From contig NZ_CP022203.1 in the NCBI RefSeq assembly GCF_002305895.1, forward strand, positions 3,760,501 to 3,824,500: a stretch of 64,000 nucleotides of DNA, in the 5' to 3' direction. Source of the stretch: Corallococcus macrosporus DSM 14697. GTDB lineage: Bacteria; Myxococcota; Myxococcia; Myxococcales; Myxococcaceae. Under the pieces are notes generated by a model, which worked only from the letters and a program-made list of their open reading frames with translations, searched no databases and was not told the origin of the DNA. Positions 1 through 64,000 of this stretch are shown one piece after another (positions within the stretch are counted from its first letter, which is position 1; each line of letters starts with the position of its first letter). Position numbers and translations under genes: made by a program.

Positions 1-552
1 GGGGCTCGAAGAAGCGGGAGGACAATTGCCTTCTTGGATGAGACGGGTCACACGTTTCGGGCCCGCCTGGGCACCACCTGGGCGCCGGTGGGACAAGTCC
101 GAGTCCTCAAGCGTCTGAGCAGGCGCCGAGAGATTTCCAGCGTCGTGCTCCTGACGGCGCCGCGGGGGCGTGAACGCCCCAAGGTGTTCGCCCGCCACTT
201 CGTCGGCGCTGTCCACGACAAGGAAGTCATCGCCGCATTGAGGTACTTCCATCGGCGCCTCGGACGTCCGCTCGTCATCATCTGGGACCGCCTTCAGGCG
301 CACCGTTCCAAGGCGGTCAGGGCCTGGCTGCAACGCCACTCGAAGGACGTCCTCGTCGAGTGGCTGCCCCCGTACGCTCCTGACCTCAACCCAGAGGAGG
401 GCTGCAATGGCGTGGTGAAGGAGGCATTGCTCAACGCAACGCCCCCTGCCATTTCGGACCTCATGCGCCTGGCGCGAAGGGAATTTCGGGCCCTACAGCA
501 TCGTCCCGACGTCCTTCGCTCCTTCTTCGAGCACGCTGGGCTGGATGTTTAG
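1..552 (+). CDS. IS630-family transposase, 3' part (cut by window edge)
   Basis: C-terminal catalytic part of a DDE transposase; the frame is open to base 1, so the 5' end lies outside the window. The three acidic residues of the IS630/Tc1 catalytic core are visible: Asp in the motif FLDETG near base 34-45, Asp in WDRLQAH, and the closing Glu in the PYAPDLNPEE motif. The end SFFEHAGLDV is typical of a normal IS630 C-terminus, so this half looks intact. It flanks a type I restriction operon, which fits an accessory region. Whether the element is complete cannot be judged here, and I did not find a convincing terminal inverted repeat after the stop codon. Confidence 0.85.
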   Translation, partial: GARRSGRTIAFLDETGHTFRARLGTTWAPVGQVRVLKRLSRRREISSVVLLTAPRGRERPKVFARHFVGAVHDKEVIAALRYFHRRLGRPLVIIWDRLQAHRSKAVRAWLQRHSKDVLVEWLPPYAPDLNPEEGCNGVVKEALLNATPPAISDLMRLARREFRALQHRPDVLRSFFEHAGLDV

Positions 553-864
553 CGGACTCGTCGAGGCGGTTTAGATCGGCCGGCATGGCGAGCTGCGATG
601 CTGCGGAAGGCATACCTGCCTTCATCTGGAGACCATCTCCATCGTCCACGACCACCGGGGCAGGGCCGCACTTGAACCGGGATTATACGATGGTCAGGCT
701 CTCCAAGCACCCGCTACGGGAGACGGCCACCGCGCCAACCGGGTGGACGATATGCACGTTGATTGGAGCCGCTGAAGCATGCGCCGTAGTAGTTGCGATG
801 ACACGCTGGAGGGGCGTAGCGTTAGCGCTTGAACGTTGAGCAAAGGCTGGATTGGGCCCACCTA
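553..864. other. gene-free stretch between transposase and hsdR
   Basis: About 310 bases between two genes pointing towards each other (transposase plus, hsdR minus). Short open frames exist on both strands but none has a recognisable motif or a Shine-Dalgarno site. No clear terminator hairpin or IS end was identified. It may hold the right end of the IS element. Confidence 0.4.
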
Positions 865-3800
865 CTACCGCCGGCGGCGGGGCTTCGATGAGATATCCAA
901 TTTCGGGCTAGGCTCAGCGGCCATCAGTGGCTTCGCCGGCTCGTGCTGATACGCCTGCGTCGGTATTTGAATCACACTGGCAGGGGAGTCCGGAGGAACA
1001 GTCGCGGACACCGCCAGTAGCCCGTCCTCGGCCCAGGTTTCACATAGTCGCTCGGCCTGTTCCATCACCGTCTGCATTGCCACTTCCTGGCGATCCGGCG
1101 GGTACTTGTACTTGCGGAGCAACCGCTTCACGAGGGTTCGGAGCTTCGCCCGCGCAGTCTCCCGCTGCGTCCAGTCGATGGTCACATTTCTGCGGATGAT
1201 TTCCGTTAGCTCTCGGGCCATGGCCTTCAACACCGGCTCGCCCATGAACTGGAGCGCGGCATTGCTCAGGCCGAGAGCCTCATAGAAGGCCAGTTCATCA
1301 TCCGAGAGTCCGAGCTTTTCGCCCCGGGCTTGCGCATCGCGCATTTCCTCGGCGAGCTTGATCAATTCTTCGATGACTTGCGCGGTCTCGATTGCCCGAT
1401 TCCGGTACGACCGAACGGCACGCTCCAGCATCTCCGAGAAGTTCCGGGACTGGACGAGGTTGGTCCGCGATCTCTTCTTCAGCTCGTCGTTCAAGAGCTT
1501 CCGGAGCAGCTCCAAGGCCAGGTTTCGCTGCGGCAGGCCGCGCACTTCGGCGAGGAACTCATCCGAGAGGATGCTGATGTCCGGCTTCTTCAGGCCGGCC
1601 GCCTGGAAGATGTCCACGACCTCTTCAGACGCGGCAACGGCGCGGCTAACGATCTGTCGGATGGCGTGGTCGAGGTCTTCCTCGGGCTTGGCGTCCACCG
1701 CCGCTCGCTTCACCAGCGCCGCCTTTACCGCCTGGAAGAACGCCACCTCGTCGCGAACCCGAAGAGCGTCCTCGTGTGGCACTGCCAGCGCGAACGCGCG
1801 GCTCAGCTCGGTGACGGTCTGGACGAAGCGGTCCTTCCCGTCCTCCTGCTTCAGGATGTGCTCCTGTGCAGTGGGCAGGAGGTTGAGCAGCACCTTCGGC
1901 GCGCTGAGCGCCGGCTGGTAGTCGAGACCATGGAACATGGCTTGGCAGACCTCGAAGCGCGCCAGCATCGCTGCCACGGCCTCGTTCTGGTCGATGGCGG
2001 TGCTGCCCTTGCCACCGGCCTCCGTGTACGTGGCCAAGGCGAACTTGAGCTGATCAGCGAGGCCCAGGTAGTCCACGACGAGACCGCCCGGCTTGTCCCT
2101 GAACACCCGGTTCACGCGGGCGATGGCCTGCATGAGCCCGTGACCGCGCATCGGCTTGTCCACGTACATGCTGTGGACGCATGGGGCGTCGAACCCGGTC
2201 AGCCACATGTCCCGGACGAGGACCAGCTTCAGCTCGTCCTTCGGGTTCTTGAAGCGGGTCGCGAGCGCCTCGCGGCGCCCCTTGCTGCGGATGTGTGGCT
2301 GCCAGTCCAGTGGGTCCGACGCCGAGCCGGTCATCACGACCTTGATGCTGCCCTTCTCGTCGTCGTCGCTGTGCCACTCCGGCCGCAGCTTGGTCAGCTC
2401 GCGGTAGAGGTCCACGCAGATCCGCCGGCTCATGCAGACCACCATGGCCTTGCCTTCCATGGTCTCCAGCCGGTGCTCCAGGTGCTGCACCAGGTCCTTG
2501 GCGATGACGGCAAGCCGCTTCTCGGTGCCGACCACCGCTTCGAGCTGGGCCCACTTGCTCTTGAGCCGCTCCCGGCGGACCTCCTCCTCGCCCTCCGTGA
2601 CCTCCTCGAACTCTTGGTCGATGTTGGGACGTTCCGAGTCCTTCAGCTCCAACTTGGCGAGGCGCCCCTCGTAGTAGATCGGCACCGTGGCGCCGTCCTC
2701 GACGGCGCGCTGGATGTCGTAGACGCTGATGTACTCGCCGAACACCGCCCGGGTGTTCTTGTCCGTGGTCTCGATGGGCGTGCCGGTGAAGCCGATGAAG
2801 CTGGCTCCGGGGAGGGCGTCGCGAAGGTGACGGGCGAACCCGTCGATGAAGTCGTACTGGCTCCGGTGCGCTTCGTCGGCGACGACGATGATATTCCGGC
2901 GGTCCGAGAGCAGCGGGAACCGGTCGCCCTTCTCCTCCGGCGCGAATTTCTGCACGGTCGTGAAGACCACGCCGCCGCTGTTGACCCGCAGCTTGTCCCG
3001 GAGGTCGGCGCGGTCTACCGCCTGAACCGGCTTCTGCCGGAGTAGTTCATGGCAGCGGCTGAAGGTAGCGAAGAGCTGGTCATCGAGATCGTTCCGGTCG
3101 GTGAGAACCACCAGCGTCGGGTTCTGCATGGCTGGATGCAGGATGACCTTGCCGCTGTAGAAGGCCATGGTGAGGCTCTTGCCACTGCCTTGCGTGTGCC
3201 AGACCACGCCGACGCGCCGATCTCCGTCCGGTCGCGCGGCTTGAACGGTGGCATCCACTGCCTGTTGGACTGCGTGGAACTGGTGGTAGCCGGCGAGCTT
3301 CTTCACGACCTCCGCGCCGTCCTCCTCGAAGACGACGAAGTGCCGGATGAAGTCCAGGAGGCGACGCTTCTCAAAGACGCCCCGGACGAGGACCTCAAGC
3401 CCAAGCAGGTTCGAGGACGCAAGCGCCTCGCCGTCGATGGTGCGCCAGGGCGCGAAACGTTCCCGGTTGGCCGTCAGCGAACCGATGCGGGCTTCCAGTC
3501 CGTCGCTGACGACAAGGATCTCGTTGAAGCGGAAGAGGGACGGGAGGTCCTTCTTGTAGGTCTGGAGCTGGTGGAAGGCCGTCCAGATGGTGGCGTCCTC
3601 GTCGGCGGCGTTCTTCAGCTCGATGACCGCCACGGGGATGCCGTTGAGGAAGACGATGAGGTCCGGGCGCCGGTTGTGGCCCGCGTCCACGACGGTGAAT
3701 TGGCTCACGACTAGCCAGTCGTTGTTCTCCGGGTTCTCGAAGTCGATCAGCCGAACCCGGTCTCCGACTACGCGGCCGTCTCGGAGGTACTCGACCTCGA

Positions 3801-4083
3801 CGCCATCGACAAGGAGCCGGTGGTTGCGCCGGTTCTCCTGGACCAGGGATGGATGCTCCTGGACCATGACCTTGCGGATGGCCTCGTCCAACGCCGCCGC
3901 CGGCAGACCCTTGTTGATCTGCTCGACGGCGGCCCGGAGTCGGCTCGCCAAGATGACCTCGCCCAGCCCCTCGCGGTCGGCACCCGGCTCATTCTTCTGG
4001 GCGACGACCACCGAGTACCCCAGCTCTTCGAAGTACCGGAGCGCCTCCTCCTCTGCGATGGACTCGGTGAGGTTCGGGCTCAT
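865..4083 (-). CDS. hsdR: type I restriction enzyme, HsdR motor/endonuclease subunit
   Basis: 1072 aa restriction subunit that translocates DNA with ATP and cuts it away from the recognition site, acting in a complex with HsdM and HsdS. The N-terminal nuclease shows the PD-(D/E)xK pattern (Asp141, Glu155-Leu-Lys157) followed by a QxxxY element. Motor motifs follow: Walker A TQGSGKS at about 297-303, DEAH box at 403-406, GFTGTP, and a motif VI region [11 protein letters not shown]. Last gene of the hsdM-hsdS-hsdR operon; its ATG lies 2 bases after the hsdS stop. Length and motif order are normal for HsdR, with no sign of decay. Confidence 0.95.
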
Positions 4084-4085
4084 GG

Positions 4086-5450
4086 TCAGGCGGTGGCTGC
4101 GAGTTGGGCTTCGGCCTCTCGGACGCGGATCTCCCCGGAGAGGAGCTTGGGAAGGAGTAGGTCGCGCAGGCGGGAGATGGTGACCGACTGCCGGAGATTG
4201 CTGATGTTCTGTTCGACCAGCGGCTCGGTCGCTCTGTCAAAGGCGGTAATGAGGTCTCGCGGAGGGATGATCACTTTCAGGTCTGCAAGCAGCTTGGTCG
4301 TGAGACTCCCTCGCGAGCTGTGCGAGTCCGACAGCCGTCTGAACTGCTCGTAGCGCCTAGCAAGATCGTGGAACACGAACAGGTCGGAGGAAACCGCTGG
4401 GTCGGCAACCACCGCGACGACCGACTGGTTGATGTAGGAGTCGAAGGCCAAGAATGAGGTCTGGCCACGCGTGTGTCCCTGCCCAGCGCTGGCGATGACC
4501 GTCGATCCGGATCTTGCCAGCCGTGTGCTCGAACCAGTGATGGCCTCCTCGGTAATAGTCTTCTCGGTCTCGATGATGAAGCTGTGACGAGTCTCTCCAG
4601 ACGACAGCCATGGCACCTTGCCACCCCAAAATCGCTGCTCACGGGTGCTTGGGGTTCCACCGCTAAAGATGGCCGCGCAGGATTCGCCCAGTGGCATGAT
4701 TCTCCACCCCTCCGGAATCGGCCCCAGCTCCGAGTCCACGAACCGGCACGGGAACAGCGCCGCCGTCTCCGGCCCCATGCCCTCGGGCTGGCGGCCCGCG
4801 GCCTTGGCCCGCACCGGGTCGAAGTCCACGAACCAGGACCGGAACAGCGCCTGGGCCATGGTCTCCAGGGTCTGGTTCATGCGGCGGTTCAGCTCGATCT
4901 TGTCGTCGAGGGCGCCGAGGCATTCAGCCATCGCATTCTGTTCGGCGCGGCTCGGAACAAGAATCGCGAGAGCACGAATAGTCGGGAGGTTCAATCGCTC
5001 TGCGACGGATCCATCGCGGAAACCATGAACGTGCGCCGCCATGGCAGGCGAGTTCAGCCAGAACCGCAATATGCGATGATTGATCACCTTCGAGTTCGGC
5101 CGAATCAGCACCATGCGCTGCCCGAGGCAGACCTGCACGTCGGCTGGAACCTCGGCCGCGATGCCGAAGTACGTGCCTTCTCGGCTGTATAGAAGATCGC
5201 CCCACTGTGGTTCTGCTCGCGCTACTCGCTCGCGGTACGTGCTCTCCGAGACTCGGGCGCAGCCATCTCGTCGGAACACCCCAGACCTGATGTCCTGAGA
5301 CCGGACGACGAATGGCCCAGAATCCGTTAGGTCCGGGGTGGAATGAGGACAGTCGAAGACCTGAGCCACATCGTCGAGCCTAGCCCAGTACCACCCCGAT
5401 GGCAGTGGGCGGCTGAGTTGAGGCACATGCAGGGCGCGCACGTCCGCCAT
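4086..5450 (-). CDS. hsdS: type I restriction-modification specificity subunit
   Basis: 454 aa DNA-recognition subunit. Two target-recognition domains (about residues 15-175 and 240-405) are each followed by a helical spacer: [19 protein letters not shown] near 178-196 and [16 protein letters not shown] near the C-terminus. This is the standard TRD1-CR1-TRD2-CR2 layout. The ATG overlaps the hsdM stop as TGATG, indicating translational coupling. Specificity genes are the variable part of such loci; the half-site sequences cannot be predicted from sight. A partner with HsdM for methylation and with HsdR for cleavage. Confidence 0.93.
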
Positions 5451-7354
5451 CAGCCTTGCTCCGCGACCTTGCCAAGTTGTTTCCGGATCTCGGCTTCCAG
5501 CCGCGCACCCTCCGCGAACTGCGCCGCCAACGTCGAGGTCAGCCGCTGGAACCTCGCGGCGAACGGCTCGTCTTCGTCCTGAGCATCCTCGGCGCCCACG
5601 TACCGGCCCGGGGTCAGAACGAAGCCGTGGCTGCTGATATTCTCCAGTCGAGCTGCCTTACAGAAGCCAGCTATGTCCTCGTACTTGCCGGCGCCCTTGT
5701 CGCCCCTCCAGGCACGATAGATGCCTGCCACTCGGGCGATGTCCTCGTCGGTTAGTTCCCGGTGAGTGCGATCGATCATCCGCCCGAGCTTCCGGGCGTC
5801 AATGAAGAGGGTCTCACCGCAACGGTCGCGCAGTCGGTTGTTCTTCTTGTCCCTGGCGAGGAACCAGAGGCAAACCGGAATCTGCGTGGAGTAGAAGAGC
5901 TGGCTGGGCAGGGCCACCATGCAGTCCACGAGGTTAGCTTCGACTATCGCCCTGCGGATCTCCCCTTCGCCGCTCTGGTTTGAGGACATGCTGCCGTTGG
6001 CGAGCACGAATCCGGCCGTGCCAGTAGGGGCCAAGTGGTGAATGAAGTGCTGCACCCAGGCGAAGTTGGCGTTGCCAGCCGGAGGCACGCCGAACTTCCA
6101 GCGGACGTCCTCGCGGAGTCGCTCCCCACCCCAGTCGCTGTCGTTGAAGGGCGGGTTTGCCAGAATGTAATCAGCCTTCAAATCCTTGTGCTGGTCCCGG
6201 CGGAAGCTATCGGCGTTCTCTGCGCCGAGGTTTGCGTCGATGCCCCGGATCGCGAGGTTCATCTTGGCCAAGCGCCACGTCGTGGGGTTCGACTCCTGGC
6301 CGAAGATGCTGATGTCCCCGAGCTTGCCGCCGTGCGCCTCCACGAACTTCTCGCTCTGGATGAACATGCCGCCGCTGCCGCAGCAGGGGTCGTACACCCG
6401 GCCTCGGTACGGCGCCAGCATCTCCACGAGCAGCTTCACCACGGACCGGGGCGTGTAGAACTGGCCGCCCTTCTTGCCCTCGGCGCTGGCGAACTCCGAG
6501 AGGAAGTACTCGTAGACCCGGCCGAGGATGTCCTTGCTGCGGTTCGCCCGGTCTCCGAGGCCGATGCTGCCGATCAGGTCTATCAGTTCGCCGAGGCGCT
6601 GCTTGTCCAGCCCCGGGCGGGCGTACTCCTTCGGCAGGACGCTCTTAAGACTGGGGTTGTCCCGCTCGATGGCGACCATGGCGTCATCCACGAGCTTGCC
6701 GATAGTCGGCTGCTTTGCCTGTGCCTGGAGCTGAGACCAACGGGCCTCCCTGGGAACCCAGAATATGTTCTCGGCCCGGTACTCGTCCGGGTCCTCGGGG
6801 TCGGCACCCTGGTCGGCCTCGGCCAACAGCTGGGCTTTGTGCTCCTCGAAGGCGTCGCTGACGTACTTGAGGAAGATCAGGCCGAGGACCACATGCTTGT
6901 ACTCGGCGGCATCGAGGTTGTTCCGGAGCTTGTCGGCTGCCTGCCAGAGGGTAGCCTCGAAACCGAGATCGCCGCCGTTTTTCTCGGGGCGGGCTTGCTT
7001 ACGCATTCCCGCTTGGGGCCGGTCGGCCACAGGCGCATCCTCGGGGGGGGGCTCAGCTCCATCGGGTGCGCCGAGGTTCAGGATGCGCTGGACGAGAACC
7101 TCCTTCTCACGGCCACCGCGGTCCAGCCCCAGAGCTTCGCAGATGGCCTGAAGCTCCTCTCGCTTGAGCAGGCCAAGCAGCTCCCCGAAGTCCACGGATC
7201 TGGACCGAATGATGGCGTTCACGTGGTTCTGGATGACGCGACGGTCGCCGACATCGAGCCCGAAGTGGTCGGAGAGGCTGGTCAGCCTGTCCCTGGAGAG
7301 CTGCTCAAGGGTGGCACGTCGCTGCTGTGGGGTCAGAGGAAGCGGGGGAGCCAT
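5450..7354 (-). CDS. hsdM: type I N6-adenine methyltransferase with SAP-like N-terminus
   Basis: 634 aa modification subunit that methylates adenine at the HsdS target. SAM-binding motif I is DPCCGSGG (322-329) and catalytic motif IV is NPPF (400-403); [14 protein letters not shown] precedes the Rossmann core as in HsdM. Unusually, about 95 residues come before the normal HsdM N-terminal domain. They look like two SAP-type helix-extended-helix repeats (about 18-48 and 62-93), possibly an extra DNA-binding element. First gene of the operon; the start is the ATG at 7354 just downstream of a 9-bp inverted repeat. No clear Shine-Dalgarno is visible. Confidence 0.93.
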
Positions 7355-7369
7355 CGGAGGCGGACCATA

Positions 7370-7402
7370 CCGTAACCTCCGAGTCGATCCTCCAGGTTAC
7401 GG
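7370..7402. promoter_or_regulatory. 9-bp inverted repeat 16 bases upstream of hsdM
   Basis: Arms CCGTAACCT (7370-7378) and AGGTTACGG (7394-7402) are exact reverse complements with a 15-base spacer. On the minus strand the element ends 15-16 bases before the hsdM ATG. The position suits an operator or a 5'-UTR hairpin controlling the restriction-modification operon. No controller-protein gene is visible nearby, so the binding factor is unknown. Confidence 0.5.
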
Positions 7403-7504
7403 GGCTCCCGCCTCTGCTCTGCGGTACCGGACTTTAGATGGGCGGCCCTGCACGGGCACCGAACCGCCACCGCAATGGATGCGGGAGGAGCGTTCAGGGC
7501 CAAC

Positions 7505-7624
7505 ATGGCTGTCGCTCAAGCAGAGGCCCAGCGGTTGCTGGAGCACGACTGGAACCGTACGGCTCCCGTTCGACGGCCAGCCGGGAAGGGGAGGGCGATT
7601 TCGGCAGGCAATCTGCGTACGTAA
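7505..7624 (+). pseudogene. 39-aa open frame, possible fragment of an ImmA/IrrE-type gene
   Basis: ATG at 7505 preceded by AGGAG about 15 bases upstream, ending at a TAA inside a tandem repeat. The N-terminus (AEAQRLLEHDWNRTAPV) resembles the first helix of ImmA/IrrE-family peptidases or XRE-linked proteins, but the sequence stops before any HExxH motif. It could be a truncated remnant at the island junction, a small peptide, or chance. Very tentative. Confidence 0.2.
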
Positions 7625-7637
7625 TCCGTACGTAATC
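7616..7637. repeat. perfect 11-bp tandem repeat
   Basis: CGTACGTAATC occurs twice head to tail (7616-7626 and 7627-7637). The unit itself contains the palindrome CGTACG. It lies in the gene-free junction between the hsd operon and tRNA-Glu. A site-specific recombination scar or protein-binding site is possible; function unknown. Confidence 0.6.
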
Positions 7638-7669
7638 GACCGGACTCCAGCGAACCCTTATGAACGGTT

Positions 7670-7712
7670 CAGCCCCGTAAGTACCCTGTGTTTCCGGGTA
7701 CTTACGGGGCTG
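7670..7712. terminator. 17-bp perfect hairpin just 3' of tRNA-Glu
   Basis: Arms CAGCCCCGTAAGTACCC (7670-7686) and its exact complement (7696-7712) enclose a 9-base loop. On the minus strand it begins 6 bases after the mature tRNA-Glu end, so terminator or 3'-processing signal for the tRNA transcript is the simplest reading. There is no U-tract after it. Its perfection and place at the island boundary also fit a small mobile-element remnant. Confidence 0.55.
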
Positions 7713-7718
7713 CCCTAA

Positions 7719-7791
7719 TGTCCCCGACGGGATTCGAACCCGTGTTACCGGCTTGAAAGGCCAGCGTCCTGGGCCTCTAGACGACGGGGAC
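7719..7791 (-). tRNA. tRNA-Glu (anticodon TTC)
   Basis: 73-base cloverleaf on the minus strand. The acceptor pairs GTCCCCG with CGGGGAC; the anticodon loop CTTTCAA gives TTC; the T arm is ACGGG-TTCGAAT-CCCGT. The 5' half closely resembles bacterial tRNA-Glu. CCA is not encoded (discriminator A then TT). It follows tRNA-Lys by 27 bases and is probably co-transcribed with it. Confidence 0.95.
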
Positions 7792-7813
7792 GTCGCGCTT
7801 CACTGCAACAACA

Positions 7814-7886
<73 letters not shown>

Positions 7887-8079
7887 GCACTATTCTTTTT
7901 TAAATTTTTCGCCACCACCCCGGAAGCCCCCGGGGCAGGCGCTTCCTACCCGAACTCGGCGACGCTTTCCACTGGCGAGCGCATGGGGGCGTTTCTGACA
8001 ACGTCCCGTCCGCTCTCCGGTGAACGTCCCGCACAGGGGCCCTTCGCACCCTGTCACCCCCCGGCGGTATACAGGAGGC

Positions 8080-8610
8080 ATGTCCCAGGATGTCCACGCC
8101 AACGAAGAGGAGACCGAGGACGACGCCGAGCGGGCCCCGTTCCGCCGCTACCTCACCCGGGCGGGCGCCGAGCGCCTGCACCGCGAGCTCGTCCACCTCC
8201 TCAATGAGGAGCGCCCCAAGGTCACGGCCGAGGTCTCCGCCGCCGCCGCCCAGGGCGACCGCTCCGAGAACGCCGAGTACATCTACGGGAAGAAGCGCCT
8301 GCGCGAAATCGACCGCCGCCTCCGCTTCCTCCAGAAGCGCCTGGACACCGCCACCATCGTCACCCCCGCGGAACAGACCGACCGCTCACACGTCTACTTC
8401 GGGGCGACGGTGAGCCTGGAGGATGAGGACGGCGGCCGCAGCACCTATCAGATCGTCGGCTCTGACGAGATTGACGCCTCGGGCGGGCGCATCAGCGTGG
8501 AGTCCCCCATGGGGCGGGCGCTCCTCCGCAAGGCCGTGGGGGACTCGGTCGAGGTGCGGCGGCCGCGCGGGGACATCGAACTCACGGTGGTGGACATCCG
8601 CTACGAATAG
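8080..8610 (+). CDS. greB: transcript cleavage factor GreB
   Basis: 176 aa factor that enters the RNA polymerase secondary channel and stimulates cleavage of backtracked RNA. The N-terminal coiled coil carries the acidic tip GDRSENAEY and the GreB-typical KKRLREIDRRLRFL segment; the C-terminal FKBP-like domain has the SPMGRALL motif. I chose ATG 8080 (MSQDVHANEE): it sits directly after AGGAGG and removes a non-conserved leader. An acidic stretch (about residues 8-18) precedes the domain and is longer than in E. coli GreB. A monocistronic start is likely, with the next gene close downstream. Confidence 0.93.
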   Translation: MSQDVHANEEETEDDAERAPFRRYLTRAGAERLHRELVHLLNEERPKVTAEVSAAAAQGDRSENAEYIYGKKRLREIDRRLRFLQKRLDTATIVTPAEQTDRSHVYFGATVSLEDEDGGRSTYQIVGSDEIDASGGRISVESPMGRALLRKAVGDSVEVRRPRGDIELTVVDIRYE

Positions 8611-8619
8611 GTGGGAGCC

Positions 8620-9567
8620 ATGCCTCGGACTCAGCCCGTCAACCCCCGCTACCGTCGCATCTACCGGGCACTGAGCGGGCCGGACCTGGCCGTCTCCGAG
8701 CGCGTGGGCATGTCCCTGGAGGACCTGGGGCTGGGCAACGCCGAGGCCTCCCGCGCGGACCTGGTGTTCGGCACCTACAGCCCCCAGGGGCTGGAGCGGG
8801 CCCTGCGCGCCTACGGCCTGCTCCAGCGGGTCGAGGAGCGGGTGGGTCCGGTGGAGCTTCGCGCCGTCTGCACGGACCCGTACCGGCCGCGCATCATCGT
8901 CATGAGCCGCCGCTTCTACGCGCCCGTCGCGGACCTCGAACTGCGGCGGACGACAGGGGACGAGGTGGGGCTCGGTGACGCGCTCGCCACCACGCCGCTG
9001 CTGTACGTGGACTCGCTGCTGCTCCAGCACCCGGGGCGCTCCTTCGACTGGCACCGGCCACCCTTGCCCGGGCAGAACCACCCCGGGCTCAAGCTCGCCG
9101 GCCACATCCTGGACGTGCTCCTGTTGATGGCCCGCCGCCTCGGCACCGAGGCCCTGGCGCTCACGCCCTCCACCTTCTCCGCCGCCTGCGTCTATGACCG
9201 CCGCTTCCTCTTCGCGGATGGCGCCGCGCAGGGCCGCTTCCTCGCGCTTCGTCAGGCGGGGCAGCACCTGCCTCGCTGGCTCCACGCGTGGGCCGTGGAG
9301 CTGCGCTGCATGCGCGATGAGCAGGGGCAGACCGTGGCCTTCAAGCCCTCGCCCATGCTGGCCCCCGCGAGCTCCCGCCTGGGACAGCACTTCGACGCGA
9401 ACGCGTGGGATGACGCGCTCCAACTGGAGGCGCGGCGCCTGCTCTCGCTCGACGAGGAGACGCTCCAGCGGCGCTTCCCCTGGGAGCGGATGCCCCCAGG
9501 GCCACCGCCCGAGCGGGTGGCGGAGCTGCTCGGGTATGATCCGCTGGCGCCCGTCGTGGCGCACTGA
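8620..9567 (+). CDS. uncharacterised protein downstream of greB
   Basis: 315 aa soluble protein with no signal peptide or membrane segment. ATG 8620 is preferred over a GTG at 8611 because GGGAG lies at the right distance. The middle (RPPLPGQNHPGLKLAGHILDV, near residues 145-165) followed by CVYDRRFLFADG and RFLALR recalls a divergent GNAT-like fold, but no clean acetyl-CoA loop is visible. I do not recognise the family with certainty. It starts 9 bases after greB and may be co-transcribed with it. Confidence 0.75.
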   Translation: MPRTQPVNPRYRRIYRALSGPDLAVSERVGMSLEDLGLGNAEASRADLVFGTYSPQGLERALRAYGLLQRVEERVGPVELRAVCTDPYRPRIIVMSRRFYAPVADLELRRTTGDEVGLGDALATTPLLYVDSLLLQHPGRSFDWHRPPLPGQNHPGLKLAGHILDVLLLMARRLGTEALALTPSTFSAACVYDRRFLFADGAAQGRFLALRQAGQHLPRWLHAWAVELRCMRDEQGQTVAFKPSPMLAPASSRLGQHFDANAWDDALQLEARRLLSLDEETLQRRFPWERMPPGPPPERVAELLGYDPLAPVVAH

Positions 9568-9792
9568 ACGGACGGCCGCTCGTGCTACAGGGCTGATCCA
9601 CGGTGAGTGGTCGAAAGGCGCCGTGGGAACCGTCGTCGTCCCCGGCGTCTGGGGCGTGGGGTTTCGGACAGGCGCAGGTCCTGGCGACAAGCAGGCTGTT
9701 TCCCCGGGAGCCGGTGCCTATAGTGGTCAGGAGACTCGCCGTCGCACGGTCCCTCGCGGTCGCAGCCGAACCTTCAGGTCGCGCAACCCACG

Positions 9793-11112
9793 ATGCGTAA
9801 GAACTTCATTCTCGACACCAACGTCCTGCTCCACGACCCCCGCAGCATCTACGGCTTCAAAGACAACAACGTCATCATCCCCATCTACGTCATCGAGGAG
9901 ATCGACCAGTTCAAGCGCGATCTCTCCGAGCTGGGCCGCAACGCGCGCCTGGTGGCGCGCTACCTGGACTCGTTCCGCGCCGAGGGCTCGCTGAAGGAGG
10001 GGGTGCCCCTGCCGCACGGCGGCATGCTGCGGGTGAGCTTCACCGAGCGCGCCCTGCCGCCGTCCATGGCGGACGGCAACCTGATGGACAACCGCATCCT
10101 CGGGGTGGCGCTGGACCTGATGGAGGCGGAGCCGGACACGCAGGCCGTCTTCATCACCAAGGACACCAACCTCCGCATCCGCGCGGACGCCCTGGGCCTC
10201 ATCGCCCAGGACTACGACACCGAGCGGGTGGAGATCACCGAGCTGTACACCGGCTTCGCCGAGCGGCTGGTCCCCAAGGACCTGGTGGACCAGATGTACC
10301 GCCAGGGCGCGGAGGTGGAGCTGCCGGACACCGAGTCCCTGTTCGCCAACCAGGTGGTGCTCCTCAAGGACGAGACGAACCCGTCCCACACCGCCATGGG
10401 CCGCTACAACGGGGCCCGGGGCCGGCTGGTGCCGCTGGCGCGGCAGATCAAGGACGGGACGTGGGGCGTCCGCCCGCGCAACATGGAGCAGGCCTTCTGC
10501 CTGGACCTGCTGCTCAACGACGACATCAAGCTGGTCACCATCGTGGGCAAGGCGGGCACGGGCAAGACGCTGCTCGCCATCGCCGCGGGCCTGCAGAAGG
10601 TGACGGAGGAGGGGCTCTACCAGAAGCTGCTGGTCAGCCGGCCCATCTTCCCGCTGGGGCGGGACATCGGGTATCTGCCCGGCAGCGTCGAGGAGAAGCT
10701 CAACCCCTGGATGCAGCCCATCTTCGACAACGTGGAGTTCCTGATGAACCTCAGCCGCGCGGACAAGAAGGCCGGGCGCGGCTACCACGAGCTGCTGGAC
10801 CTGGGGCTGATGGAGATCGAGCCGCTCACGTACATCCGCGGCCGCAGCCTGCCCAACCAGTTCATCATCGTGGACGAGGCCCAGAACCTCACGCCGCACG
10901 AGGTGAAGACCATCATCACCCGCGTGGGCGACAACACGAAGATCATCCTCACGGGAGACCCGTTCCAGATCGACAACCCGTACGTGGACGCGACGAACAA
11001 CGGCCTGGTCCACGTGGTCAACCGCTTCAAGAGCGAGAAGATCGCGGCGCACATCACCATGGCCAAGGGTGAGCGCAGCGCCCTGGCCGAGCTCGCCGCC
11101 AACCTGCTGTAG
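9793..11112 (+). CDS. PhoH-family ATPase with N-terminal PIN domain
   Basis: 439 aa. Residues 1-150 form a PIN-type ribonuclease domain starting FILDTNVLLHDP, with further acidic residues in the VIEEIDQFK and ITKDTNLRIRA segments. Residues from about 230 are a PhoH P-loop ATPase with Walker A GKAGTGKT (about 253-260) and Walker B IIVDEAQNL. PIN-PhoH (PhoH2) proteins are RNA helicase/RNase enzymes; YlaK of Bacillus has this layout. A start at ATG 9793 is supported by the conserved PIN opening. A DUF493 gene follows after 14 bases. Confidence 0.92.
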   Translation: MRKNFILDTNVLLHDPRSIYGFKDNNVIIPIYVIEEIDQFKRDLSELGRNARLVARYLDSFRAEGSLKEGVPLPHGGMLRVSFTERALPPSMADGNLMDNRILGVALDLMEAEPDTQAVFITKDTNLRIRADALGLIAQDYDTERVEITELYTGFAERLVPKDLVDQMYRQGAEVELPDTESLFANQVVLLKDETNPSHTAMGRYNGARGRLVPLARQIKDGTWGVRPRNMEQAFCLDLLLNDDIKLVTIVGKAGTGKTLLAIAAGLQKVTEEGLYQKLLVSRPIFPLGRDIGYLPGSVEEKLNPWMQPIFDNVEFLMNLSRADKKAGRGYHELLDLGLMEIEPLTYIRGRSLPNQFIIVDEAQNLTPHEVKTIITRVGDNTKIILTGDPFQIDNPYVDATNNGLVHVVNRFKSEKIAAHITMAKGERSALAELAANLL

Positions 11113-11126
11113 CGCTGGTACCCGCC

Positions 11127-11432
11127 ATGACGAAGGAAGACCCAGGAAGCCCCCCCGCCGGCGAAGAGGAGAAGAAGCCCCTCATCGAGTACCCCACCGT
11201 CTACACCTTCAAGGTGATGGGCCTGCAGGACGCTGGCTTCTCCGAGCACGTGCGCGAGCTGTTCAAGCGGCTGATGGGCACGGACATCTCGCCGGACTCC
11301 ATCCGCGAGCAACCCAGCAGCAAGGGCAAGTACCTGTCCCTGAGCGTGTCGGTGTACCTCCTGTCCGAGGAGCACCGCCGCTCCATCTACGAGGCGCTCT
11401 ACAAGGACGAGCGCGTCGTCCACTACCTCTGA
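11127..11432 (+). CDS. DUF493 (YbeD-like) family protein
   Basis: 101 aa small cytoplasmic protein. The core YPTVYTFKVMG, then SKGKYLSLSVSVYLLSEEH and YEALYKDERVVHYL, match the DUF493/YbeD alpha-beta fold, which resembles ACT-like regulatory domains. An N-terminal acidic, Pro/Glu-rich tail of about 20 residues is added. Only 14 bases downstream of the PIN-PhoH gene, so probably the same transcript. Function of the family is not settled. Confidence 0.88.
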   Translation: MTKEDPGSPPAGEEEKKPLIEYPTVYTFKVMGLQDAGFSEHVRELFKRLMGTDISPDSIREQPSSKGKYLSLSVSVYLLSEEHRRSIYEALYKDERVVHYL

Positions 11433-11514
11433 GGGCCCCCCGCCCGCCGGCCCTGGCGCATTCGGGCCCGGCGGCGGCTGGAAGTCTCCAGACGAGGCGG
11501 GTATATGGGGAGCC

Positions 11515-12276
11515 ATGTCCCCGCCCGAGCCCTTCCCGCTGTATCACCCCGCGGACGTCCGGCGCGCCTTCAGCTCCGATGATGCAACGCGGCGCTTCGC
11601 CAAGGTGGCGCAGTTGGAACCCGGCTCGCGCGTGCTGGTGCTGGGCTGTGGCCCCGACGGAAGCGCCGCCCTGCTGCTGGCCCGGGAGCTGGGCTGCACC
11701 GTCGTGGCGGCCGACACGGACGACGCCCTCCTCAACCCGGTGCGTGAGCGCGTGCGGGCGCAGGGGCTGGCGGAGCAGATCGAGGTCCGCCGGGTGTCGT
11801 TGGACGCGCTGGGCCTGACCGAGGGCGAGTTCGACGGCATCCTCGTCCAGGGCCGCGTGCTCTACCCGCTGAAGGCCACGCTCGCGAATCTGCGCGGGCT
11901 GCTGGCGAAGCGCGGGCGGCTGGGCTTCACGTTCCCCGCGCGGGTGGGGCGCTTCGCGCCCAAGGCCACGCTCGACTTCTGGGAGCGCCGCGTCGCCGGG
12001 CCGCTGCTGCTGCCGCGGGAGCTGCTGCAGGTGGTGGAGGGCGCTGGCTACGAGCCCGAGTCCGCCGAGACGCTCCATGACGCGGAGCTGGACGCGCACT
12101 ACCGGGACATCGAGACGTTCCTGTCGTCCATCCCGGGCGCTCAGCCCGCGGCGCTGCGCGAGGAGCTGGCGCTGCACCGCGAGAGCAACGGCAAGGCCAG
12201 CGTCAGCTACGCCTTCGTCGTGGGCCGCCGCAAGGAGCCGGGCGAGAAGCCCCCGGCGTCCCGCGACCGCGGGTAG
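11515..12276 (+). CDS. SAM-dependent methyltransferase
   Basis: 253 aa class I methyltransferase. SAM-binding motif I is VLVLGCGPDG at about residues 42-51, an acidic motif II (VVAADTDD) follows, and the helix FDGILVQGRVLYPL occupies the motif IV position. The substrate cannot be inferred. The C-terminal 15 residues are basic and disordered. Stands alone between the DUF493 gene and a convergent lipid kinase gene 14 bases away. Confidence 0.85.
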   Translation: MSPPEPFPLYHPADVRRAFSSDDATRRFAKVAQLEPGSRVLVLGCGPDGSAALLLARELGCTVVAADTDDALLNPVRERVRAQGLAEQIEVRRVSLDALGLTEGEFDGILVQGRVLYPLKATLANLRGLLAKRGRLGFTFPARVGRFAPKATLDFWERRVAGPLLLPRELLQVVEGAGYEPESAETLHDAELDAHYRDIETFLSSIPGAQPAALREELALHRESNGKASVSYAFVVGRRKEPGEKPPASRDRG

Positions 12277-12290
12277 CCCGCGGCGGGGCT

Positions 12291-13382
12291 TCAGTTCATC
12301 GCGCCGGTGAAGTCCACCAGCTCGACGGACTCCGGGGCCACGGACATGGTGACCTGCTCGCGGTAGCCGGCCGCGTCGCCCCCCACCTGGAAGGGCATGG
12401 GGTGGGCGAAGCGGATGGTGACCTCGCGGGCGTGGAAGTCCATCAGGCCTTCGGGGAACCAGCGGCCGTTCCACAGCTTGGGCAGGTGGGCGAGCACCTG
12501 CGTGGGCGTCACCTGGCCCAGGCGGAGCTGCATGTAGCCCGGGCGCTGGCCCGCGAAGGGGAACATGCGGAAGCCGTAGCCGTAGAAGGGCATGGTGCCC
12601 GCCGCCGCCATCATCAGCCGGCCGCGGAAGAGGGTGGCGCCCGGGGCCAGCGACTCGCCCGTCGCGGTGCCATCCGGCCCGAGCCGGTAGGCCTCGGAGG
12701 CGCCGTTGACGACCTCACACTCCACCCAGTGCGAGTGGGTGAGGTAGTGCGGCACCGTCTTACAGGCCACCGCGGAGAAGTAGCCGCCGCTGCCGCTGAG
12801 CATGCTCTTGAAGAGGCCCTTGCCCAGGTTCTCCTTCACCCAGATGTAGTCGTTGAGCACCTTGCCATCCACGCCCAGCCCGGCGAAGGGCGCGCGCTGC
12901 CCATCCACCATCAGCAGGTCCATGGGGCGGTAGCCCGGGACCTCCCCGGTGCGGGCGCGGAGCACGTCATTGAGGATGCCGTCGCCCCGGGTGCCGGAGG
13001 CGTTGACGTAGGCGGCCAGGCCGTTGCCGGTGCCCAGCTTGAGGATGCCGAAGCGGGGCGGCGTCTTGCCCGCGAAGCGGCCGCGCGGGCCGACCTGGTG
13101 AAGGACCTCGTTCACGAAGCCCATGAAGGTGCCGTCACCGCCACCCGTGAAGACCATGGGGTAGCCGCGCTCCAGCACCGTCTGGATGATGCGCCGGCCA
13201 TCCAGCGGCGAGCGGGAGAGGAACAGGTCCTGCTCCGGCACCACGTGGGACAGGGACTTCACCACCCGGGCGTCGACCTTCCGGGCGTTGGCGTTCAGCA
13301 GGACCGCGACCTTGGGCTCGGTGGTGACGTCCGAAGCGGGCGCGCGGCGGAGGTCGGGAGAGCGGAGGGGCTGGACCAGCAT
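12291..13382 (-). CDS. diacylglycerol kinase-type lipid kinase
   Basis: About 363 aa. The catalytic domain opens VAVLLNANARKV and carries the nucleotide-binding loop TGGGDGTFMGFVNEV, the GGDGT signature of DAGK/sphingosine kinase-like enzymes (YegS/DgkB type). A second lobe includes KLGTGNGLA, another conserved element. I chose ATG 13382 because GGAG lies 8 bases upstream; a GTG at 13430 would add 16 residues. Probably phosphorylates a membrane lipid. Transcribed divergently from dnaK. Confidence 0.88.
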   Translation of the reverse strand: MLVQPLRSPDLRRAPASDVTTEPKVAVLLNANARKVDARVVKSLSHVVPEQDLFLSRSPLDGRRIIQTVLERGYPMVFTGGGDGTFMGFVNEVLHQVGPRGRFAGKTPPRFGILKLGTGNGLAAYVNASGTRGDGILNDVLRARTGEVPGYRPMDLLMVDGQRAPFAGLGVDGKVLNDYIWVKENLGKGLFKSMLSGSGGYFSAVACKTVPHYLTHSHWVECEVVNGASEAYRLGPDGTATGESLAPGATLFRGRLMMAAAGTMPFYGYGFRMFPFAGQRPGYMQLRLGQVTPTQVLAHLPKLWNGRWFPEGLMDFHAREVTIRFAHPMPFQVGGDAAGYREQVTMSVAPESVELVDFTGAMN

Positions 13383-13777
13383 GAGGGACGCTCCGAAGGT
13401 TGGCGCCGGTGGGGGACCCGGCGGCGACACCCGGACTCAGTGCACAATCCTCGCCAGCCCGTGACGCGGGGCGTTAGCGAGCGAGCAGGCATGGAATTCC
13501 AAGGGGTTGAATCGTTCCCTGCGCTTCAGAAGCCCGCCTGGTTGCTACCGCGGGGTGACGGAGGTGTAGAGCGCGTTACGCACCCGTGGCGTGCGGGTGG
13601 CGCGGCTGTGACGCAGCGCGCGGGCCCCCTGCGCACTGCGCTACGCAGCGGGGAGTGTCACCTTCAGGTGTGTGGCCCGGCGGCCCATCGCGTTTGACAG
13701 CGAGGGGTGGGTGGTTACGTTGGGCGTACATCAGCAGCTTTCAAAGAAAACGCAGTCTTTTCCGGAGGATAGGAACC
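13383..13777. other. 395-base divergent control region between lipid kinase and dnaK
   Basis: No gene is supported here. The right end holds a good dnaK promoter candidate (13694-13721) and the Shine-Dalgarno GGAGG at 13764-13768. I see no CIRCE-type inverted repeat, so HrcA control of this dnaK is not indicated. Confidence 0.6.
13694..13721 (+). promoter_or_regulatory. candidate dnaK promoter
   Basis: A perfect TTGACA -35 box (13694-13699) is followed after 16 bases by TACGTT (13716-13721), a weak -10. It lies about 57 bases upstream of the chosen dnaK start. The -35 match makes a house-keeping-type promoter more likely than a heat-shock sigma site. Confidence 0.5.
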
Positions 13778-15688
<1,911 letters not shown>

Positions 15689-15720
15689 TGCCGGAAGCGG
15701 CCCGCCGCTGACGTGACTCG

Positions 15721-15763
15721 GAAGGGCCGGTGCTCCCGCGCGCGTGGGGGGGGCCGGCCCTTC
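15721..15763 (+). terminator. terminator-like hairpin after dnaK
   Basis: Arms GAAGGGCCGG (15721-15730) and CCGGCCCTTC (15754-15763) pair perfectly across a 23-base loop, 32 bases after the dnaK stop. There is only a weak T-rich tail. Confidence 0.55.
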
Positions 15764-15887
15764 TGGCTTGCGGGGCGGGCGTGTTCCGCGGGGGAGGACG
15801 GGCGTACGAGAAGCGGGACGTGGCGCGGTGCCAAGGGGTTGATGGGACTGGGGGCGGGCTGGCGGTGGGGGTGCAGAGGGGCAGGGC

Positions 15888-16766
15888 ATGTCCCGAATCC
15901 CGCCGTCACCGTCCTTCCTCCCGCCCGGCGCCGCTCCCTCCGAAGGGGCCTCGGCGCCGGCGCTCGTCCCTCCTCCCACGGGCACGGCGCAGTGCCGGCC
16001 CGCCGCCGCCGCCGCGGCGGGCTCGACGGTGGAGCCCTACCGCGCTCCGTCCATGGCGCGGCCCCCGGCGGCTCCGGTTCCCGGGCCTCGCTCCGGGCCC
16101 CGTACGGGGGCCGACAACCAGTTCGACTTCGGCGTGGGCGGCGCCTTTCCGCCGAAGCCCACGGGCAATCTGATGGAGCAGGTCCGGCAGGGCGCCCTCA
16201 CCGCCGCGCAGTCCGAAGCCGCCGCGGCCAGCCGGCTGCTGGGGGACAGCGCCGCCGTGGACGCCTACGCGCGCACGCACCTGGACCTCCTGAAGCCCAG
16301 CCCGCCCATCTCCGGAGCGCCCACGTCCTTGACGGACTACACCAGCGGCATTCCCGACGTGGCCCCGGCGCAGGCCTACGCCTACTTCGTCCGCCACCCA
16401 GAGGCGGTCTTCGAGTCCGCTGGCATCCGCCTCCGCCCGGCGGCCGCGGCGCTGGTGGACGGCGCGAAGCTGTTCCTGGAGGAGAAGGGCCTGCCTCCCG
16501 TGTGGGCGCCCGTCACGGTGCGCCTGGAGCCCGCGGCGAACACGGTGCACATCACCACGCTGGATGGACACCCGCTGCGCGGCACCAATCGCTTCGTCTT
16601 CGCCGACGACGGCGCGGGGGGCACCCAGGTGCGTCAGTACTCCGCGTTCCAGGGCAGCTCGCCCGCGACGTCGGTGGGCATGAAGCTGATGGACCCCATT
16701 GAGCGGCAGCACGACATCTGGCGCGCGGTGCACGGGCATCTGCATGACACGCTGAGGCCTCGCTGA
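15888..16766 (+). CDS. uncharacterised protein with disordered Pro/Ala-rich N-terminus
   Basis: 292 aa. The first 75 residues are Pro/Ala/Gly-rich and probably disordered; the remainder (about 76-292) is a mixed-fold domain with no membrane segment. Segments such as QAYAYFVRHPEAVFESAG and IERQHDIWRAVHGHLHDTLR are distinctive, but I do not recognise a family. Followed directly (one base) by a DCC-family thiol oxidoreductase gene, suggesting co-expression. Confidence 0.65.
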   Translation: MSRIPPSPSFLPPGAAPSEGASAPALVPPPTGTAQCRPAAAAAAGSTVEPYRAPSMARPPAAPVPGPRSGPRTGADNQFDFGVGGAFPPKPTGNLMEQVRQGALTAAQSEAAAASRLLGDSAAVDAYARTHLDLLKPSPPISGAPTSLTDYTSGIPDVAPAQAYAYFVRHPEAVFESAGIRLRPAAAALVDGAKLFLEEKGLPPVWAPVTVRLEPAANTVHITTLDGHPLRGTNRFVFADDGAGGTQVRQYSAFQGSSPATSVGMKLMDPIERQHDIWRAVHGHLHDTLRPR

Positions 16767-16767
16767 C

Positions 16768-17178
16768 ATGGCGCCGATGCTGCGAACGACGCCGCCCGGG
16801 CAGGACGTGATTCTCTATGACGGGCACTGCCGGCTGTGCGGAGGGGCGGCCCGGCAGCTCCAGCGGCTGCTGGGCAAGACGGGCACGCGGCTGCGCTCGT
16901 TCCGGGAAGAGGGCGTGCTGGAGGCCTTCCCCGGTGTCACCGCGGACCGCTGTGAGCGGGCCATGCAGCTCGTCCTGCCGGATGGGCGGGTGGTGGAGGG
17001 GCTGGAGGCCATTGTCCTGGCGGTGGGCCGGCGGCCGCTGGGACGGCTGCTCTGGGTGTACTACGTGCCGGGCCTGCGGCAGCTCCTGGACGCGCTCTAT
17101 CGCCTCGTGGCCCGGCATCGCTTCCGCATCGCGGGACGTCAGTGTCCGGACGGGGCCTGCGCGGTCCACTTCAAATAG
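16768..17178 (+). CDS. DCC-family (DUF393) thiol-disulfide oxidoreductase-like protein
   Basis: 136 aa. The signature YDGHCRLCGG at about residues 17-26 is the DxxCxxC motif that defines the DUF393/DCC family, which has a thioredoxin-like fold. The C-terminal half, with YYVPGLRQLLDALYRLVARHRFRI and a further Cys, is also typical. Substrates are unknown. The stop lies 30 bases before the start chosen for the MoxR gene. Confidence 0.85.
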   Translation: MAPMLRTTPPGQDVILYDGHCRLCGGAARQLQRLLGKTGTRLRSFREEGVLEAFPGVTADRCERAMQLVLPDGRVVEGLEAIVLAVGRRPLGRLLWVYYVPGLRQLLDALYRLVARHRFRIAGRQCPDGACAVHFK

Positions 17179-17207
17179 GCCGCGCGCGGCGGATAGCATG
17201 TTTGTCC

Positions 17208-19739
17208 GTGCAATCTCCACCGCCTCCATACCTCCAGGCCTCCCGCGCCTTCCGGCACTTCTTCACCGAGCTCCGGGAGGCCTACCTGGAGCGCGAGACG
17301 CTCTTCACGCAGCTCGAGCTCGCGCTCCTGGGGCGCGAGCACGTGCTGGTGGTGGGGCCGCCGGGGACGGCGAAGAGCGCCATCGCCAGCGCCGTGCTGG
17401 GGCGCATCATCGACGAGCGCACCGGGTTGCCCTCGCTCTTCTCCAAGCAGCTCGCCGAGTCCACCGTGCAGACGGACCTCATCGGCCCGGTGGACTTCAA
17501 GGTGCTCACGGAGACGGGCCGCACCGAGTACCTCACCGAGGAGGGCATGCTGGGCTCCGAGCACGCCTTCCTGGACGAGGTGTTCGACGGCCGGGACATG
17601 CTGCTGCGCTCCATCCTCAACGTGCTGCACGAGCGGGAGCTGAAGCATGGCCGCCGGGTGACGACGGGGCGCACCGAGTGCGTCGTGATGACGAGCAACC
17701 GGTACCTCTCCGAGGTGCTGGCGCGCTCGCCGGAGCTGCTCCTGGCCTTCGCGGACCGGTTGAGCTTCATCTGCTTCGTGCCCAAGGCCTTCGCCCGCCG
17801 GGAGAGCCGGGCGGCCATGTTGCAGCGCTTCTCACACGGCGCGCGGCCGGACCTGCGCGCGCCGTTGTCGTTGCAGCAGGTGGACCTGCTCCAGGACGCG
17901 GTGACGAAGGTGGTGGTGCCCAGCCACGTCATGGAGGGCGTGGAGTTGCTGGCGGACGCGCTGGAGCGCGCGCTGGCGGCCCAGGTGTCGAAGCTGCCGG
18001 ACTACGTGCCGACGAAGTACTTCTCCCAGCGCTCGGTGGTGAAGGCGCTGTGGGCGCTGAAGGCCGCCGTGGTGAGGGAGCAGATCTACCGGCGCCCGGA
18101 GCGGCCATTGGAGGCCACCGTCGAGGACCTGGATTCGCTGCGCTGGTTCTTCCTGCTGGGCGGTCCACCCGCGGGGGAGACCGAGGCGCTGCTCAAGTCC
18201 GTGGTGGACCCCCGGGAGCGGGCGCAGCTCGAAATCGTCCGGCTGGAGCAGCGCGCCTTCGACGAGGCGCTGGCCAAGGTGCGGCAGGCGCTGGGCGGCG
18301 GCGTGGAGCGCGAGGCGCAGGCGCTCGCGACGTCCGAAGAGGTGGAGGCCGTCGAGTCGGTGAGCCGGAACTGGCAGCCTGGCGTCGTCTCCACCACCGC
18401 GCGGGCCCTGCAGGCCAAGCTGGTGCCGGGGCCTCGCCATGCGCAGAACCGGATGCCGCTGGTCGCCGCGGCGCGTGCGCTGGTGGCGGCGCAGGAGCAG
18501 CGGCTGGCGCGCGGAATGGCGGGGCACGGGGAGGGGCGGGGCGGGGTCGCGCTGCTGGCTTCGTTCGGGGACGTGTTGGCGCTCTGCGGCGCCGTCCCGG
18601 AGCTGCGGCCCGCATACGGGGCGCTCTGCGAGGCCACGGCGCGGTTCCTGGAAGGCGCCCAGGAGATGATTGCCCTGTCCGCGGAGAGCGTGGACTTCGA
18701 GGACGGGCTCAAGCTGGAGGGCCTGGTCGGGCTGGCGGACAACCTGGAGGAGGAGCTCTCCCAGACGGGAGCGCTGGCGGGGCAGTTGGCCGAAGGCGCC
18801 CCGGCCGCGTTGGAGCGCCTGCGCGTGGCCGAGGCGGAAGTGCGCGGCCGGGTCGTGTCCGCGTTGCGCCGGCGCGCGGTCTTCTCCTTCCAGGGGCACC
18901 TGGCGCGGGGGCGCCGGGAGCCGCTCGATGCGCTGTCGGGAGACTCGCGCCGCCTGACGCAGTTGGAGAACGCCCTGGCCGCCCTGGACCCCACGCAGCA
19001 GGGGCTCAAGCAGGAGCTCCTGCTGCCCCTGGCCATCGCGTATGCGCGGGAGGTGCTGTCCACCACGCCCTTCGAACGCATCGAGCAGTACGGCCGCGCG
19101 GTGCAGTCCGTGGCGGAGAACCTCCGGCGCGAGGGCGTCCGCGTGGACGCGGTGTTCGCCGAGTGCCGTCAGGTCATCGAGTCCCGGCTGCGCGAGCACG
19201 CGCGGCACCTCACGCGCGAGGTGGTCAGCCCGCCGACGGCGTCCCTGTCGGTGCTCAACGGGGACGCCTACGTCTTCTACCGGGGTGACTTCGCGGCCAA
19301 GGCGCCGGATGGGGAGCTGGCCGCCCTGTTGGGGCTGGATGGTCAGTTGGCCGCGAGCCACGGCGGCGCCGCGCCGGGGTTCCTGTCAGAGGCCGTGCGC
19401 TCGGCGGTGGCCGAGGCCGAGCTCGCCTTCGTCCAGACACGCGTCAAGTACCTGCGGAGCTGGTTGACCCAGTTGCTCACGTCGCTTCCCGCGCCGGAAT
19501 CCCTGACGGAGCGGGCCGACGCCGAGCGCACCGTGGACCGGCTGGTGCGCAGCCGCTTCCCGATGCTCGCGTTGAAGGAAGGGGAGCTGGTGCGGCTGCG
19601 GGGCGTCCTGGCCCTGGTGGGCACCATGGCGGGGGAGCTGGGGGAGGGCGCGCGGAGGCTGGAGGGGCAGCTTCGGGGCATCGACGAGGACTTCGGGCGC
19701 TTCAGCCGGCAGGTGCTGGCGCGGCGGTCGGCGTCATGA
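17208..19739 (+). CDS. large MoxR/RavA-type AAA+ ATPase
   Basis: About 843 aa. The AAA+ core lies in the first 330 residues: Walker A VVGPPGTAKSA, the substrate-facing segment STVQTDLIGPVDFK, Walker B HAFLDEVFDG, and the sensor segment VVMTSNRYLSEV. The remaining 500 residues are mostly helical and include long coiled-coil-prone stretches, far longer than RavA's C-terminal region. The start is uncertain: GTG 17208 (VQSPPPPYLQ) avoids overlapping the upstream gene, while ATG 17142 is also in frame. The next gene encodes a VWA protein, the standard MoxR-VWA chaperone pairing. Confidence 0.88.
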   Translation: MQSPPPPYLQASRAFRHFFTELREAYLERETLFTQLELALLGREHVLVVGPPGTAKSAIASAVLGRIIDERTGLPSLFSKQLAESTVQTDLIGPVDFKVLTETGRTEYLTEEGMLGSEHAFLDEVFDGRDMLLRSILNVLHERELKHGRRVTTGRTECVVMTSNRYLSEVLARSPELLLAFADRLSFICFVPKAFARRESRAAMLQRFSHGARPDLRAPLSLQQVDLLQDAVTKVVVPSHVMEGVELLADALERALAAQVSKLPDYVPTKYFSQRSVVKALWALKAAVVREQIYRRPERPLEATVEDLDSLRWFFLLGGPPAGETEALLKSVVDPRERAQLEIVRLEQRAFDEALAKVRQALGGGVEREAQALATSEEVEAVESVSRNWQPGVVSTTARALQAKLVPGPRHAQNRMPLVAAARALVAAQEQRLARGMAGHGEGRGGVALLASFGDVLALCGAVPELRPAYGALCEATARFLEGAQEMIALSAESVDFEDGLKLEGLVGLADNLEEELSQTGALAGQLAEGAPAALERLRVAEAEVRGRVVSALRRRAVFSFQGHLARGRREPLDALSGDSRRLTQLENALAALDPTQQGLKQELLLPLAIAYAREVLSTTPFERIEQYGRAVQSVAENLRREGVRVDAVFAECRQVIESRLREHARHLTREVVSPPTASLSVLNGDAYVFYRGDFAAKAPDGELAALLGLDGQLAASHGGAAPGFLSEAVRSAVAEAELAFVQTRVKYLRSWLTQLLTSLPAPESLTERADAERTVDRLVRSRFPMLALKEGELVRLRGVLALVGTMAGELGEGARRLEGQLRGIDEDFGRFSRQVLARRSAS

Positions 19740-19788
19740 GCGGCGCGTGGTGGCGGCTCGGGGCTGAAGCGGGGAGAGGGCGCTGAGC

Positions 19789-22068
19789 GTGCTGGCCCGG
19801 CGCCTCGCGGACCTCCGGCGGCGGCTGGACGCGCTCCACCAGCCCGCGCCCGCGCGTGGCGGCTGGCGGGCGTGGGCGCTGTTCGGCCGGCGTGCGCGCG
19901 GTCCGGAGGACGTCTCGCTGCCGGTGCTGGCCTCGCTGGACAGGGACCTGGACCGCGTGGGGGTGCACACGTCGGCGGATGCGCGGCTGCTCAAGGCGCT
20001 GGGGCTCCGCAAGGGCCGCGCGGGGGCCCTGGCCCAGGGGCTGCTGGACCGGGCCCACCAGGCGCTCGAAGAGCTGGCGCTGTGCCTGGAGCGCGTGGAG
20101 CGCGCGTGGCGGGCCGGGGAGTCGCCGCCCGGCGCGGTCGCCGCGCTGGAGAAGGGCTTCGTCCAACTGGCGCGCGTGGTGAAGGTGGCGGAGCTCTTCG
20201 CCCGGCCCGCCACGGCGCCCTCGGACGACGAAGAGGCTTTGGAGATCTACGGGCGCGCGGACGGGCGCGCCACGCGTCACGCGCCCTCCAGCGCCCGGCT
20301 GGCCGTGGCGGAGTTCTTCGCGGACCGCGCCAGGGCCAACGCCACCGACGTCATGCAGAAGCGCCGTGACCTGGACCTGGCGCACGAGCTGCTCATCCGC
20401 CTGGGCTCGGACCATGACCGCGAGCGGGGCATGGCGCTGCGGCGCCAGGTGGCCGAGGCCCGCGAGCGGGTGCGGGCCGTCCCCGCTGTGCGCTCCATGG
20501 AGGAGCTGCTGCGGCATGTGCGGCACACGGCCCGGCGTGAGCCCCAGGTGGCCTACCGTTCGCTGAAGGGGCTGTACGAGCGGGCCCTGGAGGCAGGGGA
20601 CGTGGCGCTGGCGGATGCGGCGCGCGCCGCGCTGTCGCCGTTGCTGCCCGCGCCCTCGCAACTGTCATCCCTGCTGGAGCGCGCGGAGCTCGATGCCCTG
20701 TCGCACTGGTTCGGCGAGCCCGCCGTGGCGCCCGAGGAGACGCCAGGGCCTCCGCGGGCCGACGAGCTGCTGACGGACCTGGCCTTCTCGCTGCGGCCCG
20801 AGCAGCTCGCCACCTTCGAGCTGGCGGCGGGCTGCGCCCGTTACTTCGACGTGGAGGACGCGCTGTCGGAGGAGATCGTCCTGGCGGACACGCGCGCCGC
20901 CCGGGCGGTGCCCCGGCGTGTCCCATACCCCACGCAGCGGATGACGTACGAGACGACGGGCAGCCTCCATGAGGTCCACAACTTCGTCCTGTCGGACCCG
21001 CGGATGCTGCTGCGGGACCTGGCCGCCAGTCACCAGCTGGTGCGCGCGTACCTGGATGACGAGCCGCCCCCGCGCCCCCGGAAGGTGAAGCGCACCGCGG
21101 TGCGCGTCTACGTCTGCGACGCGTCGGGCTCCATGCATGGCGCGCGCGCCCGCTTCCGGGACGCCATCGTCATCGCGGAGCTCAACAACCTGCGCGTCAA
21201 GGCCCGCCGGGGCGAGCCGTTCGACCCGCTGTACTTCAGCTTCTTCAACGACGTGCCCACCGAGCTGGCGCGCGTGGACTCCGCGCTGGAGGCCACCCGG
21301 CAGTTGGAGAAGCTCTTCCGCGACTCGCCCGCGGAGGGGCAGACGGACATCACGCTGGCGCTGATGTCCGCCTTCGACTCCATCCGCGCCGCGCAGGGGA
21401 GGGACCCGTACCTCGCCCGGGCCACCGTGGTGCTCATCACCGACGGTGAGGACCGCGTGGACCTGGACCTCATCCGCCGCACCCGCGCGCCCATGGACGC
21501 GCTGGACATCGCGTTGAGCTTCGTGTCCCTGGGCGAGGAGAACCCCGACCTGCGCCTCCTCGTCAGGGAGCAGCGCGCCGCCGGAGGCCGCGCCTTCTAC
21601 CACCACCTGTCCGACGAGGAGATTCTGTGGGCGCGCACGGAGTTCGACACGCCCTGGCGCACCTTGCTGCCGCGTGACGTGCCGTCCTCCGGCGACGCGC
21701 TGGAGCAGCTCACGCCGCACCTGGACGCGCTGGAGGCCGTCGCCGCGGGGCGGTCCGCGCCCCCGCCCGTGGCGGTGGAGGCTTCGTTCGACGCGCTCTT
21801 CCCGGAGCAGCCCACCCTTCCGCCCGGCGCCGAGCCCACCGGCACGGACGTCGCGCATCGCGTGGCGGACATCCTCGGCGCGCTGGTGGAGGCCGCCTCG
21901 CTGGCCCCCGCGGACCGGCGCGCGGCGGAGAGCCTGCTGCTGCTCCAGCACCTGCTGGGTGTGTACGGATTGACCCCCGCCCGGTACCTCGCCGCCCTGT
22001 CCGTGGGGGGGCAGGCCACGCACGAAGCGCTGCAGCGCGTGCGGCTGTTGTGCCGGCCCTTCGGTTAG
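19789..22068 (+). CDS. VWA-domain protein partnering the MoxR ATPase
   Basis: 759 aa. The VWA domain near residues 435-610 contains an intact MIDAS motif: DASGSMHG (DxSxS), then TDITLAL, and later TDGEDRVD. An N-terminal helical region of 400 residues precedes it, resembling the ViaA/CoxE-type arrangement. GTG 19789 is used; the upstream ATG at 19735 leads straight to a stop. In E. coli the RavA ATPase works with the VWA protein ViaA; this pair is probably analogous. No signal peptide or membrane helix. Confidence 0.85.
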   Translation: MLARRLADLRRRLDALHQPAPARGGWRAWALFGRRARGPEDVSLPVLASLDRDLDRVGVHTSADARLLKALGLRKGRAGALAQGLLDRAHQALEELALCLERVERAWRAGESPPGAVAALEKGFVQLARVVKVAELFARPATAPSDDEEALEIYGRADGRATRHAPSSARLAVAEFFADRARANATDVMQKRRDLDLAHELLIRLGSDHDRERGMALRRQVAEARERVRAVPAVRSMEELLRHVRHTARREPQVAYRSLKGLYERALEAGDVALADAARAALSPLLPAPSQLSSLLERAELDALSHWFGEPAVAPEETPGPPRADELLTDLAFSLRPEQLATFELAAGCARYFDVEDALSEEIVLADTRAARAVPRRVPYPTQRMTYETTGSLHEVHNFVLSDPRMLLRDLAASHQLVRAYLDDEPPPRPRKVKRTAVRVYVCDASGSMHGARARFRDAIVIAELNNLRVKARRGEPFDPLYFSFFNDVPTELARVDSALEATRQLEKLFRDSPAEGQTDITLALMSAFDSIRAAQGRDPYLARATVVLITDGEDRVDLDLIRRTRAPMDALDIALSFVSLGEENPDLRLLVREQRAAGGRAFYHHLSDEEILWARTEFDTPWRTLLPRDVPSSGDALEQLTPHLDALEAVAAGRSAPPPVAVEASFDALFPEQPTLPPGAEPTGTDVAHRVADILGALVEAASLAPADRRAAESLLLLQHLLGVYGLTPARYLAALSVGGQATHEALQRVRLLCRPFG

Positions 22069-22084
22069 GCTGCGCCTCACGCCC

Positions 22085-22642
22085 ATGTTCTTTGGCCTGT
22101 TCCGAAAACGGAAGAAGGAGCCGTCGCGTCCAGCGGACCCGCTGGCCGCTTTCGACCAGCTCATCGGGAACCTGGAGCGGCAGGCCGCCGAGGTGCGCAA
22201 GTCCGCGGCCACGCTGCTGGCCCTCAAGGCGGACCTGGCGCGCGCGGAGGAGCGTTATGCGCGCCGGCTGGGGGAGCTCACCGCGCGGCGGGCCACCGCC
22301 AAGGAGCGCGGGGACGCCCAGGCCGTGCGCGTGCTGGAGAAGGACCAGGCGCAGGCGGAGGACCTGCTCGCCAGTACGCGTGACGCGTTGGCGCGGGCGG
22401 TGTCCGACGGGCGCCTGCTGCTGGAGGCGGCGAGCGAGCTGGGAGACCGCGTGGCGGAGCTGCGGCGCGAGCGGGAGAGCGCCTCCGCCCGGCTCACGGC
22501 GGGCGGGCTCGTCACCGAGGCCCTGCGCGAGCGCGTGGCCCGCTTCGACGAGGCGCTGGTGGTGGACGCGGCCCGGGACGAAGTCGAGCGCGCGCACGCC
22601 CTGGCGGACATCTACCGCGAGGAGAAGGCGCAGGAGGACTGA
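22085..22642 (+). CDS. coiled-coil protein resembling PspA/IM30
   Basis: 185 aa, almost entirely charged amphipathic helix with heptad patterns from about residue 20 to 185. The N-terminus MFFGLFRKRKKE is a short hydrophobic-basic membrane-binding-type helix. Size and helix content recall the PspA/Vipp1 (ESCRT-III-like) family, but no diagnostic motif settles it; a generic coiled-coil protein is the alternative. Third gene of the MoxR-VWA cluster, 16 bases after the VWA gene. Converges on the c-di-AMP-synthase-like gene, 7 bases away. Confidence 0.7.
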   Translation: MFFGLFRKRKKEPSRPADPLAAFDQLIGNLERQAAEVRKSAATLLALKADLARAEERYARRLGELTARRATAKERGDAQAVRVLEKDQAQAEDLLASTRDALARAVSDGRLLLEAASELGDRVAELRRERESASARLTAGGLVTEALRERVARFDEALVVDAARDEVERAHALADIYREEKAQED

Positions 22643-22649
22643 GCGCGCC

Positions 22650-23531
22650 TCAGGTGCGGCGCGCCGTCTGGTGCAGCTCCAGGACGATGTTGCCGCCCTT
22701 GAAGAGCCGCACCGCGCCGGACGTCTGGCTCACGACGAGGGCGATGCAGCCCGTGGTGGACGTCATGCCGGCGGCGGCCGCGTGCCGCGCGCCCAGGCCC
22801 AGCGGAATCTTCACGGCCTCATCCGCCGCGGACAGGTAGCGGCCCGCGGCGAGGACGACGCCGTCCTCGCGGATGACGAACGCGCCGTCCAGCACGGAGA
22901 AGTTCTTGATGGCCTCGCGAATCTTCGGGTCGAGCACGTTCCGCTCCGCCTCGGAGAGGCCCTGGAACGGATTGATGGTCATCTGCCGGCTCTTCTCCAG
23001 CACGGTGTTGTGGGCGCCAATGGTGATGATGGTGCCAATGGGGTGGCCCTCGAAGCCCTCCTGGCCAATCTGCAGCGCCAACTGGATGAGGGCGTCCACC
23101 ACCTGGGAGTTGAACTCGTCGCCCAGCTTGACGCCTTCGATGGCCAGCCTGTCGTCGAGCGAGCCGCCGATGCGCATCTGCATCAACGTGTCCGGCGCGC
23201 GGCCCACCTTGCCCGTCATGCACAGGACGAGGTCGCCTTCCTTGAACGCTCCCTGGGACAGCGCGGACACGAGCGCCACCTTCACACGCTCGGTGCGCGA
23301 GTAGTCGTACGCCGGGATGACGAGCGCACGGACCTTCTTGGCGAGGTGCTCCTCCGCCAGCTTGGGCATCGTGACGGCGTAGACCAGCTTCTTGCGAGCG
23401 GGCCGGCCGCGAAACTCCTCGGCGGGAATGGGCGTGTCGCAGATATAGAGGAAGTGATCGACTTCGCTCTTTCCAGCCAACGAGAGGGCCGAGCGAAGGA
23501 ACTCCCGATCAAACTTCGTGTTCTCGGTCAA
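22650..23531 (-). CDS. diadenylate cyclase-like protein (DisA_N domain, DacZ/CdaZ type)
   Basis: 293 aa. The C-terminal half is a DisA_N/DAC domain: DGA at 215-217 within VLDGAFVIREDGVV, and GARH (247-250) at the site of the RHR motif, here reading Arg-His-Ala. The N-terminal half (about 22-155) is an alpha-beta domain as in DacZ/CdaZ proteins, with no DNA-binding HhH domain. The expected activity is synthesis of c-di-AMP from two ATP. The start is TTG 23531, chosen because GGGAGGGG precedes it. It diverges from the DksA-type gene. Confidence 0.85.
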   Translation of the reverse strand: MTENTKFDREFLRSALSLAGKSEVDHFLYICDTPIPAEEFRGRPARKKLVYAVTMPKLAEEHLAKKVRALVIPAYDYSRTERVKVALVSALSQGAFKEGDLVLCMTGKVGRAPDTLMQMRIGGSLDDRLAIEGVKLGDEFNSQVVDALIQLALQIGQEGFEGHPIGTIITIGAHNTVLEKSRQMTINPFQGLSEAERNVLDPKIREAIKNFSVLDGAFVIREDGVVLAAGRYLSAADEAVKIPLGLGARHAAAAGMTSTTGCIALVVSQTSGAVRLFKGGNIVLELHQTARRT

Positions 23532-23569
23532 ACGCCCCTCCCTTCACCCTCGGTCATACCCAGGTCAGC

Positions 23570-23598
23570 TTGACACCGAAGGGCGCATGAATAAAGCT
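23570..23598 (+). promoter_or_regulatory. candidate promoter for the DksA-type gene
   Basis: TTGACA (23570-23575) is a perfect -35 box; the best -10 candidates around TAAAGC (23592-23597) are poor. It lies about 60 bases upstream of the GTG start. A GGGCCC-T7 run (23603-23615) sits in the presumed leader and could form a weak terminator-like structure with downstream GGGCCCC. Confidence 0.4.
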
Positions 23599-23657
23599 TT
23601 CGGGCCCTTTTTTTGGGGTGCAGGGCCCCAAACCCTCGCTGAACTGGAGCGAAGGCT

Positions 23658-24020
23658 GTGAACCAGAAAGATCTCAAGCGTTACAAGAAGATGCTCGAGG
23701 ACAGCAAGGCGAGCCTGCTCGAGAGCGCCAAGAAGACCCTGGTGGAGGAGTCCAGTTTCGACACGGACGACCTTCCCGATGAGATCGACCTGGCGTCTTC
23801 CGAGTATGCGCAGTCGATGGTCTTCCGCCTGCGGGACCGGGAGAAGTTCCTGTTGCAGAAGATCGAGAAGGCGCTGGTCCGCATCGAGGACGGCACGTTC
23901 GGCGTCTGCGAGCGGTGCGAAGAGGACATCTCGCCCAAGCGCCTGGAGGCGCGCCCGGTGACGACGCTCTGCATCCGCTGCAAGGAAGAGCAGGAGAAGA
24001 AGGAGAAGTCCTACGGCTGA
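23658..24020 (+). CDS. DksA/TraR-family C4 zinc-finger regulator
   Basis: 120 aa. A coiled coil (about 1-70) carries the acidic tip (SFDTDDLPDEIDLAS), followed by a four-Cys zinc finger CERC...CIRC (about 82-85 and 103-106) and a basic tail. DksA-type proteins bind the RNA polymerase secondary channel and, with ppGpp, adjust promoter output. The length is close to short DksA homologues. The start is GTG 23658 with GAGCGAAGG upstream. relA lies 4 kb downstream in the same orientation. Confidence 0.93.
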   Translation: MNQKDLKRYKKMLEDSKASLLESAKKTLVEESSFDTDDLPDEIDLASSEYAQSMVFRLRDREKFLLQKIEKALVRIEDGTFGVCERCEEDISPKRLEARPVTTLCIRCKEEQEKKEKSYG

Positions 24021-24033
24021 GGCCGAGGCAGTG

Positions 24034-24068
24034 AGGGCCGCGCGGGGGCACTCCCCCCGTGCGGCCCT
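24034..24068. terminator. GC-rich hairpin between convergent dksA-like and FHA genes
   Basis: GGGCCGC near 24035 pairs with GCGGCCC at 24061-24067, extended by a G/C-rich inner stem (CGGGGG with CCCCCCG). It sits within 50 bases of both stop codons, so it may serve both directions. It is followed by TTC only, with no long T-run. Confidence 0.6.
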
Positions 24069-24075
24069 TCGCATT

Positions 24076-24843
24076 TCAGGCCGCCGGCGCCTGGATCTCC
24101 ACGCGCAGCAACTGACGGCCGATGAGGAAGTGGTCCCCGTTGTCCACGAAGGTGGGGCCCGACAGGCGGATGAAGGTGCCGTTGGACGAGCCCACGTCCC
24201 GGACCTGGAGCCGGTCCTGCCGCACCTGCAGCACGGCGTGCCGTCCGGACACGAAGCCGTCGGTGGGGAAGGTGAGGTCGCCCTGTTCGCGGCCCAGGAG
24301 GTTGTCGCCCTCGCGCAGGGGGAAGGCGCCGCCGCGCAGGCCTCCCTCCAGCAGCTGCACCAGGCGCAGCCGGTAGCCGGGATCCGGCGAGCCCCAGACC
24401 TGGGTGCCGCCCGGGCCGGTGGCCGCGGTGGGAATGGGCTCCAGCACCAGCCGCTGGCGTCCCAGGCGCAGCTCGCCGCCCGGGGGCAGCTCGCGCTCCT
24501 GCCGCAGGCGGATGAAGACGCCGTTGGCGCCGCCCACGTCCTCCACGGCCAGGCGGGCGCCGGAGAAGAAGAAGCGCAACTGGAGCGGCATGATGAAGGG
24601 GTCGTCGGCGAGCGAGATGTCCCCCTGCTGGCCGCAGGTGAGGGTGTCGCGCTGCATCCGGACGACGGACTCGGGGCCGCCGTCGGCGCGGACCACCCGG
24701 ATGGAGACCTGGGGGCGCGCGGAGACGCTGGCGACGGCCATCACCATCGTTCCGGAGCGCAGCGGCGAGCCGCACGCCCGGCAGACGGAGGCGTCCCGAG
24801 GATTTTCGGTGTCACAGCGGGGGCAGTATTCCATCGCGTCCAT
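24076..24843 (-). CDS. zinc-ribbon protein with two FHA domains
   Basis: 255 aa. An N-terminal zinc ribbon (CPRC...CRACG, about residues 7-26) is followed by two forkhead-associated domains. The second is canonical (GRE...SGRHAVLQV...DVGSSNGTFIRL). The first keeps GGANGVF but has lost the SxxH dyad, so it may not bind phosphothreonine. The start is ATG 24843; ATG 24834 is equally possible. Divergent from a Ser/Thr kinase with the same type of zinc ribbon. Likely a phospho-reader for that kinase, by inference. Confidence 0.88.
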   Translation of the reverse strand: MDAMEYCPRCDTENPRDASVCRACGSPLRSGTMVMAVASVSARPQVSIRVVRADGGPESVVRMQRDTLTCGQQGDISLADDPFIMPLQLRFFFSGARLAVEDVGGANGVFIRLRQERELPPGGELRLGRQRLVLEPIPTAATGPGGTQVWGSPDPGYRLRLVQLLEGGLRGGAFPLREGDNLLGREQGDLTFPTDGFVSGRHAVLQVRQDRLQVRDVGSSNGTFIRLSGPTFVDNGDHFLIGRQLLRVEIQAPAA

Positions 24844-24963
24844 GGCGGGCCAGGGGTTGTACCAGGGCCGGGGCCCGGTTGCTCGCATTGCGTTGCGCGC
24901 GGCTTGCTCCCCACCCGAGCGGCGTGGTGAAGTCGGCGTCCCACCCCCTTGGGGACCGCTTCC

Positions 24964-26679
24964 TTGCACTGCCCCTCCTGCGGCGCTGACGCGCAAGAAT
25001 CCTCCCGTTTCTGTCCCGCCTGTGGCGCGACCCTCGTGCGCACGCCCGATGCGGACGAGTACGCCGGCAAGACGATTGCCTTCAAGTACCGGGTCGAGGC
25101 CCTCATTGGCGAGGGCGGCATGGGCAAGGTGTACCGTGCCCGGCAGCTCTCCCTGGACAAGGTGGTGGTGCTGAAGGTGCTGCGGCACACGCTCCTGTCG
25201 GACGAGCGCACCGTGGCGCGCTTCCAGCGCGAGGCCAAGGCCGCCAGCCGCCTCAACCACCCCAACTCCATCAGCGTGCTCGACTTCGGGCAGGCCGAGG
25301 ACGGGGCCCTCTACATCGCCATGGAGTACGTGGCGGGGCAGGACCTGCACCAGATCCTCAGCCGCGAGTGGCCCCTGAACGAAGGGCGCGTGGTGCGCAT
25401 CGTCAGCCAGGTGCTGAGCGCGCTGTCGGACGCGCACGGCGCGGGCGTCATCCACCGCGACCTCAAGCCCGAGAACATCATGGTGGAGCCCCGGCGCAAC
25501 GAGCCGGACTTCGTCAAGGTGCTCGACTTCGGCATCGCGAAGATCACCGACTCCACGGATGACGGGCCGGCGCTCACCCGCGCGGGCTTCGTGTGCGGCA
25601 CCCCCGAGTACATGTCGCCCGAGCAGGCGCGGGGCTCGCAGCTCGACCACCGCTCGGACCTGTATGCCGTGGGCGTCATCCTCTACCAGCTCATGACGGG
25701 CCTGCTGCCCTTCGAGTCGGACTCGGCGGTGGGCTTCGCCACCAAGCACCTCACCGAGGAGCCGCCGCCGCCCACGCGCCGCCGCCCGGACGCCAGGATT
25801 TCCCCGGCCATGGAGCGGCTCATCCTCCGGGCCCTGTCCAAGAATCCGGCGGACCGCCCCGCCAGCGCGGAGGCCTTCAAGGCCGAGCTGCAGGCCGTGG
25901 ACAAGGAGCGCCGCCGGATGGACTCCGCGCCGCGCCGCGCGGCCAACTCCTCGGCGGTGCTGGCGCCGCTGCCGCGCAAGTCCGCCGCCAGTCCGCAAAG
26001 CGACGTGCGGGACGCCACGCTGCCCGGGTGGGGCAACGAAGTGACGATGGAGGCCACGGTGCGCGCCCTGCCGGGCGTGCTCGAGCCGTTGCCCGCGAAC
26101 GCGGACGCGATCGCCTCCACGCGTGAGCAGACGGACTCGCTGGTCCACACGCAGCCGGGCTCGGGCGGCAGCGGCGGGGTGGCGTTCTTCTTCAAGTCGC
26201 TGACCATCCTGCTGGTGGTCGCCGCGGCGGGGTTCTTCGCCTACTACTTCTTCATGGGCGGGGGCAGCAGGGGCACGCAGGACCTGCCCTATGCGCTGCC
26301 CACGAATGCCCCGGTGCCCGCCGGCGCGAACAACACCGCGGTGGGGGCGAGCCCCGACGTGCCCCTCTACGACAGGGCGATTGTCGCGGGGGCGCGGAAC
26401 GTCCAGCGCGCGCTGGAGCTGACGCGGGAAGGTGACAAGGCGCTGCAGCGCGCCGACGTGGGACTGGCGGCGTCCAAGTACCGCGAGGCCTTCACCAACA
26501 GCGGTGACCCGGAGCTGGCCCTGAAGCTGGGTGAAATCTACTGGCACCGGCAGAACCCGGACAAGGAAGAGGCCCGGGCCTGGTGGCAGCGTCACCTGCG
26601 CGAGCAGCCCTCGTCCAAGGCGCGCGCCCTCATCGAGCAGCGCCTGGGCGGCACCGTGGCGCAGCCCGCGTCGCCCTGA
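24964..26679 (+). CDS. Hanks-type Ser/Thr kinase with zinc ribbon, membrane helix and helical tail
   Basis: About 571 aa. An N-terminal zinc ribbon (CPSCG...CPACG) comes first. The kinase domain carries GEGGMGKV, the VVLKVL Lys, catalytic HRDLKPEN, metal-binding DFG and GTPEYMSPEQ, all intact. A Ser/Pro-rich linker leads to a membrane helix near residues 405-428 (SLTILLVVAAAGFFAYYFF) and a TPR-like tail. The start is TTG; 24964 has GGGGA 8 bases before it, while TTG 24949 would add five residues. Flanked on both sides by FHA-domain genes on the opposite strand. Confidence 0.9.
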   Translation: MHCPSCGADAQESSRFCPACGATLVRTPDADEYAGKTIAFKYRVEALIGEGGMGKVYRARQLSLDKVVVLKVLRHTLLSDERTVARFQREAKAASRLNHPNSISVLDFGQAEDGALYIAMEYVAGQDLHQILSREWPLNEGRVVRIVSQVLSALSDAHGAGVIHRDLKPENIMVEPRRNEPDFVKVLDFGIAKITDSTDDGPALTRAGFVCGTPEYMSPEQARGSQLDHRSDLYAVGVILYQLMTGLLPFESDSAVGFATKHLTEEPPPPTRRRPDARISPAMERLILRALSKNPADRPASAEAFKAELQAVDKERRRMDSAPRRAANSSAVLAPLPRKSAASPQSDVRDATLPGWGNEVTMEATVRALPGVLEPLPANADAIASTREQTDSLVHTQPGSGGSGGVAFFFKSLTILLVVAAAGFFAYYFFMGGGSRGTQDLPYALPTNAPVPAGANNTAVGASPDVPLYDRAIVAGARNVQRALELTREGDKALQRADVGLAASKYREAFTNSGDPELALKLGEIYWHRQNPDKEEARAWWQRHLREQPSSKARALIEQRLGGTVAQPASP

Positions 26680-26733
26680 CGGGAGCGCTGAGTCGGGAGC
26701 GCGTCCCTTGGGGCGCCCGACCCAACGGCTCGG

Positions 26734-26758
26734 GCCGTGCGCACCTGAGGCGCACGGC
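26734..26758. terminator. hairpin between convergent kinase and FHA genes
   Basis: GCCGTGCGC (26734-26742) and GCGCACGGC (26750-26758) are perfect complements around a 7-base loop. The position 55 bases after the kinase stop and 7 bases before the FHA stop suits a bidirectional terminator. Confidence 0.6.
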
Positions 26759-26764
26759 GGCGCT

Positions 26765-27892
26765 TCAGCCCAGCGTCTCCACCTGCAGCACGTGCTGGCC
26801 CAGCCGCACGCGGTCTCCCGGGCGCAGGGGGCGCTCCACGCCGCTGGCGAGGCGCACGTAGGTGCCCAGGCCTCCGGACAAGTCCCTCAGCAACGCGCCG
26901 GTGGGCGTGGGGGACAGCTCGCAGTGGCGCCCCGCCAGGCCCTCGTCGCCGGGGAAGCTCAAGTCGCAGTGGGCCAGTCCAATCGTGAGCAGCGGCGCCG
27001 CCGTCATCACCGCGCGTCCCGCCCGGCCACCGACGAGCATCTCCTCCACGCCGTACACCACCTGCCCCAGTGGCATGGGCGCGCCGTAGATGGCGGGGCG
27101 GCCCGTCACCGGAGGCTGGGGCTCCAGGCGGCCCGTGAAGCGGAACAGCCGCTGGCCGGCGCTGAAGAGGGTGCGTGGGGTGAGCGCCTCGGTGCCGCCC
27201 ACGGTGACGAACACCCCGGACGCGCTGGACTCGTCGCGCACGAAGAGCGCGCCGTCCTTCACCAGGAAGGTGGCGTGCAGGGGCGACACGAAGGGGTCGT
27301 CCGAGAACAGGATGGCGCCGCGCTGGCGGCCCACCACGCACCCCGTGACGGGCAGCTTGTAGCGCTGGCCCCGCGCGGAGCCGGCGACGACGGCCAGCCC
27401 GAAGCGGGACGCGGCCGGAGGGGCGGGGCGCGGCGCCGCGGTGGCCACCCCGGGCCGGCTGGGCATGGCGCTGTCCGGTACTGGCGGCGGCGGGCGCGTG
27501 GTGGCGGGGCCCGGCGTGCGGGCCATGATGCCGGGAGGCGCCGCGGGCGCACGCGGCTGGGACGGCCGCTCCACCGAGAGGCCCGCGGCGGTGGGCGGCG
27601 GGGTCCTCGCGGAGGGGCGCAGGCCGGGCGGAATGGCGCCAGGCGCGGGCGGGAGCACCGGCTCCGCCACCTTGCCACCCGGGAAGTTGGACACGGCGAC
27701 GGGCCGGCTGCCCGGCGGGGTGCCGGGCCGGGCCACGGCGGGTGGCGGCTGCGTGGTTGCGGGGCGGGGCGGGGCGGCGGCCGATTCCGCCAGCGCCTGC
27801 CCGCAGAGCACACATGCGGCCGAGCGAGGCGAGTTATACCCGTCACAGTTCGGGCAGACCACGGCGAGGGAGGACAGCAGGAGCTGTGACAT
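26765..27892 (-). CDS. zinc-ribbon protein with Pro-rich linker and two FHA domains
   Basis: 375 aa. An N-terminal zinc ribbon (CPNC...CVLCG) is followed by about 130 residues of Pro/Ala-rich linker, then two FHA-like domains. The first (GRQRGAILFSDDPFVSPLHATFLV) has the SPLH dyad; the second keeps GRHCELSP and GTYVRL. ATG 27892 (MSQLLLSSLAVVCPNC) is preferred over an upstream frame that would run into the relA control region. Shares architecture with the FHA gene at 24076 and lies divergent to relA. Confidence 0.85.
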   Translation of the reverse strand: MSQLLLSSLAVVCPNCDGYNSPRSAACVLCGQALAESAAAPPRPATTQPPPAVARPGTPPGSRPVAVSNFPGGKVAEPVLPPAPGAIPPGLRPSARTPPPTAAGLSVERPSQPRAPAAPPGIMARTPGPATTRPPPPVPDSAMPSRPGVATAAPRPAPPAASRFGLAVVAGSARGQRYKLPVTGCVVGRQRGAILFSDDPFVSPLHATFLVKDGALFVRDESSASGVFVTVGGTEALTPRTLFSAGQRLFRFTGRLEPQPPVTGRPAIYGAPMPLGQVVYGVEEMLVGGRAGRAVMTAAPLLTIGLAHCDLSFPGDEGLAGRHCELSPTPTGALLRDLSGGLGTYVRLASGVERPLRPGDRVRLGQHVLQVETLG

Positions 27893-27944
27893 GAGCGGAG
27901 GCGAATCTACGGGCGCGTAAAACACCGGGTCAACGAAAGCGAAC

Positions 27945-28013
27945 GCACCAACTGGGGTGTCCCCGAGGCAAGTGACGTCCAGGTGTGGGGCAACGTTGCC
28001 CCTCCGTTGGTGC
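27945..28013. promoter_or_regulatory. nested inverted repeats upstream of relA
   Basis: A perfect 16-bp palindrome GGGGCAACGTTGCCCC (27987-28002) lies inside a second inverted pair, GCACCAAC (27945-27952) and GTTGGTGC (28006-28013). The block occupies the short divergent region between an FHA gene and relA, ending 25 bases before the relA ATG. It could be an operator or a leader structure; no known binding motif was recognised. Confidence 0.5.
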
Positions 28014-28037
28014 AAAGTTACGATTGCTCCTCATTCG

Positions 28038-30260
28038 ATGATTCGCCTGAACGACATCCTCCAACGGGTTTCCCAGTACCACCCCGACCCCGACCTGGAC
28101 ATCATCAAGAAGGCCTACGTCTATTCGGCCAAGGTCCACCAGGGGCAGCTCCGGAAGTCAGGCGAGCCCTACCTCGTCCACCCGCTGGAGGTCGCCGGCA
28201 TCCTGGGCGAGCTCAAGCTGGACGAGGCGTCCATCGTCACCGGACTCCTTCACGACACCATCGAGGACACGCTGGCCACCGCGGAGGAGCTGACGGAGCT
28301 CTTCGGCTCGGAGGTGGCCCACCTGGTGGACGGCGTCACCAAGCTGTCCAAGTTCTCCGCGTCCGCCAGCCTGTCGCAGGAGGAGAAGCAGGCGGAGAAC
28401 TTCCGGAAGATGATCATCGCGATGGCGCAGGACATCCGCGTCATCCTGGTGAAGCTGGCGGACCGCACGCACAACATGCGGACGTTGGATCACATGTCGG
28501 AGGAGAAGCAGGCGCGCATCGCGCAGGAGACGCTGGACATCTACGCGCCGCTGGCCAACCGGCTGGGCATCTCGTGGATCAAGACGGAGCTGGAGGACCT
28601 GAGCTTCCGCTACGTGAAGCCGCAGGAGTTCTTCGCGCTCCAGGAGAAGCTCAACAAGCGCAAGAAGGAGCGGGAGAAGTACATCGAGGACACGTGTGAC
28701 GTCATCCGCTCCAAGCTGGCCGAGCGCGGGTTGAAGGGCGAGGTGTCCGGCCGCTTCAAGCACGTCTACAGCATCTACAAGAAGATCAAGTCACAGGGCA
28801 TCGACTTCGATCAGATCCACGACATCATCGCCTTCCGCATCATCGCGCCCACCGCGCCCTCCTGTTACGAGGCGCTGGGCCTGGTGCACGAGATGTGGAA
28901 GCCGGTGCCGGGGCGCTTCAAGGACTTCATCGCGATTCCCAAGCCCAACATGTACCAGTCGCTGCACACGACCATCATCGGTCCGCTCAGCGAGCGCGTG
29001 GAGGTGCAGATCCGCACCGCGGAGATGCACAAGATCGCCGAGGAGGGCATCGCCGCGCACTGGAAGTACAAGGAGGGCAAGGCCGTCATCTCCAAGGATG
29101 ACGAGAAGTTCGCCTGGCTGCGGCAGCTCATGGAGTGGCAGCAGGACCTCAAGGACCCGAAGGAGTTCCTGGAGACGGTGAAGGTGGACCTCTTCACCGA
29201 CGAGGTCTTCGTCTTCACGCCCAAGGGGGACGTGCGCTCGCTGCCGCGCGGCGCCACGCCGGTGGACTTCGCCTACGCCATCCATTCGGACGTGGGCAAC
29301 CGGTGCGTGGGCGCCAAGGTGAACGGGAAGATCGTCCCGCTCCGCTACAAGATGAAGAACGGGGACACGGTGGAGGTGCTCACCAGCCCCCAGCAGCACC
29401 CGTCCAAGGACTGGCTCACCTTCGTCAAGACGAGCCGGGCGCAGCAGCGCATCCGCGGCTTCATCAAGCAGCAGCAGCGCGAGAAGAGCCTGCAGCTGGG
29501 CCGCGAGCTGGCGGACCGCGAGCTCAAGCGCTTCCAGCTCAACTTCAACCGGTTGCTCAAGTCCGGGGAGATGAAGAAGGCCGCCGTGGACCTGGGCTTC
29601 CGCGTGGAAGACGACATGCTGGTGGCCATTGGCTACGGCAAGGTGACGCCGCAGCAGCTCACGCACCGGCTGGTGCCGCAGGAGAAGCTCACCGCCGCGG
29701 AGGCGGGGGCCCGCGCGGACGCGAACACCTCCGCCGGGCCGCCGCCGGGCGCGTCAGGCAACTCGGTGCTGCCGGGCCTGTCCCGCGTCACCGACCTGGC
29801 CAAGCGGCTGGTGGGCCGCAGCAGCCGCAGCGGCGTGCAGATTGGCGGCGTGGACGACGTCCTCGTGCGCTTCGGGCGGTGTTGCAACCCCGTCCCCGGC
29901 GACCCCATTGCCGGCTTCATCACCCGGGGACGGGGCGTCACGGTTCACACGGTCGGCTGTGAAAAGGCCCTGGCCACGGACCCCGAGCGGCGCGTGGACG
30001 TGAGCTGGGACGTCCGGGGTGACTTCAAGCGCCCCGTCACCCTGCGCGTCCTCACCGCGGACCGGCCGGGCCTCCTGGCGGACATCACCAACACCTTCTC
30101 CAAGAAGGGCGTCAACATCTCCCAGGCCAACTGCCGGGCCACCGGGGATGACCGGGCGGTGAACACTTTCGAGGTCACCATCTCCGACCTCAAGCAGCTC
30201 ACCGACCTGATGCGGACCATCGAGCGGCTCCAGGGCGTCTACTCCGTCGAGCGCATCTGA
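28038..30260 (+). CDS. relA: (p)ppGpp synthetase/hydrolase of the Rel family
   Basis: 740 aa long RSH enzyme. The N-terminal HD hydrolase domain retains HDTIED (72-77). The synthetase domain follows (RFKHVYSIYKKIKSQG and YQSLHTTIIGP), then TGS (VFVFTPKGDVRSLPRGATPVDFAYAIH), a conserved Cys/His region and a C-terminal ACT domain (TADRPGLLADIT). An intact HD suggests a bifunctional enzyme. In M. xanthus relA-dependent (p)ppGpp triggers development on starvation. The start is ATG 28038 on family alignment; no strong Shine-Dalgarno is present. Confidence 0.94.
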   Translation: MIRLNDILQRVSQYHPDPDLDIIKKAYVYSAKVHQGQLRKSGEPYLVHPLEVAGILGELKLDEASIVTGLLHDTIEDTLATAEELTELFGSEVAHLVDGVTKLSKFSASASLSQEEKQAENFRKMIIAMAQDIRVILVKLADRTHNMRTLDHMSEEKQARIAQETLDIYAPLANRLGISWIKTELEDLSFRYVKPQEFFALQEKLNKRKKEREKYIEDTCDVIRSKLAERGLKGEVSGRFKHVYSIYKKIKSQGIDFDQIHDIIAFRIIAPTAPSCYEALGLVHEMWKPVPGRFKDFIAIPKPNMYQSLHTTIIGPLSERVEVQIRTAEMHKIAEEGIAAHWKYKEGKAVISKDDEKFAWLRQLMEWQQDLKDPKEFLETVKVDLFTDEVFVFTPKGDVRSLPRGATPVDFAYAIHSDVGNRCVGAKVNGKIVPLRYKMKNGDTVEVLTSPQQHPSKDWLTFVKTSRAQQRIRGFIKQQQREKSLQLGRELADRELKRFQLNFNRLLKSGEMKKAAVDLGFRVEDDMLVAIGYGKVTPQQLTHRLVPQEKLTAAEAGARADANTSAGPPPGASGNSVLPGLSRVTDLAKRLVGRSSRSGVQIGGVDDVLVRFGRCCNPVPGDPIAGFITRGRGVTVHTVGCEKALATDPERRVDVSWDVRGDFKRPVTLRVLTADRPGLLADITNTFSKKGVNISQANCRATGDDRAVNTFEVTISDLKQLTDLMRTIERLQGVYSVERI

Positions 30261-30339
30261 ACGCCCACGGCTTTCGTGGTAGAGCGCCCGGGAACCCCGG
30301 CGGCCCGTCTTGGGCCGCTCTCACCCCGAGGTGCGCCGC

Positions 30340-30726
30340 ATGGCTCGCAAGGCAATCCACTCCGACCAGGCCCCCAAGGCCATTGGCCCGTACTCCCAGG
30401 CGGTGCAGGTGGACGCCGGGAAGATGACCTTCCTCTCCGGCCAGATTCCCCTCAACCCCGCCACCATGGAGATGGTGCAGGGGGACGTCGTCGCGCAGGC
30501 GGAGCAGGTGATGGAGAACCTGAAGGCCGTGCTCGCCGCCAGCGGGCTGGACTTCTCCCACGTCGTGCGCTGCACCATCTACCTCACCAACCTGGGCGAC
30601 TTCGCCAAGGTGAACGAGGTCTACGGCCGCCACTTCACCGGCGCGCCGCCGGCCCGGGCCACCGTGCAGGTGTCCGCGCTGCCGAAGGGCGCCCAGGTGG
30701 AGATTGACGCCATCGCCGTGTCCTGA
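30340..30726 (+). CDS. RidA-family enamine/imine deaminase
   Basis: 128 aa. Typical RidA/YjgF sequence: APKAIGPYSQAV at the start, FLSGQIPLNP, and the conserved Arg in VVRCTIYLTNLGDFAKVNEVY, ending PARATVQVSALPKGAQVEID. These trimeric enzymes hydrolyse reactive 2-aminoacrylate and related enamines. ATG 30340 is chosen because GAGGTG precedes it and the RidA core begins at once. 79 bases downstream of relA and possibly in the same transcript. Confidence 0.93.
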   Translation: MARKAIHSDQAPKAIGPYSQAVQVDAGKMTFLSGQIPLNPATMEMVQGDVVAQAEQVMENLKAVLAASGLDFSHVVRCTIYLTNLGDFAKVNEVYGRHFTGAPPARATVQVSALPKGAQVEIDAIAVS

Positions 30727-30755
30727 GGCGTCCGCGCACCCGCGCTGAAAAGACG

Positions 30756-30788
30756 AAGGCCGCCGGACCGCTGAGGTCCGACGGCCTT
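30756..30788. terminator. bidirectional terminator between ridA and the DsbA-like gene
   Basis: AAGGCCG-c-CGGACC (30756-30769) pairs with GGTCCG-a-CGGCCTT (30775-30788), one mismatch, with a 5-base loop and TTTG following. It separates convergent genes. Confidence 0.75.
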
Positions 30789-30821
30789 TGTCGCGTCAGG
30801 GCTCCGAGGCCCCGGCGGGGA

Positions 30822-32785
<1,964 letters not shown>

Positions 32786-32982
32786 GAGTGGGTCATGCTC
32801 CTTCGCCATGGGGCCGGCTTTGGGGGGCCCGAGCGGGTTTTCAACGAGGGCAGAGGGCGGCGGTCTTAACAGAGGGAATTCCAGACGCGCAAGCAAGCCG
32901 CTCTGGCCTTCCGAGGGGCCGCGCCCCCTCAGGCGGCCCAAAACTTGGGAGACTTCGGAAAAATTCCGTCACAGTCCCGATC

Positions 32983-33213
32983 ATGGATGCCGCCGTGCAC
33001 ATCGACACCCGGGGGGCCCTGTGTCCCATGCCCATCCTGGAACTCGCCAAGGCCATGCGAGCCCTGGCGCCAGGGACGCTCGTGGAGCTGGTCTCCACGG
33101 ACCGCGGCCTGGAAGCGGACCTGCCCGCGTGGTGTGAGGCTACGGGGAATCCACTGGTGCGCATGGAGCGCCGGGAGGCGCTCTACGTGGGGTGGGTGCG
33201 CAAGGCGGGCTGA
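32983..33213 (+). CDS. TusA/SirA-family sulfur-carrier-like protein
   Basis: 76 aa. The family signature DTRGALCPMPILELAKAM holds the conserved Cys-Pro dipeptide (Cys14) used as the sulfur-carrying thiol in TusA. The compact beta-alpha fold and length match. The start is the ATG at 32983; longer frames upstream are non-conserved. Divergent from the DsbA-like gene, which may point to shared thiol chemistry, but this is inference. Confidence 0.88.
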   Translation: MDAAVHIDTRGALCPMPILELAKAMRALAPGTLVELVSTDRGLEADLPAWCEATGNPLVRMERREALYVGWVRKAG

Positions 33214-33245
33214 GCCCCCAGGGGCCCGCCCGCGCCCTGCCTGCT

Positions 33246-34154
33246 TCAGAGCATCTGGAGGACGCGGTCTTCCAGGCGCTGGCCCCGGCTGACGCCGAGG
33301 ATGAGCACGTCGTGCTGGAGGAGGTGGCGGACGACCTGGCTGATGACCTCCTCGGGCGCGACGCCGCCGCTGAAGCGCACGCGCAGCACGGTGTCGCTCT
33401 CCATGCGCGCGTCCGTGACGTGGGTCATCGCCGTGAGCTCCGGGATGATGACGCTGCCCCGGGCGATCTGGACGCGGAACTCGGCGCCCTGGCCGGTGAG
33501 CTCGGACATGCTCCCCGCCTGGGCGAGCGTGCCCTTGTCGAGGATGGCGGCCGCGTCACACAGCTCCTCCAGCTCCTGGAGGTTGTGGCTGGAGACGACC
33601 ACCGTCTGGCGGCCCTTCATGTCGCGGATGACCTGGCGCACCTGGGCGGCCACGCGCGGGTCCAGGCCGGCGGTGGGCTCGTCCAGGAGCACCAGCGGCG
33701 GGCTGCCCATGAGGGCCTGGGCCATGGCGGCGCGCTTGGCCATGCCGTGGCTGAGCGCCTGCGTCTGGACGTTCCAGGCCTCGGTGAGGCCCACCTTGTC
33801 CAGGGCCTCGCGGGCCTCGCGAGCGGGGTCGGCCAGGGCGGACAGGCGGGCCCAGTACGTCAGCAGCGCGCCCACTTCCCAGCCGGGCGGCAGCACCGCG
33901 TCCTGGGGCAGCGCGCCCAGCCGGCCCTTGAGGGCGCCCGGCGTGGTGGGGTCCACGTCCATGACCTTGAGCGTGCCCTCGGACGGGTAGAGGTAGCCGC
34001 ACATCATGGAGAACGTGGTCGTCTTGCCGGCGCCGTTGGGGCCGATGAGGCCGTACACCGCGCCCCTGGGCACGGAGAAGCTGACGCCGTTGACGGCGAC
34101 CTTGGGGCCGAAGCGCTTGGAGACGCCGAACAGTTCGATGGCCACGTCGCTCAC
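33246..34154 (-). CDS. ABC transporter ATP-binding protein
   Basis: 302 aa. Walker A GPNGAGKTTT at about 39-48, Q-loop at LPQDAVLPP, signature LSHGMAKRAAMAQAL (LSHGM replacing LSGGQ), Walker B LVLLDEPTAGLDP, and switch His in VSSHNLQE. The C-terminal region resembles the accessory domain of ABC-2/NatA-type exporters. The ATG overlaps the permease stop (ATGA), so the two genes form a translationally coupled pair. Substrate unknown. Confidence 0.92.
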   Translation of the reverse strand: MSDVAIELFGVSKRFGPKVAVNGVSFSVPRGAVYGLIGPNGAGKTTTFSMMCGYLYPSEGTLKVMDVDPTTPGALKGRLGALPQDAVLPPGWEVGALLTYWARLSALADPAREAREALDKVGLTEAWNVQTQALSHGMAKRAAMAQALMGSPPLVLLDEPTAGLDPRVAAQVRQVIRDMKGRQTVVVSSHNLQELEELCDAAAILDKGTLAQAGSMSELTGQGAEFRVQIARGSVIIPELTAMTHVTDARMESDTVLRVRFSGGVAPEEVISQVVRHLLQHDVLILGVSRGQRLEDRVLQML

Positions 34155-35068
34155 AGGTCCCTCGCGCGCAGAATGCCGTAGGCCGCCATCAGGAAGACGA
34201 ACGCGAAGACCGCGTAGGCGGCGCCGCTCGCGCCGAACTGCGCCAGGCCCGGGTGCAGCAGGTCGCTGGCGTAGTACGACGGTGACAGGTAGCGCAGGAA
34301 GCGCAGGCTGCCCGTGTCACCCGACGCCCGGCCAATGGTGTCCATCAGCCAGAAGACGAAGAGCAGGATGAAGTTGAAGACCAGGCTCACCGCGGGCGCG
34401 CGGAACAGGCTGGAGCACAGCGTCGTCAACGCCACGTAGGCCAGCGAGAAGACGATGGCCGCCAGCCAGAACTTCAGCAGGTTGAGCCCCATGGCCGCGA
34501 AGCCGAAGTCCGGGTTGGCCACGCGGGCGTAGATGAAGATGGCCAGGTCGATGATGAGCACCAGCCCCAGCAGCAGCGTGGCCTGCGTCAGGAACTTGCC
34601 CAGCAGCACCGACGAGCGCCTCGCGCGCACCGTGAGGTAGCGCATGGAGCGCGGGCCCACTTCGCCGCTGATCTGATCGAAGCCCATCAGCGCGATGTAC
34701 GCGGGCAGGAAGAAGAGGGTGATCTTGAAGACGACCAGCACCTCCAAAGGCACCTGGGCCAGCGCCTCGATCATCGCGGAGTCGTCGCTGGTGAGGAAGC
34801 CCAGCACGCCCTTGCGCATCTCCTCGTTGATCTGCACCGAGGCGCTCGCGTCCGCCCCGGAGCCCTCCAACTGCTTGGCGACGGCGGCGCGGACCTCGCC
34901 CGTGAGCCAGCCGACGACCAGCAGCACCAACGCGGAGAACATGCTGTAGAGGCCGAGCAGCACCACCGTGCGGCCGCTGCGCACGGCGCGGCGAAGCTCG
35001 GCGCTCCAGATGACCACCGTCTCTTTCAATCCGTCCAAAGTGTGGGGGAACCTAGCGGAGTTGCGCAC
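34151..35068 (-). CDS. ABC-2 type transporter permease
   Basis: 305 aa. Six hydrophobic segments: one near residues 33-54, then after a roughly 60-residue external loop (KQLEGSGADASASVQINEEM) five more, ending VFAFVFLMAAYGILRARDL. This is the NatB/ABC-2 permease layout. The annotated start is GTG 35068; TTG 35029 (LKETVVIWSAELRRA) is also plausible. First gene of the exporter operon, divergent from the transpeptidase gene. Confidence 0.88.
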   Translation of the reverse strand: MRNSARFPHTLDGLKETVVIWSAELRRAVRSGRTVVLLGLYSMFSALVLLVVGWLTGEVRAAVAKQLEGSGADASASVQINEEMRKGVLGFLTSDDSAMIEALAQVPLEVLVVFKITLFFLPAYIALMGFDQISGEVGPRSMRYLTVRARRSSVLLGKFLTQATLLLGLVLIIDLAIFIYARVANPDFGFAAMGLNLLKFWLAAIVFSLAYVALTTLCSSLFRAPAVSLVFNFILLFVFWLMDTIGRASGDTGSLRFLRYLSPSYYASDLLHPGLAQFGASGAAYAVFAFVFLMAAYGILRARDL

Positions 35069-35192
35069 CCGTCCGCCAAGTTTCTGATTTCCATGAGGGG
35101 CGGAAGCGGTCAGGGAGGCATCCGTGGACAGCGCGCCCCCAGCCGGTAGGATCCGGGCTCCGCTCGCTCACCCCCCGGAGCCCCCCGCAGCA

Positions 35193-36599
35193 ATGCGCTT
35201 CCACCGCCGTCTCCTGTCCGCCGCCGTCGCGCTGCTCCCCCTGGCCCTCGTCGTTGGCGCGACCGGGCCGGAGCATCCCGCGTCCGCCGGTGCCTCCGAG
35301 GACGGTGGAGTGGGCGCCCCGAGTGTAGGGGCGGCGGCGCCCGCCTCCGAATCCGACGCGGGCAGCTCGGGCTCGGCCGCCGTCTCCGCCGCCGCGGTGC
35401 TGGGTGGCGAGTCACCGGATGGGGGCCTCGCGGCCTTGGCGGCGGAGCCGGGAATGGTGCCCCCCGTCCCCGTGCCCTCGCGTGAGAAGGCGCCGCCCAT
35501 CGCCAAGGTGAAGCCGCTGCCCAGGTCCGTGGACCTCATGGCCCGCGCGACGCTGGAGGGCGGGAAGCTGGTGGTGAAGGAGAAGGGCGGCAAGAAGCAG
35601 CGGCTCACCATCGACCCGGTGCTCCAGGCGTCGCTGACGAAGATCCTCCGCAGCTACGAGACGCCCTATGGCGCCGCCGTGGTGCTGGAGCCGTCCTCGG
35701 GCCGGGTGCTGGCGCTGGCGGAGCACTCGGCGGCGCGGCCGGAATTGCGCGGCCTGCCGGTCCGCGCGGTGTTCCCCGCGGCCAGCATCTTCAAGGTCAT
35801 CACCGGCAGCGCGCTCCTGGAGGCCGGCGTCACGCCGGAAACGGAGGAGTGCTTCCACGGCGGCAAGCGGCGCATCTCCGAGAAGCACCTGCAGGACAGC
35901 GAGCGGGACGCCTCCTGCTATTCGCTGGCGCTGGCCATGGGCAGGAGCGCCAACGTCATCTTCGCCAAGCTGACGAACAAGCACCTCACCGTGGACGCGC
36001 TGCGCCGCATGGCGGCCCGCTTCCGGTTCAACCGCGAGATCGCGTTCCCCGTGCCCACGGACGTGTCGCTGGCCGCCATCCCCGAGGAGACGTTCGGCCT
36101 GGCGAACACGGGGGCGGGCTTCGGGGACGTGTACCTGTCCCCGCTGCACGGCGCGCTGGTGGCCGCGGTGGCCGCCAACGAGGGCCGCTGGGTGGACCCC
36201 ATCCTCTTCGAGCCCGAGGGCCCCGCGCCGCTGCTCCCCGCCGAAGGCGAGCCCGTCCTCACGCCGGAGGTGGCCAGGGACCTCACGGCGCTGCTGGAGG
36301 AGACCGTCACGAGCGGCACCGCGCGCGCCGTGTTCCGCGAGCGGGGCTTCCGCGTGGAGGACGCCGTGGGCAAGACGGGCTCGCTGGCGGACCGCGAGCC
36401 GTTCCGTGACTACTCCTGGTTCGTGGGCTTCGCCCCCAAGGACAAGCCGCGCGTCGCGGTGGCGGCCATCATCGTCAATGACCCGAAGTGGCGCATCCGG
36501 GGCACCTGGCTGGGCCGCGAGGCGCTCCGCCTGGGCCTGGAGCGGCTGCCCGCCCCGGTGGAGGTGACGGCCCCGGCCTCCGCCGCCGGCAAGCCCTGA
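35193..36599 (+). CDS. penicillin-binding transpeptidase-domain protein
   Basis: 468 aa. A signal peptide (RLLSAAVALLPLALVVGATG) and an Ala/Ser-rich linker are followed by a transpeptidase fold with all three active-site motifs: SIFK (Ser198), SAN (252-254) and KTG (394-396). It lacks the transglycosylase and PASTA domains, so it is a small class B-like or penicillin-interacting enzyme acting on peptidoglycan in the periplasm. ATG 35193 begins the signal peptide directly. Convergent with the DUF4388 gene. Confidence 0.9.
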   Translation: MRFHRRLLSAAVALLPLALVVGATGPEHPASAGASEDGGVGAPSVGAAAPASESDAGSSGSAAVSAAAVLGGESPDGGLAALAAEPGMVPPVPVPSREKAPPIAKVKPLPRSVDLMARATLEGGKLVVKEKGGKKQRLTIDPVLQASLTKILRSYETPYGAAVVLEPSSGRVLALAEHSAARPELRGLPVRAVFPAASIFKVITGSALLEAGVTPETEECFHGGKRRISEKHLQDSERDASCYSLALAMGRSANVIFAKLTNKHLTVDALRRMAARFRFNREIAFPVPTDVSLAAIPEETFGLANTGAGFGDVYLSPLHGALVAAVAANEGRWVDPILFEPEGPAPLLPAEGEPVLTPEVARDLTALLEETVTSGTARAVFRERGFRVEDAVGKTGSLADREPFRDYSWFVGFAPKDKPRVAVAAIIVNDPKWRIRGTWLGREALRLGLERLPAPVEVTAPASAAGKP

Positions 36600-36607
36600 C
36601 GCGGACG

Positions 36608-37762
36608 TCAGCGCGGCGTCAGCTTCACCAGCCCCGCGTCCAGGAAGCCGGCGAAGAACTTCAGCGCGTCCAGCTCCTGCAGCGGCGACACGTGGACGAT
36701 GGCGGCCACGTCCCGCCGCCCGTCGATGCGCGACAGCAGGTAGCGCTCCGGCGCGGAGAGCTGGAGCGTCTTCAGGTGCCCGGGGGCCACCTGGAGCGTG
36801 GGAACGCGGGCCGGCTCGGCCAGCTCCTTGCGCAGGTGCACCAGCAGCTTCTCCTGGGCCGCCTTGACGAACTCCGCCGTCCGGGGGGAGGGCGCCATCT
36901 CATGGGCTCGCCGCGCCAGCGCCTCGCCGTCCCGCACGTTTCCCGAGTCGAGGAACAACTGCGCGGCCTGGAGCACCTCGTCAGAGGAGGTCTCCGAGCC
37001 GATGATGCCCGGCTCCTCGTCCTCCTCCACCACCACGGCCATCTCGGACTCGGGCGGCGCGTCGGACACCTTCACGGCGTCCAGGCGGTAGAGCGCGTAC
37101 AGCCGCTGGTAGAGGAAGAAGTCCGTGGCGTGCAGCGCCAGCGCGATGCCGTCGATGGTGAGGCCTTCCTTGATGAGCTGGACGATGCGCTCGTCCATGC
37201 TCCCGGGCTTGCGCTCGGGGAGCTTGCGCTCGTCCACCGACAGCCGCACCGCGCCCGACGGGAAGACGGCGCGGATGGCCTGCCAGGCCGTCTCCCGGAA
37301 CTCGCCCTCGCGGTGGATGTCCAGCAGGTCCACGCTGACGTCCAGGCCCGCGACCTCCGGCGCCGTGTCCGCCGCCTCGAAGGCGAAGTCGCCGTCCTCC
37401 CAATGGAAGGCGTCCAGGATCATCTCCCGGAACTTGTGGCTGAGCGTGCCGCGCACCGTGGCCTCCGGCACCAGCCCGGTCATCACCAATATCTTCCCCA
37501 GGAAGATGCGCGTCTCCGCCTGGGTCGAAAACGCCTTCTCCAACTGGTCCTCGGTCAGGTGCCCCATATTGATGAGGAACTGACCGAAGAACTCGCGCGG
37601 CTGGTTGGAACTGGCGCTGACCACGTGGCCCTCGCGCAGCTCGAGTTGCTTGCGCACGTCCCCACGCTCCACCTTCAGGGACCCCGTCGCTCGCCGGTTC
37701 CCGAGATAGACGACGAGGTCCTTGAGAGGCATCGTCGAGAAGTCGCCAGACAAGCCACGCAT
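36608..37762 (-). CDS. DUF4388 (PATAN-type) domain protein
   Basis: 384 aa. The N-terminal DUF4388 domain starts LSGDFSTMPLKDLVVYLGNRRATGSLKV, followed by a helical region (FFGQFLINMGHLTEDQLEKAF) like those in MglB-interacting and gliding/regulatory proteins of myxobacteria. The C-terminus has a helical repeat and a winged-helix-like end (ERYLLSRIDGRRDVAAIV). GGAGGG precedes ATG 37762. Only 21 bases separate it from the divergent glutaredoxin gene. The exact role is unknown. Confidence 0.87.
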   Translation of the reverse strand: MRGLSGDFSTMPLKDLVVYLGNRRATGSLKVERGDVRKQLELREGHVVSASSNQPREFFGQFLINMGHLTEDQLEKAFSTQAETRIFLGKILVMTGLVPEATVRGTLSHKFREMILDAFHWEDGDFAFEAADTAPEVAGLDVSVDLLDIHREGEFRETAWQAIRAVFPSGAVRLSVDERKLPERKPGSMDERIVQLIKEGLTIDGIALALHATDFFLYQRLYALYRLDAVKVSDAPPESEMAVVVEEDEEPGIIGSETSSDEVLQAAQLFLDSGNVRDGEALARRAHEMAPSPRTAEFVKAAQEKLLVHLRKELAEPARVPTLQVAPGHLKTLQLSAPERYLLSRIDGRRDVAAIVHVSPLQELDALKFFAGFLDAGLVKLTPR

Positions 37763-37783
37763 TAACCCTCCATCCTGCCCCGC

Positions 37784-38062
37784 ATGCGCGTCGATATCTA
37801 CTCGAAACCCCATTGCTCTCTCTGTGACAAGGCGGCCGCCGTCGTGGAGTCCGTGCGCGCCCGCATCCCCTTCGAGCTGCGGATCATCTCCATCCTCGAG
37901 GACGCGGAGGCCTTCACCGCCTGGCGTTACGACATCCCCGTGGTCGTCATCGACGGCGTCCCCGCCTTCAAGCACCGCGTGGACGCCGCCGAGTTCGAGG
38001 CGCGGCTGCATGAGGTCAAAGGTGGCACAGCCATTGCTAAATCCGCTGCCCAGGATGGGTAG
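37784..38062 (+). CDS. small glutaredoxin-like protein (DUF836 type)
   Basis: 92 aa thioredoxin-fold protein with CSLC at residues 11-14 (KPHCSLCDKA) and a cis-Pro region (YDIPVVVIDGVPAF). The family is glutaredoxin-like and reduces or carries thiols; partners unknown. Its last 40 bases contain a sigma-54 promoter for the act operon. The start ATG 37784 lies 21 bases from the divergent DUF4388 start. Confidence 0.9.
   Translation: MRVDIYSKPHCSLCDKAAAVVESVRARIPFELRIISILEDAEAFTAWRYDIPVVVIDGVPAFKHRVDAAEFEARLHEVKGGTAIAKSAAQDG
38023..38038 (+). promoter_or_regulatory. sigma-54 promoter for the act operon
   Basis: TGGCAC-N5-TTGCT (38023-38038) matches the -24/-12 consensus at every invariant base with the correct spacing. 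It lies inside the 3' end of the glutaredoxin gene, about 145 bases upstream of the actA GTG. In M. xanthus the act operon is reported to be controlled by enhancer-binding proteins, which need this promoter type. Confidence 0.85.
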
Positions 38063-38182
38063 CCAGCTTCCCTTCTCTAGTAAATCCGAGGGGATGACGA
38101 AGTCAGCAGCGGGTGTGAGGCTGTAATTCCGGGGTGGGGCTCGAAAAGCAGCAGAGAAAAGTTCACGCGGGAAGGTGGAACG

Positions 38183-39136
38183 GTGGGTGTGAGAAGGAAG
38201 CGAGTGGGCAAGGCCGGACAGCCGCCCACCGTGCTCGTCGTCGAGCCGCGGGCAGCGGACCTGGAGCGGACGCGGTTGCTCCTGGCGGAGGCTGGCTTCC
38301 GGGTGGTGCCCGTGACGCGTTTCGACGCCGCGGTGCCGCTCTTCGAGGTCATCCGGCCGTCCGCGGTGTTGCTGGCCGCCCAGGCGCCTGACTTCGCGGC
38401 CGTCCAGGTGGCGCGCCGGTTGCGGCAGCTCAGCCACGGCGCGGTGCCGCTGCTGTACCTGGTGGACGAGCGGGACGCCGAGGCCCGGCGCTACTGCCTG
38501 GAGCGGGGGCAGTGCGTGGACCTGGTGCCGCGTTCGGGCAGCGGCACGGAGCTGGCGACGAAGCTTCACGCCCAATTGAAGTTGAAGGACGCGGTGATGC
38601 GGGCGGCGGCGGGGGAGGAGGCCGGCACGGCGCAGGCGCTCCATGATCCGGTGACGGGGCTCTACAACCGGCCCTTCCTGCTGGAGCTCCTGAGCCTGGA
38701 GGCGCGGCGGGCGGAGCGCTACGGCGGCGGCTTCTCCGTGCTGGCCGCGGAGGTGGGGGGCTGGTCGGCCTTCCGCAAGGAGTTTGGACGCGGCATGGCG
38801 GAGCGTCTGCTGGTGTACAGCGCCGTGGTGCTGGGGCAGACGGTGCGTGACGCGGACGCGGTGGCGCGGGTGGGGGACTGTCAATTCGCGCTGATGCTGC
38901 CGGGAACGCCCGCGGAGTCCGTTCAGGAGGTGGTATCCCGCGTGGCGGCGCGCTTCGAAACGGCGCGCTTCCAGGTGGAGGGGAAGGTCGTGCGCGCGTC
39001 ACTGGAGCTGGGGACGGTGAGCTTCCCGGACTCCGTGGGGACGCCCACGCAGCTTTTGAGCGCGGCGTTTCAAGACATGCGCCGCGCGCGTGAGTTTCGC
39101 CGCATGGTCGGGAGCGCATCCCGGCTGTCGGTGTGA
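38183..39136 (+). CDS. actA: ActA: receiver-like plus degenerate GGDEF protein
   Basis: 317 aa. Residues 15-130 resemble a response-regulator receiver (VLVVEP), but the phospho-acceptor position reads LLAAQAPD, with Ala where Asp is expected. Residues 150-310 are a GGDEF-fold domain (HDPVTGLYNR) whose active-site loop reads GDCQF at 231-235 instead of GGDEF. Cyclic-di-GMP synthesis is therefore doubtful; a binding or scaffolding role is possible. First gene of actABCDE, which in M. xanthus sets level and timing of C-signal. The GTG start has GGAAGG upstream. Confidence 0.9.
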   Translation: MGVRRKRVGKAGQPPTVLVVEPRAADLERTRLLLAEAGFRVVPVTRFDAAVPLFEVIRPSAVLLAAQAPDFAAVQVARRLRQLSHGAVPLLYLVDERDAEARRYCLERGQCVDLVPRSGSGTELATKLHAQLKLKDAVMRAAAGEEAGTAQALHDPVTGLYNRPFLLELLSLEARRAERYGGGFSVLAAEVGGWSAFRKEFGRGMAERLLVYSAVVLGQTVRDADAVARVGDCQFALMLPGTPAESVQEVVSRVAARFETARFQVEGKVVRASLELGTVSFPDSVGTPTQLLSAAFQDMRRAREFRRMVGSASRLSV

Positions 39137-39180
39137 GGGTGGGTGGGACTTCGATGCAGCGGGCGAGTGGAGGCGAGGGG

Positions 39181-40842
39181 ATGGACCGGATCGCGGTGCT
39201 GGTGGTGGATGACGAAGAGTCGGTGCGCACGTTTCTGTCTGAGCTGCTTGGCAGCGCGGGCTACCAGGTGCGCTGTGCGGCGAGTGGCACCCAGGCGCTG
39301 GAGATGCTGTCGGGTGGCTCCTTCGACGCGGTGCTGCTGGATGTGGTGATGCCGGAGATGAGCGGCCTGGAGGTGCTGCGCCGCTATCAATCCATGGGCG
39401 GCGGCGCGCCCGTCATCGTGCTCAGCGCGCTCGCGGGGGCGGACGACGCGGTGCGGGCCATGAAGATGGGCGCCAGTGACTACCTGGCGAAGCCGTTCGG
39501 CAACGACGAGCTCCAGGACGCGCTGGCCCGGGCCCTGGGCACGCGGGCCCCGGAGCGTCAGGCGGTGGCGCCGGTGTTGCCCGCGCGTGGGGTGCTGCCG
39601 GTGGCGGACACGACGCAGGAGCAGCGCGTCCTCATCTCCACCTCGCCGGCCATGCGCCGCGCCCGCGCGCTGGTGGAGCGCATCGCCGACACGGACGTCC
39701 CGGTGCTGCTGCTGGGCGAGTCCGGCACGGGCAAGGAGGTCATCGCGCGGGAGATTCACGCGCGCAGCAACCGGCGCAACCGCCCGTTCATCAAGGTGAA
39801 CTGCGCGGCGCTGCCCGGTGAGCTGCTGGAGAGCGAGCTGTTCGGCCACGAGCGCGGCGCCTTCACCGGCGCCACCGCGGAGAAGCCCGGCAAGTTCGAG
39901 CTGGCCGACCAGGGCACCATCTTCCTGGACGAGATTGGCGAAATGGCCATCCGGCTCCAGGCCAAGCTGCTCCAGGTCCTCCAGGACGAGGAGTTCTTCC
40001 GCGTCGGTGGCAAGAAGAGCGTGCGCGTGGACAGCCGCGTCGTGGTGGCCACCAACCGCGACCTGGAGAAGGAAATCGCGCTGGGCAACTTCCGCGAGGA
40101 CCTCTTCTACCGCCTCAACGTGGTGGCCATCCGCCTGCCGGCGCTGCGCGAGCGCCGCGAGGACGTGGTGCCGCTGACGGACCACTTCCTCAAGAAGTAC
40201 GGCCGCGGCTACCTCAGCGGCGTGTCCGAGCTGCCCACGGAGGTGCTGCACGCCTTCGCGGACTACGACTGGCCGGGCAACGTCCGCGAGCTGGAGAACA
40301 TGGTCCGCCGGCTGTGCGTGCTGAAGGACCCCACGCTGGTGCTCGACGAGCTGCGGGCCGCGGTCCGCGCGCCCGCGAGCGCCCCGTCCCTGCCCACGTC
40401 CTACGCGGGCGACGACGGCGGTCCCTTCGGCCGCGCGCACGACGAGGGCTTCCGCACGCCGCCGCCGGCGGTGCAGGTGCTGGAGATGCCGTCGCGCGGG
40501 GCCGCCTTCGGGCTGGCGTCCGTCGCGCCGCTGTCGCCGCCCGCGCACGCGCCCATGGCGATGGAGCCCGCCAACGCGGTGGTGCCCGCGCCGCGCTACG
40601 TCAACCCCTTCGACGTGCCGCAGCCGCCGCCGCCGCCCGCGCCCACGGGGGAGCTGTCGCTGAAGGACATTGGCAAGCGGGCCGCGATGCTGGCGGAGCG
40701 CGAGGCCATCCTCGCCATGCTCCAACGCACCGCGTGGAACAAGCGGCGCGCGGCCACCAAGCTGCGCATCAGCTACAAGGCGCTCCTCTACAAAATCAAG
40801 GAGTGCGGCATCATCGACCCGCGCGCCAGCGCGGAGCTGTAG
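39181..40842 (+). CDS. actB: ActB: NtrC-family sigma-54 activator
   Basis: 553 aa. Receiver domain with D10/D11, phospho-acceptor D54 and K104. The AAA+ domain has Walker A GESGTGKE (179-186), GAFTGA (226-231) and FLDEIGEM. A Pro/Ala-rich linker leads to a Fis-type helix-turn-helix (NKRRAATKLRISYKALLYKIKE). ATG 39181 is chosen: GGAGG is 7 bases before it. A GTG at 39133 overlapping the actA stop would add 16 residues. In M. xanthus ActB activates act and other developmental sigma-54 promoters. Confidence 0.95.
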   Translation: MDRIAVLVVDDEESVRTFLSELLGSAGYQVRCAASGTQALEMLSGGSFDAVLLDVVMPEMSGLEVLRRYQSMGGGAPVIVLSALAGADDAVRAMKMGASDYLAKPFGNDELQDALARALGTRAPERQAVAPVLPARGVLPVADTTQEQRVLISTSPAMRRARALVERIADTDVPVLLLGESGTGKEVIAREIHARSNRRNRPFIKVNCAALPGELLESELFGHERGAFTGATAEKPGKFELADQGTIFLDEIGEMAIRLQAKLLQVLQDEEFFRVGGKKSVRVDSRVVVATNRDLEKEIALGNFREDLFYRLNVVAIRLPALRERREDVVPLTDHFLKKYGRGYLSGVSELPTEVLHAFADYDWPGNVRELENMVRRLCVLKDPTLVLDELRAAVRAPASAPSLPTSYAGDDGGPFGRAHDEGFRTPPPAVQVLEMPSRGAAFGLASVAPLSPPAHAPMAMEPANAVVPAPRYVNPFDVPQPPPPPAPTGELSLKDIGKRAAMLAEREAILAMLQRTAWNKRRAATKLRISYKALLYKIKECGIIDPRASAEL

Positions 40843-40895
40843 GCGTGCCCTAACGGCCGCTTGCGCTGTCCCCGCGGTCTCGCTATCGCGGGGAC

Positions 40896-42209
40896 ATGAC
40901 GCCTCCTCTCGTCCTCCTGGGGTCCGGTTACACGCTCACGCGGCTCGCGGTGGCGGAGGCCCGCGCCGGACGCGACGTGCTGGCGGCCACGCGTGACGCC
41001 GCGCGCCGCGCCGGGCTGGAGCAGGCCGGCGCCCGCGTCACCTCCCTGGAAGACGCGCTGACGCGGACGGCGGGGGCGCACGTCGTCGTCTCGGTGCCGC
41101 CCGAAGCGGGCCTGGATGCTCGCATCGCCTCGGCGCTGGCCGCCCAGGCGCCGGCGCGGCTCATCTACCTGTCCTCCACGGGCGTCTACGGCCGCGCGCG
41201 GGGCCACGTGGACGAGGACACGCCGGTGGAGCTGTCCACGCCCTCGTCGCGCGAGCGCATCGAGGCGGAGGCGCGCTATCTGCCATTGGGCGCCATGGTG
41301 ATGCGCATCGCCGGCATCTACGGGCCCGGGCGGGGCATGCACACGCGCCTGCTCGCGGGGGCGCTGCGGCTGCCCGAAGCGGGGGGGGGACGCATCTCCC
41401 GCATCTACGTGGATGACCTGGTGGAGGCCATCCGGACGGTGCTGGCGCGCGGCGAGCCCGGCGCCCTGTACTGCGTCGCGGATGAGCGCCCCGCGCCCAC
41501 CGAGGAGCCGGTGGCCTGGCTCGCCCAGCGCCTGGGCGTGCCGATGCCGCCCCGCATCCCCCTGGACCAGCTCAACGAGACGGTGCGCGGCGACCGCGCC
41601 ATCTCCAACGCGCGCCTGAAGTCGCTGGGCTGGGCGCCGCGGTATCCGGACTTCATCGCGGGCTACACCGCGCTCCTCGCGGCGGAGGGCTTCGGCGCCG
41701 CGTCCTCCCAGCCCACCCTCCGGCGGCTGGGGGCGGAGGACGCGGAGGCGTTCAAGGCGCTGCGGCTGCAGGCGCTCCAGGTCAGCCCGGAGTCCTTCGG
41801 CGCCTCGTTCGAGGAGGACGCGAAGCTGTCGCCGGAGGCCGTGCGCGACTGGCTGGTGGGGGAGGGCCACTTCGTCCTCGGCGCCTTTGACGCGGGGCGG
41901 CTCGTGGGCGTGCTGGGGCTGAAGCGCGAGTCCCGGGCCAAGCTGGCCCACAAGGCGGTGGTGTGGGGCATGTACGTGGCGCCGGAGGCCCGCTCGCGGG
42001 GCGTGGGGCGGCGGCTGCTGTCCGCCCTCCTCGACGAGGCGCGGCGGATGGGGGGCCTCAAGAACCTGCTGCTCACCGTCGTCGTGGGGAACGCGCCCGC
42101 GCACGCGCTGTACCGCGCGCTGGGGTTCCGGACCTACGGCGTGGAGCCGAACGCGCTGAAGGTCGGGGACACGTTCCTCGACAAGGAGCTGATGATCCTC
42201 ACCCTGTGA
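40896..42209 (+). CDS. actC: ActC: SDR-epimerase-like domain fused to a GNAT acetyltransferase
   Basis: 437 aa with two domains. Residues 1-265 resemble an extended SDR/NAD(P)-epimerase: nucleotide-binding GSGYTLTRLA near the start (a variant of GxxGxxG), LIYLSSTGVYG, and RIAGIYGPGR. The usual YxxxK is not obvious. Residues 270-437 are a GNAT with acetyl-CoA loop EARSRGVGRRLL. Known ActC is described as an acetyltransferase that affects the timing of C-signal. 53 bases after actB, in the same operon. Confidence 0.88.
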   Translation: MTPPLVLLGSGYTLTRLAVAEARAGRDVLAATRDAARRAGLEQAGARVTSLEDALTRTAGAHVVVSVPPEAGLDARIASALAAQAPARLIYLSSTGVYGRARGHVDEDTPVELSTPSSRERIEAEARYLPLGAMVMRIAGIYGPGRGMHTRLLAGALRLPEAGGGRISRIYVDDLVEAIRTVLARGEPGALYCVADERPAPTEEPVAWLAQRLGVPMPPRIPLDQLNETVRGDRAISNARLKSLGWAPRYPDFIAGYTALLAAEGFGAASSQPTLRRLGAEDAEAFKALRLQALQVSPESFGASFEEDAKLSPEAVRDWLVGEGHFVLGAFDAGRLVGVLGLKRESRAKLAHKAVVWGMYVAPEARSRGVGRRLLSALLDEARRMGGLKNLLLTVVVGNAPAHALYRALGFRTYGVEPNALKVGDTFLDKELMILTL

Positions 42210-42321
42210 GGCGGGGGAGTGACAGATTTTCGAGGGGCCGGTGTTCCAGGAGTCGCGCGAGGCCGGAGGCGGCGGGACACGGGAACGGAGGGCTTCTGGC
42301 CGCGCTGGAGACGCACTGCGC

Positions 42322-43131
42322 ATGGCCCCTGGCACCCCTGACTGGCTTCTGGAGCGAATCATCCTGGGCGAGCTGCCATCAGCGCCGCTCGCCGCCGCGC
42401 GCGCCCGGCTGGAGCGGGAGCCCGGTGGCGCCGCGCGGCTGGCGCGCTTGGAGGCGGACGCCCGCCGGACGCTGGAGCGCCACCCCCCTGCCGCCGTCGC
42501 CGCGGAGGTGGCCCGGCGCGACCACCGGGCCCGGGTCCTCGCGGAGGCGACGCGGCGCGCCGAGTCCCAGGGGTGGCACGGCCTGTCCCTCAGCGTGCCC
42601 GTGGCCGCCTCGCTGGCGCTGCTCTTCATGTCCGCGCCGGAGGAGCAGCCGGAGCCCTCGGCGTCGCCCGTGCCCCTGGTGGTGATGCTGGACACCGTGC
42701 GCATCAAGGGCCCTCCGCGCCTGCGCGTCCACCGGCAGGGCGCGGGGGAGCCGGAGCTCCTGGACGAGCAGGCCCGGGCCCGCCGCGGAGACGTCCTGCA
42801 GCTCAGCTACGTGTCGGGCGGGCGCCGCCATGGTGTCGTGGTGTCGGTGGATGGGCGCGGCGCGGTGACGCTGCACCACCCGGCGACGCTGGCCGGGAGC
42901 ACGGAGCTGGGGCCGGGCGACGCGGTGCCCCTGGCCCACGCCTATGAGCTCGACGACGCGCCGGACTTCGAGCGGTTCCTCTTCGTGACGTCCGACGGGC
43001 CGTTGGACGTCTCCACCGTCCTGGAAGCGGCCCGGGTGCTCGCCCGACAGCCCTCCGAAGCGCGCACCCGGTCCCTTCCGCTTCCGGATACCCTGGGCCA
43101 GACGTCCTTCACGTTGGAAAAGGTGCGGTGA
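42322..43131 (+). CDS. actD: ActD: single-pass membrane protein
   Basis: 269 aa. An N-terminal cytoplasmic part (about 1-85, ELPSAPLAAARARLE) resembles anti-sigma-type helical regions. One membrane helix follows near 92-110 (LSLSVPVAASLALLFM), then an extracytoplasmic beta-rich domain (RRGDVLQLSYVSGG, with hydrophobic strands). I chose ATG 42322; a GTG at 42241 would add 27 residues. The stop overlaps the actE ATG. No enzyme motif is seen; a signalling or anchoring partner of ActE is the simplest inference. Confidence 0.8.
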   Translation: MAPGTPDWLLERIILGELPSAPLAAARARLEREPGGAARLARLEADARRTLERHPPAAVAAEVARRDHRARVLAEATRRAESQGWHGLSLSVPVAASLALLFMSAPEEQPEPSASPVPLVVMLDTVRIKGPPRLRVHRQGAGEPELLDEQARARRGDVLQLSYVSGGRRHGVVVSVDGRGAVTLHHPATLAGSTELGPGDAVPLAHAYELDDAPDFERFLFVTSDGPLDVSTVLEAARVLARQPSEARTRSLPLPDTLGQTSFTLEKVR

Positions 43132-45368
43132 TGACGCGGTCCTTCTTGTTCCTGCTGCTGCTCGTGCCCGCGCTGGCCGCGGCGGCCCCCGCGTCCACTG
43201 CGCCGCCGCTGTCGGTGCGCCGCCTGGCGCTGCTGGTGGGCGTCAACGACGGCGGCGAGGGCCGCGCCCGGCTCCGCTACGCCGTCACGGACGCGCGCTC
43301 CTTCGGCGACGTGTTGGAGGAGCTGGGCGGGGTGCAGCCCCAGGACACGCTGCTGATGATGGAGGGCGACCGCGCGGCGTTCGAGGCCGCCCTGGCCCGC
43401 TTCAAGGCGATGCTGACGGCGGCCCGCCGGCAGGGCACGCGCATCGAGGCCCTCCTCTACTATTCGGGGCACTCCGACGAGCAGGGCTTGCTGCTCCAGA
43501 AGGACCGCTTCGGCTACCGCGAGCTGCGCAAGGCGCTGGAGTCGCTCCCGGCCGACGTGCGCATCGCCATCCTGGATTCGTGCGCGTCCGGCACGCTGGC
43601 GCGCCAGAAGGGCGGGGTGCGGCGGCCGGCCTTCATGGTGGACGCGTCCTCCGCGGTGCGGGGCCACGCCATCCTCACGTCGTCCTCCGAGGACGAGGTG
43701 TCCCAGGAGTCCGACCGCATCGGCGGCTCGTTCTTCACCCACAACCTGGTGTCCGGCCTGCGCGGCGCGGCGGACGTCTCCGGCGACGGCCGGGTGACGC
43801 TCCACGAGGCCTACCAGTTCGCCTTCCACGAGACGCTGGCCCGCACGGAGGAGACGCGCGCCGGGGCGCAGCACCCCGCGTATGACATTGAACTCGCGGG
43901 CACGGGCGACCTGGTGATGACGGACCTGCGCTCCACCGCCGCGGTGCTCGTGCTGGGTGACCTGGTGGACGGGCGGCTCTTTGTCCGGGATTCGCGGGGG
44001 CGGCTGGTGGTGGAGCTCAAGAAGTACGCCGGCCGCACCACCGAGCTGGGCTTGCAGAAGGGCCGCTACACGGTGATGCGCAAGGTGCTGGACCAGACGT
44101 CGCAGGCGGAGTTCGAGCTGGGCGACGGAGGCCGCACGGTGCTGGCCGCGTCCGCCTTCCGCGCGGTGCAGGGCGAGCTGACCGCCATGCGCGGTGGCGG
44201 GCCCCTGCCCACGGCGGAGTCGGCGAGCGCCGCCTCGGCGACGGGCGGCGGTCACCGGGCCCGCTTCGTGAACGTCGGGTTGTTCCCCGGCCTCCAGACG
44301 AACGACCTGCTGAACGGCGGCGCGCCGGTGGACAACAACCTCTCCCTGTCCATGGGCGTGTCCCGCATGGCCCGGCTGGACGGCGTGGCGGTGGCCCTGG
44401 GCGCGAACCTGGCCTCGGACCAGGTGGACGGGCTGCAGCTGGCCGTGGGCGCCAACGTGGTGCGGGGCGACCTGCTGGGCGCGCAGGTGGCCGTCGGAGG
44501 CAACTGGGCGCACGGGAAGGCGGAGGGCGTCCAGGCCGCGGTGGGGCTCAACGTGGCGCGAAGCAGCGGCAACCTGGGCCAGCTCGCGGTGGGGGCCAAC
44601 ATCTCCGGCACCTCGCTGGCCGGCGCCCAGCTCGCCGCGGGCGGCAACTGGACGGCGGGGAGTGTCGATGGCCTCCAGGTCGCGGCGGGGCTCAACCGCG
44701 TGAAGGACCGGCTTTCGGGCCTCCAGTTGGCCGCGGGCATGAACTGGGCCGCGGAGGCCCGGGGCGCGCAGGTGTCGCTCGTCAACGTGGGCGGCGACGT
44801 GAGGGGCGCGCAGGTGGGCCTCGTCAACGTGGCGGGGCGGATGCGCGGCCTGCAGCTCGGGCTCGTCAACGTGTCGCGGGAGATGGAGAGCGGCGTGCCG
44901 GTGGGGCTGGTGAGCCTCGTGCGCGACGGCCAGTTCCACGTCGAGGCCTTCGGCAACGACTTCAACTACGCCAACACCGCCCTGAAGATGGGCAGCCGCC
45001 ACTTCTACACCACGCTCGTGGTGGGCATGGGCACCGCGGAGGGCGCGCGCGGCCCCAGCCACTGGTCGCTGGGGTTGGGGCTCGGCGCGCACCTCCCCTT
45101 CACCGAGCGCTTCTTCCTGGACGTGGACGCGGTGTCGAACACGCTCTACGGCTGGAACATGAAGTTCGAGGGCAACCGCCTGGTGCACCAGCTCCGGCTG
45201 GTGGCCGGGTTCCAGGTGGCGCGCGACCTGGCCCTCATCGGCGGGCCCACGCTCAACGTGATGCACGACGTCAACGGCGAGCCCGTGTCGAACGTGAGCC
45301 GCCTCGCGCGCCCGGCGCCAGGGGACGTGCTCCTGTGGCCCGGTGTCCAGGTGGGCCTGCGCATCTGA
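43128..45368 (+). CDS. actE: ActE: secreted caspase-fold protease with surface repeats
   Basis: 746 aa. A signal peptide (about 1-22) precedes a peptidase C14-like domain with catalytic His115 (YYSGHSDEQG) and Cys152 (LDSCASG). The second half holds about nine imperfect 20-residue Gly/Asn-rich repeats (consensus like G-LQ-A-G-N) of the LA_2272-type surface repeat, followed by a beta-rich C-terminus that may form an outer-membrane barrel. ATGA overlap with actD indicates coupling. A periplasmic/outer-membrane protease acting in C-signal maturation is plausible but unproven. Confidence 0.85.
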   Translation: MMTRSFLFLLLLVPALAAAAPASTAPPLSVRRLALLVGVNDGGEGRARLRYAVTDARSFGDVLEELGGVQPQDTLLMMEGDRAAFEAALARFKAMLTAARRQGTRIEALLYYSGHSDEQGLLLQKDRFGYRELRKALESLPADVRIAILDSCASGTLARQKGGVRRPAFMVDASSAVRGHAILTSSSEDEVSQESDRIGGSFFTHNLVSGLRGAADVSGDGRVTLHEAYQFAFHETLARTEETRAGAQHPAYDIELAGTGDLVMTDLRSTAAVLVLGDLVDGRLFVRDSRGRLVVELKKYAGRTTELGLQKGRYTVMRKVLDQTSQAEFELGDGGRTVLAASAFRAVQGELTAMRGGGPLPTAESASAASATGGGHRARFVNVGLFPGLQTNDLLNGGAPVDNNLSLSMGVSRMARLDGVAVALGANLASDQVDGLQLAVGANVVRGDLLGAQVAVGGNWAHGKAEGVQAAVGLNVARSSGNLGQLAVGANISGTSLAGAQLAAGGNWTAGSVDGLQVAAGLNRVKDRLSGLQLAAGMNWAAEARGAQVSLVNVGGDVRGAQVGLVNVAGRMRGLQLGLVNVSREMESGVPVGLVSLVRDGQFHVEAFGNDFNYANTALKMGSRHFYTTLVVGMGTAEGARGPSHWSLGLGLGAHLPFTERFFLDVDAVSNTLYGWNMKFEGNRLVHQLRLVAGFQVARDLALIGGPTLNVMHDVNGEPVSNVSRLARPAPGDVLLWPGVQVGLRI
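44380..44913 (+). repeat. tandem surface repeats within actE
   Basis: About nine degenerate 60-base units encode alternating VDGLQLAVGAN / RGDLLGAQVAVGGN-like motifs, ending in GAQVGLVNVAG and GLQLGLVNVS forms. Degeneracy at the DNA level argues for old expansion. Confidence 0.7.
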
Positions 45369-45504
45369 AGCGGGGGCCAATGGCTCCCATCAGCGGGACG
45401 AAAGCGCCCCGGGGAATGACGCCTTTTCATGAGGACTTCCCCGGTGAGAGGCTGACCCTCCGGCCCGGGAGCGCGGCCGTTGTCACCCATGCGCTGGGGG
45501 AGCG

Positions 45505-46074
45505 ATGTCCAAGAAGTTGCTGTTCGCGGCCTTCAATGACGGCGTGAGCCTGTCCATGGCGGGCAACCACGAGGCGGCCATCATCGCGTTCGACAAGGTG
45601 CTCGCCGTGGACCCCAAGCACGTCCCGGCGCTCACCGCGAAGGGCGCCTCGCTGGCCACGCTGGAGCGCTTCGAGGCGGCGCTGCGCTGCTTCGAGCGCG
45701 CCATCGAGGTGGACCCCAGCGAGGCGGAGGCCCACCGCGACGCGGCCCTCTGTCAGTTGGAGCTGGGCGAGCCCGAGGCCGCCGCGCAGCTCCTTCAGCG
45801 GGCCATGCAGCTCAACCCCACGCCCGGCTACCGCGAGGGCGCCGCCGTTCAAATCTACAACCTGGGCAACGCGCTGCTGACCCGGGGCTCCCGCCGCCCG
45901 GACAAGGCCCGCTACCGCCAGGCCCGCCACGTCTTCGAGCTGGCGCTGAACCTGTCCCCCGGCTACGCCGAGTGCGCCCGCGCCCTGGCCGACGTGTGGG
46001 AGCACCTGGGGGACTCCGCCCAGAGAGAGCATTACGCCCAGCTCGCCACCCGGCTCCGTCCCGCGCCGGCCTAG
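45505..46074 (+). CDS. tetratricopeptide-repeat protein
   Basis: 189 aa, soluble. Three to four TPR units span most of the chain: DGVSLSMAGNHEAAIIAFDKVLAVDPKH, SLATLERFEAALRCFERAIEVDPSE, SEAEAHRDAALCQLELGEPEAA, and a last one near 140-185. No signal peptide or enzyme motif. 136 bases downstream of actE; could be read through from the act operon. A protein-protein adaptor is likely. Confidence 0.85.
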   Translation: MSKKLLFAAFNDGVSLSMAGNHEAAIIAFDKVLAVDPKHVPALTAKGASLATLERFEAALRCFERAIEVDPSEAEAHRDAALCQLELGEPEAAAQLLQRAMQLNPTPGYREGAAVQIYNLGNALLTRGSRRPDKARYRQARHVFELALNLSPGYAECARALADVWEHLGDSAQREHYAQLATRLRPAPA

Positions 46075-46137
46075 CGGGCGGCCCGCCGGGGCCTGGACGA
46101 GACGTGTCCTCTTTCCGGTTTCAAGTCCGGACGCGGC

Positions 46138-46175
46138 AAGGCCGCTCGGAATGTTACACCTGCCGCGGCCTTTTT
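46138..46175 (+). terminator. rho-independent terminator after the TPR gene
   Basis: AAGGCCGC (46138-46145) pairs with GCGGCCTT (46165-46172), followed by further T's, about 65 bases past the TPR stop. The 19-base loop is large; an inner G/C stem may shorten it. Confidence 0.55.
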
Positions 46176-46233
46176 CCGCTACACTTCACGCAATTCGCGT
46201 AAGTCAAGACAACGCCGCCCGGGAGAACCGAAG

Positions 46234-47352
46234 ATGATCGTCATGCTCGAGCCGGACTCGCCTGAGTCCGTGGTGTCCGCCGTCCTCCAGGTTGCCTCCC
46301 AGTACAAGGGAGTGACGCCGCGGACGCACGTCATCGGGGGCTCCGAGTTGACGATTACGGAAATCTACCTGCTGGGTTCCACGGCGCAGGTGCCGGTGGA
46401 GCCCTTCGAGCAGATTCCCGGCGTGCGGCAGGTGGTGCGCGTGTCGCAGAAGTACCGCGTCATCGGCCGGCACAAGGGCCAGCGGACGTCCGCGGGCTTC
46501 GAGTACAACGGCGTCTCCTTCGACGAGCGCTCGGTGAACGTGTTCGCGGGCCTGTGCGCCGTGGACAACCGGGAGAACGTGGACACGATGATGGCGGCGC
46601 TGGCGCGGGTGGGCATCCGCACCACGCGCATGGGCGCCTACAAGCCCCGCACCAACCCCTACGAGTTCCAGGGCCTGGGCGCCGCCTGCCTGCCGTGGGT
46701 GTTCGAGTCGGCGGGCAAGCACGGCATCAAGGTCATCGCGATGGAGGTGACGCACCCGCGCCACATCGACGAGATTCGGGACGCGCTGGAGCGCTCCGGC
46801 AACGCCACGGGGGTGATGCTGCAGGTGGGCACGCGCAACGCGCAGAACTTCGAGCTGCTCAAGAGCATTGGCCAGCAGCGCGTCTTCCCGGTGCTCTTCA
46901 AGCGCGGCATGGGCATCACCCTGGAGGAGTCGCTCAACGCGTGCGAGTACGTGGCGAGCGAGGGCAACCCGAAGATTGTCTTCTGCCTGCGCGGCGTGAA
47001 GACGCACCTGGGCGACCCGCACCGCAACATGGTGGACTTCGCCCACGTTCCGGTGGTGCGCCGGCTCACCCGGCTGCCGGTGTGCGTGGACCCGTCGCAC
47101 GCCATTGGCCAGGCCGCGCCGCCGCCGGACGGGCTGCCGGACATCTTCCACGCCATTGGCCAGGGGCTCATCGCGGGCGCGTCCATGGTGCTGGTGGACT
47201 TCCACCCGCACCCGGAGGCCGCCCTGTGCGACGGCCCGCAGGCCCTGCGCATGGAGCAGCTCCCCGCGCTCCAGCGCTACGTCAGCCTGGTGCGCTCCGC
47301 CTATGAGGCGGCGGTGCAGCACGGCGACGGGCTCCAGGCCACCAACGCCTGA
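46234..47352 (+). CDS. DAHP synthase-family (type I beta) protein with altered active site
   Basis: 372 aa. An N-terminal ferredoxin-like regulatory domain (about 1-75) and a TIM barrel resemble 3-deoxy-7-phosphoheptulonate synthase: MGAYKPRT (133-140), GTRNAQNF, LFKRG and DPSH (286-289) are conserved. But the usual GPC is GLC (Cys108), CERG is CLRG (251-254), and the late metal-ligand Glu position is Asp322. It may still start the shikimate pathway, or be a divergent relative. Start ATG 46234, preceded by GGGAGAA. Convergent with the prephenate dehydratase gene 3 bases away. Confidence 0.83.
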   Translation: MIVMLEPDSPESVVSAVLQVASQYKGVTPRTHVIGGSELTITEIYLLGSTAQVPVEPFEQIPGVRQVVRVSQKYRVIGRHKGQRTSAGFEYNGVSFDERSVNVFAGLCAVDNRENVDTMMAALARVGIRTTRMGAYKPRTNPYEFQGLGAACLPWVFESAGKHGIKVIAMEVTHPRHIDEIRDALERSGNATGVMLQVGTRNAQNFELLKSIGQQRVFPVLFKRGMGITLEESLNACEYVASEGNPKIVFCLRGVKTHLGDPHRNMVDFAHVPVVRRLTRLPVCVDPSHAIGQAAPPPDGLPDIFHAIGQGLIAGASMVLVDFHPHPEAALCDGPQALRMEQLPALQRYVSLVRSAYEAAVQHGDGLQATNA

Positions 47353-47355
47353 GCC

Positions 47356-48177
47356 TCACGCCACGCCGTAGCTCCCGAGCACCCGCAGGGTGATGCAGGC
47401 GGCCTGGGCCGCGGCCACCGCCTCGCGCACCCGCGGGTCCTCCAGCGCGCCGTCCACGTCCAGGCACCACACGTACTCCCAGGCGCGGCGCTGCGGCCGG
47501 GACTCCAGCCGCGTCACGTCGAGGCCGCGCGAGGAGAAGGCGCTCAGCACCCGGTACAGCGCGCCCGGCCCGTTCTCCACGGTGAGGGCCAGCGCCGTCT
47601 TCCGCCGCGTCCACGCCCGCTCGGGCGCGGGCCCCAGGGCGAGGAAGCGCGTGAAGTTGTCCGGCGAGTCCTCCACGCCTTCCTCCAGCACCTCCAGCCC
47701 GTACAGCGCCGCGGACATCCGGCTGGCGATGGCGGCCGTGTGCGGGGGCCGCTCCTCCGCCACCTTCCGCGCGGCGATGGCGGTGTTCGTCTCCGGCAGG
47801 GGCATGATGCCCTTGCGGCGCAGGTAGCCCGCGCATTGCGCCAGCGCCTGCGGATGGGAGAGGGCGCCCTGGACGGCGTCCAGGGCCAGGCCCGGCGGGG
47901 CCAGCAGGCAGTGGCGGATGCGCAGCGACACCTCGCCCGTCACCGGCACATCGTGCTCCAGCAGCAGGTCCACCGTCTCCGCCACCGGGCCGCCCAGCGA
48001 GCTCTCCACGGGCACCACGCCGCCCTGCACGCGGCCCTCGGCCACGGACTCGAAGACGGCGCGGAAGGTGAGGCAGGGGACGGCCTCCACGGCGGGGCCA
48101 TGCAGCGCGCGCAGGGCCTCCTCTCCGTAGGCGCCAGGCTCGCCCTGGAAGGCGATGCGCCGCGGCGTCTCAGCCAT
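47356..48177 (-). CDS. prephenate dehydratase (no chorismate mutase domain)
   Basis: 273 aa. The PDT catalytic part runs IAFQGEPGAYGEEA to SPDNFTRFLALG, with the TRF motif. A C-terminal ACT domain has GPGALYRVLSAF and ESRP, the phenylalanine-binding elements. Converts prephenate to phenylpyruvate in phenylalanine synthesis. The ATG overlaps the upstream pheA stop by 8 bases, so the two paralogues are translationally coupled. It shares the ACT and PDT layout with its neighbour but lacks the mutase helices. Confidence 0.92.
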   Translation of the reverse strand: MAETPRRIAFQGEPGAYGEEALRALHGPAVEAVPCLTFRAVFESVAEGRVQGGVVPVESSLGGPVAETVDLLLEHDVPVTGEVSLRIRHCLLAPPGLALDAVQGALSHPQALAQCAGYLRRKGIMPLPETNTAIAARKVAEERPPHTAAIASRMSAALYGLEVLEEGVEDSPDNFTRFLALGPAPERAWTRRKTALALTVENGPGALYRVLSAFSSRGLDVTRLESRPQRRAWEYVWCLDVDGALEDPRVREAVAAAQAACITLRVLGSYGVA

Positions 48178-49309
48178 GCGGCGCCTCCGCGCGCGCGTAC
48201 GTGCCCAGCACGCGCAGCGACGAGGTGAGCGGCCGGATGTCCTCCAGCGCCGCCGTCACCGCCGCGGAGGCCGCGTGGCCCTCCACGTCCAGGTAGAAGC
48301 GGTACTGCCAGGGCTGCCCGGGGATGGGCCGCGACTCCAGCTTGCTCAGGTTCACCCCGCGTAGCGTGAGCCGCTGGAGCATCTCTCCCAGGGTGCCGGG
48401 CTTGTGCTCCAGCACCACCAGGAGGGACGTCTTGCACGGCACGCCGGGCGCCAGGGGCGTGGCCTCCCGGCCCACCTCCACGAAGCGGGTGTAGTCGAAG
48501 GCCGGCTGCAGGTCCCCCGCGAGCACCTCCAGGCCGAAGCGCTGCGCCGCCGTCTCGCTGGCGATGGCCGCCACCGACGCGTCGTTGCGCTCGCGGACCT
48601 TCTGCGCCGCGCCGCCGGTGTCCACGTCCGGCACCGCGCGCGCCCAGGGCACCTTCTCCCGGAGGAACGCCTCGCACTGCGCCAGCGCCTGCGGGTGCGA
48701 CAGCACCTCGCGCAGGCCCTCCAGCTTCGCGCCGGGCAGGCCCAGCAGCCGGTGGTCCACCTGGCTGACCAGCTCCGCGGTGATGACCACGCCGCCCTCG
48801 GCGAGCAAGTCGTAGGTCTCGTTCATGCTGCCCGCGGTGGTGTTTTCAATGGGCAGCAGCACCAGGTCCTGCTCGCCGCGGCGCAGCGCCTCCACCGCCT
48901 CCCGGGCGTGGTCGAAGCCGGACAGCAGCACGCCGCCGGCGCGGTCGCCATAGCGGCGCCGGGCGGCCAGGTGGCTGTAGGAGCCCTCCACGCCCGGGTA
49001 GGCCACGCGCAGCGGCGTGGTGTCCAAGCGCGTGACGAGCTCGTGCTGCCGCGCCACGGACATGTCGATGAAGAGGCGCCAGATGCGCTCCACCTCGTGC
49101 GGGTCCAGGCCGTGCTCCGCGGCGCGGGTGCGGATGCGGCGCAGCAGCAGATCCTCGCGGCGCTGGTCCCGGAAGGGCGCCGCGGCGGCCAGCTTCGCCC
49201 GGGCCACGTCGTCCGCCAGGGCCATGCGGCGGCGCAGGGCGTCGAGAATCTCCTCGTCGATGCGCTCGATGGAGGTGCGGATGCGGTCGAGGTCGGGGAG
49301 GGTGGTCAT
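48170..49309 (-). CDS. pheA: chorismate mutase-prephenate dehydratase (P-protein)
   Basis: 379 aa bifunctional enzyme. An AroQ-type chorismate mutase covers residues 1-85 (LDRIRTSIERIDEEILDAL...RREDLLLRRI), then the PDT domain (YPGVEGSYSHLAARR, PIENTTAGSMNETYDLL, DYTRFVEV) and an ACT domain (KPGTLGEMLQRL, ESRPIPGQ). Start ATG 49309 overlaps the GNAT stop as TGATG. It catalyses chorismate to prephenate to phenylpyruvate, likely under Phe feedback. Confidence 0.95.
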   Translation of the reverse strand: MTTLPDLDRIRTSIERIDEEILDALRRRMALADDVARAKLAAAAPFRDQRREDLLLRRIRTRAAEHGLDPHEVERIWRLFIDMSVARQHELVTRLDTTPLRVAYPGVEGSYSHLAARRRYGDRAGGVLLSGFDHAREAVEALRRGEQDLVLLPIENTTAGSMNETYDLLAEGGVVITAELVSQVDHRLLGLPGAKLEGLREVLSHPQALAQCEAFLREKVPWARAVPDVDTGGAAQKVRERNDASVAAIASETAAQRFGLEVLAGDLQPAFDYTRFVEVGREATPLAPGVPCKTSLLVVLEHKPGTLGEMLQRLTLRGVNLSKLESRPIPGQPWQYRFYLDVEGHAASAAVTAALEDIRPLTSSLRVLGTYARAEAPHG

Positions 49310-49764
49310 CAGGAGCGTCCGAGGTTGCGCCACATGAGGTGGTGCGGGCCGATACCGGGCAGGTCGAAGGGCTCGCCCCGCTGGGAGAACCCCTGCGCGC
49401 GGTAGAAGCCGGAGGCGGTGAGCCGCGCGTTGCACCACACCTGGGAACCGCCCTGCCGCGCCGCATGCTCCAGGCAGGCCTCCAGGAGAGCGGCCCCATG
49501 GCCGTGCCCGCGCAGGGTGGCGTCCACCGCCATGCCGCGCAGCCGCCAGGCGCTGGTGTCACGCAGCGCGTCCGGTGGGGGCTCCCGGTACAGGGAGGCC
49601 ACGCCCACCAGGCGGCCCGCCGTGTAGCGGCCCAGGTGGAGCGTGTCCGCGTCCTCATCCCCGGGGTAGACGGCCAGCTCCGGGGGCTGGTTGGGGCGAA
49701 GGACGGCGCGGCGGAGGCCGCGCGTCTCCTGCGCCGGAATCCTGCGGATGTCAGTGGCACTCAC
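49309..49764 (-). CDS. GNAT-family N-acetyltransferase
   Basis: 151 aa. The GNAT core is clear: ASLYREP strand, then WRLRGMAVDATLRGHGHGAALLEACL, with the acetyl-CoA-binding RGHGHG loop, then ASGFYRAQGFS. Substrate unknown. First gene of a three-gene set with pheA (stop overlaps the pheA ATG) and the second PDT gene. Confidence 0.92.
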   Translation of the reverse strand: MSATDIRRIPAQETRGLRRAVLRPNQPPELAVYPGDEDADTLHLGRYTAGRLVGVASLYREPPPDALRDTSAWRLRGMAVDATLRGHGHGAALLEACLEHAARQGGSQVWCNARLTASGFYRAQGFSQRGEPFDLPGIGPHHLMWRNLGRS

Positions 49765-49812
49765 GGCGCCGGAGTATGCCCGCGGGGGTGGCGCCCCACC
49801 AGTCTCACCGTC

Positions 49813-50241
49813 CTACGCCGGCAGGGCGGTCTTCCCCAGCTTCAGCACCTGCTTGAAGTGCGTGGCGGTGACGGGGGCCACGCTCAACCGGCCGCGGGTG
49901 ACGAGCGGAAAGTCCTTCAGGCTGGCGGTGGCCTTGATGGTCGCCAGGGCCACCGGCTGCGTGAAGGCGGTGACGGGCCCCATGAAGGTCGCGGCCCAGT
50001 CCTCGTCCGGCGCGGTGGAGTCAGGCCCCGGCGGGGTGAGCACCTGGGCCACGCCCACCACGGCCTTGTCTTCATTGGAGTGGTAGTAGAGGCACAGGTC
50101 CCCGGGCTTCATGGCCCGGATGTTGTTGCGCGCCTCGAAGTTCCTCACGCCCGTCCACTCCGTCTTCCCGTCCTGCGCGAGCTGGGCGTAGGCGTAGACG
50201 GAGGGCTCGCTCTTGATGAGCCAGTACTTTGGCTTGGCCAT
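49813..50241 (-). CDS. EVE-domain protein
   Basis: 142 aa. It opens KYWLIKSEPSVYAY and continues TEWTGVRNFEARNNIRAMKPGDLCLYYHS, the classic EVE/thymocyte nuclear protein 1-like sequence (PUA-like fold, implicated in recognising modified bases). ATG 50241 is used. Stands alone. Confidence 0.93.
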   Translation of the reverse strand: MAKPKYWLIKSEPSVYAYAQLAQDGKTEWTGVRNFEARNNIRAMKPGDLCLYYHSNEDKAVVGVAQVLTPPGPDSTAPDEDWAATFMGPVTAFTQPVALATIKATASLKDFPLVTRGRLSVAPVTATHFKQVLKLGKTALPA

Positions 50242-50289
50242 GGCGGCGCACCATAGACGCCTTCGTTCGAAACCGTGCGCTCCAAAGAG

Positions 50290-50328
50290 AAGAGGCCCGG
50301 CGCCTCGTGGTGGGCGCCAGGCCTCTTT
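50290..50328. terminator. strong bidirectional-looking hairpin
   Basis: AGAGGCC-c-GGCGCC (50291-50304) pairs with GGCGCC-a-GGCCTCT (50313-50326) around an 8-base loop, flanked by A's on the left and TTTCGTTT on the right. It lies downstream of the small membrane gene (minus strand). Confidence 0.75.
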
Positions 50329-50341
50329 CGTTTCCTTCGGA

Positions 50342-50539
50342 CTACGCCTGTTTCGCGACGCTGGTGGCCGCCGTCGTCGGCGCCTTGCCGGTGAGCAAGG
50401 CGCTGCTCGCGTACAGCGCCAGCCCCACCACGGCCACCACCGCGGCCTCCATCTGGGTCGCGAAGGCCACGCCCATCAGGGTCATGGCTCCAGTGCCCAT
50501 CGCGAACGACGCCGCCACCGCCCCTGCCGCCTTCCTCAT
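50342..50539 (-). CDS. small hydrophobic membrane protein
   Basis: 65 aa. Two hydrophobic helices (AAGAVAASFAMGTGAMTLMGVAFA and AAVVAVVGLALYASSALL) suggest an inner-membrane hairpin. ATG 50539 is chosen; an upstream in-frame ATG at 50572 would add 11 polar residues. No family recognised. Confidence 0.55.
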   Translation of the reverse strand: MRKAAGAVAASFAMGTGAMTLMGVAFATQMEAAVVAVVGLALYASSALLTGKAPTTAATSVAKQA

Positions 50540-50732
50540 CCGACCCTCCCCCGTTTTCGCGAGCTCATTCACGCGTTGTGGACTGCCTTGCCTCGCGCGG
50601 ACTTCAATCCAAGACGCGTGCCAGCCTCTTTGCCCCTGAAATGGGAAGTGAGGGGGGCCGCGGAGGGAAAAGTCGTTCCCAGATCAGCGCACTGTCTGAA
50701 GAAAGCACCGGATGCGACGCGGGTACGATGCC

Positions 50733-50769
50733 GGAAAAATTTCCTGAACCCCATGGGGTCTCCCGGGAG
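50733..50769. promoter_or_regulatory. three adjacent palindromes upstream of the exo promoter
   Basis: GGAAAAATTTCC (50733-50744), ACCCCATGGGGT (50748-50759) and CTCCCGGGAG (50760-50769) lie 51-87 bases upstream of the sigma-54 -24 element. The latter two are perfect palindromes. They are good candidates for enhancer-binding protein sites. The surrounding 50540-50913 stretch holds no gene. Confidence 0.5.
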
Positions 50770-50819
50770 GGCACTTCGTAACCCACTGCGATCCATGGGC
50801 TTTCCCTCCCTCCAGTACG

Positions 50820-50835
50820 TGGCACACGCGCTGCT
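50820..50835 (+). promoter_or_regulatory. sigma-54 promoter of the exoA-I operon
   Basis: TGGCAC-N5-CTGCT (50820-50835) matches the -24/-12 consensus with correct spacing, differing only at the first T of TTGC. The predicted transcript start is about 67 bases upstream of the exoA ATG. The enhancer-binding protein Nla6 has been linked to sporulation genes of this kind in M. xanthus. Confidence 0.8.
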
Positions 50836-50913
50836 AAGGCAACGGCGCCGGAAGCAACGTTCGGCCGCGGTACGGCCGGGAGCGCGACACACGCTTTTGA
50901 GGGAGAGCTGACG

Positions 50914-51486
50914 ATGGGCAAGACGAGCGCGGGGTTCTGGACGGTGTTGGGCGTGATGCTCCTGGGGGGCTGCGCGCACCAGCCGCAGGTGAAGGTGGAC
51001 AACACGGAGCAGCCCTACCGGATTGGCCGCGAGGACGTGCTGGACATCGCGGTGTGGCGTGACGCGGAGCTGTCCCGGACGCTGCCGGTTCGTCCGGATG
51101 GCTACATCTCCATGCCCATGGTGGGCGAGGTCCACGCGGCGGGCAAGACGCCCACGGAGCTGGCTGACTCGCTGAAGCAGGCCTTCCAGCCGTACGTGCA
51201 GGAGCCGCGCGTGACGGTGATTGTGCGCGAGGTGAACAGCAGCCGCGTGTTCGTCACCGGCGAGGTGGCCCACCCGGGCGCCTATCCGCTGCGCGGCCGC
51301 GTGTCGCTGTTGCAGGCCATTGCGCTGGCGGGCGGCTTCACGGACTTCGCCAACTCGGATGGCATCGTCGTCATCCGCACCGACAGCAAGGGCGGCCAGA
51401 TTCCGGTGCGCTACAGCGACCTCATCTCTCCGGATGGCGGGCAAGAGGTCATCCTCCGGCCGGGTGACACCGTCGTCGTTCCGTGA
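50914..51486 (+). CDS. exoA: ExoA: Wza-like polysaccharide export lipoprotein
   Basis: 190 aa. A lipoprotein signal (VLGVMLLGGC, lipobox Cys at about residue 20) leads to a polysaccharide-export domain (YRIGREDVLDIAVWRDAELSRT...PVRPDGYISMPMVGEV) and an SLBB-type domain (VFVTGEVAHPGAYPL). Shorter than Wza, lacking the C-terminal pore helix. First gene of exoA-I, required for spore-coat polysaccharide export in M. xanthus (ExoA is also known as FdgA). Confidence 0.93.
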   Translation: MGKTSAGFWTVLGVMLLGGCAHQPQVKVDNTEQPYRIGREDVLDIAVWRDAELSRTLPVRPDGYISMPMVGEVHAAGKTPTELADSLKQAFQPYVQEPRVTVIVREVNSSRVFVTGEVAHPGAYPLRGRVSLLQAIALAGGFTDFANSDGIVVIRTDSKGGQIPVRYSDLISPDGGQEVILRPGDTVVVP

Positions 51487-51551
51487 GCCGTGGTGACGCG
51501 GTGGGCGTCGTGGACGTGGGCGGTGTGAGGCGTACGGGACGGAGGGCGACG

Positions 51552-52697
51552 GTGAAGGGCAACTGGAAGAAGTGGCTACTCGCGGGCCTGCTGTTCGGTG
51601 CGCCCGCCGCGCACGGCGCGACGATGTGGGAGCCCCGGCTTCGGCTCACGGCCGAGGAGCGGTTCGATGACGACCTGCGGCTGGGCGGTGACGGCACCGG
51701 CCAGTTGATGACGAAGCTGACGCCGCGCCTGGGTCTGGAGGCCAAGGACGCGCGGCTCACGCTGGACAGCTTCTACGCGGCCGACCTGCTGATGCGGCAC
51801 GGCTCCGGCCGGACGACGTTGGACCACCGGGGCGGGCTGGAGGCGCGGCATCAGATGACGCGCCGGCTGCGGCTGGATTCGGCGCTGCGGGTGTTCCGGG
51901 TCACGGACCCCAGCTCGCTGCCGCGTGACGGCCTGGCGCGCTCCACGCTGCCCACGTTCTTCGCGCAGGCGACGCTGGGCGTGACGAACCGCGTGACGGA
52001 GCGGCTGGACATGCGCGCGGGCTACCGCTTCGAGGCGGTGCGCATCATCGACGTGGGGCAGCGCGCGGGCTACGCGCACACGCCCTCCATTGAGGGGTGG
52101 TACCGCACCACGCGCCGGCTCAGCCTGGGCCTGGAGTACCGGTACCAGGGCTTCCTCTATGAGGGGACGCTGAGCCAGTCGCACGGCGCGGCGCTGGGGT
52201 TGCGGTATCGGCTGACGCGGCCTACCACCTTGACCGTCCGGGGCGGCCCGGTGCGGTACCTGGCGCCGGTGGGCCAGCAGGGTGGGTGGGTCCCGCGGGT
52301 GAACGTGGAGCTGCAGCGCGTAGGGGAGATGTTGGACGTGGGCGTGTCCATGGGGCACGACCTGGTGGGCGCCAACGGCTTCACCAACGCGCTGTGGGCG
52401 GATTACGCGTCGGTGATGCTGGCGCGTCGTTTCACGCAGAAGTTCTCGGTTTTCGGAGCGGCCAGCTTCTTCCGCAACGGGCAGGCCCCGTCGCTGGACT
52501 GGGCCGTGTTCCGAGGAGCGCCGCGAGTGTCGCAGGGCTACGCGGTGAGTGGTGGTGTGGAGTACCGCATTGACCGGCGCCTGTCGGCGCAGGGTGCGGT
52601 GGATCGGATCGCTCAGGTTGGGCTGGCGGATTCGGCGAGCGCGGTGGACCTGACGCGCAATGTGTTCGCCGTCCGTCTGGTGGTGACGCCTTGGTAG
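51552..52697 (+). CDS. exoB: ExoB: outer-membrane beta-barrel protein
   Basis: 381 aa. A signal peptide (WKKWLLAGLLFGAPAAHG) precedes amphipathic beta strands with alternating aromatic residues (RLSLGLEYRYQGFLYEG, TVRGGPVRYLAP), typical of an outer-membrane porin-like barrel. GTG 51552 is chosen: GGAGGG precedes it. A second exo-operon gene; likely helps spore-coat glycan cross the outer membrane, replacing the missing Wza pore. Confidence 0.85.
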   Translation: MKGNWKKWLLAGLLFGAPAAHGATMWEPRLRLTAEERFDDDLRLGGDGTGQLMTKLTPRLGLEAKDARLTLDSFYAADLLMRHGSGRTTLDHRGGLEARHQMTRRLRLDSALRVFRVTDPSSLPRDGLARSTLPTFFAQATLGVTNRVTERLDMRAGYRFEAVRIIDVGQRAGYAHTPSIEGWYRTTRRLSLGLEYRYQGFLYEGTLSQSHGAALGLRYRLTRPTTLTVRGGPVRYLAPVGQQGGWVPRVNVELQRVGEMLDVGVSMGHDLVGANGFTNALWADYASVMLARRFTQKFSVFGAASFFRNGQAPSLDWAVFRGAPRVSQGYAVSGGVEYRIDRRLSAQGAVDRIAQVGLADSASAVDLTRNVFAVRLVVTPW

Positions 52698-52729
52698 CTA
52701 CAGCGCGTGGGATGGAGGAGGAGCGGAAC

Positions 52730-54139
52730 ATGGAGCGAGGGATGACGGCAGACCAGCTTCTGGGTGCCCTGTGGCGGCGCAAGGCCCTGGTCGGTGCCAT
52801 CGCAGCAGTGGTCTTCTTGGTGGGTGCAGCCATCGTGATGACCCGGCCGAGCATGTACGAGGCTTCAGTGGTGGTCCGCGTGGAGCCGCAGCGGCCGGGT
52901 GAGGAGATGGTGCAGCGCACGGTGAGCGAAATCATCGAGCAGCGGCTGCTCACTGTCCGCCAGGAGCTGCTGGCGCGTCCGGTGCTCCAGAAGGCCATCG
53001 AGGAGATGAACCTCTATCCGGAGCTTGTCTCCGAGAAGGGCATGGAGTCCGCGGTCGCGCAGATGCGCAAGGACCTCACCATCCGCGTGGAGGGTGAGAC
53101 GGCCTTCGAGCTCACCTACGCCAACCGCGACCCGCAGGTGGCGGCGCAGGTGGCCAACCGCCTGCCGACCATCTTCTCCGAGGAGACGCTGAAGATCCGC
53201 CAGGCCCAGGCGGCGCGCGCCACCGACCTCTTCAACGAGGAGATGGCCGCGCTGGGCAAGGCGGTCAGCGCCTGGGAGACGAAGATCTCCCAGTTCAAAG
53301 TGGACCACCTGGGTGAGCTGCCCGAGCAGATGGAGATGAACATGCGCGGCCTGGAGCGCGTGTCGCACCAGCTCCAGACGAAGTCCGAGGAGCTGCGGGT
53401 CGCCGAAGGCCGCCGCTCCGACCTGGCCCGCGCTCGCAACGCGGTGGACAGCGAGGCCGGCCGGCTCGAGGCCGCGGAGAGCGGGCTGACCCGCGCGCTG
53501 GTCAACGCCCGCACCACCTGGACGGAGGACCACCCGGAGGTGAAGCGCCTGCAGACGGAGCTGGACAGCATGACGGCCCGCCGCAAGGAAGCCGAAGGCC
53601 GCCTCTGGGCGGAGCGCGCCGAGCGCACCCGCGTGGCCACGCTGATTGGCAACATCCAGCAGGAGATCCAGGACCTCCAGAAGCAGGCCGAGGCGTACCA
53701 GGGCCGGCTGAACAACACCCCGCGCTGGGCGCACGAGCTGGCGGTGATGAACCGCGACTACGAAATCGCGCGCACCAAGTACCAGAGCGTGGTGAGCCGC
53801 AAGGTGGAGGCGGAGATCGCCCAGGAGCTGGAGGCCAAGAGCGCCAAGAGCCTCTTCAACGTCATCTCCCCGGCGGGCGTGCCGGCGACCCCGGCCCGGC
53901 CGGACCGCATGGCGGGCATGCTCATCGTCTTCCTCCTGGCCCTGGGCCTGGGCGTGTTGACGGGCGCCGTGCTGGAGATGCGTGACGACAGCCTGCGCGA
54001 CGGCACGGAGGTTCGCCAGCGCCTGACGCTGCCTGTGCTCGCGGTGGTCCCGGAAATGCAGGGCAAGACGGAGCGGCGGATTCTGATGCCGGCTTCGGGG
54101 GCTCGAAACAGCGTGTCCAACCCCACGACGTTGAACTGA
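52730..54139 (+). CDS. exoC: ExoC: Wzz-type chain-length regulator
   Basis: 469 aa. Membrane helix 1 is near residues 20-37 (LVGAIAAVVFLVGAAIVM) and helix 2 near the C-terminus (MLIVFLLALGLGVLTGAVLE), with a long periplasmic coiled coil between. Matches Wzz/chain-length determinants, here without a fused kinase; ExoD supplies that. ATG 52730 follows AGGAGGAG; an upstream in-frame GTG overlaps exoB. Controls polysaccharide chain length. Confidence 0.92.
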   Translation: MERGMTADQLLGALWRRKALVGAIAAVVFLVGAAIVMTRPSMYEASVVVRVEPQRPGEEMVQRTVSEIIEQRLLTVRQELLARPVLQKAIEEMNLYPELVSEKGMESAVAQMRKDLTIRVEGETAFELTYANRDPQVAAQVANRLPTIFSEETLKIRQAQAARATDLFNEEMAALGKAVSAWETKISQFKVDHLGELPEQMEMNMRGLERVSHQLQTKSEELRVAEGRRSDLARARNAVDSEAGRLEAAESGLTRALVNARTTWTEDHPEVKRLQTELDSMTARRKEAEGRLWAERAERTRVATLIGNIQQEIQDLQKQAEAYQGRLNNTPRWAHELAVMNRDYEIARTKYQSVVSRKVEAEIAQELEAKSAKSLFNVISPAGVPATPARPDRMAGMLIVFLLALGLGVLTGAVLEMRDDSLRDGTEVRQRLTLPVLAVVPEMQGKTERRILMPASGARNSVSNPTTLN

Positions 54140-54168
54140 GTCTCGCCGGAAAAGGACGGAGGACGGAC

Positions 54169-54906
54169 ATGGATCAGACGATGGAGCGGGCGGGCAACTT
54201 CCTCCCCCGAGTGGATGACAACCCGACGGGCGGCAACGCGGTGGACCGGCGGGTGGTGACGTTGACGGCGCCGGCGTCGGCCGCGGCGGAGCAGTACCGC
54301 AGCCTTTATTACAGGCTGGAGCGGATGCGGGACCTGCGGCCGATGAAGGTCGTCGCGCTCACCTCGGCGATGCCGGGCGAGGGCAAGACGGTGACGAGCG
54401 TCAACCTGGCGCTCGCCGCGGCCCGGGCGAACCCGGAGCGCCGCATCCTGCTGGTGGACGCGGACCTGCGCCGGGGCGGCGTGGCGGCCACGCTGGGCAT
54501 GCGCAACAAGACGGGCCTGGCGGAGCTGCTGGCGGGGGACTGCGAGGTGCGGGACGTGGTGCGGCGGTTCAACTCCACGCGCCTGGCCCTCATCCCCGCG
54601 GGCGTCACCCCGGAGGACACGGCGCAGGTGCTGGCGAGCGGCCGGATGAAGCAGTTCCTCAAGGCGGTGCGGGAGGGCTTCGACGAGGTGTACATCGACC
54701 TGCCGCCCACGCTGCCCTTCGCGGACGCGGCCATCCTGGGCCACCAGGCGGACGGCGTGCTGATGGTCATCCGGGCCAACGTCACGTCGGGCAAGGCGGT
54801 GCACCAGGCGGTGGAGAGCCTGGGCGGCGCGCCCATCGTCGGGTGCGTGCTCAACGGCGCGGAGGTGCACTCGGCGCCGTACCTGAAGAACTACGAAAAG
54901 AAGTAG
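54169..54906 (+). CDS. exoD: ExoD (BtkA): bacterial tyrosine kinase
   Basis: 245 aa. BY-kinase with Walker A AMPGEGKT (67-74), Walker A' ILLVDADLRRGG, and Walker B VYIDLPP. The C-terminus APYLKNYEKK has two tyrosines, a minimal version of the usual Tyr cluster. Acts with ExoC in the Wzc-like split system. In M. xanthus BtkA is needed for spore maturation. Confidence 0.93.
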   Translation: MDQTMERAGNFLPRVDDNPTGGNAVDRRVVTLTAPASAAAEQYRSLYYRLERMRDLRPMKVVALTSAMPGEGKTVTSVNLALAAARANPERRILLVDADLRRGGVAATLGMRNKTGLAELLAGDCEVRDVVRRFNSTRLALIPAGVTPEDTAQVLASGRMKQFLKAVREGFDEVYIDLPPTLPFADAAILGHQADGVLMVIRANVTSGKAVHQAVESLGGAPIVGCVLNGAEVHSAPYLKNYEKK

Positions 54907-54993
54907 CGGCGTGAGGCTTCGGCCCCGCCCCCTGGCGACGGGGGGCGGGGCGTGAAGATGGGAGAGGGTCGGGCGGGTAGGTCGGAGGGGCAC

Positions 54994-56361
54994 GTGCTCC
55001 GCGTTTTTCACCACTATTTCTCTGCAAAGAAACTGACGTTCTTCCTCGCCGAGAGTTCGGCGATCGCGTTGGCCTGCGTGATGGGCGCGGCGGCCTGCGC
55101 GGCACTCTTCGCGCCTGACGGGACGCACACGCCCCTGTCGCAGTTGTGGCCGACACTGCTGGGGCTGGGCGCGGCGTTCGTCATCACCTTCCAGTTCACG
55201 CTGTACCTGTTGGACTTGTATGACCTCCGCGTGGCGGCGGAGGACCGGGTGAGGGGATACCGGTTCCTCAAGGCCGCGGGCGTCACCGCGATGGTGGCCG
55301 GTGGCGTCATGCTGGTGACGCCCCTGGTGGTGCCGGTGCAGCTCCCGCCTGGCACGCTGCTGGGCGGCGCCATGGGGGCCCTGGCCGGCACGTTGACGGT
55401 GCGGGTGTCCATCCGCGCGCTGGTGGGGGCGCCGCACACGGTCCTCATCGTCGGTGACGGCACCAAGGCGCGCGCGGTGGCCAGCGCGATTGAGGCGGGC
55501 GGGGAGGGCACCTACCGCATCGTGGGCCTGACGGACCCGCGCACCTCCGGGGAGCCCGTGGAGCGGACGGCGGCCCGGCTGAACGCGGCCTATGTCGTCC
55601 AGGCCGCGGATGACATGCGCGGGGCCAACTGGGTGGACAGCCTGCTGCGCTGCCGGCTCGAGGGCCGCCGGGTGTATGAGGCCACCGGCTTCTGCGAGCG
55701 GGTGCTGCGCCGGATTCCCGTGCAGTTCCTCCGGGCCAGCGACTTCGCCTTCGCGGACGAGCTGACCGTGTCCCCGCTGCGCCGCACGCTCAAGCGGGGC
55801 TTCGACATCGCGGTGGCATCCCTCCTGCTAATGCTGTCCGCGCCCTTCCTGCTGCTGGTCGCGGTGGCCATCAAGCTGGACTCGAAGGGGCCCATCTTCT
55901 ACCGGCAGGAAAGGACCGGGTTGTTCGGGAGCACGTATCACCTGTGGAAGTTCCGCAGCATGCGCACGGACGCGGAGAAGCATGGCGCGGTGTGGGCCAA
56001 GGCGAACGACGACCGCGTCACGCGGGTGGGCCGCTTCATCCGCCGCACGCGCATCGACGAGATTCCCCAGGTGTTCAACATCCTGACGGGAGACATGAGC
56101 TTCGTGGGGCCCCGCCCCGAGAGGCCAGTGTTCGTCGAGCAGTTGAAGCAGCAGATTCCTTTCTACGGCCTGCGGGAGGCCGTGAAGCCGGGCCTGACGG
56201 GGTGGGCGCAGATCCGCTACCCCTACGGCGCGTCGGTGGAGGATGCGCGGAACAAGCTGGAGTTCGACCTGTACTACGTGAAGAACGGTTCGCTGTTCCT
56301 GGATGTGGGCATCATCTTCCACACCGTGAGGCATGTGCTTCTCGGTCGTGGGGCGCGGTAG
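54994..56361 (+). CDS. exoE: ExoE: polyprenyl phosphate sugar-1-phosphate transferase
   Basis: 455 aa WbaP/EpsL-type priming transferase. Four N-terminal membrane helices, a Rossmann-like middle (VLIVGDGTKARAVASAIE), then one more helix and the catalytic domain: RGFDIAVASLLLMLSAPFLL, YRQERTG, KFRSMRTDAE, DEIPQVFNIL, MSFVGPRPERP. GTG 54994 (LRVFHHYF) is preferred because homologues begin with this motif and GGAGGGG precedes it. Starts spore-coat repeat-unit synthesis on undecaprenyl phosphate. Confidence 0.93.
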   Translation: MLRVFHHYFSAKKLTFFLAESSAIALACVMGAAACAALFAPDGTHTPLSQLWPTLLGLGAAFVITFQFTLYLLDLYDLRVAAEDRVRGYRFLKAAGVTAMVAGGVMLVTPLVVPVQLPPGTLLGGAMGALAGTLTVRVSIRALVGAPHTVLIVGDGTKARAVASAIEAGGEGTYRIVGLTDPRTSGEPVERTAARLNAAYVVQAADDMRGANWVDSLLRCRLEGRRVYEATGFCERVLRRIPVQFLRASDFAFADELTVSPLRRTLKRGFDIAVASLLLMLSAPFLLLVAVAIKLDSKGPIFYRQERTGLFGSTYHLWKFRSMRTDAEKHGAVWAKANDDRVTRVGRFIRRTRIDEIPQVFNILTGDMSFVGPRPERPVFVEQLKQQIPFYGLREAVKPGLTGWAQIRYPYGASVEDARNKLEFDLYYVKNGSLFLDVGIIFHTVRHVLLGRGAR

Positions 56362-56456
56362 GGCATTGCGCTGTCCCGGCCTCCCGTCGAGGGAGGCCGG
56401 GAGGTGGGGCCCGCCTGGGGAGGCGGGCTGGGGCGTCGTGGATGGGGGTTAGCGTC

Positions 56457-57536
56457 ATGGTGGGAATGGACATGGAAGCGCCGCTGCCCGCGGAGTGGTC
56501 GGAGGCCCGGCGCAGGCTGGAGCTGGAGCGCCAGGGCAACGAGGTGCTTCAGGGGCAGGTGGACCGGCCGACGCGCATCGTCGCCATTGGCGGGGGCACG
56601 GGGTTGCCCATGGTGTTGCGGGGCCTGGCCCGGCGCGCGACGCCGAAGGCGCGGGAGCCCGGCATCGACATCACCGCGGTGGTGGCCATGAGCGACGACG
56701 GGGGCAGCTCCGGCCGGCTGCGGCGCCAGCACGGCGCGCTGCCGCCGGGGGACATCCGCAACTGCCTGGTGGCGCTCGCGGGCGGGAAGAACGCGCTCAA
56801 GGACGTCTTCCAGTTCCGCTTCGGCGGGGCGCGGGGCCTGGCGGGCCACGCGGTGGGCAACCTGCTCATCGCCGCGCTCGCCGAGCTGAAGGGGGACTTC
56901 ATGGAGGCGGTGCGCATGTCCGGGGAGCTGCTGGGAGCCCGGGGCCATGTGTTGCCGTCCACGCTGGCCTCCGTGCAGCTCGTGGCGCAGATGCACGACG
57001 ACACGGAGGTGGTGGGGGAGCGCAACATCTGCCGCGCGCACGGCCGGGTGCGCCGCGTCACGTTGAGCCCCCGCTCGCCGCCGCCCACGGACGGCCTGCT
57101 GGAGGCCATCTACACCGCGGACCTCATCGCCATTGGCCCGGGCTCGCTGTACTCCAGCGTGCTGCCCAACCTGCTGGTGGACGGCGTGGCGCAGGCGCTC
57201 AAGGAGACGCGGGCGCTGAAGGTCATGGTGGCCAACCTGATGACCCAGCCGGGCGAGACGGACGGCATGTCCTGCCTGGACCACGTGCAGGCCGTCACGG
57301 ACCACGTGGGGCCGGTGCTGGACGCGGTGCTCGTCAACGGCACCCCGCCGTCGGAGGAGGCCACCCGGCGCTACGCGCGGCGCGGCTCTTTCTTCGTGGC
57401 CACCCACCCGCGGGACTTGATTGGCGCGGGCGTGGTGCCCGTGCAGGCGGACCTCCTCAAGGCAGGGTCCAGGATCCGACACGACAGCCGCAAGGTTGCC
57501 GCCTGCCTGCTGAAGATGGCCCGCAGCGGCTTGTAG
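56457..57536 (+). CDS. exoF: ExoF: YvcK/CofD-like protein
   Basis: 359 aa. The UPF0052/CofD-like fold is clear: IVAIGGGTGLPMVLRGL, VVAMSDDGGSSGRLRRQHG, PPGDIRNCLVAL, IAIGPGSLYSSVLPNLL. Homologues such as YvcK bind UDP-sugars and affect carbon flow and cell-wall synthesis. The start could be any of four near ATGs (56442, 56457, 56466, 56472); 56457 has GGGGG upstream. Within the exo operon it may sense or supply sugar nucleotides. Confidence 0.88.
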   Translation: MVGMDMEAPLPAEWSEARRRLELERQGNEVLQGQVDRPTRIVAIGGGTGLPMVLRGLARRATPKAREPGIDITAVVAMSDDGGSSGRLRRQHGALPPGDIRNCLVALAGGKNALKDVFQFRFGGARGLAGHAVGNLLIAALAELKGDFMEAVRMSGELLGARGHVLPSTLASVQLVAQMHDDTEVVGERNICRAHGRVRRVTLSPRSPPPTDGLLEAIYTADLIAIGPGSLYSSVLPNLLVDGVAQALKETRALKVMVANLMTQPGETDGMSCLDHVQAVTDHVGPVLDAVLVNGTPPSEEATRRYARRGSFFVATHPRDLIGAGVVPVQADLLKAGSRIRHDSRKVAACLLKMARSGL

Positions 57537-57575
57537 CCGCGCTCCTCCATCACCACCTTGGGCGCCCGACATCTC

Positions 57576-58694
57576 ATGGAAGCAAGAGACCTTTCTGCCT
57601 CGCCGCGCGTCACCGAAGTCACGGGACGCGCGGCCTTCATGGCCCTGGAGTCCGAGTGGAACGCGCTCGTGGAGGCCACCTCCAACGAGCTGTTCTACCG
57701 GCATGAGTTCCTCCGCATCTGGATGGACAACTTCGTCCCCGGCGTGAGCCCCCGCGTGCTGACGCTGCGGGACGCGGACGGGAGCCTCAGCGCGGTGCTC
57801 CCGCTGTGGGAGGAGCGGACGACGTTGCTGGGCGTGCCGGTGCGGCAGTTGTCCGCCGCCGCCAACGCGCACTCCTGCCGGTTCGACCTGGTGGCGAAGG
57901 CGCCGGACCTGGCCGCGGCGGCCTTCGTGTCCCACCTGCGCTCGGCGGGCGGCTGGGACGTCCTGCGGCTCACGGACGTCCCCGACGGCGGGGCCGCCTG
58001 GCGGCTGCACGCGGTGGCGCGCGAGTCCGGCCTGCCCGTGGGCGAGTGGGAGTCCCTGAACTCGCCCTACGTGCCGCTGCCGGCGACGCGGGACGTCTTC
58101 CAGAAGACGCTGCAATCCAAGTTCAAGGCCAACTGCCGCCGCCGGCGCCGCAAGCTGGAGGAGAAGGGCCGGCTCACCTTCGAGCGGGTGGACGGGGGCC
58201 TGGGCCTGGAGGGCGCGCTGGAGGAGGGCTTCCTGCTGGAGCAGAGCGGCTGGAAGGGCGCGCGGGGCACCGCCATGGCGCAGGACGCGCGCACGCGCGG
58301 CTTCTACACGGAGCTGGCGCGCGACGCGGCCTACCGCCAGCGGCTGGCGCTGTACTTCCTGCGCCTGGACGGGCGGCCGGTGGCCTTCCACTTCGGCCTG
58401 GAGTACGGCGGGCGCTACTTCCTGCTGAAGCCCGGCTACGACGAAGGCCTGCGTGAGTGCAGCCCGGGACAGCTCCTGGTGGACGAGGTCATCGGGAGCT
58501 GCATCGACCGGGGCCTGCGCGAGTTCGACTTCCTGGGGCCGGACATGGTGTGGAAGCGCGACTGGACGAACGAGGTCCGGCGCCACACCTGGCTCTACGT
58601 GTTCAATGACTCCCCCTTCGGCCGGGCGCTGTGCGCGGCGAAGTTCCAGTGGGGGCCCGCGGTGAAAGAGGTGGTGTCGCGATGGAGACGATGA
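57576..58694 (+). CDS. exoG: ExoG: CelD/FemAB-type GNAT
   Basis: 372 aa. A double GNAT/FemAB-like fold: N-terminal FYRHEFLRIWMDNF and C-terminal LALYFLRLDGRPVAFHFGLEYGGRYFLLKPGYDEG, LREFDFLGPDMVWKRDWTNE, characteristic of CelD-type acyltransferases. Likely acylates a sugar of the spore-coat glycan. ATG 57576 is used. Paralogous to ExoI. Confidence 0.9.
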   Translation: MEARDLSASPRVTEVTGRAAFMALESEWNALVEATSNELFYRHEFLRIWMDNFVPGVSPRVLTLRDADGSLSAVLPLWEERTTLLGVPVRQLSAAANAHSCRFDLVAKAPDLAAAAFVSHLRSAGGWDVLRLTDVPDGGAAWRLHAVARESGLPVGEWESLNSPYVPLPATRDVFQKTLQSKFKANCRRRRRKLEEKGRLTFERVDGGLGLEGALEEGFLLEQSGWKGARGTAMAQDARTRGFYTELARDAAYRQRLALYFLRLDGRPVAFHFGLEYGGRYFLLKPGYDEGLRECSPGQLLVDEVIGSCIDRGLREFDFLGPDMVWKRDWTNEVRRHTWLYVFNDSPFGRALCAAKFQWGPAVKEVVSRWRR

Positions 58695-59860
58695 AGCACT
58701 CTGGCCGGCTGTTCGTGCCGTCACTGCCCACCCTGTGGCCGCACATGTTGCTGTCGCGCCCCAGGCCCGGCTCGCTGCCGCCGTTCTCCTCGCCCAACGT
58801 CCGTTACTTCTACTTCGCCCGCAACGCCATCTGGCTGACGGTGAAGATGCTGGGGCTGGACTCGGGCGAGGTGCTGATGCCGGCCTACCACCACGGCGTG
58901 GAGGTGGAGGCGCTGGTGGACGCCGGCGCCACGCCGCGCTTCTACCGCGTGGGCAGCCGCTGGGACGTGGACCTGGACGACGTGGCCCGGCGCATCGGGC
59001 CCAAGACGCGGGCCCTGTACCTGACGCACTACGCGGGCTTCCCGGGCCCCGTCGCACAGATGCGCAAGCTGGCGGACCAGCACGGGCTCATCCTCATCGA
59101 GGACTGCGCGCTGTCGCTGCTGTCCTCCGACGGCGCGGTGCCCCTGGGGACGACGGGGGACGTGGGCATCTTCTGCCTCTACAAGACGCTGCCGGTCCCC
59201 AACGGGGGCGCGCTGGTCGTCAACGGCCCGCGCCAGTACAGCCTGCCGGAGCCGCCCGCGCCGCCGTCCGCGTCCACCTTCAGCCACACGGTGTCCGCGT
59301 TGCTGCAGAACCTGGAGCTGCGCGGCGGCGTGGCCGGCCGGGCCCTGCGCAGCGCCGTGCGCCTGGTGGGGCACGGCACGGTGAAGGCGGCCAGCATCGA
59401 GCGCGTGGCCACGGGCACGCAGCACTTCGACCGCAAGCACGTGGACCTGGGCATGAGCCCGCTGACGAAGCGCATCGCCCTGGCCCAGGACCTGGAAGCC
59501 ATCGTCGAGCAGCGGCGCCGCAACTACTTCTTCCTGCTGGGCCGGCTGCGCGACGTCTCCCCGCCGCTGTTCAACCAGCTCCCGCCGGGCGCCTGCCCGC
59601 TGTTCTATCCGCTGGTGGTGCAGGACAAGGCGGAGGTGCTGGCGCGGCTGCGCGCGCAGGGCATCGACGCCATCGACTTCTGGAAGCGCTTCCACCCGGC
59701 CTGTGACGCGTCGGCCTTCCCGGAGGTGGCGCAGCTCCGGCGCTCCATCGTGGAGGTGCCGTGCCACCAGGACCTGTCGCCGGAGGTCATGGCGGACGTG
59801 GCGCAGGCGGTGCGCGAGGCCGTGAAGTCGGACCGCCGGACGAAGAAGCGCGCGGGGTGA
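58682..59860 (+). CDS. exoH: ExoH: DegT/DnrJ/EryC1-type PLP aminotransferase
   Basis: 392 aa. The aminotransferase fold shows LMPAYHHGVEVEAL, RALYLTHYAGFPGP, LIEDCALSLLSS and the PLP-binding Lys in CLYKTLPVPNGGAL. Probably makes an amino sugar for the glycan. ATG 58682 overlaps the exoG end; ATG 58691 is an alternative. The catalytic Lys is present, so an active enzyme is likely. Confidence 0.88.
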   Translation: METMKHSGRLFVPSLPTLWPHMLLSRPRPGSLPPFSSPNVRYFYFARNAIWLTVKMLGLDSGEVLMPAYHHGVEVEALVDAGATPRFYRVGSRWDVDLDDVARRIGPKTRALYLTHYAGFPGPVAQMRKLADQHGLILIEDCALSLLSSDGAVPLGTTGDVGIFCLYKTLPVPNGGALVVNGPRQYSLPEPPAPPSASTFSHTVSALLQNLELRGGVAGRALRSAVRLVGHGTVKAASIERVATGTQHFDRKHVDLGMSPLTKRIALAQDLEAIVEQRRRNYFFLLGRLRDVSPPLFNQLPPGACPLFYPLVVQDKAEVLARLRAQGIDAIDFWKRFHPACDASAFPEVAQLRRSIVEVPCHQDLSPEVMADVAQAVREAVKSDRRTKKRAG

Positions 59861-59912
59861 GGTTCATTCAGGGAACAGGGGAGGGGCGGCTGCCCCTCCG
59901 GGAGGGCGGGCG

Positions 59913-61115
59913 TTGATTCGGGAGGACGAGCTTTCACAGGGACCGTGGGCCGCCCAGCGGCTGGAGGTAGGCGCCGTGGGCAGCCTCTCCACGCTGGCGG
60001 GGATGCGCGAGGAGTGGGCCGCGCTGCTGGACGCGAGCGACGCGGGCCCCTTCAACGCCTGGGAGTGGGTGTACCCGTGGTGCCGGCGCATCGCCACGGG
60101 CCGGCGCCCGCTGGTGCTGACCGCGCGCGACGCGGCGGGCACGCTGGTGGGGTTGATGCCGCTGGGCGTGGAGTACCTGGGCGTCACCGGCGTGCCGGTG
60201 CGGCGGCTGAGCTTCCTGGGTGAGACGCACGTGGGCAGCGACTACCTGGACGTCGTGGCGCGGCGCGGACGCGAGCGCGAGGTGGCGGAGGCCTTCGCGC
60301 GGATGCTGCACGCGCTGCGCGACGAGTGGGACGTGTTGGATCTGTCCGACCTGCGTGAGGACTCGCCCACGGTGGACGTGCTGCGGCGGACCTTCGCCCG
60401 ACAGGACGTGCGCGTGGCGCCGCGCTACGTGTGCCCGTACGACACGCTGACGCCGGGGGAGCCCTTCGACGCGTTCCTCAAGCGCACGGGCCGGCGCGAC
60501 AACTTCCTGCGGCGGCGCAAGTGGCTGGAGAAGCAGGAGGGCTACCGCATCGAGCGCACCGACGCGCCGGGCGAGCTGGCGGCGCCGCTGACGGACTTCT
60601 TCCGCCTGCACGCGGCGCGGTGGGCGGCGGATGGGGGCTCGCAGGGCATCAAGGGCTCGGGCGTGGAGGCGTTCCACCGGGACGCCACGCAGTTCCTGGC
60701 GGAGCGCGGCCGGCTGCGCCTGTACACGATGAAGGTGGGGGGCCAGGCCGTGGCTTCCGTGTACGGCATCCTCCACCGCGACAGCTTCGTGTACTTCCAG
60801 TCCGGGTACGATCCGGCGTGGCGCAACCGCAGCGTGGGCCTGGTGCTGGTGGGGGAGACGTTCCGCGACGCGCTGGACGCCGGCCTCACCGAGTACGACT
60901 TCCTCCGGGGCACGGAGACGTACAAGTCCGACTGGGTGTCGAAGCAGCGGCGCACGGTGTCCGTGCGCGTCCACGCCGGGACGTGGGAGGGCCGCTGGTT
61001 CTCCCAGTCGGAGTCCCTGGCGCGCACCCTGCGCGACGCCGCCAAGGCGGCCATGCCGGACACGCTGGTGGAGAAGGTTCGCCGCTTCCGGCGCCGCCGT
61101 GCCGCGGTGCACTGA
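59913..61115 (+). CDS. exoI: ExoI: CelD/FemAB-type GNAT
   Basis: 400 aa, related to ExoG. N-terminal FNAWEWVYPWCRR, VRRLSFLGETHVGSDYLDV, and C-terminal LYTMKVGGQAVASVYGILHRDSFVYFQSGYDPAW, TEYDFLRGTETYKSDWV. The TTG start follows GGGAGGG. Last gene of the exo operon; a second acyltransferase for the spore-coat glycan is likely. Confidence 0.9.
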   Translation: MIREDELSQGPWAAQRLEVGAVGSLSTLAGMREEWAALLDASDAGPFNAWEWVYPWCRRIATGRRPLVLTARDAAGTLVGLMPLGVEYLGVTGVPVRRLSFLGETHVGSDYLDVVARRGREREVAEAFARMLHALRDEWDVLDLSDLREDSPTVDVLRRTFARQDVRVAPRYVCPYDTLTPGEPFDAFLKRTGRRDNFLRRRKWLEKQEGYRIERTDAPGELAAPLTDFFRLHAARWAADGGSQGIKGSGVEAFHRDATQFLAERGRLRLYTMKVGGQAVASVYGILHRDSFVYFQSGYDPAWRNRSVGLVLVGETFRDALDAGLTEYDFLRGTETYKSDWVSKQRRTVSVRVHAGTWEGRWFSQSESLARTLRDAAKAAMPDTLVEKVRRFRRRRAAVH

Positions 61116-61128
61116 GGGTTGAAGACAA

Positions 61129-61176
61129 CCGCGGCGCCGGCCCTGGCCTCTTGGGGAGGTTGGGGCGGCGCCGCGG
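61129..61176. terminator. hairpin between convergent exoI and ccmI-like genes
   Basis: CCGCGGCGCC (61129-61138) pairs with GGCGCCGCGG (61167-61176). It lies 14 bases past the exoI stop and 25 bases before the ccmI-like stop. The 28-base loop is long and there is no T-run. Confidence 0.5.
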
Positions 61177-61200
61177 GTGCTTCAGGGGCGGGCTCGCGCG

Positions 61201-62172
61201 TCAGGGCATGCCGGCCGCGACCTCCGCGCGAAGCTGGGCGATGGCGGGACCGAGCTGCGGCGGCTGCATGTTGCGCGGCACCTCCACGGAGAAGCGCTCG
61301 AAGTGCGCCAGCGCCGTCGCCTTGTCGCCGCGGCGCAGGGCCAGGCTGCCCAGGAAGATGAGCGCCTCCTGCGCGTCCGGCCAGGTGTCCACCAGCTCCG
61401 TCAGCTCCGCCTCGGCGCCGGTCATGTCACCCTGGGTGGCGCGCAGCACGCCGCGATGCACCTTCAGCTCCACGTTGAAGGGGTCCGCGGCCAGGCCCTT
61501 CGCGGTGACCTTGGCGGCCTCGTCGAACTGCTGCCGGCGGATGAGCTCATGGCTCAGCATCGCCGCCGCGTCCACGTCACCGGCGTTGGCGTCCAGCCGC
61601 GCGCGGGCCTCCTGCATCTCCGGGCCCTCCGGCATCTGTCCGTCCATGCCCGCGCCCTGCTGCTGCTGCGCGGCGGCGCCGCCCGGGGGCATCCGGCCGG
61701 TGGCCTCCATGCCGTCGGTGCGCGTCTGCTGCTCGGAGACCAGCAGGTAGCCCAGGCCGCCGAAGAACACCACGATGCTGGCGCCCCACAGCGCGCCCAC
61801 GAGCTGCGGATTGCGGGAGGCCCACCCGGTGGGGGCCGGGGCCTGGGGTCGGGCGCGGACGCCCTCGCCGGAGGCCTTGCGCTTGAGGTGCTCGTCCTTC
61901 GCGCGCAGGGCCGCGGCGGCCTCGCGCTCCAGGCGGGACTTCTCGGAGGCGTACTGCTCCGGGCTCTGGTTGTGCTTCTCCGCCTCCAGCGCGCGGAGCT
62001 GGTCGATGAGGGACTGCGCGCGCTGCGTCAGGTCATCGAGCACGCCGTCGCGGGGCTCGGCCGAGGCCAGCGAGCCCTTGCGGCGCTGGAGGATGAGCCA
62101 GCCCGCCGCCAACACGAAGGTGACGGCGAGCACGATGATTCCGGGCAACCAATTCGTCGTCTGCGGCTGCAT
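61201..62172 (-). CDS. CcmI-like TPR protein of cytochrome c maturation
   Basis: 323 aa. Membrane helix near 9-27 (GIIVLAVTFVLAAGWLIL), a cytoplasmic coiled coil (LDDLTQRAQSLIDQLRALEAEK), second helix near 124-144, and a TPR-rich C-terminus (about 185-310) matching the CcmI/CycH apocytochrome-binding region. Follows ccmH by 12 bases in the same operon. The family match is architectural. Confidence 0.8.
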   Translation of the reverse strand: MQPQTTNWLPGIIVLAVTFVLAAGWLILQRRKGSLASAEPRDGVLDDLTQRAQSLIDQLRALEAEKHNQSPEQYASEKSRLEREAAAALRAKDEHLKRKASGEGVRARPQAPAPTGWASRNPQLVGALWGASIVVFFGGLGYLLVSEQQTRTDGMEATGRMPPGGAAAQQQQGAGMDGQMPEGPEMQEARARLDANAGDVDAAAMLSHELIRRQQFDEAAKVTAKGLAADPFNVELKVHRGVLRATQGDMTGAEAELTELVDTWPDAQEALIFLGSLALRRGDKATALAHFERFSVEVPRNMQPPQLGPAIAQLRAEVAAGMP

Positions 62173-62184
62173 GGCCTGGCGCTC

Positions 62185-62706
62185 CTAGCGCTCGAGCTCC
62201 CGGCGCACGGCCTGGAGGTACGGGTCTTCTTCATCCGCCGGAGGGGCTCCCGCGGGCGCGGCCGGGGCCGCCGTTTCTTCTTCGGAGGTCGGGGCCGGCG
62301 CCTGCTCCGGGGCGCCCGCGCCGCGCTGGAGCTGCCGCCAGATGACGAAGCCGCCCACGGCGACGAGCGCCACCGGGCCCAGCCACACGAACCAGTTGAA
62401 GCCTTCCGCGCGGGGGGAGAGGAGCACCCACTCGCCGTAGCGCGCCACGAAGTACTCGACGATTTCGGCGTCGCTCTTCCCCTCGGAGACGAGCTCGCGA
62501 ATCATGTCGAGCTGGGCCCGCGCCATGGAGGACGGGCTGTCCGCGACGGACAGGCCCTGGCACACGGCGCACCGGAGCTGCTTGCCCAGGGTCTGGACGC
62601 GCGCCTCCAATTCCGGCGCGAGCGGGTCGCTTCCCGCCTGCTGGGGCGCGAACTGGCCGGTGACGAGCGTGAAGGCGAGGGACAGGGACAGGAGGGCAGC
62701 GGTCAT
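62185..62706 (-). CDS. ccmH: CcmH-type cytochrome c maturation protein
   Basis: 173 aa. Signal peptide, then QLRCAVCQG with the redox pair Cys46/Cys49 (LRCxxCQ), followed by DSPSSMARAQLDMIRELVSEG, EIVEYFVARYGEWVLLSPR and a C-terminal membrane helix (FVWLGPVALVAVGGFVIW). This is the CcmH/CycL layout. It reduces apocytochrome c thiols before haem ligation in the periplasm. Confidence 0.93.
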   Translation of the reverse strand: MTAALLSLSLAFTLVTGQFAPQQAGSDPLAPELEARVQTLGKQLRCAVCQGLSVADSPSSMARAQLDMIRELVSEGKSDAEIVEYFVARYGEWVLLSPRAEGFNWFVWLGPVALVAVGGFVIWRQLQRGAGAPEQAPAPTSEEETAAPAAPAGAPPADEEDPYLQAVRRELER

Positions 62707-62805
62707 CGAAGCTCCATCGAGCCGTCCCTACCTAGCGCCCCGGGCCGGGATTGGACAGTGAAACCTGAGCGGCGGGAGCCCGCCCCGCCGCCCGGTCCGC
62801 TGTGC

Positions 62806-63717
62806 CTACATGGCCGCTTCGGGGGTGAGCTGTGCCTGGGCGGCCGCCCGGTGCTCTGGCAGGCCCGTGGTCAGCGCGTAGAGGGCATAGCCCAGGGGCG
62901 ACGCCGCGAGCAGCTCCACGCAGTGGTCGCCCAGCCGGTCCCAGACCTGCCCGCCCGCCTTCACGTAGGCGTCCACGGTGGCCTCGAACACGGCGTCCAC
63001 GCCGAGCATCTTCTGGAAGACGAAGTCTCGCGCCGGGTCCCCCACCTTGGCGGTGGTCCAGTCGAGGACGCCGGTGATGGTGTCGTCCGGCGCCAGCAGG
63101 ACGTGGGCGGGGTAGGGCTCCCCGTGCGTCATCGTGACGAAGCGGGGCCAGTAGGAGTCGTCACCCAGCCAGCGCTCCCAGCGCTCGGTGAGGGCCGGCG
63201 CGATGTCGAACGCCTGCCTGACGCGGGCGAGGTCGGACGCCCAGGTGGCGCGGACCTGCTCCGGGGTTTCGACGACGAGGCCCGCTCGCCGGACCTCCTC
63301 GACGTCGATGGCGTGCATCCGGGCCAGGAGCTGGCCGAACTGGCGGGCGTAGTCGCGCGATTCGCGGTCGAAGTGCCACACGGGCTCGCCCGAGGTGGGA
63401 TTCAACGTCAGCCCGGGCCTGCCCGGCAGCGCGGGATAGGCGATGAGGTCCCGCTGGGCGATGTGCCAGTTTGGCACCGCCACCCCGAGCCGGGGGCCGA
63501 TGAAGTCGAGAATCTTCTTCTCGTCCGCGAGCTTCGCGGAGACGTCTTCACGCCGGGGGATGCGGAGGACCCACAGCGTGTCTTCAAGGTCGCGCGCCAT
63601 CACGACGCGGTAGTCGAGCCCGGCCTCGTTGACCGACAGGGTGTCGGGTTTGAGCTTCAGCCCATGGCTGGCGGCGAGCTCCAGAATCTGGGTGGCATCT
63701 GGGGGGACGGGGGACAT
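62806..63717 (-). CDS. aminoglycoside/macrolide phosphotransferase-like kinase
   Basis: 303 aa. APH-fold kinase with VLDWTTAKVGDPARDF, matching the Mph macrolide 2'-phosphotransferase family. The catalytic loop reads MTHGEPYPAHVLL, with Glu200 where HGD is usual, and metal-binding Asp219 is present. Substrate is not predictable from sequence; a resistance role is possible but unproven. ATG 63717. Confidence 0.87.
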   Translation of the reverse strand: MSPVPPDATQILELAASHGLKLKPDTLSVNEAGLDYRVVMARDLEDTLWVLRIPRREDVSAKLADEKKILDFIGPRLGVAVPNWHIAQRDLIAYPALPGRPGLTLNPTSGEPVWHFDRESRDYARQFGQLLARMHAIDVEEVRRAGLVVETPEQVRATWASDLARVRQAFDIAPALTERWERWLGDDSYWPRFVTMTHGEPYPAHVLLAPDDTITGVLDWTTAKVGDPARDFVFQKMLGVDAVFEATVDAYVKAGGQVWDRLGDHCVELLAASPLGYALYALTTGLPEHRAAAQAQLTPEAAM

Positions 63718-64000
63718 TCGGGGCGTCCTTTCGGGTGAGGGGCAGGGGGCCGCACGGGCTGCTCCACCGCTTCGGGGTGGAAGGTACTCCCGTGGATGCG
63801 GCGCGACGACGCTTCACCCTCCGCGTCCCTGACAGGAAAACCGGACCGCGGACATGATCCGAGGCGAGTGTCTGGAGCGCCGCCGCGTGCAGGCGCATCA
63901 CAGGCACGATCAGGAGGTCGTCGCTCGGGGCCACATCGGGCATCGGGCCAAGTATCACAGAGGTGCTGCTGTAATCCGCAGCACATCCGGACGGGTGGGG
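63718..64000. other. gene-free end of the window
   Basis: No gene is supported with confidence. Short minus-strand frames run through the region but have no recognisable motif, and one (63584-63958) overlaps the kinase gene. It may be the 5' region of the kinase transcript or belong to a gene outside the window. Confidence 0.4.

Follow-up and report, generated by a model that had tools for sequence, protein, structure and literature searches.

What controls transcription of the exo operon of Myxococcus, and which bases ahead of the operon carry that control? The operon is required for resistant spores. Reports name several regulators that act on it, but no agreed map of their sites exists. 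We approached this question in a window of 64,000 nucleotides (the whole stretch of DNA that was analysed) from a Myxococcus genome of 8.97 Mb. The first gene of the operon, exoA (fdgA; 50914-51486, + strand), encodes a polysaccharide export lipoprotein with Poly_export and SLBB domains. Its product is 97% identical to ExoA from a genome labelled M. xanthus and is 190 aa long, as is M. xanthus ExoA (PMC9601211). A gap of 374 bp separates exoA from a small gene that is read in the opposite direction. We hypothesize that this gap is, on balance, probably a bidirectional sigma54 control region, in which an enhancer-binding protein acts at two dyads, U2 and U1, and a second regulator acts at a further element, U3.

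The evidence is largely comparative. The alignment comprises 57 regions upstream of exoA, of which 37 came from first searches and 20 from further genera of the family; parsimony changes per column were counted on an exoA coding-sequence tree of 37 genomes. By this measure the exo promoter has 0.62 changes per column and the gaps between conserved elements 4.3-6.5. Four deeper relatives (L107-L110), with ExoA about 60-73% identical, extend the comparison.

The exo promoter

A sigma54-type promoter of the -24/-12 kind, TGGCACACGCGCTGCT, lies at 50820-50835 on the + strand, with one mismatch to TGGCAC-N5-TTGCW and the exoA ATG (50914) 78 bp downstream. It carries GG at -24 and GC at -12 with 10 nt between them, near the published consensus TGGCACG-N4-TTGC (PMC9765219), and the exo transcription start is predicted at about 50846, about 12 bp past 50834. 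Three sites in the 64-kb window match the sigma54 consensus with at most one mismatch, where 1.6 are expected. Two of these, divergently oriented, flank the exoA intergenic region; the third, upstream of actA/actB, is a perfect consensus, TGGCACAGCCATTGCT (38023-38038, + strand), which matches the published actB promoter TGGCACA-N4-TTGCT exactly (PMC9765219). We accept the exo element as real not because of its match score but because its core, TGGCAC-N6-TGCT, is invariant in all 57 orthologous upstream regions, drawn from eight genera. It is also retained in the four deeper genomes. The proposal of an earlier note on this DNA, that a sigma54 promoter stands ahead of exoA, is thus borne out: the exo start signal is real and ancient and, as judged from its sequence, of the sigma54 type throughout the family.

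A divergent gene and the promoter-like site ahead of it

The neighbour of exoA (50342-50539, - strand) encodes a hydrophobic protein of 65 aa that matched no family in Pfam or NCBIfam and is probably a two-helix membrane protein. It is conserved at the codon level: over its first 50 codons it differs from the gene of a close species by 13 codon changes, all synonymous. Of the 64 genomes of the family that gave a strong match to exoA, 63 contain the gene, and it adjoins exoA in nearly all of them, the few exceptions being fragmented assemblies; it is next to exoA in the four deeper genomes too. A gene count starting at actB suggests that it corresponds to MXAN_3224, a name for which a literature search found nothing, and as far as the literature could be searched this conserved neighbour has apparently never been tested. 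One close genome carries a second copy elsewhere, 58% identical at the protein level (G023:C329:51319-51510).

Facing away from the exo promoter is the divergent sigma54-like site TGGCACGCGTCTTGGA, which follows a GGCA-N6-TTG pattern (50608-50623, - strand, read from 50623 to 50608) and takes the form GGCACGCGnnTTGA in relatives. In the form GGCACGCGnnTTG it was found in all 54 genomes whose available sequence was long enough, at a distance of 195-220 bp from the exo TGG. The invariance of GGCA and TTG is not itself evidence, because the search pattern demanded both. Support comes instead from the near-constant place of the site, from further conserved bases in columns that the pattern left unconstrained, and from its distance of about 80 bp to the conserved start codon of the 65-aa gene. 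The site matches the sigma54 consensus except at the C of the -12 element, and so lacks the strict GG-N10-GC arrangement. We term it sigma54-like only, because that C is replaced by A, G or T in all 54 genomes (A in 40, G in 9, T in 5).

This missing C is the main reason to consider an alternative in which the exo half of the region works as we propose but the divergent element is bound by some other factor, with independent expression of the small gene. In none of the 54 genomes does C follow TTG, while the exo promoter always reads TGCT. However, the spacing from GG to TTG and the TGGCACG half fit the sigma54 consensus, the element stands at a promoter-like distance from a conserved start codon, and no match to a sigma70-type promoter was found in the control region between the two genes. 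Moreover, the characterised nla6 promoter, TGGTGCG-N4-GTGTT, is likewise without the GC (PMC9765219). We therefore regard this independent arrangement as the strongest of the alternatives, yet still somewhat unlikely, and retain the bidirectional reading.

Conserved blocks between the promoters

All three conserved blocks, U1, U2 and U3, lie between the two -24 elements. They are therefore outside both predicted transcripts and would act as DNA. An RNA element was considered and rejected, since the blocks have this position and the control region gave no match in Rfam.

U2 is a dyad, CCGGAAAAATTTCCTG (50731-50746), that reads CCGGAAWWWTTTCCCGG across the alignment. When one mismatch is allowed, it fits GGAA-N(3-5)-TTCC in 57 of 57 genomes, as against 0 and 1 of 57 for control stretches from the same region, and has 0.9-1.25 changes per column (0.92 in its core). 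Its distance to the exo promoter is nearly fixed, and a U2-like dyad is still recognisable in the deeper relatives. Measured from its centre, U2 is about 107 bp ahead of the predicted start of exo, within the range of roughly 80-150 bp used here for enhancer positions.

The second dyad, U1 (GGGAAAAGTCGTTCCC, 50665-50680; GGGnAAAnnnnTTCC across the alignment), is nearer the divergent promoter than U2 is. In 51 of 56 genomes it fits GGAA-N(5-7)-TTCC, again with one mismatch allowed, and because both blocks fit a GGAA/TTCC dyad pattern they appear to be two copies of one kind of site. U1 has 2.5 changes per column and stands 67 bp from U2 in 51 of 57 genomes, both figures having been computed on 50664-50679, one base to the left, which does not affect the outcome. 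In one genome the two dyads stand 11 bp further apart, roughly one helical turn.

U3 is the promoter-proximal element CGTAACCCACTGCGATCCATGGGCTTTCCCTC (50777-50808, + strand), recognised by its conservation (1.34 changes per column) and its fixed spacing. Its family form, CGTAACCCAYnnnGATCCAnGGnTTTCCC, stands just upstream of the exo promoter: the distance from base 50781 to the promoter TGG is 39 bp in 52 of 57 genomes, and the spacing between U2 and U3 is 50 or 52 in 55 of 57. In a genome-wide profile scan U3 was unique to exo, scoring 42.5 bits with the next best match at 12.6; the U2 profile gave 17.3 bits at its own site and 12.3 at the next best. Profile and pattern scans of the genome for a regulon yielded no convincing U3-like or U2-like site elsewhere, the best alternative matches lying in or beside genes of unrelated context. 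Because neither element has a good second copy in the genome, we consider control of exo to be locus-specific. U3 fades in the deeper relatives. In two of them, L109 and L110 (G097 and G098), the exo promoter is retained, U2 is weak and U3 is absent.

More than one regulator of exo is probable, because at least two unrelated types of conserved element, the U1/U2 dyads and U3, stand upstream of it. The earlier note had also suggested several regulators, on the ground that its three palindromes differ from one another in sequence; the conclusion survives in this probable form, and those differences are no evidence for it.

Which proteins could act at these sites?

Nla6 reportedly binds exo, in work by Giglio from 2015, and FruA is said, in work by Saha and Kroos from 2024, to control exo negatively early on. 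The target of Nla6 is a direct repeat of C(C/A)ACGNNGNC. The region holds one exact match to the half-site, at 50840-50849, which is clade-specific; allowing up to two mismatches, Nla6-type matches number 21 against 20 expected. The site of Nla28 consists of 8-bp direct repeats, CT[C/G]CG[C/G]AG (PMC9765219), of which the exo region has chance-level matches only. A report places FruA binding ahead of the exo promoter (Ueki and Inouye 2005, as cited in PMC4320627), and the FruA consensus is GGGYRN4-6YGGG (PMC4320627). Allowing one mismatch, this consensus has six matches where 3.4 are expected; the near-matches at 50710-50735 are conserved within the xanthus clade. U3 was considered as a FruA site and rejected, as the fit is poor and inconsistent between species. 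The MrpC site TGTYN8RAC has no exact match in the exo region, and its matches with one mismatch number 2 against 1.8 expected, in agreement with the report that MrpC2 does not bind exo from -100 to +1 (PMC4320627). Because the known consensus sites occur near chance level, we assign U1-U3 to none of Nla6, Nla28, FruA or MrpC. Published work is nevertheless in line with several inputs to exo: in glycerol-induced sporulation its genes go up early, alongside nla6 and rpoN (PMC2875238), and FruA reportedly contacts DNA upstream of it.

The kind of protein that would bind the dyads also deserves caution. Nla6 uses direct repeats. The enhancer sites of Nla28 are direct repeats as well, not GGAA/TTCC dyads (PMC9765219). 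Because the enhancer-binding proteins studied in Myxococcus bind direct repeats, U1 and U2 could bind a protein of another kind or be a DNA bend. If they are A/T-rich bends or architectural elements, IHF-like or intrinsic, the activator would act elsewhere, for instance at U3 or at the CAACG repeat at 50840-50864. In keeping with this, the centre of U2 varies between genomes (AAAAATTT, TAATTCT or TTTTTT) and is A/T-rich throughout, and the exact Nla6 half-site falls within that repeat. However, the GGAA and TTCC flanks are kept, with no more than one mismatch, in every genome of the alignment, and the Nla6-type matches are at chance, the downstream one being confined to a clade. We think a purely architectural role rather unlikely and favour an enhancer-binding protein at the dyads.

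One candidate for that protein is encoded close by. ActB, whose gene lies about 10 kb away, might activate exo through U2, and actB and exoA are 5-60 kb apart in 14 genomes, deep relatives included. However, this proximity may be plain synteny, and one genome (G097) has exo but gave no match to ActB at the threshold used. Timing also argues against ActB: in glycerol-induced sporulation actB peaks after fdgA, as a class II rather than a class I gene (PMC2875238). Activation by ActB is accordingly improbable, and we leave the enhancer-binding protein of our model unnamed.

Other genes stand in the same neighbourhood. A few kb past actB, the protein encoded at 43128-45368 (+ strand) is 746 aa long and carries a Peptidase_C14 domain of the caspase type. 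Two adjoining, overlapping prephenate dehydratase genes occupy 47356-49438 (- strand), the second fused to chorismate mutase, and a DAHP synthase gene (46234-47352) lies beside them.

The perfect palindromes

The earlier note had centred on three back-to-back palindromes, two of them perfect, 51-87 bp upstream of the -24 element, and the sequence matches that description. The first, GGAAAAATTTCC (50733-50744), pairs 5+5 bases around 2 and lies inside U2. The second, CCCCATGGGG (50749-50758), is perfect and extends to 12 bp with its flanks; the third, CTCCCGGGAG (50760-50769), is also perfect. By themselves palindromes prove little, because their counts are near chance: the window holds 129 perfect 10-bp palindromes, with 133 expected, so they are not enriched. 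The tandem pair alone is likewise weak evidence, since pairs of such palindromes at most 25 bp apart occur in 9 places in the 64 kb, against an expected 4.4 +/- 2.3. The real test is comparison across species. Across the alignment CCCCATGGGG is perfect in 7 of 57 genomes and CTCCCGGGAG in 2 of 57, all of them in the xanthus clade, and the two change at 4.1 and 5.2 per column, compared with 4.3-4.6 in the adjoining gaps and 0.9 in the imperfect palindrome. We also considered turnover, in which new palindromes replace the perfect pair in relatives, and rejected it: they are fewer than chance predicts, with one 8-bp palindrome seen in the same gap outside the xanthus clade and 5.9 expected.

The three sites thus shrink to one, because the two perfect palindromes evolve like spacer. 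They are most likely evolutionary noise without a role, and the idea that they are enhancer sites is not supported; what stands is the imperfect palindrome, which as part of U2 resembles an enhancer site and has the usual distance for one. That all three palindromes serve different enhancer-binding proteins, as first proposed, is very improbable, for although the palindromes are there, two of them perfect and the second kept within the xanthus clade, the perfect pair turns over as if neutral and is one of nine such pairs in the window. A separate observation is that CCATGGGGTCTCCC (50751-50764), comprising the second palindrome and flank, resembles part of U3, CCATGGGCTTTCCC (50793-50806), 42 bp away, and is possibly a clade-specific duplicate of it.

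Proposed mechanism

We infer three things: proteins bind the conserved blocks, U1 and U2 serve an enhancer-binding protein, and both promoters share these two dyads. In such a scheme sigma54 RNA polymerase would occupy TGGCAC-N6-TGCT at exo and probably also the weaker, non-canonical TGGCACGCGnnTTG[A/G/T], in the opposite direction. An enhancer-binding protein on the GGAA-Nx-TTCC dyads U2 and U1 would loop to the polymerase and open the exo promoter, and the same protein would probably act on the divergent gene as well. A second protein at the exo-specific U3 would tune exo, positively or negatively. U3 is too near the promoter for a classical enhancer, which counts against the model.

More tentatively, we can imagine that the region is an ancient sigma54 switch working in both directions, by which the spore-coat exporter and the 65-aa membrane protein are expressed together, by way of the conserved non-canonical divergent promoter and a GGAA-Nx-TTCC enhancer-binding protein distinct from Nla6 and Nla28, the small protein being an unrecognised part of spore-coat export. 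We consider this fuller version possible, and a good deal less secure than the bidirectional control region itself. For experiments, the bases worth mutating are those of U1, U2 and U3, and the two perfect palindromes can be ignored.

Comparison with known systems

The closest known system is the M. xanthus exo promoter (exoA-I, fdgA), which has the same operon, the same gene start, and inputs from sigma54 with enhancer-binding proteins and from FruA. The searchable literature appears to contain no description of the U1/U2/U3 arrangement, of the divergent gene or of the promoter-like site ahead of that gene, and overlap with the primary exo papers is possible. Of these features the earlier note had none of U1, U3, the divergent gene or its promoter-like site. 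The M. xanthus actB, nla6 and nla28 promoters have sigma54 core elements in common with exo, but they use Nla28 direct repeats (PMC9765219), for which the exo region offers nothing above chance.

In overall layout the region resembles the orp operons of Desulfovibrio vulgaris (DVU2106 with IHF), where two divergent sigma54 promoters are served by one enhancer-binding protein at palindromic sites and a further DNA-binding co-regulator acts between the sites and the promoter (PMC3897727), an arrangement that we liken to that of U3. The exo region differs in its genes and site sequences, one of its promoters is non-canonical, and it is known here from sequence alone. Set against an orp-like definition, it has divergent conserved sites with conserved dyads between them. 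We class it as a probable case of this known divergent sigma54 kind, because its divergent promoter departs from the strict definition and the sharing of sites is predicted.
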